A stretch of 64,000 nt of DNA, taken from the NCBI RefSeq assembly GCF_030445035.2, contig NC_080682.1:32594770-32658769 (forward strand), written 5' to 3'. Under the pieces are notes generated by a model. That model searched no databases. It was given only the letters and a program-made list of their open reading frames with translations, and was not told where the DNA came from. The translations under genes and the position numbers were made by a program. Of the stretch, positions 1-64,000 are shown one piece after another. The stretch's first letter is position 1. Each line of letters starts with the position of its first letter. The DNA is from Dasypus novemcinctus. Lineage: Eukaryota > Chordata > Mammalia > Cingulata > Dasypodidae.

Positions 1-235
1 AGACACAAGACTTATCCCAGCCTATAGCTGATATTAGAAGGAGCTGGAACCACAGAGCCTTAAGAGGAAGAAGAAGGCTGAATGCCAGGTCCAACACATG
101 GCAATAAACTTTGGTGAGTTTAGTAACTTTTGCCTTATGGCCTGGAAATGGTAAGATTCTACCCCAAATAAATACCCTTTATAAATTCAACTGATTTCTG
201 CTATTTTTTGTCAGCACCCCTTGGCCTGACTAACA
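1..235 (+). repeat. Unclassified interspersed repeat, 3' part
   Basis: The stretch has a purine-rich start, two AATAAA signals (about 103-108 and 169-174) and a compact end near 235, so it looks like the 3' part of a transcribed repeat. I do not recognise the family with confidence, and the 5' part lies outside the window. Confidence 0.25.
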
Positions 236-795
236 GGAAGGCTTAATAAAATTTTTCTAAGTATTTGGCCATTATCATCATTTAAAACTTATAAGAGTAA
301 AATTGCTGGAATATGTTGAATTTTATGACATTCTGATCTTGTTGATAATTGAAATGAAAATTTTTAGTCCAGTTTGGTATATTAGCCAATATCCAAGTAT
401 CTGAAGACAGAAATCATCTCTGGAAAGTTTTATTAGAGGGGATTTACAATGTGCACTTAAATAGCCTAAGGAATCCTTGAAAGGAGTGGCATCACAGAGT
501 CTTTTTATCTATCAGAAACGATATGCCCACACACACCTTACAGTTCTGACCTGTTTAGGGAGCTACTGCTGATTGCATGAGCCTTATTGCCACTGTCTAA
601 ATGGGAAAACTACTTCCACTATCCCTCACTTCTGAACCACTCTGGTTCTATTGAACCATCATCACTGTCCAGCCTCATATAACAAATTTCCAACACAGAC
701 TTCCACAGATGCACTTGGTTGGCAGAAAACAAGTAATATGTCTGCATCCAAGTGGCAAATGACACCGGAAAAATAGTTCATGGGGTTGCCTGTTG
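236..795. other. AT-rich sequence, nothing recognised
   Basis: No open frame of interest, no clear repeat family and no RNA gene signal is visible here. Confidence 0.4.
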
Positions 796-905
796 GGAAA
801 AAGAATTCATACATGGGAAACTAGCCAAATGTGGCAAGTGTTTTAAAAACATCTTTGGTGCAAAAACACACCACTGAATTGTATTACAGTTGAGATTTCA
901 TACAC
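796..905 (+). pseudogene. Possible relic of a C2H2 zinc-finger repeat
   Basis: In one + strand frame the sequence reads a linker-like IHGKLAKCGKCFK followed by residues ending in THH and a stop. This resembles one finger unit of a KRAB-type zinc-finger protein (linker, C-x2-C, F, then H). At the nucleotide level the run around 829-845 resembles the usual linker-plus-CGKCF segment. Only one damaged finger is visible and no neighbouring fingers are intact, so it could be chance. If real, it is a short relic of a processed or tandem zinc-finger gene. Confidence 0.28.
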
Positions 906-1329
906 TGAATTATTATTTGTCTACACATATTTATACCTCCAAAATTTCAGTGTCCCTCTATTTTTTTTTGGTCTATACATAGGAAAAAGAGCAGAAAGAA
1001 GAAAATTGGACAGCAGGAAAATGATCTGACAATAACAAAGAGGGTAACATAATCATATTCATTTAAATTGGACCTGGTGTGCAAGGCATGGTGTTTAGTG
1101 CTAAAGTAGAAAGAAAAATGAAAAGGATAGTTTAAATTTTCTGGCTGTAATGGAGAATATCCAGGACATCATATGATTTGGTAGCAATCATCAAAGTCAA
1201 ATCTACCTTATTTTTTACATATTTCTTTAGATGGAAGATATCCTCAATAGATAAAAAAAATGTTTGCTTAACTCTATTGATTATGACTTTTGGGGAGTAT
1301 AAAATAAAATCCAAATTCCTTACCAGTGG
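906..1329. other. AT-rich sequence, nothing recognised
   Basis: Contains only a short T-run (961-970) and small chance frames. Confidence 0.4.
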
Positions 1330-1600
1330 TCTTTATCACTGTAGGATTTAGTTCCTATTCATTTATTCAACCTCAGTTTTTTTGTTTTGTTTTTTTTTCT
1401 GTTCTGTCTCTTTCCTATTAACCTTCTGCTACACTGATCTTTCAGTGTCTGAAATTGTAAAGCCGATTTCAAAGCTGGGTCCTTCCACATGTAACAGCAC
1501 ATCCCATGGTAGCAATTTCTCATCATTTGACTTTCAGCTCAAAAGTCACTTTTAGAAAAAGTCTTTTTGGCTGCAAAGTCATGGACATCCTCAGTGGACC
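1330..1600 (-). repeat. L2-like LINE fragment, antisense
   Basis: The stretch with TCAGCTCAAAAGTCACTTTT followed by a GGCTGCAAAGTC-like run matches the typical antisense 3' end of L2 in its order of motifs. It is old and divergent, and the boundaries are approximate. Confidence 0.4.
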
Positions 1601-1724
1601 TCTTTCAGTCCTTTATGCCTCCTTTTCTCCTTTTGCTTATGTGTGTGTAGATGTTTGACATGTTTTTATTTTTTTCTGTATGCATGAAGGTATACAATGT
1701 TTCCAATTTTGCTTTTTTCAATTG

Positions 1725-2597
1725 TCCTTTTTTTAAAGATACATGGATCACACAAAATATTACATTAAAAAACATAAGAGATTCCCATATACCCCACTCC
1801 CCACAATCCCACTCCTCCCACATCAACAACCTCTTCCATCAGTGTGGCACATTGATTGCATTTGATTAATACATTTTGGAGTACCACTATACAGCATGGA
1901 TAATAGTTTAGATTGTATGTTACTCTCTCCCAGTCCATTCAGTGAGTTATGGCAGGATATATAATGTCCTGCATCTCTCCCTGCAATATCATTGAGGACA
2001 ACTCCAAGTCTTGAAAATGCCCCCATATCACACCTCTCCATCCTTCTCCCTGCCCTCAGCAATTCCCATAGTGAAAACCTCCACATCAATGATAAAATTT
2101 CTTCCATTGCTAGAGTCACAATAATTCTATAGTAGAATACCTATAAATCCACTCTAATCTGTATTTTATTTCTCCATCCTGAGGACCCTGGGATGGCAAT
2201 GCTCACTCCATCTCTGAATTAAGATGGGACTTAGATCCCACATGGCTGATGGATGAGATTTTCCTGATTGCTGTTGTAGACTCTCTTGGTTCCCTGGTGT
2301 GGTGCTTAACCAACCTGACCTCCCTGTTAGCTGACCTGGGTAAGTCCAATAAACCAGAGAGTAGGTGTTGTAACTCTGCTGAGAGAGACACCTAGGTCTT
2401 ATGGTCATGGCAGATGGCTCTGCAGTTCAGTGCCATGCCACTTGGCCTTACTTTGGAATTTTTGCTCCTGAGTGTTGTGAAGTTGGACTCAGATGTGACA
2501 TTTTTACACATGCCTCTTCTGTCAATTTTACTGAACTTGTGGTTGGCACTGGGGTTGATGTATGCTCAGGAGACTTGAATCTCTGGATTGTCTAATT
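1725..2597 (-). mobile_element. L1 3'UTR (module B) insertion with 5' inversion
   Basis: The T-rich left end (1728-1735) followed by the CCCCATATACCCCAC signature marks the 3' end of a minus-strand L1 of the long-3'UTR family. From 1725 to about 2391 the text reads as minus-strand module B. From about 2392 to 2597 the same module reads in + orientation: it matches + strand copies near 48331-48527. The two parts are nearly contiguous in the module, as expected for a twin-primed 5' inversion. No L1 coding sequence is included. Confidence 0.75.
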
Positions 2598-2599
2598 TT

Positions 2600-4033
2600 T
2601 ATTTTTTGCATGCACATGTTGGATTTGTTTCCATTATACAAGAAACCACAAGCAACATGGGAGAGATGTTAAATCTCAAATAGCCCTAGCTGTTTTCAAG
2701 GGCAAATGGTTGCTTGATGAATGATTTTACTTATTGGCAAGGTCCTCTCATCCTGGGATGTATAAAAATCAACATATGGTTGGCTTTAGCAGCAGATGTG
2801 TCACATGGTGGATCCAGAAACATCAGTGGGCCCCCTCTAGTTGCCACCTTCAGGACTAATGGTTCAGCCTCTCTGGTCCCTTTCCAGGTGCCTGAGCCCT
2901 TCCACTGAAATTTCCCATCTAGTTCATCACTTCTTAGGGTTTCCCAACTTAATGAGTCTGTGTCAGTGATGTACACCATCAGCGGTGAAGGTAATGAATA
3001 GTCCAAGAAGCAAGAGATGAACAATACCCAGAAATATCCCTCTGTCACCAATGAAGACAAGAAAGCCCCAGAAAAGAATGCTCCAGAAGAACCTCTATTA
3101 AGTGCTGAGGTCCAGGCAGAGCAGCTGGTCCAGGAATGTGGAAGAACTTGTGCTCAGTCTCAGGACCCAGAAGCCTAAAACAGAAAGGTCAGGCTACCAT
3201 GGCAATCCAAACTCTGCAAGAATAGAACCCTCTGGCCTGGAAGAGGCAGCTGATGTGCTCCATGTTTGGGGACAGCAATGCTTAGATGGAAGCACAATGG
3301 AGGGGGGCTCTGCTAGTTCTCAGGAACACAACTCAGCCCAGGTAAGGCTTGTAGGTGAGGCCACCAGAAAGAAGAGCTAAAGGGTCTGTAGGCCTTATCC
3401 ATGGGTACAACCAAGGCCACTTGACTCTCCTGATACAGAAAGAAGAGCTAAAGGGTCTGTAGGCCTTATCCATGGGTACAACCAAGGCCACTTGACTCTC
3501 CTGATAAAGAATTGTAGGTTCAATTGCTTTTAGCCTCCTCTTCCTTTTCTTGGAACAAAGCTGTTTCCCAGGGTGGTGTGAGAGTTTGTTTTAAGTGCAG
3601 AGCCTTTCCAGGAATGCTTTTTGGGTTGATGTACGGTTGGTTCATCCTTAGCTGCTCAGTAAATCTAATGTCATGGTTCACTTGGCAGAAGTGAAACCAC
3701 CATATTGGGGTCCTGAAAAGCAAGTACAAATTCCACTTGTAGATTTTTTGATGAAATATTCCTCCTGCCAGAAGAGAGAATTATATTTAGAAAATCTCCT
3801 ACCTTTAAATGGAGTGTTCAGTGTGTTGTAAAAGGAATGTTCTTTTCAGTTTTTATGATTAGATTAAGTAGGTGTTGATAACAAGCCTTATTGAGGAAAC
3901 TGCATAATTTTTCCTTGGTGCTTATATTTGAAAGATCTATATGAAACAATTGAATGCTTTATATCATTATGTTGCATTGCCCCAATAAATCTCTATTTTT
4001 GACTGAAAAATAATTACAATAAAAAATAAAATC
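2600..4033 (+). pseudogene. Possible retrocopy of an unidentified transcript
   Basis: The segment has a cDNA-like layout. A relatively GC-rich exon-like part (about 2780-3400) is followed by a less GC-rich 3'UTR-like part with a polyadenylation signal AATAAA at 3984-3989. The tract at about 4004-4033 is A-rich and could be a decayed poly(A) tail. One + strand frame near 3016-3175 reads as a hydrophilic, E/K/Q-rich peptide, but it is short and broken. I do not recognise the parent gene and see no clear target duplication. It could instead be the last exon of a host gene or an unknown repeat. Confidence 0.28.
3365..3506 (+). repeat. 71-bp direct tandem duplication
   Basis: Two adjacent copies of a 71-bp unit, 3365-3435 and 3436-3506, are identical apart from the last base or two at the end of the second copy. 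Each begins with CAGAAAGAAGAGCTAAAGGG and ends in CTCTCCTGATA. The near-identity implies a recent local duplication or an assembly artefact. Confidence 0.9.
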
Positions 4034-4084
4034 ACGAGCAACACATGTCCTTCATTAACACAAAATGAAGTACATGGAGCTGCA

Positions 4085-4250
4085 GACCCTAACCTGAGCA
4101 GTTGTTCTCTCTCGGGGAACAACAATGATGGGATCTCTTCCAGTGATCTTTTTTAATCTTTTGTGCTGTGTTAGAAATAAAATCATCACTTGCTAAAAAT
4201 CTTTGTGTGCCTGAGCCTGTGATCCCATAATACACTATGTAGCAAATTCT
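4085..4250 (+). repeat. Possible LTR-like fossil fragment
   Basis: The layout (GGGATCTCTTCC, then TTTTGTGCTGT, an AATAAAAT-like signal and CACTTGCTAAAAAT) matches part of the better preserved stretch at 44985-45080. Both look like the distal part of an old LTR. The family is uncertain, and the fragment is old and incomplete. Confidence 0.3.
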
Positions 4251-4254
4251 CCAC

Positions 4255-4440
4255 AATTGGGTCCTTCCATGTACAACAGTACTTCTCATCTTTTTTATCT
4301 TGTCATAAATATCACCTTTAGAAAAGGCTTTTCATGAACATTTCATCTGCAGAACTTTTCCTCTCATTTTTCTGTTAAATTTCCGGTTTGTTGTCCTAAT
4401 TGCACTTATCAGTCTATTATAACTTTATTCATCACTTTCT
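4255..4440 (-). repeat. L2-like LINE fragment, antisense
   Basis: The order of motifs (TATCACCTTTAGAAAAGGC, then a TGTCCTAATTGCACTTATCA run and TTATTCATC) follows the antisense L2 3' end. It is divergent, consistent with a pan-mammalian age. Confidence 0.5.
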
Positions 4441-4770
4441 CTTTTTTATTACCTGTCTCTGTTACAAGATTATAAGATCAATTCCTGAAGTTACTTTTTC
4501 ATGTGTGTTTTTTTCTATTTTATTTTTTATTTCATTTCTAGTTTATAAGTTTATAGCTTATTACCTCATACAATATTGTTCACTAAATTTTCTAAAATGA
4601 ATAATTTAAAAATAATTAATAATTACATATAAATTAAAGAGAAAATTTCTAACATATAAAACCGGTCTTCAAGGAAGAATAAATTGAGAAATAAATAAAA
4701 GGAAAGAAAAAGTTGCAATGGAAGGAATAGGTAACAAATTATCAACTTCATTGGTACAAAGTGACTTGGT
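4441..4770. other. AT-rich sequence, nothing recognised
   Basis: Very AT-rich, with no convincing open frame or repeat. Confidence 0.4.
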
Positions 4771-5200
4771 TTATATTTAATTTTATCTTGTTTTTCCCTT
4801 CCCCTTTCCCACCCTCCTCTTTTTGCTGTGTGTGTCCATTCACTGTGTAATCTTCTGTATTTATTCTCATTTTGTCCTCTCATTGGCTCTAAGATTCACT
4901 GGGATTTGATCCTGAGAACCTCTGATGTGGACAGATGTCAATTGTGCCACCTCAGTTCCTGGTTCCTGCACTTCACCTTGACTCTTCTTCATGTCCCTTT
5001 TGCTGTGTCATCATTTTGCTGTGTGACTCACTTGCACAGGCACTGGCCCACCACGTGAACACTCAGCTTGCTGCACAGGCACTCAGTTTGCCACGTGGGC
5101 TCTCAGCTTGCTGCACAGCACTCGTCTCACCACACGGCATCAAACCCAGGTCCTCCCATATGGTAGACACAGGCCTATCACTTAAGTCACATTTGCTTTC
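4771..5200 (-). repeat. tRNA-derived xenarthran SINE, antisense
   Basis: Read on the minus strand from about 5200, the head has an A-box-like TGACTTAAGTGATAGGC and a B-box-like GGGTTTGATGCC with spacing typical of a tRNA. It is followed by a GC-rich body with repeated CACGTG/GCACAGGC-type units. The same head type with a TACCATATGGGAGG core occurs in the DAS copies at 5490 and 57812. It is more diverged than those copies, so probably an older relative. It is not a functional tRNA gene. Confidence 0.65.
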
Positions 5201-5480
5201 CTATATTTAATTTTAGAATGGCAATAATCCTATAAGGGTCTTCGGACACTTTTTTTTTCCTCCACATTGCATCTTTCTGACTCTTATTATGTGATTGTTC
5301 TAGGTGCATCTTTACATAAAGATGCTCTTTGTCAATTTGTGAGAAACTCCACTAAATTTAATAAAATCAGAAGCTATCTCGAATATGCTCCAATTGCAAA
5401 ACTCAGGATAAATGTTGGTATGTGAAGGGATCAAATATCCCAGGATCTTTTGTCCTACCAGGGAGAATATGCTTTCAAGT
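5201..5480. other. Short intergenic stretch, nothing recognised
   Basis: No clear repeat or gene signal is visible. A 9-base target site for the following SINE lies at its right end. Confidence 0.35.
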
Positions 5481-5489
5481 ACTGATATA

Positions 5490-5865
5490 GGGAAATGGAC
5501 TTTGGCCCAGTGGTTAGGGCGTCCGCCTACCATATGGGAGGTCCAAGGTTCAAACCCCGGGCCTCCTTGACCCGTGTGGAGCTGGCCATGCACAGTGCTG
5601 ATGCGTGCAAGGAGTGCCGTGCCATGCAAGGGTGTCCCCCGCGTGGGGGAGCCCCACGCACAAGGAGTGCGCCCGTGAGGAAAGCCGCCCAGCGTGAAAA
5701 GAAAGAGCAGCCTGCCCAGGAATGGCGCCGCCCACACTTCCCATGCCGCTGACGACAACAGAAGCAGACAAAGAAACAAGACGCAGCAAATAGACACCAA
5801 GAACAGACAACCAGGGGAGGGGGGGAAATTAAATAAATAAATAAATCTTAAAAAAAAAAAAAAGG
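5490..5865 (+). repeat. DAS-type armadillo SINE, complete, with target duplication
   Basis: The head has an A box (TGGCCCAGTGGTTAGGG) and a B box (GGTTCAAACCCC), followed by the GC-rich DAS body, an ATAAATAAATAAATC stretch and a poly(A) tail (5850-5863). It is flanked by ACTGATATA at 5481-5489 and 5866-5874, a 9-bp target duplication. The family is tRNA-derived and moved by L1 machinery. It is complete and fairly young. Long frames on either strand here are only side effects of its GC-rich body. Confidence 0.92.
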
Positions 5866-5874
5866 ACTGATATA

Positions 5875-6790
5875 ACTGTTTTAGGAGATGCTTCACTAGG
5901 CTTAAAGCATGAATAAAGAAGGCATAAGAATATCCTCTCAAAATCTCATGTATAACTATATATATATAGTTTGGCTATATAAGTACAGTAGACTGATATA
6001 GGCAAAAATTAAAAAGTAATTTGTCTTTTCTGAAGTTACTTGAAAAGAGTTTGTAGGAAAAATTTTCCAGGATAATTGTCAGCTGCTATCTTCTTATGTA
6101 GATAAGATATATGCATCTTTTTTATTCTAACTGTGGAAAACTTTTCTTTGGAGCATAGAATTCCTTTAAAATAAATCTATCTACACTGCAAATAATAACA
6201 ATTGTCTGACATTAAGAGGCAGTGAAGAAGATGGACAGGCATATCAGATAATAAATAAGCATATAATTACCATGAGGGTGGTTCTTGGACACAGGATTTA
6301 CCCTGAATCTCTGCACCCTTTCCTTTCCTTCAAAATGTTTATCATAATTATAAATAATTAACTATATGATGGGCCTTTAATAAAATTTTCCATGCTAGAA
6401 TGTGTGTTCTATAATGTCTTGTGTATTACTACAACTAGGAAGGTGTATTTCATATATAGAGGGGACAAAAAATAATAAGTGATGTCATAATGAATGATAG
6501 TTCTACTGTTAAACTGATTTTAATTAGCTTTGCATTATCTTTATTGTTTATCTCTCAGCCCTGGTTTAATTTTTAGATAGGTTTTGTCATTTATTCCTTT
6601 GATTATAGTAGTTGAAATATTTAAAAATAATTAATGATCTAAAGGATATTCTGAATGATCAATGTTAGGAGACTTAAATATAATTTATAGAAATTATACA
6701 CTAGAAGAGTAAACTTCTAGTTTTAAATATAAAACAATCACACACATAGTAATACGTAAATCATGCAATGTATTTTGTGTAAGCATTCTT
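5875..6790. other. AT-rich sequence, nothing recognised
   Basis: No open frame of note, RNA gene or repeat that I can name. Confidence 0.4.
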
Positions 6791-6799
6791 TAGGACACG

Positions 6800-8035
6800 T
6801 TGCACGCTAGAACTCTCATGAAGGTATTCAATGAATTCTTCAGGAGAAGCTGTCTGGCCAAAATAGAGATTGAAATTCTTTCTTCAGATTGCTGAAATTA
6901 TCACTTCTCCTTTTAAGACCTTCAACTCATGGGATTTGAAGACTTTCATAAACTTCTCAGTTGATTGTAGATGTAATTAGCCATAGATGTGATCGACTTA
7001 CTAATGGTTTAAGTCCATGAAATGTACTCATAGTAACAATTAGGCTAAAGCTTCTTTGACCAAACAACTGGCACCATTACCTGGCCAAGTTGACACATAT
7101 GCCTAACATCACAGTTCACCCCTTGTGAACTTGGCAGCCATACACATCATTTTAAACCACACATAATCTCTAAATAAAAACAAATAACATTTTTCACCTA
7201 ATAATACACAAATGGCCTTTGTACAAAGAAAAATGCACTAAGTCTTTCCAGAATAGGGTGCAACTCCTTGGATGATATGCCCTCTTAAACTTGATATCCT
7301 ATAACTTAATTATTACAAAATAAAACTAATATAAGTTATGTCATAAGATAGGCAGGATGGAGAGGGAAGAAAACCAAGGTATTTTCTTACGTACATCTAC
7401 AAATATTCTCATGCTAAAATAAGGAATAAATATCTATAACCATTACAGTCTTTGTTTTTGTAATTAGTCTTATGCTCATAGCTTATATTTATCACTACCT
7501 TCTTCCATTATCCACTCCATGTTCCCTTTTTCCTCAATAAGTACATCAGTTGGCTAGAGTTCTTTTCTTGGAGAGGTGACCCAAAACTTCATTCCTGAAG
7601 TTTCTGGGACATTATTAGTCCTGACTAGATTGCATTGTTGCAGTTTTCCATGGAGCTTCAAGGCCTGGTAATACAAAGACATGTTCCTAGGGGATCTCCT
7701 GTATCCAGGCAAATTCTTCTTTACTGCCATCTTATAGTTGTAATTCTATTTCCCCTTCTTTGTCAGAATCAAACACAATACCCACTATAATAATTCCCTT
7801 CTTTGCTTATTGATTTGGAGGCATGATTAAACCACAGTGGCCAGGTGACAGTCTTAGCTTCCAGTTCAATGGAATCATTGTTTTGTCTCCTTATGGAAGA
7901 ACAGCTCCTTTTGGAACTAAGACCTATAGACCAGCAGAGCTTAAGGTTGAAGGGACAGGAAGCAAAATCATTCCTAGTGGTTCACTAGGGGTAATAGTGA
8001 GTGGTGACTCTCTCCTCCCCACCCCCTGATTCCTG
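6800..8035 (-). repeat. Probable LTR-retrotransposon fossil (ERVL/MaLR-like)
   Basis: The stretch has the composition and word order of an old mammalian LTR element read in antisense: an LTR-like part with the CCAAGTTGACACATA motif near 7084-7098, then internal-like sequence to about 8035. The assignment to the ERVL/MaLR group is from memory of such sequences and is uncertain. It is broken, with no long frame, and old enough to precede the lineage-specific L1s. It marks the left edge of the OR block: sequence shared with OR copy 2 starts just after it. Confidence 0.35.
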
Positions 8036-8822
8036 AACCTGTGAATTCTGGCTCAAATGTATCCAATAAAATATATTTTGGAGATAAATTTTTGCATGGA
8101 TGCTTTTGATGGAAAAATATTTCCACATATCTATTCCATGTAGGAATATCATGTTCAAGTTTACTTTATGTCTATAGCTGGAAGAATGTAGTATCCATCC
8201 GTGGCTTCAGGTAGGGAAAATAATTTATTCTTATCATAGTGCAAAGTAAAATGCAAATGTCTTCCATGGATTGTGCAACACATCAGTATCAATTTTGGTA
8301 TGACACTGGCTTAAAAATCTTATTCTGATTCCTAAAAATAAATTTAGTTCTGTTTGACACTGGTCACACAGAATAATAAGGCTATACTGAGTTCATCAGC
8401 TAGAACTAAAGGAAATCATTTACAACAAAATTCTTAGTAATAAACCTTTTAAAATATATTTTAAGTAGTTGGGCTTTTGATGACATAAACAATATTCAAA
8501 AATTTTCATATAACTTGTCGATAGAATATGTGATAAAAAAAGATTTTTCAACAAAGAAAAATGAATGTCAGTTAACAATGCCTCACTGATCAATAATTTG
8601 TACATGCACAGAATTTTTTGACAGCAAGGGATATGAGTCACTTTTTAGTAAAAGACTGATATTTTTTGAAAGAGGAAACATTCAAAATTCCATATGACAA
8701 GAGAAAATATATATACTTATAGCAACATATTCTGACTGCATAACCATTATTTTGTATTACTCACACTTGATCTTAAAATGAATTGTTTTTAACTTTTCTT
8801 TTTATGTGGTTGTTACCCAATA

Positions 8823-9734
8823 TCATTTATGGTTCCAGAGCTTCTTCATCGCATTTTTCACCTCTGCCTTTCTGAGGGTGTAGATTAAAGTGTTTTGCAT
8901 GGGTGTTACCAGAACATAAAATACAGCCAATGCTTTGTAAATGGGGAAAGCATTCATGAGCAGAATGTATACAAATATGCAAGGCACAAAGAATAAGACA
9001 ACCACAATAATATGTGAGGCACAGGTGGAGAGAGTCTTCTGCCATCCTTTAGAGATATGAGTTCTGAGGGAGCAAAGGATGAGGACACAGGAAGTAATAA
9101 GAACAAAAAAAAACTGAGTAAACACATGAAGCCACTGTTGTTGACAACAAAGGGTCCAATGAGGTGAGGGTCATTACAGGAGAGCATCAGCAGAGGGTAA
9201 GTATCACAGAAGAAATGGTCAATGACATTAGGGCCACAGAAGGGCAATCACACAATGAAAAGGACTTGAATCAGGGCATGAAGAAATACCCCAGCCCAGG
9301 ACATGATCACCAGAATGCCACACAACCTCCAGTTCATTATGATCATGTAGTGCAAAGGCCTGCAGATGGCCATGTAGTAGTCATAGGCTACCACTGAGAG
9401 TAGAATGATCTCAGCTCCACCAATGACATGCTCCTCAAAGAGCTGAGTCATACACCCAACAAAGGAGATAGTTTTCTTCTCAGAGAATAAGTCAAATATC
9501 ATTTTGGGGGCTGTAGTAGAAGAGAAGGCACCATCTTGAAACGACAAAGAGGACCAAAAGAAATACATAGGAGAGCCAAGAGGGGAGCTGCTGGCAATTG
9601 TTACTATGATGAGAAGGTTTCCTGCCATGGTGAGAGAGTAGATGATTATAAACACAACAAACGAGTTTCTGCACACCTGGATTTTGTGTCAAGCTTAGAA
9701 GGATGAATTCTGTTATATTGTTCACTAGTTCCAT
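8823..9734 (-). pseudogene. Olfactory receptor pseudogene, OR4C-like
   Basis: This is a class II olfactory receptor of the seven-helix GPCR family, closely related to the intact gene at 35659-36597. Recognisable blocks in order are an N-terminus with NNITEF, TM1 GNLLIIVTI, TM2 LGSPMYFF, TM3 end VAYDYYMAICRPLHYM, EL2 [16 protein letters not shown]6 [10 protein letters not shown] and TM7 TLIYTLRKAEVKNAM. It is broken three times: a 2-base loss near 9660 after codon 24, a TGA in place of the Trp codon at 9248-9250, and a frameshift in a nine-A run at 9105-9113. The DRY arginine codon (9377-9379) reads Tyr, and the TM7 NP motif is altered (MQNTLIY). No function is expected. Confidence 0.92.
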
Positions 9735-10534
9735 GATCCAATTTTTCATTTAAATAACTGATCTATCTGCAAATAGCACAGGAAATGCCATAGTGGTAGA
9801 TCAATTTTGTTCAAGAAAATAATATATCTCTCAGGTAATTTGTTCCTTTTAACGTTGATGTTAACCCAAGCATACAAAGTCTATACTTAAGTACCACTGT
9901 ATTTTTAATCAAAACATTGTTGATTGCAAAATCCTCTTCTATATACACATACACAGACAAGCACCATGAGAAAAACAGCATCTGTTACTTGTGGCTGGTT
10001 ATGCTCATGTTTTTCTTCAGACTGAGGAATCCCCAGAGTCTGTCCTAACCAACATTTTTAAGTGTGATTTCAGGAGATATTTAAATTGATATTACTTAAG
10101 GGTATTCTGTACTTTCAGTTCCCAGAGGATTAGAATTAGCAGCTGCAGTTAAGAAGGCAGCCAAAAAAGTTCATCCTGTTCTCTCTTATGGCTGTAGCAT
10201 CTATGACCATGGTTGGAGTTGGGGGGCAGGGATAGGGCAGGAATGAGAACCAGTTAGGCTAGGTTAGCAGGCTCTTTGTGAAAATAGTTTGGAAGTGATC
10301 CTCCAGTCTGGGATATAAGGCACATAATGTTCTACTGTTGAGCATATGGGTGCATGAACTAATTAGAGACTATATACAACACTATTGATACATATCTCAA
10401 AGAATTAAAAATAGACTAAGCATGTGAAAAAATCCAGATCAATACAAAACTTCTATTTTTCTGTTGAAACCCTGAGGAGAGATACAAGCAGGACAGAAAC
10501 ACTATTGTCTAATATTAAAAATTGGAATTATTCA
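9735..10534. other. OR copy 1 upstream flank with deletion point
   Basis: Upstream side of the OR pseudogene. It aligns to 36598-36840 and then jumps to about 40190, so roughly 3.3 kb of the copy 2 upstream region is missing at about 9965-9985. No promoter element could be identified. Confidence 0.6.
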
Positions 10535-10765
10535 CAGGAGTAAGAGCTTTGGAATACAGCAAGTCTAACCTTCTAAGGCTATCTCTTCTACTTATTAATT
10601 ATGCAAAGTTTGGCAAGATAATCCAAGTCTTTTGCCTCAGTTTCCATATCTGTACAAAGTGGATGACATGGTACTAATCTCATAGGACTGTTCTGGGTTT
10701 ATGTGAAACAATGTATGATATGTGTTTAGAATGCTGCTTGAGATAGAGCAAAGGATCATTGTTTG
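10535..10765 (+). repeat. MIR SINE
   Basis: The core motif order is that of MIR: AGAGCTTTGGAATACAG, then GCCTCAGTTTCCATATCTGT, TCATAGGACTGTT and TTAGAATGCTGCTTGAGATA. The same MIR sits at the matching place in OR copy 2 (40725-40950), so it predates the OR duplication. Confidence 0.75.
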
Positions 10766-11134
10766 CCTCTATCACTTTCTGTACAGAAAATGAGAGCTCA
10801 TGAATTTACTAACCAGGTTTATTATTGTTTCATTCATTCAGCAATTGTTTCATTTCATTCATGTAACTTGCTTTATTTTTCTCTGCATTTGAGAAGATTC
10901 TGGAAGAATGCTGAAATTAGAAAAGAAAGACTAGTTTTGTGACCCTCAATACTTATTCAAGATTGATAATAATTAAACGTTTTCAATAAGGTGTTAGATC
11001 TCTTTACTAAAATAACTGACAGTGATGTTGAGATTTCCTAAAAAGGTTGAAGGAGTTAACGCAATTATAAATACCATGTGAATTAACAAGTATCAAACAT
11101 TTTCTAAGCATAGATCACTCATTATGTGAGAATT

Positions 11135-11310
11135 ATATAGTGCGGGAGATACTAATGTCTCCATTTTCTATATAATGAAATTAATGCTAACTTTGAACAT
11201 GACTTGGATAGGATCTCAATGCTAAAAATAAGTAAATCTTAGTTTTACATCCAGGTTGATATGATTCCAAGTTTGTATTCTAGTCAATGTGTTATGTTAC
11301 CTCTTCAGAG
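11135..11310 (-). repeat. MIR SINE, antisense
   Basis: The word order of antisense MIR is visible (TCTCCATTTTCTATATAATG, then a TTACATCCAGGTTGAT-like block). It is shared with 41335-41500 in OR copy 2. Confidence 0.55.
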
Positions 11311-11644
11311 ACTGGTGCTATGATGTGTCTTATTCACTGGTTGTGATTGCAGAGAAATCCTGACTCAGACAAGCTCGTCTTTCTACCATTAGTGGCAGAC
11401 AGTGTTTATTCTTCAGACAGATCCACATCAAGCAGCTCAAGAAAGAGTGATAGAGAAAATAGAATATCTTGTAACTTCCTTTGCTAACTCCTAAAAAGTC
11501 TGGAGGAATTACCTAAGCACTATCAAGACACATTTGATTCTGGGAATTTCTTAGAACCTACAGGATGGAAGAAAAGTATAAGAAGTTCAGACTTAGAAGC
11601 AGGGACATCACCTACATGAAAAGTATATGGTAACATTTTAGAGA

Positions 11645-12110
11645 AATTAAACACATATCTAATTTTGCCAGTGCTGCTATGACACTACAACACAATGTGT
11701 TGGCTTAAACAATAAGCATTTATTGGAAGTCCAAAATCAAGATCTCAGCAAGATCATGCTCTGTCTTGGACTTGGTAATATTAGAATAATGGCAGCCCTC
11801 TGTCACACGAACATATCTTGGGTTACCTCCTGTGACTTTCCCTGACTCTGGCATCTCTGATAGTTTCCAAACTTCCTCACATAATAAGGCTTCCAGTTTT
11901 GGTGACTATGTCCTGTCCTCTTTGAGTTTTGCCTTACATAAATAGTATCTTCAAAGATACTGCTCACAACTGAGTTCACAACCCAACATATTCAAAGATA
12001 CTGTTTACAAATAGGTTCATTCAACCAAGAACATGGGTTTAGATCAGGACCCTTTCTTTATTGGGATACCTGATTCAGTCCTCAATACCACCAAACACAT
12101 GAATTTAGAG
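11645..12110 (-). repeat. Old interspersed repeat shared by OR copies 1 and 2
   Basis: It begins GCCAGTGCTGCTATGACACT and continues with a TTAAACAATAAGCATTTATT block, resembling a widespread old mammalian repeat. I cannot name the family safely. The matching copy is at 41845-42330. Confidence 0.45.
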
Positions 12111-13038
12111 ATGATTCCCAATAGTTCCAATAACTAATTATATGACTCAATGAATCTCATTTAACTTTCCTGAGCTTGTGAATAAACTATAGATAAAAGT
12201 ATGTAATTGGAGGAAGGAATAGCAAAGAATAATAATTGAAATCATCCATTGACAGTATTTATGCATAGAAAATACTTAGAAAATATTTTGTGAATTAAAT
12301 TGAAAGAAAGGTTTTGAAAGTAGATGTATCAATTACTACTTCATTGGTCTTTATCATTTTTTAATTTCTGACCAATATACTTGGTTGCTTTGTGAAATTC
12401 CTTCTGCCTCCACTTTTCTTCTGCACAATTAAAGATTGCAAAATATAGAGTTGCTATAAAAACCTAACTATTAACTAAAAGGGGAAGATTTATTGAGGAA
12501 GAATATGTTTGCAATGGATAAAATTGATCACGTGTTAATGTCAGTGAGAGAAAATTAGTAGAGGTGAGGAGAAAAAGTAAGAGAGAGAAAGAATGAAAAG
12601 ATATAGGATAGAAGAGGGGTAATCAGTAAAGGCTGGGGTGTGATAGACTGTTAATTGCTAACAGATTTTCTATTAGAATCTATTCTATTCTGGTGTCAGG
12701 CAATCATGCTTTTCAGGGAAATTGAGTCCATTCCCAAACTAAAGATGCAAATGTGGATTACATTTAGTTCAGATTAAAGCAAGTATGGTAATGAAATTCT
12801 TCTTCCAGTAATATATAAGAATAGGCAAATGGTAAACTTCTAGCCAATGCAGCAGGAGAGAAAATTCTAGAGGTCTTCTGGAAGATGTTCCTGTGTTCTA
12901 AAAAGAGAGAAATGAAGAAAAATTAAGTTTTCAGAATGATGCCCTCTGAAAGGTATACGGAATTGTCACCAAGCAGTGAATACTGAGCTTTTTAACTGCC
13001 AAGCTTTTGGACTGACCCTATAAAAATACACACCATTT

Positions 13039-13050
13039 GAAAGGCAATTG
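13039..13050 (+). repeat. Target site duplication, left copy
   Basis: GAAAGGCAATTG here is repeated exactly at 14817-14828, bounding the retroinsertion between them. The unoccupied paralogous site is near 43246-43275. Confidence 0.9.
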
Positions 13051-13096
13051 ATAAGAACAGATAATACACTTAATCTTAGTCAAAAGGCTGAGAAGC
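13049..13096 (-). pseudogene. U2 snRNA 5' fragment, antisense, at the L1 5' junction
   Basis: Read on the minus strand, the text runs GCTTCTCAGCCTTTTGACTA and on through AGATTAAGTGTATTATCTGT to TCTTATCA. This is the 5' region of spliceosomal U2 snRNA (about nt 4-51, including the branch-site recognition region) with four clear substitutions, three of them transitions. It lies between the left target duplication and the L1 3'UTR, and is part of the same insertion event. It has no promoter and no 3' half, so it is a retroposed fragment, not a gene. Confidence 0.88.
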
Positions 13097-14816
13097 AACA
13101 GCAGGCACATGGTTGGGAGGGAATTCTCCAGAACATATACATAGGGTACACAAAAATGTTTGGATATATGTTGGGTATTTTCTTAGTAGTTACCTTACAA
13201 AAGACAACTGAGGGAGTACTGAGTTCCTAGCCAGGGGAGCTCTATCACATTCCCCAATGGAATAGCAATAATCCATCAAGTGCAATGACAAAGACCAACA
13301 AAGAGGGATAGTCCAACCATGAACCCTTGATACTGATGACTATGCTTATGAGACTGTGTGCCTGAAATATGAACTAGGCCTAGAGTGGCAGGGTGCCTAA
13401 GAGTTACCTCCTGAGAGCCTCCATGTTGCTCAAATATGTCTTCTCTCTAAGCCAAACAAGCATGTAAATGCATTACCTTCCCCTCAGCCTGGCACATGAC
13501 TCCTGGGGATGAGCCTCTCTGGTGCTGAGGGATTACTACCAAGCACCAGCTGGTAATGTAATTAGAAAAAGATCTTGAATAAAAAGGTCAGCTAAGACCA
13601 GGAGACTGTCTCACCCTACATGTAGGATCATGTGTTAAAAACTGCTTTTTCATCTGGCATAAAAGGGGGAAATGGCAAAGACAAATGAGTTTATATGATT
13701 AAGAGCTCTTCAGAAAAGAGTCAGAGGTCATCAATGGGGCCATGCTTATGCACGCCTCAGCAGGACCCCAGAGACAGCCAAGTAAATACTGGTTCTGCTG
13801 AGGGCTAAGGAGCAGACCCACAGTTTCTATAGTCATGACAAATGGCTCTGGAATTCAGCGCTGTTTCAGGTGGCCCTACTTTGGAATTCATGTTCCTGAA
13901 TGTGATGGAGTTGGACTCCATTGTGACCTTTCTACACATGTCTCTTCTGCCACTTTTACTGAAACAGTGGTTGGTGCTATGGTTGGCATATACTCAGGAG
14001 ACTTGAATCTCTGGACTGACCACCTGATAGATGGGCCCTGAGCCTCAGCAATCTTGCAACTCCTACCCTCTGGTTCACTGGACTTACCCAGGCCAGCTAC
14101 CAGGGAGTTGAAGATGGTCAACTACCCCACCGAGAGTACCTACAACTTCAAGCAGGGGAATTGCATCCATCATTCATATGGAATTTAAGCCTACTCTTGA
14201 TTTAGAGGTGGAGTGAACATCACCATCCCAGGGTCCACAGGATGGAGAAATAGAGTACAAATTAGAGTGGATTTACTGATATTCTATTCTAGAACTATGT
14301 GATTAGTAATGGAAGAAAATGTAGCATTGATATGGAGTAAGTGGTCACAGTAGTTGCTGGGGGCAGGGAAGGGGAAGAAGAGATGTGATGTGGGGGCATT
14401 TTCAGGACTTGGAGTTGTCCTGAATGATGTTGCAGGGACAGATACTGGACATTACATATCCTGCCATAACCCATTGTGTGGACTGGATGAGAATGTAAAC
14501 TACAATGTTTACTGTTATCCATGTGGTGCGGCAGTGCTCCGGAGTGTATTCACCAAGTGCAATGAGTGTGCCGCGGTGGTGATGGGGGTTGTTAATGTGG
14601 GAGGAATGGGGTAAGGCGGGCTGGGGATATAAGGTAACCTCTTATATTTTTTGAATGCAACATTTTTAAAAAAAATAAAGAGATCATGGGGGGGGGGAAA
14701 AGAAAGCACATTAGAGCATACCAGGGGAAAGGCACGGATGTGGGTAGGAAACTTAGGAGAATATTTGTAAAATACATAAAAAAAGAAAAAAAGAAACCAG
14801 TTAATTTAAAAAAAAA
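13051..14816 (+). mobile_element. Composite L1 3'UTR (module B) retroinsertion
   Basis: The element is bounded by exact 12-bp duplications (13039-13050 and 14817-14828). From the left it consists of an antisense U2 snRNA fragment to 13096, L1 3'UTR module B from about 13100 to 14675, and about 135 bp of unrelated sequence ending in a second A-rich tail. Module B matches 47600-49190 and 60950-62625 in order. There is no L1 coding sequence. It inserted in OR copy 1 after the OR duplication, because copy 2 has the empty site. Confidence 0.9.
14680..14816 (+). other. Probable L1 3'-transduced segment
   Basis: After the usual L1 end and A-rich run (14668-14678) there are about 115 bases not found in any other copy of module B in the window, starting with a nine-to-ten-G run. 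A second A-rich tract (about 14780-14816) follows and runs into the target duplication. This is the layout of read-through past a weak L1 polyadenylation site, with mobilisation of the flank. The source locus is not in this window. Confidence 0.7.
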
Positions 14817-14917
14817 GAAAGGCAATTGGTTGATTCATACTGGATTTTACTTAAAATTACATTTAGTACTGAAGGAAGTAACTCTTTTTTTAACTTAATT
14901 TTTAAAGAAGTTTTAGA

Positions 14918-15692
14918 TTACCGATAAGGGAACCAAAAGTGTCTAAAACTGCAAGCAGGAGAATCACATCTATCAGCCATGAGGGATCTAAATCCCCTTT
15001 CGATTTAGAGGTGGAGTGGACATCACCATCCCTCAGTGGTGTTACAGCACCTATTCTCCAGTTCGTTGGACTTGACAGGGAGGTGAAGTTTGACAACCAC
15101 CACACCAAGGAACCAAGAGAGTCTACAGTTGCAGGCATGAAAGCCTTATTCACCAGTCATGTGGGATCAAAGCCCCCACTCAACTGAGAGGTGGAATGGG
15201 CATTGCCACCCCAAGTCCTCAGAAGGGAGGAATAAAATATGAATTAGAGTCGACTTACTGGTATTCTACTTTAGAATTATTGTTACTCTAGCAATGGAAG
15301 AATTTGTATCATTGATGTGGAGACAGTGGCCACGGAGTTGCTGAGGGCAGGGAGAGGGAAGAAGAGATGTAATATAGGGACATTTTTGGGTCATGGAGTT
15401 GTCCTAAACGATATTGCATGGGGAGATGCAGGACATTATGTATCCTTCATAACCCACTGAATTGACTGGAAGAGAGTGTAAACTACAATGTAAACTAAAA
15501 TCCATATGGTGTAGCAGTGCTCCAAAATGTGTTCACCAAATGCCATGTATGTGCCACACTGATGAGAGAGGTTGTTGATGTGGGAGGAGTGGTTTGTGGG
15601 TGGGGAGTGGGGTATATGGGAATCTCTTATATTTTTTAATGTAACATTTTTTATGATCTATGTGTCTTTAAATATTAAACAATTTAAAAAAT
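14918..15692 (+). mobile_element. 5'-truncated L1 3'UTR (module B)
   Basis: It matches the distal half of module B, from the AAACTGCAAGCAGG block to the TATTTTTTAATGTAACATTT end and an A-rich tail at about 15660-15700. The block at 14931-15045 is repeated imperfectly at 15112-15225. No target duplication is visible. Confidence 0.75.
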
Positions 15693-16734
15693 GAAAGGAA
15701 AAAAATATAGGGGAATCCCATATACTCCAGCCCTACCCCCTCTCATATTTCCCCCTATGAACAGCATCTTATATGAGTTTGGTACATTTGTTATAAATGA
15801 TGAACAAATATTGAAACATTGCTATTAACCATGGCCTATAGTTTACATTGTGGTTTATATTTTGCCCATTCAGTTTTATAGGTTTTGACAAAATGTATAA
15901 TGGCACGCATCTGCCATTGCAAAAGCATGCAGAACAATTCTAACAACCTAAAAATGCTCTATGTTCCACCTATTCACCCTTTCCTCAGAACCTAAGGGTA
16001 CCATTATCATTATGTCAATGTAACAGGGTCTTCGGTTGTTATAATAATAATGTTTAATTTTGTTCATGGTTGCATTTCCCCCTTATGTCTGTTCATTCCT
16101 CAATTTTGCCCATCCTACTTCTCACTGAAAGGGGACTTAGATCTAATGGGGCAGATGGAAGGAACAGTTTTGCTTGCAATTGTAGACATTCTTTGCTTTT
16201 GGGGATGGGTGGTGTGTTGTCCATCATCATCATTTAGTTAATTGCCCTGGTTTAGTTAGTTGCCCTGGGAATAAACCAGGAGATACAAAAAAGTAGAGTG
16301 GTGAGCCCACACTCAAACTGGGTAGAATGTACATATTGGCTGAAACTCTGCTGAGAATAAGGGCTCAACCAGAGTTCTTCATATAAGAGACCAAAGATTT
16401 AAGTCTCTGGGGACATATATTTAACAGGCATAGTGATAATTATGGGTTCAAATAAAAAGGGTATAGGAATCATTTATAAGGAAATTATGAATAAGCCTAA
16501 CTCTGTTACAGTGGGGAAATTGGTTATTATATATTCCAAGGTAAGGCCTACTGACAGGATGCTAATTTCATGGGATTACTGCTTTGCCTATACTTTTAGT
16601 ATCCAGATGTTTCTAGAGCTCTTGGTAGTATCCCTTTTTGAGGCTTTTTCACTGTGACTATTAGTGAGATCCATCTAAGATTCACTTAGGTGTAACATCT
16701 GAAATGATCTCCCAACTCATTTTGAAATCTCTTA

Positions 16735-16754
16735 AACACACACACACACACACA
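16735..16754. repeat. (CA)n microsatellite
   Basis: About ten CA units, inside the L1 3'UTR. Confidence 0.9.
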
Positions 16755-18204
16755 ATATTTCAATATTTATATTTAATGCCTTCTTCTTTTGGTCAACGTC
16801 TTTTTCCAAATTCATCATGTTTTTGCTCTTGTTATCAATCATTCAGTGCCAGGAAGGCTTATTTGAAGGATCGGGTCCCATGCCAGAGGGACGATCGTGA
16901 GTTTATTTGCAGAGTTTGACTTAGAGAGAGGCCATATTTGAGTAACAGGGAGATTTTCAGGAAGTAACTCTCAGGCAATAGATATTATTAGGTTAAGTTT
17001 CAATTTTACAAGAAAAAGGTTCATGAATACAAGTATTAATTTTGAGTGCTTAGTGTATTGGTCTGTTTTCTTTTATTATGCACTGTCTGTGTACTCTAGA
17101 GATTCCTGCCACTCTATTAGAGTACATGGCTGGACTCACCAAGATGAGAATTTAAAATTCAGTTGGTTTTTGTGTGGGTCTCCACCCACCCACTAAGAAA
17201 ACACTCTATCACCACATGAATGCATTCATATTCTTAAAGGCATACTTCAGTCTCATATACCCCACCACTGACACCCTGCAACAGTGACCCTCCCCTAACA
17301 TAGTTGCAAAAAGAAATTTCCCGTAATTGTATTCTCAACCACAGTCATCAACCTCCCTAGAGTTCACTTGTTCCTTCCTCCAGCCCTCCCCCCAGCTCTA
17401 TATATAGTCCAACCCCCAACTCCCAACCCTGCTCACATTCAAACTCCATCATCATAGACCCCCATCACCATTACTGCACCATCCATTGCCAAATGTCCCT
17501 AAACCAACTATCATAGATTCTACCCAGTTTGAGCATGAACTCACCGCTCTACTTGCTTTGTGTCTCCTGATAAACTGTCTTACAATATCTGCCTCTGTGA
17601 GTCTGCTCAATATCCTTAGTTCATGTCAGTGGGATCATGCAATATTGTCCTTTAGTGATGAGCTTACTTCACTCAACTTCAAGATTCATCCATATTGTCA
17701 CATGTGTCAATACTTCATCCCTTCTTACCCCATCCTATGTATATTCCATATTTTCCTTATCCCCATTCATTCATTGATGGGTACTTGGATTGCTTCCAAC
17801 TTTGGGCAATTGTGAATAATGCTTTAATGAACATTGGTGTGTATATATGTGATTATGTCCCTGCATTCAATTCTTCTGGGTATATACCCAGAAGTGGGAT
17901 TGCCGGCTCATTTGGCAATTCTATACTTAACTTCCGGAGGAATGGACATACCACCCTCCATGGTTGTTGCATCATTCTATAGTCCCACCAGCAGTGAGAC
18001 AGTGTTTCCCTTCTTCCACTTCCTATTCAACACTTGTGGTTTTATAATGTTGTTTTCAATAGCTGCCATTCTAATAGGTGTAAGATGATGTCTCATTTTT
18101 TTAATTTGCATTTCCCTAATTGCTAGTAATGTTGAGCATTTTTTTCATGGGCTGTTTAGCCATTTGTGTTTCCTCTTTGGACAAATGTTTGTTCAAATAT
18201 CTTG

Positions 18205-18305
18205 CTCTTTTTTTTTTTTCTTTAAGGAGATAACTGTGATTGAATCTAAAACCTAATACATGGGAAACAAGCACTCAAACCTCTGAGCTTCCCTTGACCA
18301 TTTTT
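18205..18305 (-). repeat. tRNA-derived SINE, short antisense copy
   Basis: On the minus strand it reads a tRNA-like head (AAGCTCAGAGGTTTGAGTGC, then a B-box-like GATTCAATCAC) and ends in an A-rich tail (the T-run at 18209-18220). It is inserted in the antisense ORF2 of the minus-strand L1, whose text resumes at about 18305. Confidence 0.6.
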
Positions 18306-18664
18306 GAAATAAGTTGTCTTTTACTTTTAAATGTAGGATTTCTTTCTATATGCTGACTTTTAGGCCCTTATCAAATAGGTGGTTCCCACATATTTTCTCC
18401 CAGTGAATAGGCTGCCTTTTCATTTCTTGACAAATTTCTTTGAAGGAAAAAGTTTTGAATTTTGAGGAGACATCATATATCTGTTTTTCTCCTTTTATTG
18501 CTTATGCTTTGAGTGTAAAGTTAATGAAACCATTTATTACTATCAGATCTTGTAGATGCTTCTCTACATGATCTTCTAGGAGCTTTATGGTTTTGGTTCT
18601 TATATTTAGGTCTTTGACCCATCTTGAGTTAATATTTGTGTAGGGGTTTAGATGATGATGATCT

Positions 18665-18890
18665 TTCATTCTTTTTTTTCCTCTTTTTTCTTTTTTTGTC
18701 TTTATTTTTTAACATTACATTAAAAAAATATGAGGTCCCCATATACCCCCCACCCCCCTTATCTCACTCCTCCCCCCATAACAACAATCTCCTCCATCAT
18801 CATGAGACATTCATTGCATTTGGTGAATACATCTCTGAGTACTGCTGTACCTCATGGTCAATGGTCCACATCACAGCCCTCTCCAGGACT
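18665..18890 (-). mobile_element. Short L1 3'UTR (module B) insertion
   Basis: The T-rich end at 18670-18712 and the CCCCATATACCCCCCACC signature are followed by about 190 bases of module B in minus orientation, ending at about 18888. ORF2 antisense text of the host L1 flanks it on both sides. Confidence 0.75.
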
Positions 18891-19822
18891 TATTTGTTGA
18901 AAAAACTATTCTGTCCCAGTTGAGTGGGCTTGGTGGCTTTCTCAAATATCACTTGGCCAGTCATATGAGGGTCTATATCTTTCATTGGTCAGTATGTCTA
19001 TCCTTGTGTCAATACCATGCAGGACTTTTCTTTTTAATTAAATTTTACTTTTAAAAAACTTTAAATTACATAAATGTTACATAAAAATATAGAGGATTCC
19101 CATATGCCCCACCTCCTCCACCTCCCACATTATCCCACATTAACATCCTTCATTAGTGTGGTTCATTTGTTGTGATCAATGAACACATATTGTTGCATTG
19201 CTAATAACCATGGACTATAATTTACATTATAATTTATACGCTATCCTGCACAATTTCATAGCTTATGACAAAACATATAATGACCTGTATCTGTCATTGC
19301 AATGTCATGTGGAAAATTCCAATATCCCAGAAATGTCCCCATATTACAACTATTCTTTCCTCTCCCTCCCCTCAGAACCTGTGGTGGCCATTGCTATTAT
19401 ATCAATGATTAAAGTTCTTCCATTGCTAGAATAATAATGTCTATAATAGGATAATAATAAATCTACTTTCCTTGATGTTCATTCTCCATTCTTGAGGATT
19501 TTGGAATGGTGAAGCCCACTCTATTTGTAAATGATAGGAGACTTAGTTCCCATGTGGCAGACTTATGAAATTATCTTGCAGTTTCAGACCCTCTCTATTC
19601 CTTGGGATGGGTGTTGTCCATCATCATCTCCTTGTTAGTTGTCCTGGGTCAGTTCAGTGAACTGGCGACTAGGTGTTGCAATTCTGAGGAGTTTCAGGAC
19701 ACAACTGACACATAAATGGTCCAAAGATTAAATTTCTGGGACATATATTTAACAAGTATAATGGTAATTATAGGTTCAAATAAAAGGGGCAGAGGAGCCA
19801 CGTGTGTGGAAATTAAACGAGT

Positions 19823-20892
19823 CTGTTTTGGTGAGCCAAAGGGGTATTGATGCAAAGTACCAGAACTCTGTTTGCTTAAAAAGGGTATTAATTTGGGATA
19901 AAAGCCCTCAGTTTCAAGGCTCTAAAGAGTCCAAGGTTTCTTTCTCAATAAAGATGGTTGCCAATCTCTGTGAGGGTTCAGGCTTTCCTCATCTTTTTTA
20001 TTTTAATTTTTTATTGTTTTTTTTTTTAAGATACATATGTCACAGAAAATGTTCCATTAAAAAATATAAGAGGTTCCCATATACCCCACACCCCCACTCC
20101 TCCCATATCAACAAGTTCTTTCATCATTGTGTCACATTCACTGCATTTGTTGAATACATTTTTGAGCACTGCTGCACCACATGGATTATAATTTACATTG
20201 TAATTTACACTCACCCCCAAGTACTTTCAGTGGGTTATGGCAGGATATATAATGTCCAGCATCCGTCCTTGCAATATCATTTAGAACAACTCCAAGTCTC
20301 AAAAATGCCCCCACATCACATCTCTTCTTCCCTCTCCCTGCCCTCAGCAACTACCATGGCCACTTTCTCCACATCAGTGCTACAATTTCTTCCATTACTA
20401 GTCACAATAGCTCTATCCTAGAATACCAATAAGTCCACTCTAATCCATATTTTAAGGCTATGTGGTTCCAGTTTCTTCAAATCTCAGCTTTGGCTGGCAG
20501 AGGGCTGTATCTTTCCAATATCAGCTGCTCTGTTCTCTTCACAAAGTCAGCTGTAAACTGTTAATATTAGATGACTGGTTCATCTCTCTTGTAGGGGCTG
20601 CAGGATCAAAGCTGACAAACTTCTCTCTGTTCATATCTATGGCACTTTCTTCCGCTGTATATCCTCTTCTTGAGTGAATGTCTATTTATATATTCCACAA
20701 AGGGTGCAAGGACTACACCCTGAGAAACCCTAATGACATGGTCAAATCAAGTCCTAATCTTAATTTAATCAAGTAAATATAAAACCTTTGAATTGGGTAC
20801 AATCAAAGGATATCATATACAGAGGAACAGATCAGTTTACAAACATAATCATTATCCTTTTGAGGGTTCATTAATAATCTCAAACTGCCACA
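19823..20892. repeat. Unclassified xenarthran-type interspersed repeat, interrupted
   Basis: About 170 bases (19823-19995) and about 435 bases (20456-20892) flank an L1 3' end and together look like one repeat of roughly 600 bp. It ends with CAGTTTACAAACATAATC and TCTCAAACTGCC. It is inserted in the B-type 3'UTR, whose text stops near GAGTC at 19823 and resumes near AAAGTCTATG at 20897. I cannot assign it to a class. A 205-codon frame starting at 19804 crosses all these pieces and is not a gene. Confidence 0.5.
20000..20455 (-). mobile_element. Short L1 3'UTR (module B), minus strand
   Basis: A T-rich 3' end (20005-20030) and the CCCATATACCCCACACCCCC signature are followed by young-looking module B to about 20455. 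It is the innermost insertion of the nested stack. Confidence 0.8.
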
Positions 20893-21674
20893 AAGTCTAT
20901 GTAACACTGGGAAACATAAATCCCAGAGGAAGATCCACTGAAATGTGCTGAATTCCTCAGACTGTCATTCTTATATTATTTGTATGTCTCTAGAGCCTTC
21001 AGGGACCCCAATGTTTGAGGTACTGTACTGTTTGCTGAGCAGTCAATGATATCCTGCTGGGATTTGCATATTCATAACCTCTGGAATGACCTCCTGACTC
21101 ATGTTGAAATATCTTAGTCATAAAATTTCAAATATAATTTTTTGTCAAGATCTTTTTCTGGAAGCATTGCTAGTTGGCACATGTCCCATGCCAGGGTGAA
21201 GTTATTGTATTTATATTCTGAATTTGGCTTATTGTGTGGCCATATTTGAGCAACAAGATTTTCAGGAGGCAATATATAATACTAGGTTAAGTTTCAACTT
21301 CACAAGGAAAGGTTCATAAGAACAATCATCAAAATCAAGGGCCTAGCATAATGTTCTGTCTTCCTTCCCTAGGCACTGCCCTTGTACTCAAGGTATTCTT
21401 GTCATTCTATTAGAGAAAGTTGCAGATTTTCCAGGATGGGAATTTAACATTCTTTCAGTTACTGTGTGCATCTCCACCCACCAAGACAATGCAATGTGAA
21501 CATGTGAACATATTTATATGCTTTAGTGGCACATTCACCACTCCCCTTGCATTCCCCAGCACCAACACCTGATACCAGTGACCCTCCACTGCCATAATTG
21601 TGACATTTTTGTGATGCAAAGCCTCTCTAAAAATGAAGTTAACAAAATAACCAAACAAAACTAATAGGAAAATG

Positions 21675-21934
21675 GCAGGATATATAATATCCAGCATCTA
21701 TCCCTGCAATCCATAACCCACTGAAAGTAATGGAGGAAAGTGTATACTACAATGTAAACTATAATCCATGCAGTGCAGCAGTGCTCCAAAATGTATTCAC
21801 CAAACGCAGTGAATGTGCCACAATGATGAAAGAAGTTGATGTGGGAGGAATGGGGTGGGGTGGGGTGTGGGGTATATGAGAACTTCATTTTTATGATCTA
21901 TGTATCCTCAAAAACAATAAACATTTTTAAAAAT
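21675..21934 (+). mobile_element. Very short L1 3' end with 5' inversion
   Basis: It is flanked by exact TAATAGGAAAATG at 21662-21674 and 21935-21947. Bases 21675-21713 are module B in minus orientation, then 21714-21934 continue the module in + orientation to its end and A-rich tail. The two parts are contiguous in the module around GCCATAACCCACTG, a clean twin-priming structure. The + part includes a G-rich tract at 21852-21880. Confidence 0.88.
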
Positions 21935-22085
21935 TAATAGGAAAATGAAATAATCATAATTTAAAACATAACAAAGTACAAAATATTTGAAATAACATAA
22001 AAAATGCTTTGACATTCTACCTTTCATTACTGTAAGATCTGTTGTGTTCTATGTACCATGACAATTTCTTCTATGTATTCTCCCA

Positions 22086-25000
22086 GTGACAAACCCTGAA
22101 CTAGACTAACAAAGAAAAAAGATAGAGGATGCAAATACATAAAATAAAAAGTGAGGAAAGGAATGTCATCACTGATACCACAAAATAAAGAATATCATAA
22201 GAGGATACTTTGAGAAATTGTATGCCAACAAGATGCATAACTTAGATGAAATGGAAAAAATTCTAAATCACACAAACAACTGACATTAATGAAAGAGGAT
22301 ATTGATGAACTCAACAGATAAATCACAAGTAACAAGATTGATTTAGTCATCAAAAAGATCTTGACTAAGAAAAGCCAGGGATGAGGTTATTAAATAGTTC
22401 TTCTAACAATCATTTCAGAAAGAACTATCCCAGTCTTACTTAAATTCTTCCAAAAAATAGAAGTGGGGAACTCTGCATAACTCATTCTATAATGCCAAAA
22501 TCATCCTAAGACCTAAAGCTACACGAAGATGTACAAGAAAGGAAAACTACAGACCAATCTTTCTAATGAACCAGGATGCTAAAATCCTCAACAACAAAAT
22601 ACTTACTAATCATAATCAAAAACACATCAAACAAATAATATACATGACCAACTGGATTTCATCCCTGGTGTGCAAGGGGGTTTATACATAAGAAGATCAA
22701 TCGTTGTGATACAACACATTAACATTTCAGAAGAAAAAAATCACATGATCATCTCTATTGACACAGAAAAAGCATTTGACAAAATACAGCACACTTTAGA
22801 AAGTAAACGTCCTCAACATGATAAAGGATAGATATGAAAAACCCACAGCTAATGTCATATTCAATGGTGAAATGCTAAAGGTCTTTCCCTCTTATATCTA
22901 GAACAAGACAAATTCTTATTTAACACTGTCACTGCTCTTATTTAACATCACATTAGAAGTACTTGCCCAGGCAGTTAAGCAAGACAAAGATATAAAAGGC
23001 ATCCAAATTAGAAAGGAAGAAGTAAAAATTTCACTATTTTCTATGACATGATTCTATATATAGAAAGCACTGTGAAAATTACAGAAGATCTTACAGAGTA
23101 ATAAATGAGTTCAGTAAAGTGGCAGGATATAAGATCGACATGCAAAAATCAATATCACTTCTGTACATCAATAATAAGCAGAGTAAGAAATCAAGATAAA
23201 TATTCCATTTATAACAGCAACTAAAAGAATTAAATGCCTAGGAATAAACTTAACTAAAGATGTAAAGGACGTGTACACAGGAAAATATGCAACATTTTTA
23301 AAGGAAATCAAAGAAGACCTAAACAACTGGAAAATATTCCATGTTCATGTATTGGAAGACTGAATATCAAGATGTCTATCCTACCAAAATTGACTTACAG
23401 ATTTAATGCAATCCCAATAAAAATTACAACAGCATCTTCTTTATGGAATTAGAAAGCTAATTATGCAGTTATTTGGAAGGGCAAGGGGCCCCAAATAGCC
23501 AAAAACATATTGTAAAAGAAAAACAAAATCAGAGTAATCGTACATCCTGACTTTAAAACATACAACAAATACCATGCAGTGATCAAAACTGCATGGTATT
23601 GTCACAGGGATAGGCATACTGACCAATGGAACTGAATTTTAAGTTCTGATATATATCCTTACCTACATAGTCAACTGATATTTGATGACAAGACTAACAA
23701 GACTATTCAAACTGGAAAGAATGGCCTCTTTAACAAATGGTGCTAAGAGAACTGGATATCCATATCCAAAAGAATGAGAAAGGAACATCTTATCACACCT
23801 TATACAAAAATTAACTCAAGATGAATCAAAGATCTAAATATAAGAGCCAAGAAGATAATGATCGTGGAAGATTATGGAAGGACACATCTACAATATCTTG
23901 TATTAGGAAATGGTTTCATGAACTTTACACCCAAAGCACTAACAATGAAAGAAAAAAATAGATAAATGGCACATCCTCAAAATTAAAAACTTTTGAGCCT
24001 TAAATGCATTTGTCAAGAAAGTAAAAAGGCAGCCTTCTCAATGAGAGAAAATGCTTGGTAATGATATATCTGATAGGGGCCTAAGAACCAGCATAAATAA
24101 AGAAATCCTACCCCTCAAAAATAAAAAGACTAACAACCCATTAAAATAAGGGAAGTGATTTGAACAGACATTTATCCACAAAAAGAAATTTAAATGCCTA
24201 AAAAGCACATGGAAATATGATCAATATCATCAACTATTAGGAAAATGCAAATCAAAACTGCAAGGAGATAACATCATACACACATTAGACTGGTGGCTAT
24301 TAAAAAATAAGAATACAAGTGTTGGAGAGGATGTGGAAGAAAAAGAACACATATTCACTGCTGGTGGGAATGTAGGATGGTGCAGACACTGTGAAAGACA
24401 CTTAGGCATTTCCTCAGGAACCTAACTATACAAATGCCATATAATGCAGCAATACCACTTCTGGCTATACACAGAAATAGTGAAAGCAAAGAAACAAACA
24501 AATTTGTGCACACCAATGTTCATAGCAGCATTATTTGATATTTCCAAAAGTTGGAAGCAACACAAATGTCCATCAACAGATGAATGGATAAGTAAACTGT
24601 GGTATAGACATACAATAGAATATTACTCAAATGTAAGAAAGAATGCAATATTAACACATGTGATAACATGGATGAAGCTTGAAGACCTTATATTAAGTGA
24701 AGTAAGCCAGATACTGAAGGACAAATGTTACATGACTTCACTGATATGACTTAAGTAAATTGAACAGACTCACAGCCAAATCCTGTAAGATAGGCTTGCA
24801 AAAGACACAGAGAGAGTAGAGAGTGGTCAGCCAAAGCCATATGGGCAAAATCTATTACAAGGTGGAAAAGTGGGGTTGTGCAGTGGATAGATGTGAAGGT
24901 CCTGCAGTGATGACTGGGATTGGCAGTAGTGGTCTGTGACAGGGAGTAGGGTGGGGGTGGGGGGGGTTGGACTATCCATGGAACTTGGAGAAGGGTTGGA

Positions 25001-25725
25001 GGTGAACTTGGAGATTTGCAGGTCTGGAGTTAAAACTACAATGTTGGTAATGTTCTTTTGGTAAATATACCAATGGAGGGTTACTGGTGTTGGGTGTTGG
25101 GTATGGGGGAATTTACAGAATAAGGCACACCTGGGGCATGCTTTTATGAAATATGTTAATGTTCATGTTGTCATAGTATGTTATCTCAGTGGGTAGAGAC
25201 CCACACAATAAACAAGAAAATATGAAACTCCTATCCTGTGAAACCCTGCTATATTCTTATTTAGAGGCACAAGAATCCCTCAAGAACATAGGAAGTGCCC
25301 AATTAAGAATACAGATAAATGAGTCAATCCCTCAATATTACTATTCTTCAAAAATGGAAACTTACTGGTTACCATAAGTTCTGAAGGGAAGGGGAAAGAA
25401 GAATAGAATACATGGAATATAGGGCATTTTAAGGCATTAGAATAGTTCTGCATGATCTTTTAGTAACAGATATAGGCTGTTTTAAATTTTGTCAAAACCT
25501 ATAAAAGACTAAAATACAAACCATGATGTAAAGCAATGACCATGGTTAGTAGCAATACTTTAATATTTGTATCTCAATTGTAACAAGTGTACCATCTGCA
25601 TTTAAAATGTTATTAATAGGGGATAGTGGAAAAGGAGGGCACAGAGTATATTGGAATCTCCCATACATTTTCTATGTGACTTTTCTGTAATCTTATACTT
25701 CTTTGAAGATAAAATGAAAAAAAAA
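22086..25725 (+). mobile_element. 5'-truncated L1, + strand, with module A 3'UTR
   Basis: ORF2 starts part-way, in the linker before the reverse transcriptase (similar to 56740 onward in the better copy). It runs with many stops and frameshifts to a stop at 24747-24749 after YMTSLI. Visible blocks include the RT segment [14 protein letters not shown] (about 22756-22797) and the C-terminal HKCPSTDEWISKLWY block at 24558-24602. The 3'UTR (24750-25725) is module A alone, about 975 bases, with a G-rich tract at 24941-24968 and a short A-rich end. It abuts the right-hand ATACCATTCAG of the split outer L1. Confidence 0.85.
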
Positions 25726-26690
25726 ATACCATTCAGTTTTGACCTCTGTAGCTTTGTAGCATGCTTTAAAGTCATGTAGTGCGATTCCCCCAATTTTGTT
25801 TTTCATTTTCAATATGTTTTTGGCTTTTTGAGGCTCCTTAACTTTCCAAATAAATTTGATAATCAGCTTTTACAGTCCAGTAAAAACATACTATTGGACC
25901 TTTTATTGAGATGGTGATGAATCTGTAAATCAGTTTAGGTAGGGTAGATATCTTAATGATATTTAGTCTTCTAATCCATGAACATGGAATAATCTTCCAT
26001 TTATTTATGTCTTTCTTGATTTCCTTTAGCAATATTTTTTAGATTTCTGTGTACAAGTCCTTTACATCCTTAGTTAACTTTATTCCTCGGTATGTGACTC
26101 TTTTAGTTGCTATTGCAAATGATTTTTTTTTTTCCCTTGACTTCCTCCTCATACTATTCATTATTAGTGTACAAAAAAGTTATGGATTTTGAGATGTTAA
26201 TCTTAAATCCTGCCACTTTTCTGAACTTGTTTATCAGTTCTAGAAACTTTGTTGTATATTTTTCATGACTTTCTATGTGCAGTATGATACTATCTGTAAA
26301 AAGTTAAAGTTTTACTTCTTCCTATCCAATTTGGATGATTTTTTTTTTGGAGGACTAAGTACTGTGCAACTTCTTCTAATAAAGTATTACATAAGAATGG
26401 ATACAGTGGGTGTCCTTGTCTTGTTCCAAATATTAGTGGGAAAGCCTTTAACTTTTCACCATTGAATATGATATTAGCTTTGAATTTTTCATATATTCCC
26501 TTAATCATGGTAGGGAAATTTCCTTCTAATCCTATCTTTGGAAGTGTTTTTTTTATCAAAAAAGGATGCTGTATTTTGTCAAATACCTTTCTGCATACTT
26601 AGAGATAATCACATGAATGCTTACCTTTGATTCACTAATATGGTATTCCATTCTATCTATTGGTAAAATAAAACTGTGGATATTGGACAT
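25726..26690 (-). mobile_element. Minus-strand L1, 5' part (ORF2 RT region)
   Basis: This is the continuation of the L1 interrupted at 19022. The antisense text picks up in ORF2 right after the matching point in the left part. On the minus strand it includes IKGIYEKFKANIIFNGEKLK (about 26445-26504) and the RT block GTRQGHPLYPFLCN, and is 5'-truncated near 26690. It is decayed, with many frame breaks. Confidence 0.8.
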
Positions 26691-26869
26691 TCTGATTAAT
26701 TACATAAATTGTATTTAATTTGTAAATCTTAATTGAAATTCTTTAAGTATAATTGAGTTTTATCATCTTCTCACATTTAAATTATTTGTATTTCTTTAAC
26801 TGTTAAATTGTCTAATAATGCTTCCAAATTTTTGGTTTGTTTATTTTTGGTATTTTGGGATGTACTTAT

Positions 26870-29250
26870 TTATTTAATTGTCTTTTTCTCCCAAGATACA
26901 TAGATTGCAGAAAGTTACATTAAAAAATATGAGTTTCCCATATACCCCCACACCCTACACCCCACACCCCTACTTTTCCCACATCAACAACCTCTTTCAT
27001 CATTGTGGCACCTTCATTGCATTTGGTGAATACATTTTGGAGCGCAGCTGCACCACATGGATTATAATTTACATTGTAGTTTATACTCTCCCTCCGTCCA
27101 TTAGGGGGTTATGGCAGGATATATAATGTCCAGCATCTGTCCCTGCAATATCATTTAGGACAACACCAAGTTCCAAAAATGTCCCCCACATCACGTCTCT
27201 TCTTCCCTCTCCCTGATCTCAGCAACTACCGTGGCCACTATCTATAATCAATGATAGAATTTCTTCCATTTCTAGAGTCACAATAGTTCTTTAGTAGAAT
27301 ACTAAATCCATATTTTATTGCTTCATCTTGTGGACCCTGAGATGGTGATGTCCACTCCACATCTAAATTGAGAGGGGATTAGTTCCCACATGGCAGATGG
27401 ATGTGATTCTCCTGATTGCAGTTGTAGGCACTTTTGGTTTCCTGGAGTGGTGGTTGACCATCTTTACCTCCTTGTTAGCTGATGTGGGTAAATCCAAAGA
27501 ACCAGAGAGTAGGAGATTCAACTCTGCTGAGGTTCAGGACCCAGCTGGCACATGGCCAGTCCAGAGAGTCAAATCTTCTGAGTATACAACAACTGCAGCA
27601 CCAATCACAAGTTCAATAAAAGTGATGGAAGAAGCATAGTAGAAGGTCACATCTGAGTCTAACTTCATCACACACAGGAGCACAAATTCCAAAGTATCAC
27701 TCACTAACAACACACTGAACTCCAGAGCCATTTGCCATCACCATTGAACCTGTGTGTCTCCATAACCCTCAGGAGCACCAGTACCTAGGGTGTATCTACT
27801 TTGGCTATCTCTGGGATCCTGCTTAGATGTGTGTAAGTGCGACCCCTTGGATGACTTCATGACTCATTTGGAAGTCTCTTAGTCATGTAAACTCATTTAT
27901 CTTTATCATTTCCCCCTTTTATTCAAGGTTTTTTTTCTAGTCTCATCACCAGCTGATGATTGGTAGTAATCCCTTGGCACCAGGCAGGCTCATCCCCAGG
28001 AATTATGTCCTACTCTGAGAAGAAGGTAATACATTTATATGCTGAGTTTGGCTTAGAGAGCGGCCACATTTGAACAACATGGAGGCTCTCGGGAGGTAAC
28101 ACTTAGGCACCCTGCAGCTCTAGGCCTAATTGAAGTTTCAGGCACACAGGCTAAAAACATATTTATCACTCCAGTGGAGAAAAAACAAACACATTTATCA
28201 GTATCAAGTGCTCATTACTGGAACATCCTTCTTCACTGATCTTTACCCTTGCACTTGGGGGATTTTTGCTGTTCCACTGTGGAATGTGACAGAGCTCCCT
28301 TGGCTAGTACTCAGCACTCCCTCAGTTGTCATTTGTAATTCTAACTATTATGATAATACACAGTGAATATCCTAACATGTTTTTATACCCTATGTACATG
28401 CCCTGGTGATCTCCCTCTCAACCATGTGTCCCCCATCAATAACACCTCACACCGGTTCCCCGCCCCTGCCATAGTTGAACCCCTTTGTGGTCTAAAACAT
28501 CTTCAAAAATGAAGCCTAATATATTGTCAAATTCAAATAGTAGGAAAATGAGATAGTAATGATAATTTAATGATTAGAAATAGAATACATGCTAATTAAG
28601 AAAAATTAAAATAAAACAAAAAATAAATTGGGGTATTAAAAAATGAAAAATATCATAACACTTTGTTTTTTACATTTTGCCTTTCAACACTGTAATAGGT
28701 ATTGCCCTGTGTGTACAGTGGCAGGGCAATTTCTTCCATTCCTACTTCAGTGTCTACAACCTTTTTTAATTTTTAATTTTGTCTTCAAAAAAGTTTTAGA
28801 TCACAGTAAAGTCGTGTATACAATATAGGGGATTCCCATATATCCAATATCAAACCCTTTTCCCCCTTTCCCAGCAATGTTATTTTTATATATCCATGTT
28901 GTATTTGTTGCAGCTGATGTATAGATATTGAAATACAGATACCAAACATGGTTACATTTTGGTTTATATTATGGTTTACATTTTAGACTACACACTTTTA
29001 TAAATGTTTGGGGAAATTTAACATGTCCTATATCCATCATTGCACCATCTTGTGGAACACATCAATTGCTCCCCAATTACCCCTGCTTTCATCTACTCTA
29101 TTCCTCTCTCCCCTTCCACTCAGGGCCCACGGTGACAACCTAGCTTCACTGCCTGAAGGATCACATTCACAGATGCTTGCAACAATGCTGAATGCTTAAC
29201 CCACTAGACTATCCTCCCTCATTTGGAGTCACCAATTCTTTTGGGAGACA
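26870..29250 (-). mobile_element. L1 3'UTR, modules B and A stacked, minus strand
   Basis: The 3' end at about 26880-26930 (CCCATATACCCCCACACCC) is followed by module B to about 28700. A second 3'-end-like junction (TCTTCAAAAAAGTTTTAGAT at 28783) and module A then run to about 29250. Read on the minus strand this is the A-then-B order seen on the + strand at 46351 and 59796. There is no coding sequence. Confidence 0.75.
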
Positions 29251-30175
29251 CCCTTTCCTATGTTTGAATTTTTCCATGTTGATTTTTATGAGTTCTTGAA
29301 GTACCAGGGTAACATCCCTTTTATGCTCTTATATATGATAGTTATTTTAACATCTTGTGATTATTTTGACATTTATATTACATGCAGATTTTTCCACAGT
29401 TGAATTTTTTAAAAATTTATATACCCAGATCATTCAGTACTTTTTATACCTTGCTTAGAAAGTCTTTCGTAGCTCATGTTAAAATATTCTTCCACATTTT
29501 TTAACATTTAATTTTAAAGCAACTTTTGTTTTTATGTTTCATATTTTAAAATTTTGGTCCAGTTGGAAATTTATTTAGAGGTAAGTTGAGAATGAATTTT
29601 AATTGTTTTACTTCATAATTGTTTTTATAAATAGTTGTTTATTATTATTATTAAGTTTTTACAATTTCTGAAACTCAATGTTAATGTAATTTAAACACGT
29701 GTTTTTGGAATTATTTCAGTATTCTAATTTATTTAATTTACTTCTTTACTCATGTGCTTTTTAAGATATTGTGTAATTGCATTTGTTCTATAATGCCACT
29801 TGTTATCTGATAAGCCTAATATTCCCTCATTACTGTTCTTTCTTAGAATTATGCCAACTCCTGTTTATTTATATTTCTCATTAAATTCAAAATATGCTAG
29901 TCTAGGCATAAAACAAAGTTCAATTAGAGCTTCTAATGAATTAATCTTTTAGGAAGTTTAATTTAGAAAGAGTTTATGTTTTTATAGAATTGAAAATGAA
30001 CATGATAAGTAATTTTTTCAATTGCTGAAGTCTTTCTTTATGCTCTTAGTAATATATTATATTTTCTTCATATAGATTTAACACTTTTCTCAATAAATTT
30101 AGCATTTTGGATTTAGTTGTTTTTGCTACTATAAATTGGATCTGGCCTTCTATTTTTATGTTTTTGTAAGGTCTA
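29251..30175 (-). repeat. Old L1 ORF2 fragment, antisense
   Basis: The T-rich text follows the order of an antisense L1 ORF2 C-terminal half (for example TTTGGTCCAGTTGGAAATTT, then TTTGTTGCTACT-like text near 30121). It is very divergent, with no frame preserved. Confidence 0.45.
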
Positions 30176-30185
30176 TTGTGAAAAG

Positions 30186-31320
30186 GTAGGGAATCAGCCA
30201 CTGTGGAGGAATGTTTGGCAGTTCCAAAAAAGTTAAATATAGCTTGCCATATGACCTGGAAGCATCATTACTGGGTATACACACAGAAGAACTGAGAGCA
30301 GTGACATGAACAGACATTTGCACACCAATATTCATAGTAGTATTATTCAACCTTTCCAAAAGATGGAAATACCGCAGGGGTCCATCAATCAATGAATGGA
30401 TAAACAAACTGTGGCATACACATATAATGGAATATTATGCAACTGTAAGAAGATATGAGGTAGTAAAACATATGACAATATGGTGAACCTGTAGGACATT
30501 ATGTTGAATTAAGCAAGCCAGACACGAAAAGAAAAATATGGTATGATTGTACTATTATGAAGTAAATATATTGAATAATCTCATGGAGTTAATAACTTGA
30601 ATATGGGTAACCAGAAATCAAAAGTGGTTAGAGAATGGGAAGCTGAGGGTTAACTAGGAAAGAACTGGTGAAAAAGTAGCGTGGTAATCTTTGGAAATGA
30701 ATAGAAAAGATGAAAGCACACCATAGTGTTGTTAACTAGCATTGCTACTATATGGGTATCCCAGTGCTTGAAAGGGAAAGTCTAAATTTCATCCATCTGC
30801 CCCTTAGCATATAAGCCTGCTCTTAATCAGAAACAGAGAGGGCAAAATCCTCAATATTGAAAAATAAACATAAGGGGACGGGGGGAATGAAACTATGGAC
30901 TAAAGTATCCATTATTATTCTAGCAAAGGAAGAACTTGTAACATTGATATAAAGACAGTGGCCCCCAGAAGTTCTAAGGGGAGGGAGAGGGAAGAATTTG
31001 TAAAATGGGGCATTTTGGGGACATTGAAATTGTCTTGCATGACATTGCAATGATGGACACAAGCCATTATATATTCTGTAAAACCTGTAAAATTATGCGG
31101 TGCAAAATATAAACTATAATGTAAACTATAGACCATAACAGTAGCAATACTTCAATATGTGTTCATCAATTGTAACAAATGTACACACTAATGAAAGATG
31201 TTTTCAATGGAGGAAAGTGTGGGAGGGGTGGGTGGGGGGAGTATATGGGAATACCCCTATATTTTTAATGCAACTTTTATAGAATATTAAAGCTTCTTTC
31301 AAAATAACATTAAAGAAAAG
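30186..31320 (+). mobile_element. 5'-truncated L1 3' end, + strand
   Basis: ORF2 C-terminal text (30186-30570), including a readable match to the usual NVHQSMNG/QTVAYTYNG-type segment around 30385-30430, is followed by about 750 bases of 3'UTR. The 3'UTR ends with a G-rich tract (31223-31243), a TATATTTTTAATGCAACTTT end and an A-rich tail. The long minus-strand frames here are shadows. Confidence 0.75.
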
Positions 31321-31324
31321 GAAA

Positions 31325-31990
31325 CTTCTAAGACCATAATAGTGCATATATAAGACTGTTTTACTTCAAAACTGAACAAATGCATGTTAATGTTACAAGA
31401 TGTTAATATCAGAAAAATATCATTGTCCTAAATGAAAGAAACCAGACACAAAGTACTATGTAGTGTATGATTCCATTTATTTAATATATAGATATAGATC
31501 AATTTACAAGGATGACATTTTATTAGTGGTTATATAGGGCTGGGGAAGGGTAGAGGGATGAAGAAGTGATTAATAAAGGATGTGGGGCTTATCTTTTTGA
31601 AGCGCTGAAACTCTTGTAAATTTTTTGTGTGATGAATACACAACATTGTGATTATACTAAAAGCCATTGATTACACACTTTGGATAGATTCCATAGTATG
31701 TGATTATATCTCAATAAAACTGATTTAAAATAAGTTCTAATGCAAGAATAATCAGAAATAGCAGCTATGCACTACAGGGAAAGCAGTGAGAGTTGAGAGG
31801 TGATGAATGATTTTTTGTTTGTTTTTGTTTATATTATTGAAATAATGAATATGCTCTAATAATGATTGAAATGATGAGTACACAACTATGTGATTATACC
31901 AAATACCCATTGATTGTATACTTTGGATGGATTGTATGCTTTACCAGTAAGTATCAATAAAATTGATTAGTTTGAAAAAAAGAGAATAGG
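31325..31990 (+). repeat. Old L1-type 3' ends, + strand
   Basis: Two 3' ends of the type GTGATTATATCTCAATAAAACTG (31701 region) and AAGTATCAATAAAATTGATT (31950 region) follow each other. Each has CACAACATTGTGATTATAC-like or CACAACTATGTGATTATACC text before it. The type is that of older mammalian L1/HAL1 elements. Confidence 0.5.
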
Positions 31991-33060
31991 AAATTTTTAA
32001 AAATAAGATAACATTTACAGTGTAAATATTAATGACTTAATTGTACATTTTTTGTGAATTTTGCCAATATATATTTGTTTTTACCGCACAACAATCCTGA
32101 TACAGATTGAATCATTCCCTGAAAATATTCCTGTGACATTTATAGTCCTCCCCTACTTCCAGGCCCTTCCTAACTCTTATTAGAGTTAGGTAATAATACT
32201 CCTATGATTTTATCTTTTACAAAATGTCATTTAAATTAAATTTATTATTCCTTTAAGCCTTGCTCTTTTCACTTTACATATACATTTGAAATTTGTTCCT
32301 GTTATTGTGTGTATCCATAGTTCATTAATTTTACTGTTGTGTAGTACTTCAATTTATAGATTTATTGCAGTTTGCTTATCAATTATCATTTTCAGAGTTA
32401 TTTAGGCTTTTCTGATAGAACTTTGCAAGACAAGCATCTTTTAAAAAAGATGAATTAACGACATTTTCAGGGAAACAAACGCTAAGAGTGTATCAGCAGA
32501 TGTGAAATGCAAGAAACAATAAAGCAAATCTTTTTAAGTTCAGGGAAAGAAATACTACATGTAAATATGGTTTTACACAAATAAATGAAGAATACCAAAA
32601 CTATAACTATACACATAAATGTATAAGATTTCTCCCATATTAGCTAAATTTATTCATAATATTTGCACAGTTAAAACTAAAATACGCACTTCCTATATAA
32701 CCTGGCATACTGTGTCAACTTAGTGATTAACTGGGAGGAATTTGAAGATAGCACTTCCAGGACTTCTCATGCTTTGAATGAGTGATTTAAAAGAGATAGA
32801 TATAATACTTTCTTAATGAATGTCTGGAAGTCAATATATCATATGAATTTGAGGGAATAGAGCAGGCTTGTCTTATTCCTTAAAGAAGAAGAATCTTTTA
32901 GTCATAGTGAAAGACATGTATCTTTTTTGAAAAGGTGAATTAATGATATTTTCAGGAAAACAAAAGCTAAAAGAGTATATAGCATGTCTATATGCAAATG
33001 TCATTGAGAAAATCTCACATCCCTGACAGCTAGAGGCTAAAGAACAGAAACATCATTCGG
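31991..33060. repeat. Old L1/HAL1-like pieces
   Basis: The stretch 32260-32410 resembles antisense L1 ORF2 (TTGTGTGTATCCATAGTTCA, TAGTACTTCAATTTATAGAT). Two related segments (32445-32480 and 32925-32980) resemble the ORF1 C-terminal region, around GACATTTTCAGGGAAACAAA. All are very decayed. Confidence 0.35.
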
Positions 33061-34860
33061 AGTTGAATAAAACTTTCCTAGGAATTACCTAGTTTGACAC
33101 AATAAAGATTGCACTTTGAGATCAAGTTTTTCATATACCTAAGGAGATGATGAGGGGTAGAGATGGCATGCTCCTCACCTACAGTAAGACCCACCATTCA
33201 GGCATTTCTTTCAGGAAAAGTGAGAGCTTTAGATCCAGGGAAACACTTATTCACTTATGTAGGGCATGACTTCCATCAATCTGACAAATTTGTTAGAGTT
33301 CTGTCCCTGTGAAAGTATGTCAGCAGAGACAAGTTAGGACAGATCCCTAGTGGGAAATTTTCTGGAATGACACAGAATAATTCTCCACAACTGATCTTTG
33401 ATTCCACAGAGACAAAAAGGGAACTGCATTTTTTTAATTCCCTCCTATATGATCTTCCTTCTTGGTCCAAAACCTTCATTAGGTCTATCAGAATGCATAA
33501 ACAATTTATGGATATATTACTATGGGAGCTAAAACTAATAAGACTCAGAAGACAGGGAGCAGTTTTTTTGCAGAACACATGGAGACATATTAAAACTAAA
33601 TAGAAAGCATTGCATTTATTTTCATTGTTTGTGCAGGAAGGCAGTAATGTGAAACTTTTATAGGTATAATTATTGATGAGGATGCTTGAAGTTAAGATTG
33701 TTCTTAACTTTTCTGACAAGTACAAATTGTTAGTTTCTTCTGAACTGTAGGGGAAGTTTTTGTGATGTGGATTATAGGAAATTGGTGAAAACTGTAACAA
33801 CTGCTAAGAAGAATGTATAGAAGAGTGAATGCCTAGAACGATCAGAATATTTGCTCAAAAATCATTGACTAGCAAGTTCACCTTAGAGTTTATAACTATT
33901 GTACTCTCCCTCTATTTATTTAACAATTGTATACTTTTCTTCCACATTATCTTAAAATTAGGAAAAGGGAGAAAATATGGTGTTAAAATTCATGGTTTCA
34001 ATACTTCAGTTAGTGTAGGTTGTTACACAGAAACACAAAAGGTTTAATTTGACTTGACATATAAGGACTGTTATTTATTCATACTGCATTCTGAGCATTT
34101 AGAAAATTGCAAAATTTACATGATCGGATCTCTTTTAACTTAAAAACCATTGTGAAGATAATGGTAGGCAATGTATTACTGAAGAGAAGCAGCATATTAA
34201 TGTTGTAATGAATCCTGAACTCTCTATGACCTAACATGTAAATTTTTACTATGGGTTAGTGTACCATGTAGGGCATTTTTTCAGCATGTAGTCACTTAGA
34301 AATCCAGTATTCCAATTTCCTTTTAGTATTGCCATTGTAATGTGCTTTTCCAGGCTTCCTGCAGTAAGGAAAAGTGAGGCTGCTACTAGCACACTGACTC
34401 CACACTGACTAGCACACTGAACGTGACATACATCACTTCTGCAAACTAGTCACATGTCCCTTCTTAAACACAAAGTGGAGTAGTGCATTTGGAGCACATA
34501 CATGGGATTTGGTGATTATTAAATGGATTGAACACACTGCGAAAAAATGATTGCCTATTTGGAATGAATACTACGTCTAGTATATCAATACACGTGAAAC
34601 CTATATGTGTATGTATATATATTATAATGAATATCAGGCATGACTGTAGAGTAATCTTGGTTAATAGAGTTCTTTGAAGATAGAAGGGACATGACTCAGA
34701 TGTGCAAGGCATCTGCTGTGTTTCTAATCTGGCTTCTCTTCTTTTATTTGCGTTCTTTCTCTTAGAATTGGAGTATACATGGCTGTATCTCAAGTGGTAT
34801 GCAATTGGTCTACATTTCCTATTCCAGTTTGAATGTGCCGACTTTCTGCCTTAATTACTA
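33061..34860. other. No recognised gene or repeat
   Basis: The stretch holds a minus-strand frame of 174 codons (33276-33800), but its composition (Ser, Leu, Ile, Cys mixed without domains) gives no family resemblance. The opposite strand is also partly open. I find no repeat family I can name. Confidence 0.35.
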
Positions 34861-35658
34861 AGACATCATAATCTCTCTCTTTTTTTCTAGCTGTTATTGT
34901 TCCTATTATCTAAAGTTCAAATCCATTCAATAAAATATATTTTGGAGAAAAATTGTGGTGTGGATATTTCTGATGGGAAAATATTTCCCCATATATAGTC
35001 TATATGGGATATCATGCAAGTTAGCTTTATGTTTGTATTCAGAGAATATAATAGCCATCCTCAGCTCAAGGCTGTAAAAATAATTTTTTCTTAGCATAGC
35101 CCAAATTAAAATACAAATGTCTTCTGTGGGTTGTGCAACACAACAGCATCAATTTTGGGAAAACAGTTGCCTTAATAGCTTTCTCTCATTTTTCCAAACA
35201 CATTCATTTCTGGCTGATTCCGATAATGCACATTATTATTTATTATGGCTACTCTGAGTTCAGTGGCTGGAGTTACATTTATTCATTCTCAAGAAATTTC
35301 TTAGCCATAAATCTTTTTATATATTTAATTGACTGGCTTATTGATTACATACACTATACAAGAAGTGTTGCAGATAAATTTTCTATAGAATTTATAATGC
35401 AAAGAATTTTCAAAACAATATTTTATGTCAATTATTAAAGTCTCATTGATCAATCATTTGTACATATGCAGAAATTTCTAATTGGAAGGGACTTCAGTTA
35501 CCTTTTAATTAAATATTGTTATAGTTTATAAAGGAAACATTAAAAATTCCACTAGACAAGGGCATAAATGTACTTATCACAGCATATACTGACTGCATAA
35601 TCAAGCAACTTTTGAATTAACAGTGCTTGATATTAATATGAATTTTTCATTCCTTTGT

Positions 35659-36597
35659 CTATTTACATGCTTTGCTACATGACATGATGCTTTTGTCCCA
35701 AAGCATCCTCATTGCTTTTTTCACTTCTGCATTTCTAAGTGTATAGATTAAAGGGTTTAACATGGGTGTTATCATCTTATAAAATACTGCCACAAATTTA
35801 TCAATGGGAAAAGTGCTCATGGGCCTAACGTACACAAATATACAGGGCACGAAGAATAAGACAACTACAGTAATATGTGAGGCGCAGGTGGAGAAAGCCT
35901 TCCGTCGCCCTTCAGAGCTGTAAGATTTCAGGGAGCAGAGGATGAGGACATAGGAAGTAATAAGAATAGAAAAACTAAGCAAACACATAAACCCACTGTT
36001 GGTGGCAACAAAAGGCCCAATGATGTGCATGTCAGTACAGGAGAGCTTCAGCAGAGGGTAAACTTCACAGGAGAAATGGTCAATGACATTGGGTCCACAG
36101 AAAGGTAACCAAATAATGAAAAGGATTTGAATTAGAGCATGAAGAAATCCCCCAACCCAGGTCAGGACCACCAAAAAGACACACATGTACCGATTCATTT
36201 TTATCATGTAGTGCAGAGGTCTGCAAATAGCCATATAGCAGTCATAGGCCATCACTGAGAGCAAGATAATCTCAGCTCCACCTATAACATGCTCTACAAA
36301 GAGCTGGGCCATGCAGCCATTGAAAGAGATAGTTTTCTTCTCAACAAGTAAGTCAAATATCATTTTGGGGACTGTGTTAGAACAGAAGGCACCATCCTGA
36401 AATGATAAGCAAGACAGAAAAAAATACATAGGGGAGCCCAGAGCAGGACTGCTGGCAATTGTCACTATGATGAGTAGGTTGCCTGACATGGTAAGAAAGT
36501 ACATGGTTATAAACACAACAAACAGGAGTTTCTGCACATCTGGATTCTGCGTCAGGCCAAGGAGGACGAATTCTGTCACATTTTTCACTTGCTCCAT
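35659..36597 (-). CDS. Olfactory receptor, OR4C-like, intact
   Basis: This encodes a 312-residue class II odorant receptor, a seven-helix GPCR expected in the plasma membrane of olfactory sensory cilia, where it would signal through the olfactory G protein. The single-exon frame is uninterrupted. Landmarks: N-glycosylation site N6-V-T8, TM1 GN at 39-40, LGSPMYFF at 53-60, Cys95 and the EL2 cysteines 167, 177 and 187, TM5 SY at 215-216, KAFSTCASH at 233-241, and PMLNPLIYTLRN at 278-289. The TM3 DRY motif reads D119-C120-Y121, so the arginine is missing. I chose the Met at 36597 because the family begins M-x-Q/L-x-N-x-T/V-EF. An upstream in-frame Met at 36642 would add 15 residues. The OR4C affinity is from recall. 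The ligand is unknown and no promoter motif was identified. Confidence 0.93.
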   Translation of the reverse strand: MEQVKNVTEFVLLGLTQNPDVQKLLFVVFITMYFLTMSGNLLIIVTIASSPALGSPMYFFLSCLSFQDGAFCSNTVPKMIFDLLVEKKTISFNGCMAQLFVEHVIGGAEIILLSVMAYDCYMAICRPLHYMIKMNRYMCVFLVVLTWVGGFLHALIQILFIIWLPFCGPNVIDHFSCEVYPLLKLSCTDMHIIGPFVATNSGFMCLLSFSILITSYVLILCSLKSYSSEGRRKAFSTCASHITVVVLFFVPCIFVYVRPMSTFPIDKFVAVFYKMITPMLNPLIYTLRNAEVKKAMRMLWDKSIMSCSKACK

Positions 36598-38049
36598 GAT
36601 CCAGTTTTGTATTTGGATAATTGATGTATTTCCAAATGGCATGTGGATTGTGATGTTGGTAGATTAATTTTGATCAAAACAATATAATATCTCTCGGGTA
36701 ATTTGTTTCTTTAGGATCGATGGTAACACAAACAGACAAACCTTAGACTTAAAGTACAACTACTTTTAGTCATATACAGTGTTGAATACATAACCCCCTT
36801 TTACACACACACATACATGCAAACACGGTTTATGGCTGTTTTCATGCAAGAGACATTTCATCCAATCATATACAGCTGTGTACTCTCCTTTTTAAGCCAC
36901 AGGATTGTCTCAAAAAGAAAAAGAAGAATAAGTAACTGGGCACTTAATGACAAGCAGAGGCCTGAATTCCTGAGCATATGCTTCCCTGTCTAGTTATTTA
37001 GCCTGAAGAGTCTAAACTTATCATCTTAGCCTTTTTAGTTTTATCTTGTTTTATGCCAACTATCAAACATCAGGTGAGTTCTATATAAAATTAGGGATGA
37101 TGCCACATTTAAGACATAATTGAATTGGGTGAACTTGACGCTACAGAAAAATGCACGTGACAGTTATATTTGTGAGCTCGTGTATCATTGAAACAGAATT
37201 GCATAAGAATATCATTGATTCCTTATCAGACAACTCTCCAAGAATGATATCTTGAAGAGGATAAAAGAGTCAACTTGATGCGTTGAAATATTCACCAAAT
37301 TTATTTGTAACTTTAGTTCTTATCATTTGGAGGAAGTTTTGTCACAATAAGCTTCATGGTATTTTGTAATTCAACACTCAATTTAAGGAAGTTATGAAAC
37401 ATTCTCTGGACCTGTCCAGAAAATAGATATTTTAATATTAGGACATAAAAACAACATAATTAATTGGACAAAGCATGTAAAGTAGGATAGATATAATTAT
37501 ATTTTGTTTTCACTGATAAGTAGTTGTGTAATATTGTATATGAGCTCTAGTCTTATTGAGCCAAATTTTTTTCATATATAATGTATGAGAAATAACAAAA
37601 GGCATAGAAGAATTGAAGAACATCACTATTTCTTATATCAAAGTTTGTATCCTAAATGTAAAAATATAGTTTTCCACACATCTCCAAATGATTTTTAAAA
37701 GATCCAAAAAGAGAAAAGCACATATCCTAATTTTCATGATTAAAATAATTCCTTATTAAAATATAAGAGAAAAATAAACTATGAGTGTATATAAATGAAG
37801 TACTCACTGAAAGATGTTTGAAAAATCAACATATTCAGAAAAATTTGCCTGCAGAAATCAATACCGCAAGCAATAAAAAAATATTAGACAATAAAAAATT
37901 CAAAAGCGTGTTGGCATTTGAAGATACCCTTAAAGGTGATGAATATTAATAAGCTCAATTAGAAGCATGTAAGTTCAGATCCTGAAAGGTCATTCATATA
38001 AACAATATTTTTAAAAATATTATGCATGTTTCAGTGATGGTAATAGAAT
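36598..38049. other. OR copy 2 upstream flank
   Basis: Bases 36598-37030 align to OR copy 3 (63571-64000). From about 36850 on there is no counterpart in copy 1. The rest is AT-rich with no recognised feature. A short alternating AC stretch lies at 36805-36820. Confidence 0.5.
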
Positions 38050-38340
38050 TTAATCAGCCACTGGTAGGTATTTATCAAAATAATATAAGTTTAGCCTATT
38101 ATATGTTAATAGGGTAAAAACTAACAAGAAAGAATAGAACTGTATCACAATAAAACATGGATTATAGGTAATAACATAATTAAAATAATAATATTTCATC
38201 AGTTGTATCAAATGTACCACAGTAATGCAAGGAGTTAATAATATGAAGTTGTCATACTGGAACTTTGTATTTTCTGCATGATTTTTCTGAAAATGCACAA
38301 TTTCTCTAAATTTTAAAAAAGCAAGAAAATCTCCTAAATT
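38050..38340 (+). repeat. Old L1 3' end, + strand
   Basis: The text (CAGTTGTATCAAATGTACCAC, AATGCAAGGAGTTAATAATA, then CTTTGTATTTTCTGCATGAT) follows the order of an old L1 3'UTR end. Confidence 0.5.
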
Positions 38341-38579
38341 CAAGTAAGTCTATTTTTGACATCAACACTACATAAAAGGGGAAAAAAGCAAAAAAGTATT
38401 GTATTTATTTAAAACTTAAAGCATCAATTTGTTCAAAACCTGAAAAAAAAAATAACTTGTAACTGATCTGTAGATGGGAAAGACATGTTGTACAAATATG
38501 CAATCATATGAAAAATAGAAAATATTGATGGATTCAATACAGAATGATAGGGAACAAACTCAAAACATGTTTCCAACAG
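38341..38579. other. A-rich stretch, nothing recognised
   Basis: Low-complexity A-rich text between two old L1-like fragments. Confidence 0.3.
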
Positions 38580-39240
38580 ATGAAAGAAAACTGTTACTAA
38601 AGAAATAGCATTTGTAAACAAAGAAAATGTCTATGCACGCTGTTATAAAGAAGAGGCAAAAATAATGAAATGGCAATTTCCATGAAAAAAGTTAGATATC
38701 TGAACTACCCTATATTTTGTAAGCTCTCAAAGAAATGCAATTTAAAATGTGAAATATATTTCACTGACAAATTTTTAAAAAATCAAGATGACCTCTATTA
38801 TCCAGTGCCAGTGAGTATATGTTGGTATTAAATATTCTAGAAATAAACATGACTATGCATAAAAGTACTTTGAAATTGGTTATGCTCTTTGGTCCCTTAC
38901 TACTTACTCTTAGGAATCTCGTCTTAATAAGAAATATTGGCAAAGCTTATGCATACATATAGTTTATAACATATTTTTTAATAATATTAACAATGTAAAA
39001 ACACAGTGTCTACAAAGATAAGGAGTCAAATGCAAGATGATGTATAGTTAGAAAATAAATAGAAAACTAATATATTTGTAATAAATAATATTGATGTGCA
39101 GAGGAGATTTTAGGAAAATAGTGAGTGGAAAACTGCAAATATAAAATGGCACTTATAATCTCAATTGAGTAAAATGACATATATAATAGAAATGACTCTA
39201 AAAATATATTAAAGCCTAAGTTTTTTTTGTAAGTATGGAA
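38580..39240 (+). repeat. Old L1/HAL1-like fragment, + strand
   Basis: CTCTCAAAGAAATGCAATTT at 38727 and the following CCAGTGCCAGTGAGTATATG match the common L1 ORF2 C-terminal region in order. It is heavily decayed. Confidence 0.4.
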
Positions 39241-40724
39241 TAAGGACAAATTTTGTGTTCTTTTGTAAAATCAGTTTTGTGATCCTAGTTTTTTTTACAA
39301 AGAGAATATATTGTCTTTATTGTAAATAAAATAATTTAATAAAAGATTTACATTTTTTTTCTTTTATCTGGCTCCATAGTATCTTAAGTGATTCCTTTCA
39401 TGAGTATATTGTGTATGCTGGTTATTATTCATAAAGATCTGTGATAATACATCATATATTTAAATCTTACTTACCTGCAAACTGAAGATCTTAGTGTCAC
39501 CCTGATAGAAAATTATCAATAGAGAAGTCATTGGTCTTCTCTTTCTGATATAATAAGACAAGAAATAGGCTCAATCTTTGACAAGGCATCTTAGCTATAA
39601 AAAACATGTTTCATGAACCTTCCAATTACTGACCCCTCACTGACTTCTGCTTTTCAAATTGATCCATTTTTACCTTAAGTATAGTAATTATGACTGTTTA
39701 GGGAAACTTCCTTTGTAAAGCAGAGTTCATGGGCAGAATATATTTTTAGTCTGTAAATTCACACCAACCTGTAAATGTGGTCAACAAGCATTCCGACTCA
39801 GATAATAAATTTCTTTAATCAGAAAATTTCCAAAGCTTTAAGCTTCAGTGGATATTTGGTGGAGAAGCTTAAATTTTTTGACAGATGTCTTTCCAGGAGT
39901 CTTCTTCTTGTGTGTTTGCTCTTTTAATCTTTAGTGACTATGTGAAATATAATACAGAGTCACTTGAGATTAGTTCAAACCATATTTAAAACAATAGAAA
40001 TAGAAAATTATGTTGAAACAGAAAATTCATAGATAGCCAGCATTAAAAACTCTACAGAAAATGCAGTTGTCTTGAAGTAGCAAGTTCCCATTTTCACCTT
40101 TTTTTAAGACTGCTCTTAAGAAATTCTGTGCTCAGCCTAGAGTTAGCACCTTTGGTCATTGAGATCCTGGATCCCTATGCATTGGTAATGCAGACTGAAG
40201 CTTCTGTTATTTGCAGCTGCTTTTACTTACGTGTTGTGCAGGCTGAGGTATCACTAGAGTCTGTCTTTATCAACATTTTGAAGTGCAGCTTCAGGTAAAT
40301 TTTTAAATTGATATTACTTAAGGGTGTTCTAAACTTTCAGTTCCCAAAGTATTAGAATTAGCAGCTTTAGCCAAGATGGCAGTCCAACCAGACCATTCTG
40401 TGTTCCCTTGTGGCTTTGGAATCTGCAACCATGGTGGGGATGAAATCCATTTAGGCTGGGCTAACGGACTTGCAGTAGTTTGGAAGGGAACTTCGAGTCT
40501 AGCACCTAAGACACAGAATGTTCTAGTGTTGATAGTACAAGTCCATGAACTAATCAGAGCCTATAAAGTAGCCCTATTAGTACCTGTCCCAAAGAATTAA
40601 AAAGAGGACTAACCATGTGGAAAATCTAGATGAATACAAAACTGCTATTCCAGTGTTTATGTCCTGAGTATAAACGCAAGCAAGTTAGAGATACATGCTG
40701 TCTAATATTAAAAATCAGAATCAT
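39241..40724. other. OR copy 2 flank, no gene
   Basis: From about 40190 the sequence again aligns to copy 1 (from about 9985). A small + strand frame (40376-40600) is not open in copy 1. Nothing else is recognised. Confidence 0.45.
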
Positions 40725-40950
40725 TTCCAAGTGTAAGAGCTTTGTATTACAACAAGTTTAACCTCCTGATGCTGTCTCTTCTACTTAATAAATTAATTTA
40801 GGAAAGTTTTTCAGTCTCCTCATGTCTCAGTTCCCATATCTGTACAGAGAATGATAAGGTACCAATCTCATAGGACTATCCTTGAGTTATATGAGATAAC
40901 GCATTAATTGTGTTTAGAATGCTCCCTCAGATAGAATAAAGGTTCATTGT
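40725..40950 (+). repeat. MIR SINE
   Basis: MIR word order is present (TCTCAGTTCCCATATCTGTA, TCATAGGACTATC, TTTAGAATGCTCCCTCAGAT). Orthologous in position to the MIR at 10535-10765 of copy 1. Confidence 0.75.
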
Positions 40951-41334
40951 TTGATCTTGACACCTTCTTTATAGGAAATGTGAGCTCATGGTGCTACTGA
41001 CCAGTTTTATTGCAGTATTTGTACCAATTCACAGAGGTAGCTTGATTTATTGTTCTCTATATTTGGTGAGATTCAGGAAGAATGCTGTCAGTAAGAGAGA
41101 AGAAATGCCAAGTTTTCTTGTATTCAATAATCATCAATGATTCAATGAATCATAACAATTCAAAAATCTTCTATGAGTGATCAATCTCTCATCAAAATAG
41201 CTAACAGTGATGTTGAGATTCCCTGAAAAGGTTATATGAGTTAATGGAAATGTAAATATGATTTTAATTAACAAATAACAAGTACTTCCTAAGTATCAGT
41301 CACTTTGATTATATGGCAATTACATTCTCACATA

Positions 41335-41500
41335 ATTTCATGGTGGAGATACTAGTATTTCCATTTTGAATATAAAGAAATTGTTAACTCTGAGCATTAC
41401 TTGGTTAAGATTTTAATGCTGATAATTAGAAATGCTTGGATTCAAATCCATACTAATTTTGATTTCTAAGTTTGCGATCTGATACATAAATTATTGTCCA
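41335..41500 (-). repeat. MIR SINE, antisense
   Basis: This is the counterpart of 11135-11310: AGTATTTCCATTTTGAATAT, then TTGGATTCAAATCCATACTA, the antisense MIR order. Confidence 0.55.
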
Positions 41501-41844
41501 CAACACGCAAGGATGCTGTATGTGTCTCATCCACTGGATGTGATATGAGAGAAATGCTGATTCAGATTAGCTCTTTGTTCTACTGCCAGCCAGAGAGTAT
41601 TCCTCAGACATATCCCACATATGGAGCTGATCAGGAAAGAGAAGATGGAGAAATTGGAACATCGTATAACTTCCTTTGCTACCTCTTGAAGTATCTAGAG
41701 GAATTGCCTAAGCTCAATCCAGAATGCTTTGATTCTGGGAATTACTTAGAGCTTACAGGATGGAAGGAAAGTGTAAGTAGAAGTACAGCTTTAGGAACAG
41801 GGACTTTCTCTACATGAATATCATATGGTAAGATTCTAGAAAAT

Positions 41845-42330
41845 TATAAACATATCTAAATTTGCCAAGGTTGCTATGATAATGTCTCACAATGAGTTGC
41901 TTAACAAAAAATATTTATGGAAATCTATAATCTAGATATCAACAAGGACATGATCTCCTTCAAAGTTTGTAGCATTGTAGTGATGGAAGCCTTCAGTTAC
42001 ATGACTATGCCATTGGTAACTTCCTGTGCTTACTCTGACTCTGACATTTGTGATTGTTTCCAAATTTCCTCACTTCATAAGGTCTCCGGGCATGAGAACT
42101 AAGACATGGTCTCATTGGTTTTGCCACACCTAAATAGTATATTAAAAAAACCTGTTCACATATGAGTCCTCACCCTGACATATTCAAATATACTGTTTAT
42201 AATACAAATGGATTTACTCTGCCAAGATCATGGATTAAGATGAAGTATGTATGTGTCTTTTCTGCAGTGCATGATTCAATCCCTCCCTATCACCACCAAA
42301 AACCTGAATGTGGATATGATTCCCAATTCA
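41845..42330 (-). repeat. Old interspersed repeat, counterpart of 11645-12110
   Basis: It starts at GCCAAGGTTGCTATGATAAT and aligns with the copy 1 repeat through AACCTGAATGTGGATATGAT. The family is not named. Confidence 0.45.
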
Positions 42331-43325
42331 TCCACCTACTGATTATATAGCTCCATGCATGTAATTTAACTTATCTAAGCCTGTAAATAAGTCTTAGATA
42401 AAATAAGGCAGTTGGAATGTGTACAATAGGTAACAATTGAAATCATCCACAACTATATTTATGGAAAGAAAATACTTGGAAATATATTCTGTGAATTGAA
42501 TTAAAAAATGTTTGACAGTATATGTACCCACTACTACATCACTCTTGGTTAATATTTATTGAATCCTGAACTATTTGTGTGATCTTTGGCTACTGATTCA
42601 ATTTTTTTGTGCCTCAGGTTTTTGTTCTGCAAAATAAAAATTTGCAAAATATAGGGACCTTGTATGGATCCAAAGAAACACTAAAAGGGGGATATATTAT
42701 TGAGACTGAATATGTTTTGTTTTGGAGAAAATTGATCAAGTTTAGTAATCAATGGGCAGAAAATAATACAAGTAGAGAGAGGAGAATGAAAGAGAGCGAG
42801 TAAAGATATAGGATAAAAATGGGGTAGTCAATAAAAGCATGTTTGAAAAGGTAGATGTTAATTTTTCACAGATTTCTTTCAGTCAGACTTGGTTTTGTTC
42901 TGGTGTAAAGTGGTCATGAATTAGAGGGAAAGTTGAGTACATTCTTAATCTAAAGTAGTAAATGTGGATTGAACATGAATTATACTTAACCGATTATGGT
43001 AATGTAATTCTTATTTCCAGTTATGCCATAAGGATAGACAAATAAAATTCCAGCCAATATAACAAGAGAAAAAGAACCTTGAAAGGCTTTTGGAAGATGC
43101 TCCCATGTTCTTATAAAGAGAATAATGATGACAATTTTCCTTTTCTGAATAATGTCCTCTGAAAGGGATACTGGAATTTTCACCCAGAAGTGATGGATAG
43201 GTTTTTGAACTTGGAAGCTTTTGAATTGACCCAGATAAAATCCACACCATTCAAAAGATAACTGATTGTTTTTTACTGGGTTTTATTTGAAACTGCCTTT
43301 ACTACTAAAGGACATAACATTATTT
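42331..43325. other. OR copy 2 flank with unoccupied retroinsertion site
   Basis: It aligns to 12120-13050 and then directly to 14829-14890 of copy 1. The site CACACCATTCAAAAGATAAC at 43246-43265 is the empty counterpart of the copy 1 insertion. Confidence 0.75.
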
Positions 43326-43794
43326 CAAGACCTGTAATAACCATATATTATGGGTTATATGATAGTCATTCTAGCAAGAAGTGAACATAAGAGTTCTTTT
43401 AGTCAATAGAAATACAATTTCAATTACTTCTTGTATGGGTCCCATTGCATAGATAAATAGGTGGCTTCTCTGTCTTTGAAACCTGTATTAGATCACCATG
43501 AGGAATTATCTAATCTTGAAGCTTCTGATCTGTTATTGGAGGAGGTATAGCAAGAAGAATGTTTACAGATGATAGCTCAGATTGCAGGGCCAACACTCCA
43601 TCCGCCAAGCAACAGCAAGAATGCCTGGAGTTTTACTATATTTTTAAATTGTTTTTTCTTGATTCACTACTCATCCAGTTCCTACAATTCTTTATTCTAG
43701 AGTCCTGAGAAAGATGTATCTACCAGTTTTTGCTAGTTTTTCAATGTTCTGTAGGGAACAGAACCCTGGAACACTTCACTCCCCTTTGTTGGTT
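43326..43794. other. No recognised feature
   Basis: Beyond the end of the OR duplication. No gene or nameable repeat is seen. Confidence 0.35.
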
Positions 43795-43930
43795 AATCAG
43801 AAGTCTCTCTATATTTAAATTTTTGAGGAAATTCCAACTCTTTTTCTATAGTGGTTTTACCATTTTACATGCTCATCAGCAAGGGCAAGAGTTCTAATTT
43901 CTCTACATCCACGGCAATCAATATTTGGAT
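43795..43930 (-). repeat. L1 ORF2 fragment, antisense
   Basis: TTTTTGAGGAAATTCCAACT, then TATAGTGGTTTTACCATTTT and TCTAATTTCTCTACATCCAC is the familiar antisense L1 ORF2 C-terminal segment. Confidence 0.6.
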
Positions 43931-44149
43931 TATCAGAGGGGTAAAGGTTAAAGTAGGGTAGAATGACAGAAATGGGCTTAGATATGCTTAGGAGGCATGG
44001 GATGACAATTCAGTGGGCTGGATACATGAGGCCTGAGACACACAAATCATTATCATCCTGGCTGGGAGTAAGCACCAACAAACACATGATACACTATGTG
44101 CCAACCACATTGAATATCACTGCTGAATTCATAACATGATCCCTTTAGG

Positions 44150-45090
44150 CTCAGCAAAAATTGCTAGTCAAAATAGTGCTTGATAATCATATTACCTTAG
44201 ACTTCCTCCTAGTCCCACAAGGAAGCTAACACCTCCTGCTATAGGTGTGATATTTCAGGAAAGGTGGAAAAGGAGCCAATGAAAATCTGACACAAAGCCC
44301 ATGGGTTGAAAAGTGTACAAAACATTCTATGTTGGACTTTTTCAGCTACATTGTGATGGGAGGGGGACATGGAAACAACCATTACTCCAGACAGACTTGA
44401 TCACTCTGCTTGGAGTTGGTGAAGCCCCAGTCTTTTGCAGCAGTCAGTGTTCTTCCCAAAACTTTACTGTTAATATTGTTTGGAACCATAGGACAGTACG
44501 CCCTACCTGTCTCCATCTTCTTTTCTGAGTTGGTAGGTGAGTTTATGTTGTGGAAGTTAATGAAGAGGAGTAGACTAAGCCTGGTACAATCATGTAGGTA
44601 TAAAATAAACAGAAAGAGACATACCCTTTGGCCTTCTACCATCCTATGCCCCCCCCTTCTTTGTTATAACGTGATGATGTTTCAAAAATTTCCAATCTCA
44701 GCAAAGGTAGAAGTTAAGTCTGTTGACATGGCCTGAAAATACCTTAAAACCAAAAGCCAGGAATAAGCAGTCCCAGTTGCTTACCAACACAAAAACTCTG
44801 TAGAAACAATGCCTGGGACATGCTTTTTGCTCATTGCAGGCCTCCCTTCCTTGGTGGTATAAATTGTGAACTCTTGGGAAGCACAAGTATCTCTTATCTC
44901 AGATGTGAAGCTGAGTGTGCTAAGATGCCATCCTCTAACAAGGTTGGAGCTATTGGTCTCACTTGAGAATGGGCTATGGTGTGATCTCTTCCCCTGCTCT
45001 TTTGGACATTTTGTGCTGTATAACTAATGAAGTGGCCACTTGCTGAAAATTTCTGTTGTGACTGAGTCACGAGACTGCATATAGGAACTT
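44150..45090 (+). repeat. Possible LTR-like fossil
   Basis: The distal part (44790-45090) has a GGTATAAATT TATA-like motif at 44861 and later a TTTTGTGCTGTATAACTAAT and CACTTGCTGAAAATTTC block, an arrangement typical of the promoter and R/U5 part of an old LTR. A shorter related piece is at 4085-4250. The family is uncertain, and there is no internal region or coding frame. Treat as an old, incomplete relic. Confidence 0.3.
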
Positions 45091-45218
45091 ACTGAATACA
45101 TGTCAATTTATCTATTTTCAAATTCGTCAAGACTATTTTTTTCTGCCTGCTCAGATCTGTGGAATCCCTCTAGAGAATTTTTCCTGCCAGTATTATACCT
45201 TCTATTCGAAAATTTCTA

Positions 45219-45249
<31 letters not shown>

Positions 45250-45250
45250 T
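45219..45250. repeat. (GTT)n microsatellite
   Basis: About nine GTT units followed by a short T-run. Confidence 0.92.
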
Positions 45251-45869
45251 TTAATATTTACCTCTTTGTTGATACTCCTTATTTCCTTATTTTGGGAAGA
45301 TATTCTTCTGGTGCCCTTTGCTTTTTTGCCCATGTTTTACTTTTACACATTAAGCATAAATAGCAAAGTTGAATTATTTCCTTTCTCTATTTTTCTAATG
45401 TATCTTCGTGCTTGAAGAGTTTCTATTTTTTCTGTGATTCAGCTATACCTTCTTTTCTCTTTGTATGTCTTATTCTTTTATTTTTATTTTTCAAAGCCTG
45501 GGCATTTTTAATATTATAATGTTCTATCTCTGGAAATCATGTGTTAATATATGTTAAGTACTTATAATAGTTCCTGGCATACAGAAAACATAAAATAATT
45601 GGATATTAAAAGGAAAAGTAACATTTGATTCTGTTTAAACATCCATTTTGTTGCATATTTGGGCTGATATCTCTTCCAGATAAGAGCAGCCATATTCTAG
45701 CCAATTCAGGACGTTTCTGGAACTTCTGGTGATACTTGTCTCTAAATATATTATAAGGTGCCTTCTGTTCTGATCAATTTATTTTCTCATAAGGTTTTCC
45801 TTGAATTCCAGACATGAACATTATTCACCTTAGGGAAATTTTTCAGCCTCTGGAAATTTTAGAGGCAGC
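45251..45869. other. No recognised feature
   Basis: T-rich sequence. A short MIR-end-like piece may lie at 45545-45610, too short to call. Confidence 0.35.
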
Positions 45870-46130
45870 AAAGTTGGATGGATTTGGAGCTATGGACTCA
45901 AAAGAACTAGGATTGAATTATGTCTTAGTAGTTATGTAACCAGCACCCATTTCAAATGATCTCAGTCTTTTTTTAACCTTGGTTAATATGTACAGTATAA
46001 TGGTAGCAAGTATTTCATAGGGTTACTTATGCACTAGACAAGGGAGTGAGTAGGCATCCTGTTAAGAGCCTGGTACTCAGTATGTACTTAATAAATGTTA
46101 TTGTCTATATTCCTTTTCTTACTATTTCAT
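45870..46130 (+). repeat. MIR SINE
   Basis: The order GGAGCTATGGACTCAAAAGA, GTAGTTATGTAACC, TTTCATAGGGTTACTTATG and GTATGTACTTAATAAATGTT is that of MIR, with a good 3' end. Confidence 0.65.
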
Positions 46131-46350
46131 CAGTGTCCATTCACTTAATGACTTTAAAATTCTATGAATTGTTTTTACTATTCAATTTTATATAGATACT
46201 GTATTTAGATACATGAGTTAAATACTTATTTTTCAGAGTAAAACCAATAACATTAATGCCAGAAAGATGAAATTAGCACTCTGAAAAATTCACCTTAACA
46301 GTCAAAATAATTTCCAAATCAAAATCAGCTTTAAGAAGACAACAAAGTGT

Positions 46351-49195
46351 TAAGTATTTGTACAGGGAAGGAATAAAATGGCTACATAGGGATACCTTTG
46401 AGTAGGGCTTTGTGGGCTTGAGGGGGACTACGGATGGAAGGATGGGTCAGATGATGCAAGAAACGGGGGGGGGGCGGTGGGGGGAACATTTGAACATAGG
46501 AGATTGTCAGGTATGTGGTTGAAATTACAATGTAGAGAAAACTCTTTAGAAAATATAATATGGAAGGTTACCTGTTTCAGATGCTTAAGGGGGGCATCTG
46601 ACAGAGGGCAAGCTTCTAGGGTGTGTGTGAGTGCTCATTTTGTCATAGTGGGTTATATCATTGGGTGGAGACCCATACAATGAGAGTGACGGTAAACCCA
46701 CATCCTGGGGAAGACTGATGTTCTCAAACAAAGGGAATTGCATCTCTTGAGAGAATTGGTGGCTCCAAATGGGTTAGGGCAGTCGAGTATGTCAAGTCCT
46801 CAATATTGTTGCAAGTATCTGTGAATATGGTCCTTCCAGTAATGAAGATTGATTGTTACGGTGGGCCTTGGGGGGAAGGGGAAAGAGGTATTGAATAGAT
46901 GGAATGAGTATAACTGTGGGACAATGGAAGTGTTCCACAAGATCATGCAATGATGGATATAGGATATGTTAAATTCATCAAAAACATATAAAAGTCTAAA
47001 GGCTAAAATGTAAACCATAATGTAAAACATAAGATAACTAAAATTTTTAAAAATTGTATAGTCTAAAATATAAATAATAATGTAAACCCAAATGGGACCA
47101 TGTTTGAAAGCTATTGTTTCATTATCTGTACATCAGCTACAGCAAATATGATATGGACATAAAAAACAATCGTTTGGGAAGGGACAAAGGGTTTGATGTT
47201 GGATATGTGGGAGTACCATATATTTTATATGTAAATTACTGTGATCTAAAACTTATGTGAAGACAAACTTAATAATTAGAAAAAAAATAAAAATAAAAGA
47301 TGTAGACACTGAGGAAGAAATGGAAGAAATTGCCTTGCCACTACACATGCAGGGCAAAACCTATAGCAGTGATGAAAGACAAAATGTCAAAAACAAAGCT
47401 TTTTCATTTATTCATTTTTGATACCCCAATTTATTTTTCCTTTATTTAATTTTCCTAAATTAGTATGTATTCTACATCTTTCCTTTAAACCCATCAAATA
47501 TTCCATTTCACTAATAATGGAACCTGGCAATATATTAGGCTTCATTTTTAAAGAAATTTGGACTTCAGAGAGGTTCAACTATGGCAGGGGAGGAACCCAG
47601 GTGTGGGGAGATATTGATGTTTGGGAGAGAGTTCTCCAAGGCATGTACACAGAGTGCATAAAAATGAGTGGATATTTTCATACTGGTTTCAGTTTAACAT
47701 GGCAACTGAGGGAGTGCCGAGTTCCTAGACAGGGGAGCTCTATCACATTCCCCAATGGAATAGAACAATCCCCCAAGTGCAATGGTAAAGACCAATAAAG
47801 ACGGAGGGTCCAACAGTGAGCCCTTGATACTGATGGCTACAATTATGAGCCTGTGTGCCTGAAATATGAAATAGGCCTAGAGCTGCAGGGTGTCTAAGAG
47901 TTACCTCCTAAGAGCCTCCATGTTGTTCAAATGCGGCCACTCTCTAAGCCAAACTCAGCATGTAAATGCATTACCTTCCCCCCAGCATGGGAAATGACTC
48001 CTGAGGATAAGCCTCCCTGGCACCGAGGGATTAGTACCAAGCACCAGCTGATGATGTAACTAGAAAAAGACCTTTAATAAAAGGGTCAACTCATACCAGC
48101 AGAATAACTAGGACTACATGTTATGTCAGGTGTTAAAACTGTTTTTTGACTTTGGATAAAAGGGGGAAATGGAAAGGACAAATGAGTTTATATGGCTATT
48201 TAGTCTCCAAAAAAGCATTGGGAGGTCATCAGAAGGGTAATGCTTATGCACAACTCAGCAGGGTACCAGAGACAGCCAAAGTATATAGAAACCCAGATAC
48301 CGGTTCTCCTGAGGGCCACAGAGACCCACAGGTTCTATGGTCATGGCGGATGGCTCTGGAGTTCAGTGCCATGTCAGATGGCCCTACTTTGGAGTTTGTG
48401 TTCCTGAGTGTGATGGATTTGAACCCAGATATGACCTTTCTACACATGACTCTTCTGCTATTTTTAAAGACCTGTGGTTGGTGCCAGGGTTGGTGTATAA
48501 TCAGGAGACCTGAATCTCTGGACCGTCCATGTGACAGCCAAGCCCTGAGCCTCAGCAGACTTGTGCCTCCTTCCCTCTGGTTTATTGGACTTACCGTGGC
48601 CAGCCAACAGGGAGTTGAAGGTCAATTACCACACCAGGGAGCCAAGAGTGCCTACAACTGCAAGCAGGAGAATTGCATCCATCATCCATGTGGAACCTAA
48701 GCCTCCTCTTGATGTAGAGGAGGACTGGACATAACCATCCCAGGGTACACAGGATGGAGGAATAGAGTATGAAATCGAGTGGACTTACTGGTGTTCTGCT
48801 ATGGAACTATTGTGATTAGTAATGGAAGAAACTGTAGCATCAATGTGGAGAAAGTGGCCATGGTAGCTGCTGAAGGTAGGAAGAGGGAAGAAGAGATATG
48901 GTGTGGGAGCATTTTCAGGATTGGAGTTGTCCTGGGTGGTTCTGCAGGGCCAGATGTTGGACATTGTGTGTCCTGCCATGGCCCACTGTGTGGACTTGGA
49001 GAGAGTGTAGACTACAATGTAGAACACTATCCATGTGGTGCAGCAGTGCTCCAAACCAGGTGCAGTGAATGTGCCATGATGATGGAAGTGGTTGTTGATA
49101 TGGGAGGAGTGAGGTTAGGGGGCTGGGGGTATATGAGGACCTCATATTTTTTAAATGTAACATTTAAAAGAAAATAAAGAAGAAGAAGGAAAAAA
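46351..49195 (+). mobile_element. L1 3'UTR, modules A and B stacked, no coding part
   Basis: It is 5'-truncated within the 3'UTR. Module A runs from about 46351 (GTACAGGGAAGGAATAAAAT) to about 47310. Module B then runs to TATTTTTTAAATGTAACATT and the A-rich end at about 49195. It corresponds base by base in order to 59930-62625. G-rich tracts lie at 46465-46487 and 49110-49127. A + strand frame of 184 codons (48146-48700) is module B text and is not supported as a gene. Confidence 0.85.
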
Positions 49196-49444
49196 ATGTA
49201 ATGATTTTTAATGAAAAGCAAGAAAGCTATAGAATAATAATAAATAATTGTAGGATACCTCATATTTATATAAAATAACATTCAGATAGTTTAAAAACAT
49301 TCACCTATTTAATCCTCTAAGACTCTTACAAAATATGTATGCTATTTCTGCTTTCCAGAAGATTAACGGATAATTAACCCATTGATAATTTATATAACTT
49401 ATTTGAGATGAAAGAGCTGGTTAATGCTCCAGACATATGTTTCT
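49196..49444. other. Short AT-rich stretch, nothing recognised
   Basis: No gene or repeat is recognised between two L1-derived pieces. Confidence 0.3.
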
Positions 49445-49640
49445 TTTTAATATTAATTGTGGTAACGTATATATACATGCAATTTTCTCACTTTAACCAC
49501 TTTCAGATATGCAACTTAATGGGATTAATTACATACACAGTATTGTGTTATCATCACCACCATCGAATACAAAATTTTTCAACACTCTAAACAGAAGTTC
49601 TGTATTCATTAAGCATTAGTTCTCCTTTGTCCCATTCACT
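49445..49640 (-). repeat. Old L1 3'UTR-type fragment, antisense
   Basis: ATTGTGGTAACGTATATATA, then CACTTTAACCACTTTCAGAT, ATCATCACCACCATCGAATA and AACAGAAGTTCTGTATTCAT follow a well known antisense repeat of the old L1 group. Confidence 0.5.
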
Positions 49641-50574
49641 CTCCCCAGGGTAGGAATTGAATGCATGTTGTTTGGTACCACATCCTACATTTCAAAGTAC
49701 TTTCTAATAGTCTTTGGCAATTAATAAGCAAACATATAAATAATCAAGATAACTACAGGGAACTAAAGTGCTGACAAGAAGTGAAATCTTGAGTGAGAGT
49801 ATCTCAGGGTACCAGGAGACCACATCAGACTATGTATCATGGAAGAACCAACAGCACGAATTGAGGGTTCATCTAACTATGTCCAGGGGTGAGAGGCAAT
49901 GAGTTAAGAGATGGGTAAAATGGCTTGAAGGAATTTTTAAGGTTGTGGGATGAAGAATTTTTTTTTTTTTACCAAGATGATTTTCATTATCCACTCTCCT
50001 CTATTCTGCTTCAAAGATCACCAACAACCTTAATTGTATTATTAATTCAGCTCTAAATTAAAATCAGGACAAAGAGAAATAAAACACATGCACTCAAGCA
50101 CCACCTTTGCCCAGATTTTGTGTCCTTTCTGGCATTTGTTCTTTGTTACAATTTTTAGTGCAGTCACACTATTGAGTTCCACTTTCCCACTTCATGCTCT
50201 TTTAAAATTTTAATTTCTAGGATTTTTTTCCCCATGTAAAAAATGACTTAGAGTAGCTGTGTTAAGCCAATTAGGAGAAAGAAAGCTCTCTGTTTAATCA
50301 ACCTTAGAGTAACTGTAATGTCTTTGCATAAGGCTTAGCACAATTGCTCCTACTCACTCATATCTGTGTCCCCACATTCACCCATGTGCATTGTTCTTCA
50401 GTCACATTGTCCCGATTCAAGACTTCCGAACGTCTCTTCTTGTTTCTAGGAATGTTCCTCTTCCTGATGTACATATGCCAAATCATCCTTATCACTCATC
50501 TGGAGTTCACATGCCCCTACTTAAGGAGGATTTCCTTTACCAACTGATTTATTTATATATTTTTAAATATTCTT
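49641..50574. other. No recognised gene
   Basis: T- and A-rich sequence with a T-run at 49958-49970. A possible L2-like scrap lies near 50480-50545. No convincing frame. Confidence 0.35.
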
Positions 50575-53500
50575 TTTAACATTTTTTTCAAAGCTATTTA
50601 GATTACCCAAATGTTACATAATAATATAGGGGATTCCCATTGACATGCTCCCTACCATTCTTACACTTTCCCACATTAACAACATCCTTCCTTAGTGTGG
50701 TACATTTGTTAAAATTGATGAACACATACTGGAGCAATGCCACTAAGAATGGATTATAGTTTAAATTGTAGTTTACACTCTTTCCCTCAGAATTTTGTAA
50801 ATTATGACAAGGTATACAATGGCCTGTATCTGTCCTTGCAATGTCATTCAGGATGACTCACAAGAACCAAAAATGTCCCCATATTAGAACTATTTTCCCT
50901 TTCCTTGCCCCCAGAATTTCCAGAGTCACTGCCTCCACATCAATGACAAAAGTTCTTCCATTGCTAGAATCACAATAAGTTTATAGGAGAATAACACTAA
51001 ATCTACTCTAGTTCATCATTCATTCCCCAATCCTGAGGATTCCGGGATGGTGGTGCCCACTCCATCTCTAATTGAGAGGGGACTTAGATTCCATGGGGCT
51101 GAGAGATGGGATTACCATGCTTGCAATTGCAGACTCTCTCTGTTCATTGGGATGGTGGTAGTCCATCATCATTTCCTTGTTAGTTGTTCTGGATGAGTCC
51201 AATGAACAGGAGAGTAGGTGCTGCAACTCTGTTGAGATTCAGAACCCAACTGATACATGGACAGCCCAAAGAATTAAGTCTGTTGGACCTACACCTACCA
51301 ACTCTAGTACTAATTATATATTCAAATAGAAGGGACAGTAGAGCCATGTGTAGGGAAACCACAACTGAGTCCAACTCTCTCACACTAGGGAACATAAATT
51401 CCAAAGTAGGGCCCACTGGCAAGGTACCAAAGTCCTGAGGTATCTGCTAAGACTATAGTGCCTGGATTTCTCCTGAGCACTTTTGAACCCTGCTATTTGG
51501 GGTAGTATCAACTTTGGCTGTCAATGAGGTCTTACTGAGATGTGCATAAGCATTATCTCTGTAATGACCTCCCGACTCACTTTGAAGTCTTTAGCTATAT
51601 AAATTCATTTGTCTTTACTTTTGCCCCCTTTTTGGTAAGGTTTTTTTGTCAGTTGCATTGCTAGTTCACACTTGGTAGTAATCCCTCCATGCCTGGGAGT
51701 CAGGTCCTATACTGGGGGGAATTTTTGCATCCATATGCTGAGTTCAGCTTAGAGAGAGGTCACATTTAAGCAACAAGCAGGCTCTCAGGATATAACTCTT
51801 AAGCATCCTATAATACTAGGCTAAGCTTCAATTTTAAGAGTAAAGGTTTCTAAGCACAGTTATCAATATCAAGGGTCTGTCAATGGACCATCCTTCACTA
51901 GTCATTGCCCTGTAATTGGGGGATTCTTGCTGTTCCATTAGAGAATGTGGCAGAGCTTCCCAGGATGGGAATCTGATATTCTTTTGGTTAGTGTGTTAAT
52001 CTCCACCCATCGTGACAATGCCCCATGAATATTTAAACACATTTATATACCTTATATGTAGGCCCAGTTAGCTCCCTCTGATGTCTCCCCCATTGTTGAA
52101 ACCCCACACCAGTGATCCTCCCCTGTCACAGTTGTAACCCTTCTATGATTCAAAGTTTCATAAAAAATGAAGCCACTAAATATTTTAAAAAAATAACAAG
52201 AAAATTAAATAATAATTATATTTTTAAAAATCAGAAAGAAAATGCAAAAAATAAATATTTTAAAAATTGGGATAATAAAAATTAATGAAAAATGTTTTTT
52301 TTTTAATTTTTTGACATTTTGCCTTCTATCACTGTGAGATCTGTTGCCCTGTATATACAGTGACTTTTTTTTCCCATTTATTCCCTCAATGTCTTACTTT
52401 TTTATTTTGCCTTCAAAGAAATTTTAGCTTACAAAAAGTCATGTCCTAAAATACAGGGGACTCCCATATAACTGACTTCCTCCCCCTTTTCCTCTTTCCC
52501 ATATTAATAACATTTTATATTTGGATGGTACATTTGTTACAACTGCTGTACAGATATTGAAACATAGCTATTAACCATAGTCAATGGTTAATTATGGTTT
52601 ACCTTTGGACCATACACTTTTATATATTTTGATGAAATTTAATATGGCCTGTATCCATCATTGCAAGATCATGTAACACATATCATTGCCCCCAAAATAC
52701 CCCCTGTTCCTTCTATTCTATTCCTCCCTCCCCTATCTCCTGGGAATGATGTCAACCACCAGCCTTCACTCCTTGAAGGAAAAGATTCATAGTTATTTAC
52801 AGCAAACTGAGGGCTTGGCACACTTGTTTGCCCTCTACTATTAGGAACCACCCATGCTCTCAAGAGACTGGGGCCCCTCTATTTGAGAACATAGCAGACC
52901 TCCCCAGGATAGAAGTCTACCACCTTGCCACTCATTATGTGAATCTCCACCCACATATAACACACTATGACAAGATGAACACTTGCTCACTACCTAGAGG
53001 CCTGCCCCAGCTGTGACCTATCCTGAATGTCCCCACATCCAAAAACATAAGCCAGTAACCCTCTCTTGCCAAAAGAGCATTCCCAACATTATAGTTTCAT
53101 CCACATACCTGCCAATCCCCAGTATTCACCTGCTCCCTCCCCCAACCGTCCCTCCAGTTCTATGGACAGTCCAACCCACCCTCCCCATCCTACCCCAGAT
53201 AAACCTGCACCGCCCAACCCAATACTATCACCACACGCCTATCATGCCCATCCACTGAACACCTACACACTTCCACCTTATCATATATTTTTTCCATGTG
53301 GTCATTGGCTCACAACCTTCTTCTGCCTTTCTATTTCCTGTAAACCTATTTTCCAGACACTAGCTCTGTGAGTTTACAATTCATTTAAGTCTCTTAGACT
53401 AAGTTATAACATTTTTCTTTCACATCTCTCCCTTTTGGTCAAGAGTATTTCTGAAAGCATCACTGATTACAAGTTAGTTTTTGGTTCCCTGTGGCATCAG

Positions 53501-53650
53501 GAATATTCGTCCCTGAGAGTCTTGTCCTACATATGAGGACAAGTTATAGATTTATGGAGTCAATATCAAGCAAAAGCAGGATCCTTCCTCCTGATGCACC
53601 TTTAAAGCCAATTCCTATGTCATTGGGGTTTGAAAGAGAGAGTTTTACTG
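50575..53650 (-). mobile_element. L1 3'UTR, modules B and A stacked, minus strand, older copy
   Basis: The 3' end at 50575-50650 (GGGGATTCCCATTGACATGC) is followed by B-type text to about 52330. A second 3'-end-like junction at about 52400-52470 and A-type text follow. The C-rich stretch 53115-53260 is the counterpart of the ORF2-proximal part at 17345-17440 of the other minus-strand L1. Text to about 53650 is again B-like. The proline-rich small frames at 53013-53371 are just this C-rich strand. Confidence 0.7.
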
Positions 53651-54439
53651 CTTGTATAAGCAATGGAGCACAGTGGCCTCATGGCCCAAAACTGCCTCCC
53701 TGATTTAAAGAACTTCCAAGTTTTATAAAATCAGAGTGCCAATGAATTGGGGTGAAGATGAGCACAGGTTCCTTCATTAATAAACATTAAGGGGCTGAAC
53801 AGAACAGATGAGGGTGGGGTAGCAAACCAGGGTCAGTCAAAGGCCAATTAGACGGTCTAACATATGGATACTAAACAAGTGGATGTAGTGGTTACCATTC
53901 CAATAGAAATCATACACAAGGTTGAGTTCAATCCAGATACCAGCAGAACAGTAAGAATACACAAGGGTGAGGTTAAGTGTAAAGCAACCATAGATGGGTG
54001 GGGGCAATCTATTAACCTTTTGCTATTTTACAATATAAAGGCATCTGTGTAATGATTTAATAATCATAATTATCTGTTAATTTTTAACACTTGGCTACAA
54101 CTCCTATTTCTCTGTTTACAAAATTTCCAATCTTGGGGATGATCTGGTCTTTGGATCTTTCTTCTTCTTTATGCTGAAAAGGAACATCAATATTATGCAG
54201 TTTCCACATTTTGACCTCTCTGTTCCATGGTTTGTCTGGCATTACACTAATTCAGAGACATTCTGAGAAATAAATTTAATATGTAAATTAAAAATTATAG
54301 GTTTAAATAACCATGTTATATTCAGGAAATGATTTTATAGCTTTTCTTAGATTTAATTTGGAGTGTTGATTTCATCTTTGAATGCTGTGGTTTTTGTTTG
54401 TTTGTTTGTTTGTTTGTTGCTGTTTTTGTGCTACCTTCC
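53651..54439. other. No recognised feature
   Basis: Contains a (GTTT)n microsatellite at 54391-54419 and otherwise AT-rich sequence without recognisable repeats or genes. Confidence 0.4.
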
Positions 54440-54513
54440 TGAAGCCTGTGTAACAGTAACCTAGAGAATGACCTCTTGATTTATTTGAAATCTCTTAGCC
54501 ATTAAAATTTCAT
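54440..54513 (-). mobile_element. L1 3'UTR scrap (B type), minus strand
   Basis: TGACCTCTTGATTTATTTGA and GAAATCTCTTAGCCATTAAA match the internal part of B at 51565-51615 and 27850-27880. It stops abruptly at the SINE/L1 chimera. Confidence 0.55.
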
Positions 54514-54690
54514 TGGCCCATGCGCTGTGCTGATGCGCACAAGGAATGCCCTGCCATGCAGGGGTGTCTCCTGCCTAGGGGAGCCCCATACACAAGGAGT
54601 GCACCCCCTAAGGAGAGCTGCCCAATGTGAAAGAAAGTTCAGCCTGCCCAGGAGTGGCTCTGCATACATGGAGAGCTCACGCAGCAAGAT
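54514..54690 (+). repeat. DAS SINE body fragment fused to the L1 5' end
   Basis: It lacks the tRNA head and the 3' tail: it starts inside the DAS body (TGGCCCATGCGCTGTGCTGA) and stops at GCAGCAAGAT, where L1 ORF1 text begins without any A-tail or target repeat. Head, tail and duplication would be expected if it were an independent SINE insertion. Confidence 0.85.
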
Positions 54691-55537
54691 CTCAAAACAT
54701 ATATTAGAGATCAACTTAATGAAGTAAAGGAAGAGTTTAACAATATGAAGAAAACACTTGAAGAGGAAATTGTAGACATATGCAAAAATATAACAGATAT
54801 GATGGCAATGAACACCACAGTTCAAGAAATCAAAAATACACTCGCAGCAAATAGCAGCAGGTTAGAAGAGGCAGAGGAGAGAATTAGTGATGTGGAAGAC
54901 AGTACATCAGAAATCAAACAGATAGTAGAACTGATCGATAAAAAGATAGAAAAAATCCAGCTAGGACTTAGGGACCTGAATGACAATGCAAAACACACAA
55001 ACATATGTATTATAGGCATCCCAGAAGGAGAAGAGAAGGTAAAGGGGTCAGAAGGGGTGTTGCAGGAAGTAATGGCTGAAAACTTCCCAAATATGCTGAG
55101 AGAGACAGATGCACATATCCAAGAAGCACAATGCACCCCAAACATCATAACCCCAACAGGCCCACCCCAAGACATATACTTGTCAAATTATCCAATGCTC
55201 AAGACAAAGAGAAAATTCTAAAAGTAGCAAGAGAAAAGAAAACCATCACATACAAGGGAGGCTCCATAAGATTAAGTGCTGATTTCTCATCTGCAACCAT
55301 GGAGGCAAGAGGCAGTGGTATGAAATAGACAAGGTACTAAAAGAAAGAAATTTCCAACCAAGAATACTCTACCCAGCTAAACTAGCATTCAAAAATGATG
55401 GAGAGTTCAAAATATTCACAGATAAACAGAAATTGAAAGAGTATGCCAACAAGAACCCTGCCCTTCAAGAAATACTAAAGGGAGTTTTGCAGGAAGAAAG
55501 TAACAAACAGGACAGGCAGAGGTGGAGGACAGTGTAA
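54691..55537 (+). pseudogene. L1 ORF1 (RNA-binding protein), truncated and frameshifted
   Basis: ORF1p is the trimeric RNA-binding chaperone of the L1 particle. What remains is a coiled coil (EEIVDICKNITDMMAMNTTV and on to about 54970), the RRM-like start RDLNDNAKHTNICIIGIPEG (54975-55034), the block ILKVAREKKTITYKGGSIRL (55218-55277) and the C-terminal domain ending KGVLQEESNKQDRQRWRTV with a stop at 55535-55537. The N-terminus is lost with the 5' truncation. There is a frame change near 55170 and another near 55320. Confidence 0.9.
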
Positions 55538-55605
55538 GAGCAACAAAAAAGACAAAAGGAGAAGAAAAAAAATGCAAAATATGAAAACACAATTCCAATC
55601 AAAAT

Positions 55606-58600
55606 ATGGCTAACAAAAATAATTCCTTGAGAGTAATAACACTGAATGTCAACGGATTAAACTCACCTATCAAAAGATTCAGACTGGGACATTGGATAAG
55701 GAAATGTGACCCATCTATATGCTGTCTACAAGAGACACAACTTAGACCCAGAGATTCATGGAGGCTGAAAGTGAATGGTTGGAAAATAATCTTACAAGCA
55801 AGCAATAATCAAAAAAAGGCAGGAGTAGCTATATTAATATCAGACAAAATAGACTTTAAATGTGAAACAATTGTGAGAGATAAAGAAGGATACTACATAT
55901 TAGTGAAAGGGACAATCTCTCAAGAAGAACAAACAATCATAAATACTTATGCTCCTAACAGGGGCACCTCCAAATAATTGAGGCAAACACTGGAAAAACT
56001 AACAGAAAGAATAGATGCATCTACAATTACAGTGGGAGATTTTAATACACAACTATCAACTCTGGACAGAACATCTCATAAGAGAATCACTAAAGAAACA
56101 AAATATTTGAACAGTATATTAGAGGAGCTGTATCTAATAGACATATACAGATCATTACATCCAAATACAGCAGGACATACATTTTTCTCAAGTGCACATG
56201 GATCATTCTCCAAGATAGACCATATGCTAGGCCACAAAGAAAGGCTTAATGAATTCAGAAAGATCGAAATCATACAAAATAATATCTCTGACCACAGTGG
56301 AGTGAAGCTGGAAATCTGGGAGGGCCAGAAGCCCAGATTTCACACCAAGATATGGAAATTAAACAGTACACTCTTAGAAAAACAGTGGGTCAAAGAGGAA
56401 ATCTCAAAAGAAATCAATAACTACCTTGAAACAAATGATAACAATAACATGACATAGCAAAACTTATCAGATGAAGCAAAAGCAGTATGGAGAGGGAAAT
56501 TTATAGCCATAAATTCATACATCAAAAAAGAAGAAAGAGCCAAAATTGAAGAATTAACTGCACATTTGGAGGAATTAGTAAAAAAACAAAAAAGTAACCC
56601 CACAGGAAGAAGAAAGAAAGAACAAAGATAAGAGCAGAACTAAATGAAATAGAAAATAAGAAAGTACTTGAAAAGATAAACAAGACCAAGAGCTGGTTCT
56701 TTGAGAAGATCAATAAAATTGACAAACCCTTAGTGAGATTAAGAAAGAAAAAAAGAGAGAAGATGCAAATGCACAAAATAAGAAATGAGAAAGGAGATAT
56801 CACCACTGACCCCACAGAAATAAAGACTATCATAAGAGGATACTTTGAAAAACTATATTCCAACAAAAATGACAATTCAGAGGAAATGGACAAATTCCTA
56901 GAAACACATAAGCAGCCTATATTGACGAAAGAAGAAACTGATGATCTCAACAAACCAATCACAAGTAAAGAGATAGAATCGGTCATTAAAAAACTCCCAA
57001 TTAAGAAGATCCAGGGCCAGACGGCTTCAAGGGTGAATTCTACAAAACATTCCGGAAAGAACTAACACCAATCCTGTTGAAACTATTCCAAAAAATCAAA
57101 ACAGAAGGAACATTGCCTAACTCCTTCTATGATGCCAACTTTACCCTAGTACCAAAGCCAAACAAAGACACCACAAGACAGGAAAATTCCACACCAATTT
57201 CTCTAATGAACCTAGATGCAAAAATACTTAACAAAACACTTGCTAATCATATTCAACAACACATTAAATGAATTATACACCACAACCAAGTGGAATTCAT
57301 TCCAGGTATACAAGGATGGTCCAACATAAGAAAATCAATCAATGTAATACATCATATAAACAGTTTGAAGGAAAAAAATCACATGATTATTTCTATAGAT
57401 GCAGAAAAAGCATTTGACAAAATACAGCACCCTTTCTTGATAAAAACACTGCAAAAGTTCAGAATACAAGGAAATTTTCTGAACATGATAAAGAGTATAT
57501 ATGAAAAACCCACAGCCAACATCGTTTACAATGGAGAAATCCTAAAATCCTTCCCTCTAAATTCAGGAACCAGGCAAGGGTGACAACTCTCTCCCCTTCT
57601 ATTTAACATTGTCTTAGAAGTACTTGCTCAAGCCTGAGGCAAGAACCAGATATAAAATGCATTCAAATTGGAAGGGAAGAAGTCAAAATTTCATTATTTA
57701 CAGATGACATGATCCTATACATAGAAAACCCTGAGAGGTCTACATCAAGGCTTCTAGAACTCATAAATGAGTTTAGTAAAGTTGCAGATTATAAGACCAA
57801 TGTGCAAAAATTGGGAAACGGACTTGGCCCAGTGGTTGGGGCGTCCATCTGCCACATGGAAGGTCCGCGGTTCAAACCCCAGGCGTCCTTGATCCATGTG
57901 GAGCTGGCCCATGCGCGGTGCTGATGTGCGCAAGGAGTGACCTGACATGCAGGGGTGTCCCCATGTAGGGGAGTCCCACGCACAAGGAGTGTGCCCATAA
58001 GGAGAGCCATCCAGTGCGATGGAGAGTGCAGCCTGCCCAGGAATGGCGCCACCCACACTTCCCGTGCCACTGAAGACAACAGAAGTGGACAAAGAAACAA
58101 GATGCAGCAAATAGACACAGAGAACAGACAACCGGGGTAGGGGGGGAATTAAATAAAAAAATAAATCTTTTTTTAAAAATGTGCAAAAATCAGTAGCATT
58201 TCTGTACACCAATAATGAGCAAGATCAGGAGGAAATCAAGAAACAATTACCATTTACAATAGTAAATAAAAAAATCAAATATTTAGGAATAAATTTAACT
58301 AAAGATGTAAAAAATTATACACTGAGAACTACACAAGACTATTCCAGGAAATCAAAGAAGACCTAAATAAATGGAACAATATTCCCTGTTCATGGATAGG
58401 AAGACTAAATATTATTAAGATGTCTATCCTACCAAAACTGATCTACACATTCAATGCAATCCCAATAAAAATCAACACAGCCTTCTTTAAGGAACTAGAA
58501 AAACTAACTATGAAATTTATTTGGAAAGGAAAGAGGCCCCGAATAGCCAAAGACATATTGAAAAAGAAAAATGAAATTGGAAGAATCACACTACCTGACT

Positions 58601-59795
58601 TCAAAACATATTACAAAGCTTTAGTAGTGAAAACACCATGGTATTAGCATAAGGAGAGACACACAGACCAATGGAATTGAATTGAAAGTTCTGTTATAGA
58701 ACTTCATATATATAGCCATATAATATTTGATAAAGCCACCAAACCCTATCAATTGGGAGAGAATGGCCTGCTCAACAAATGGAGCCTGGAGAACTGGATA
58801 TCCATATGTAGAAGAATGAAAGAGGATTACTATCTCATACCTTATACAAAGAGCAACTCAAGATGGATCAAAGACTAAATGTAAGAGCCAAGACCATAAA
58901 GACTTTGTAAAGCAGTGTAGGGAAACATCTACAAGACCTTGTAATAGGAAATGGCTTCATGAATATCACACCAAAAGCACAAGCAGCAAAAGAAAAAATA
59001 GATAAATGGGACTTCCTCAAAATTAAAGCCTTCTGCACCTCAAAGGAGTTTGTCAAGAAAGTAAAAAGGGAGGCTACACAATGGGAGAAAATATTTGGCA
59101 ACCATATATCGGATAAGAGACTTATAACTTGCATATATAAAGAACTCCTATATCTTGAAAATAAAAAGATAAGCAACCCACTTAAAAAATGGGAAAAAGA
59201 TTTAAACAGACACTTCTCCAAAGAAGAAATACAAATGGCTAAAAAACACATGAAAAAATGCTCCAAATCTTTAGCTATCAGGGAAATGCAAATCAAAACT
59301 ACAATGAGATACCATCTTATTCCCATAAGATTGGCAGCTATGAAAAAAACAGAGGAATACAAATGCTGGGGACGATGTGGAGAAATGGGAGCACTCATCC
59401 ACTGCTGGTGGTAATGCAGAAGGATCCAACCATTCTGGAGGACAGCTTGGTGGTTTCTCAAATAACTAACCATAGATTTGCCATATGACCCAGCAATACC
59501 ACTGCTGGGTATATACCCAACAGAACTGAAAACAAGGACACAAACTGATATATGCACACCAATGTTCATAGCAGCATTGTTCACTATTGCCAAAAGTTGG
59601 AATCAACCCAAATGCCCATCAGCAGATGAGTGGATCAATAAAATGTGGTATATACATACAATGGAATACAACTCAACTTTAAGAACAAATACACTACAAA
59701 CACACATGATAACATGGATGAATCTTGAGAAACTTATGTTGAGTGAAGCCACCCAGGCATTGAAGAACAAATACTACATAACCTCAATGATATGA
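55606..59795 (+). pseudogene. L1 ORF2 (endonuclease and reverse transcriptase), broken
   Basis: ORF2p nicks DNA and reverse transcribes L1 RNA at the target. Without the SINE at 57812-58177 the frame is about 1270 codons, the normal ORF2 length. The endonuclease shows ITLNVNGLNSPIKR, CLQETQL, VGDFNTQLS, KIDHMLGH and SDHSG. The RT shows [20 protein letters not shown] (57395-57454), NSGTRQG, and LFTDDMILY (57697-57723) holding the catalytic DD. The C-terminal domain ends KNKYYITSMI at 59795. Breaks include a TAA at 55975-55977, a TAG at 56455-56457, frame changes near 56630, 57065 and 57580, and the SINE. The start ATG GCT AAC fits the usual 68-base inter-ORF spacing. Confidence 0.95.
57812..58177 (+). 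repeat. DAS-type armadillo SINE inside L1 ORF2
   Basis: It is a complete element with A box (TGGCCCAGTGGTTGGGG), B box (GGTTCAAACCCC), the DAS body, and an AATAAAAAAATAAATC-type tail followed by a T-run and A-run. It is flanked by exact AATGTGCAAAAAT at 57799-57811 and 58178-58190, a 13-bp target duplication in the RT-to-C-terminal part of ORF2. It is younger than the L1. Confidence 0.95.
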
Positions 59796-62625
59796 AATAA
59801 GTAAACCAAGCTGCCTCAGAGAGCTAGAGACTGGATGATAGACTTACAAAAATTGGGGGTAGAGGAAGGATGTAAGTGGAAATCTACATGGGTGAAATCT
59901 ATGATAAGCTGGAGGTAAGTATGTGTACAAGGAAGGGATAAAATGTGGGCATAGGGTTACCTTTGGGTGGGGCTTTGCAGGCTTCAGGGGGGCTAGGGAT
60001 GGGTGGATGGGTAATATTGCCCAAGAAATTGGGGGGAGGATGGGGCAACATATGAATACAGGAGATTGTCAGGTGTTGGTTGAGAGTATAATGCTGAGAA
60101 AACCTTTTCAAAATATAATTAGGAAAGTTACCTGTTTAAGATACTCAAAGGGGATAATCTGATGTAGGACAGACTCCTAGGGAATATATGAATGTTCATT
60201 TTACCAGAGTGGGTTATATCATTGGGTAGAGACCCATATAATGAGAGTGAAGGTATACCCACATCCTGGGGAGGAATAAAGCCATCAAATAGAACTGTAT
60301 CTTTCAAGAGAAAGGATGGCTCCCAGCGCATTAGGGCAGTTGAGCATGTCAAGCCTTCAACACTGTTGCAAGTATCTCTGAACATGGCTCCTCAAGAAAT
60401 GAAGATTGACTGTCACTTTGGGCCCCAAGGGGAGGGGGAAATAGATATTGAATAGATGGAACCAATGTAACTGTGAGGGCAATAGAAGCATTTCACTAGA
60501 GTATGCAAGGATGGATATAAAACATGTCATATTACACCAAAAACACATAGGGGTCGACAGACTAATCATGTAAATCATAATGTAAAACATAGGATAAGTA
60601 TAAATTTAGAAAATTGTATAGCCTAAAGTATAAACCACAATGTAAACACAAATATTACCTTGTTTGAAAGCTATTGTCTCAGTATCTGTACATCAGTTTC
60701 AGTAAATATGGTATGAATATGTTAAAAGATTATTGCTGTGGATGGGAAAAAGTTTTATATTGGATATGTGGGAGTACTGTATATTGTATATATGAATTAC
60801 TGTGATCTATAACTCTTGTGAAGAGAAGCTTAATAATTAGGAAAAAAGAATAGAAAAATATAGGATGTAGAATTTTTCCAAATTAAAATGTATTCTATAT
60901 CTAACCTTTAAACTCATTTATACTATTCCATTTTTACTATTAAGGGAACCTGGCATTATATTGGGCTTCACTTTTCAGGAAGTTCTGGATCACAGAGTGG
61001 TTCAACAATGGCAGTGGAGGAATACTGTTATGGGATATTTTTGACAGGGGACATATGGTTGACGGGGAGTTATACAGGGCATGTGTCCGGGGTGCATGGA
61101 AATGTTTGGATTTATTCATAGTGGAAACAATTAAAAACAGCTGGGGGGGTGCTGGTTTCCTGGCCAAGGGGGGTCTGCCGTAGTCCCTAGGGGAGCAGCG
61201 GCAGTCCCCTGGGTGCAACAGCAAGGACCACGAAGGAATGAGGGTCCAACAGTGACCCCCTGATACTAATGACTATGGTTGTGAGCCTATACACCTGACA
61301 TAAGAACAAGGCCTAGAGCAGCACTATGCCTAAGAGTTCCTTCCTGAGAGCCTTCATGTTACTCAAATGTGGCCAGTCTTGAAGCCAAACTCAACATGTA
61401 AATGCACTGCCTTCCCCTCAGCGTGGGACATGGCACCCAGGGATGAGCCTCCCTGGTGCCAAGGGATCACTACCAAGTACCAGCTGATGACGTAACTAGA
61501 AAATGACCTTGAATTAAAGGTTCAACTCGGACCAGCAGAATATCCCTGTCTACATATAATAATAGGAGTTAAAAATGTTTTTTGACCTAAATTAAGGGGA
61601 AAATGGAAAGGACAAATGAGTTTATATGGCTATGAGTCTCTAAAAAAGAGTCTTGAGTTTTTCAGAAGGATTGCCTTTATGTACACCTGAGCAGAGTCTC
61701 AGAGACAAAGTAGATACAACCCCAGGTGTTGGTTCTTCTGAGGGCTAAAGAGACCCACAGGTTTTATGGTCATGGCAGATGGAGTTCAATGCCATGTCAT
61801 TTGGCCCTTCTTTGGAGTTGGTGTTTTTGCATCATGGAGCTGGACTCAGATGTGATCTCTTTTCACAAGCCTTTCCTGTTACTTTACCAGAATTGTAGTT
61901 GGTGCTGGAGTTTAAGATATACCCAGGGGATCTGAATCTCTGGACTGAATATATGATAGTCAGGCCCTGAGCCGCAACAGACTTCAGCTCCTACATTCTG
62001 TTTTATTGGACTTATCCCACTCAGCTAGCAGGGAGTTGAAGAAGGTCAACCACCACAGCATGGAGCCAAGAGTGCCTACAACTGAAAGCAGGAGGATTGC
62101 ATCCAGTATCCATGTGGAATCTAAGCCCCCTCTTGACAGAGATGTGGAATGGACACAACCAATCCAAGGTCCACAGGATGGAGTAAAACAGTAAGGATTA
62201 GAGTGGACTTACTGATACTCTATTCATGAACTATTGTGGTTAGTAATCGAGAAAATGTGGCATTGGTGTGGAAAAAGTGGCCATGGTGGCTGCAGGGTGC
62301 AGGGAATGGGAGGAAGAGATGAGATGGGGAGGCTTTTTTGGGACTTGGAGTTGTCCTGGGTGGTGCTTCACGGACAACTACGGGACATTGTAGATCCCCC
62401 CAGGGCCCACTGGATGGAACGTGGGAGAGTGTGGGCTATGATGTGGATCATTGACTATGGGGTGCAGCAATGCCCAGAGATGTACTTACCAGGTGCAATG
62501 GATGTGTCATGATGATGGAAGAGAGTGTTGCTGTGGGGGGAGTGGGGGCTGGGGGCGGTGGGGTTGAATGGGACTTCATATTTTTTGAATGTAATATATT
62601 TTAAAAAATGAATAAAAAAAGAAAA
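59796..62625 (+). other. L1 3'UTR, about 2.8 kb, modules A then B
   Basis: Module A (59796-60870) ends in an A-rich stretch (GGAAAAAAGAATAGAAAAAT) that looks like a fossil 3' end. Module B (about 60890-62625) follows without a break and ends at the actual tail. The same two-part order is found at 46351-49195 and, inverted, at 26870-29250 and 50575-53650. The L1 copy at 22086-25725 carries only A and the one at 15700-17600 only B. G-rich tracts lie at 59990-60008 and 62536-62564. Confidence 0.85.
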
Positions 62626-62660
62626 CAAAATATCAAACAAACAAACAAAAACAAACATGA
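62626..62660. repeat. (CAAA)n-like simple repeat at the L1 tail
   Basis: CAAACAAACAAACAAAAACA after the L1 A-tail, probably grown from the poly(A). Confidence 0.8.
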
Positions 62661-62674
62661 GTTGTTACACAAGA

Positions 62675-63570
62675 TCACTTTTGACTCCAGAGCTTACTCA
62701 TGGAATTTTTTACCTCTGCATTTCTGAGAGTGTAGATTAAAGGGTTTAACATGGGTGTTACCATAGTAAAAAATACAGTTACTGCATTATCCATGGGGAA
62801 GGTGGTCAAGGGCCGAAGATATACTAATGTACAGGGTATAAAGTATAAGACAACCACAGTAATATGTGAGGCATAGGTGGAGAGAGCCTTCTGCCATGCT
62901 TCAAAATTGTGAGATTTTAGGGAACAAAGGATGAGGATATAGGGGTTCATAAGAATTGAATACAATGTTGGCTGCAGAAAAAGTTCCAGAGATGTGAGTG
63001 TCAATGCAGGAGAGCTTCAGCAGAGGGTAAAGATGACACCTGAAGTGGTCAATGACATTGGGCCACAGAAAAGTAATGACACAATGAAAAGAATTTGAAT
63101 CAAGGTGTGAATAAATCCCTCAACCCAGACCACGACCACCAGGAGGCTGTACACCTACAAGTTCATTGTGATCTTGTAGTTCAGGGGCCTACAGATGGCC
63201 ATGTAGTGGTCATAGGCCAACACTGTGAGCAGCAGGATCTCAACTCCCCCAAGGAAATACTCTGAGAAGACCTGAGTAATGTACCCACCAAAGGAGATAG
63301 TTTTCTTCTCAGCAAGTAAGTTAAAGATCATTTTGGGGACTGTGGTAGAAGAGAAGCAGTAATCTTGAAAGGACAAGAAAAACAGATAGTAATACATAAG
63401 GATCCCAGGACTGGGCTGGTGGTGATGGTGACTATGATGAGAAGGTTGACTGCCAGGGTGATTAAATCCATGATTGTAAACATAAACATGACGAACAAGA
63501 GTGTCGGCTAATTCTGATTTTGTGTCAGGCCCAGCAGGATGAATTCCATTACATTGTTCACTTGCTCCAT
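62675..63570 (-). pseudogene. Olfactory receptor pseudogene, OR4C-like
   Basis: It is a paralogue of the intact gene at 35659-36597, starting MEQVNNVMEFILLGLTQNQN. Recognisable blocks are NLLIIVTI (TM1), FFLSFQDYCFSSTTVPKMIF (63317-63376), LAYDHYMAICRPLNYKITM (63164-63220), KALSTYASHITVVVLYFIPC (TM6) and TPMLNPLIYTLRNAEVKNSM (TM7). It is broken by a TAG at codon 21 (63508-63510), a 1-base loss near 63400, a TAG at 63155-63157, a 1-base loss near 63060 and a deletion of some 30 bases or more in TM5 near 62960. The DRY arginine codon (63206-63208) reads His, and the N-glycosylation site is lost (NVM). No function is expected. Confidence 0.93.
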
Positions 63571-64000
63571 GATCAAATGATTTTGCATATGGATAATTGG
63601 TTTATCTGCCAAAAGCCATGATGGTAGAAAAATTTTGGTCAATAAAATAATATGTCTTTCAGATAATTTGTTTCTTGTAAGATTTATGGAAACCCCAAGC
63701 TTACATACCCCAGACTTATAATTTGGTTATATTTTTAAACAGCTACAGTGTGAATTCATAGTCTCCTTCTATACACACACACACATGCAAAACACAGTTT
63801 TAGGACTTTCCATTTCAGATACATTTCTTGCAATCATAAATGGCTGGATTTCTCCCAATCACTGTCACAGTATTTTCTTACATAAAAATCAGTAATAAAA
63901 AGAGGACTTTTAACTATGAGCAGAGCTTTGAATTCATGAGGGTGTACCTCCCTGCATTCTTTTCTAGTTGTGTAGGCCAATGAGTATAAGCTGCAAATAA
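63571..64000. other. OR copy 3 upstream flank
   Basis: It aligns in order with 36598-37030 upstream of the intact OR, including the part missing from copy 1 (from about 36850). An alternating AC stretch lies at 63773-63787. The block continues past the window edge. Confidence 0.65.

Follow-up and report, generated by a model that had tools for sequence, protein, structure and literature searches.

The window analysed here, a stretch of 64,000 nucleotides that is part of contig C12 in the armadillo genome (3.61 Gb searched), carries an insertion at 13051-14816 in which a piece of U2 snRNA, a truncated L1 and a tail follow one another. An exact 12-bp target site duplication (TSD), GAAAGGCAATTG, brackets all three together, and none of 2000 random draws reached a TSD length of at least 12. 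Since the exact TSD copies lie at 13039-13050 and 14817-14828 (plus strand), the 46 bases at 13051-13096 that are the reverse complement of U2 nt 49-4 (minus strand) fall inside the duplication, and the L1 3'UTR adjoins them directly, both as the initial annotation had read the site. The L1 starts at about 13097-13099, where the U2/L1 junction is now AAC and where the U2 end (GCGAT) and L1 (TTGAT/TTGAC) share GA(T/C).

The 5'-truncated L1 3'UTR runs from 13100 to 14679 on the plus strand and ends in AATAAA (14674-14679); L1 matches elsewhere start at 13098-13106 (39 other loci among the matches listed). The L1 assignment comes from homology with the sequence 3' of reading frames, taken to be L1-like, at 54.6-59.8 kb of the window. 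Within an L1 region a weak tRNA match was also seen (57818-57891, plus strand, 31.2 bits, E 0.015), perhaps a tRNA-derived SINE. The inserted L1 has its 3' end and an A-rich tail. Ahead of the terminal nine-base A-run (14808-14816, plus strand) it is followed by an extra segment of non-L1 sequence at 14680-14807 (plus strand), on which the initial annotation is silent and which is a likely candidate for a 3' transduction. The presumed endonuclease site in the L1 orientation (bottom strand) is TTTC/AAAT, which departs from TTTT/A by one base.

The U2 fragment

The Rfam U2 model (RF00004) hits the minus strand at 13007-13099 with 44.3 bits and E 1.4e-5 for the whole window, slightly below the gathering score of 46, and a scan of the window at the default gathering cut-off returned no entries. 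This is the better of two Rfam matches with E of at most 0.1 in the window; chance was taken to explain the weaker matches, among them one to SNORD36 (E 0.37). Local alignment to the U2 letters covers 13046-13096 with 46 of 51 bases identical and a score of 77, against 31 for the next best U2 alignment elsewhere in the window and a maximum of 32 in 30 dinucleotide shuffles, and so with the E value a chance origin of the match is ruled out. The reference letters, which we take to be those of U2, are identical to this genome's own U2 (locus L001) over nt 1-70; a search of viral contigs for U2, meant as an independent reference, gave 0 matches.

The fragment is 3'-truncated, stopping at nt 49-51 of about 191, and lies antisense to the L1 with the U2 5' end facing it. 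Counting the bases common to both neighbours it spans about nt 51-2, with TG (nt 51-50) common to U2 and the target at the left edge and, at the right edge, a GA (nt 3-2; it now reads AA) that U2 probably shares with the L1; base 13098 there agrees with U2 nt 2. Over nt 2-49 there are five differences from the reference (nt 3, 11, 20, 28 and 36), of which four are transitions and two fall at CpG sites, and so the U2 copy looks old.

Paralogous sites and related L1 copies

The region around the insertion is duplicated, so that the target can be compared with copies of itself. Within the window 9977-13052 aligns with 40199-43266 at 70.7% identity, and this tandem duplicate holds a paralogous empty site at 43165-43341 (plus strand) that aligns straight across the insertion point at 43264/43265. 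Seven further matches to the left flank lie on contig C12 (L041-L047). U2 and L1 were looked for at the insertion point in the eight paralogous sites and neither was present in any of them: the seven further contig C12 paralogs score 16-26 for U2 and 21-27 for the first 495 L1 bases, and the whole insert scores 25 against the window duplicate. The right flank aligns directly across the site in five of the eight (the window duplicate and L041-L044), and the TTTGAAA cleavage site is kept in five (L042, L043, L044, L046 and L047). Two points count against this control, namely that a 6-bp gap falls within the target-duplication bases of L041, the closest paralog (88% over the flank), and that the right-flank match is weak in L045-L047 (scores 20-31). 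More generally, the window is tandemly duplicated at 8.5-13 kb and 35-43 kb, a region with presumably olfactory-receptor-like frames such as that at 35659-36663, and contig C12 has further copies of the flank at around 30.7 and 41-42 Mb.

Because the eight paralogous sites are without U2 and L1, and five of them align straight across, a single event is most likely. Two successive insertions, a U2 pseudogene and then an adjoining L1 or the reverse order, might be considered given how often this genome carries 3'-truncated U2 alone within a TSD of its own (28 of the 63 U2 loci read), but at the window the TSD flanks U2 plus L1 and not U2 alone, which is not the arrangement of a solo U2 pseudogene, and the eight sites lack both pieces. 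We regard this order of events as extremely unlikely.

Whether the U2 piece might belong to the L1 family itself was addressed with other L1 copies. The best 40 of 757 first-look candidates for the L1 junction were scored, 39 of which lie outside the window locus, and upstream sequence was read in 29 of these 39 (among the matches listed). U2 was found in 0 of the 29; at the junction point they have ordinary L1 sequence, with the majority reading TTATTGATGGGGGGCACATGG and a best local U2 score of 27 as against 77. U2 as a family component, the finding that the initial annotation had named as speaking against a junction chimera, is thereby ruled out by these copies, and the earlier reading of the U2 as a junction chimera stands.

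A related proposal is that the source RNA was already chimeric, an antisense U2 pseudogene upstream of an L1 fragment having been read through into one transcript which was then inserted by ordinary target-primed reverse transcription. U2 pieces are common enough for this (470 matches to nt 4-28 with at most three mismatches), but among the best 40 of 757 candidates U2 is joined to the L1 point solely in the window, and a genome-wide search for the source of the tail segment (query 14681-14800) matched nothing except the window itself. Moreover such a source would itself be a chimera, because U2 ends at nt 2-3 exactly where the L1 is truncated. This reading seems very improbable, and a junction formed during the window insertion itself is preferred.

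U2 pieces across the genome

A genome search with U2 nt 4-28, allowing up to three mismatches, gave 470 places (244 and 226 by strand), and the reversed control pattern searched genome-wide gave 0. Sixty-three of the 470 were read (L049-L112, from 100 listed; 30 and 20 loci, with 13 in short form). These were ordered by mismatches and are the best conserved, not a random sample, and comprise 14 full-length copies, 28 solo 3'-truncated copies with an exact TSD of at least 8 (the largest class, 22 and 6 from two scans with slightly different bounds), four sense U2-L1 joints (L060, L062, L063 and L069), two antisense U2-L1 chimeras (L097 and L100), one antisense U2 with a non-L1 A-tailed piece (L083) and 14 unclassified. 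The suggestion that other L1 3' ends preceded by antisense U2 should be sought has thus yielded two more.

At L097/L099 U2 nt 54-6 are followed by about 1.85 kb of L1 3'UTR, with an exact 10-bp TSD, AAAAGTGTAC, and two extra G before the U2. At L100/L113 the U2 reaches nt 2 and the L1 3'UTR then starts about 20 bases upstream of the window L1 start; in the other direction the local U2 match extends to nt 44 with mismatches. A 10-bp repeat, AAATACTACA, was read by eye at both ends of this insertion, where the scripted TSD scan covered sequence further left and listed none. Within that repeat ATACTACA is also U2 nt 39-32, and since TSD and U2 share 8 bases the boundary is ambiguous and the TSD is weaker evidence. 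At L083 (reverse strand, 1180-1474) U2 nt 41-4 are followed by about 240 bp with AATAAA and an A-rich end, all within an 11-bp TSD, GTCCCCAAAGA. The partner of about 240 bp gave no match to three window L1 copies, and the locus possibly reflects twin priming on U2 while another RNA was mobilised. That U2 reaches nt 2-6 in these three genomic cases carries no weight as evidence, since a match to nt 4-28 is built into the search pattern. The idea that U2 breaks at one fixed nucleotide did not survive the comparison: the breaks lie at about nt 51 in the window, 54 at L097, 39 at L100 and 41 at L083.

For the sense joints, L063 has U2 nt 1-52 and L1 with a TSD of 15 bp, and L069 has U2 nt 1-97 and L1 with a TSD of 16 bp; their L1 3'UTR joints are 3 bases apart in reference coordinates. 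A fitting TSD of at least 9 was sought at L060 and L062 and was absent, and so these two may not be single events. Four further loci (L061, L090, L094 and L096) resembled U2 beside L1 but showed no chimera structure and were rejected. At L061 an A-rich tail follows a full-length U2 within a separate TSD of 12 bp, and at L094 a U2 of full length carries an A-run; no TSD of at least 9 was found at L090, L094 or L096.

Proposed twin priming and its alternatives

The window locus very probably goes back to one old L1 insertion in which U2 snRNA served twin priming as the second template. Twin priming is favoured because the U2 is antisense, its 5' end faces the L1, its 3' break is internal and a single TSD is present, and simple template switching is disfavoured because it would put U2 in sense with the L1, as in chimeras of the U6 type. 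The preference of the initial annotation for a twin-priming variant over simple template switching is thereby supported. In the proposed pathway the L1 endonuclease would nick the bottom strand at 5'-TTTC/AAAT, and primary reverse transcription would copy the L1 RNA with its read-through 3' flank and stop in the 3'UTR. After a second cut the top-strand end ...CAATTG-3' would form about 5 bp with U2 nt 50-54, the reverse transcriptase would extend it to the U2 5' end, and the U2 cDNA may then have been linked with that of the L1 through about 2 bases that they share (GA).

The target end AATTG, set against U2 nt 54-50 and read from its 3' end, shows Watson-Crick pairing at two bases, a T-G wobble at the third and two further pairs, and 0.86% of random window ends are equal or better than these five pairs including one wobble. 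Strict pairing at the window break is 2 bp, and 7% of random ends do as well. The target pairing and the GA overlap are compatible with priming and joining through short pairing and are not proof of it. As a counterpoint to twin priming, the joining step would leave no unique trace, and the proposed mechanism is read from sequence.

Alternatively, end joining could have captured a ready-made U2 cDNA or DNA fragment where the 5' end of the L1 insertion lay open. The U2 break of L097, with its two extra G and no target-U2 match, speaks against twin priming and is as end joining can leave, and the strict match at the window break is 2 bases. However, the U2 of the window ends close to the 5' end of the RNA, without any of the upstream flank of a U2 gene (compared with L002), and base pairs between target and U2 are found at the break in the window (5 with the wobble), at L100 and at L083 (strictly 2, 8 and 3, with 0 at L097). 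Capture by end joining is judged unlikely, and twin priming on U2 RNA remains the preferred route.

Structures of this kind have a precedent. Doucet et al. (2015; PMC4476161), in the parts drawn on here, describe inverted and 3'-truncated chimeras (U1/L1, U2/L1, one U6/L1 and four with U5), note for U5 a complementarity with the target site, and put forward twin priming as the mechanism. Their Group IV of inverted U1/U2/U5/U6-L1 chimeras is like the window insertion in having a 3'-truncated snRNA opposite to the L1 between one TSD; target complementarity at the break is also a feature of that group, and in the window it comes to five pairs with one wobble, or two strict pairs. Novelty, which the first reading of the site had implied, is therefore not supported, and the window insertion is a clean example of a rare, already described L1 insertion accident. 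The cases in those parts of the paper are from the human genome (its Table 1 assigns one U2 copy to the class 'repeat'), whereas here the genome is non-human, there are several cases and one is joined to a non-L1 piece; a count table in the same paper includes an armadillo row. For the combination of U2 snRNA, LINE-1 and armadillo, the open-licence literature gave no paper besides this one.

Law and Burns (2026; PMC13174262), in the portion used here, list U2 among known chimera partners and report an antisense bias for 5S, tRNA and U5, which in their view may indicate twin priming. Their antisense 5S rRNA, tRNA-half and U5 L1 chimeras resemble the window case in that the 5S start is at the L1 junction and the RNA is truncated and antisense, but their breaks are recurrent (5S at 46 and 90) and the U2 breaks here differ between cases. 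Searches of the open-licence literature for antisense U2/L1 found nothing further than these two papers.

The sense U6/L1 chimeras made by template switch or RNA ligation also have an snRNA at the truncated 5' end of an L1 and one TSD, but the U6 is in sense and typically full-length, in contrast to the antisense and 3'-truncated U2 of the window. In the twin-priming L1 5' inversions for which Ostertag and Kazazian (2001) are cited, the second target end likewise primes internal reverse transcription, the second template there being the L1 RNA itself and here U2. Antisense U2/L1 chimerism is documented here in a genome other than those of the published human cases consulted, and the copies of the duplicated site without the insertion are an unusually good control. 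Because sense U2-L1, antisense U2-L1, antisense U2 with other sequence and solo U2 coexist in one genome, template switching and twin priming can be set side by side as routes taken by one small RNA.

It is conceivable, though we hold it doubtful, that the U2 5' domain is a preferred second template for twin priming in this lineage, chosen at nicked ends that resemble branch sites, and that U2 also captures the ends of non-L1 RNA insertions as at L083. The target end of L100 pairs over 8 bp with a stretch of U2 containing GUAGUA, the branch-recognition stretch. Among the 28 solo 3'-truncated copies, with TSD-shared bases counted, the U2 match ends at nt 53-59 in four and at nt 31-42 in 24, a zone that surrounds the same stretch.
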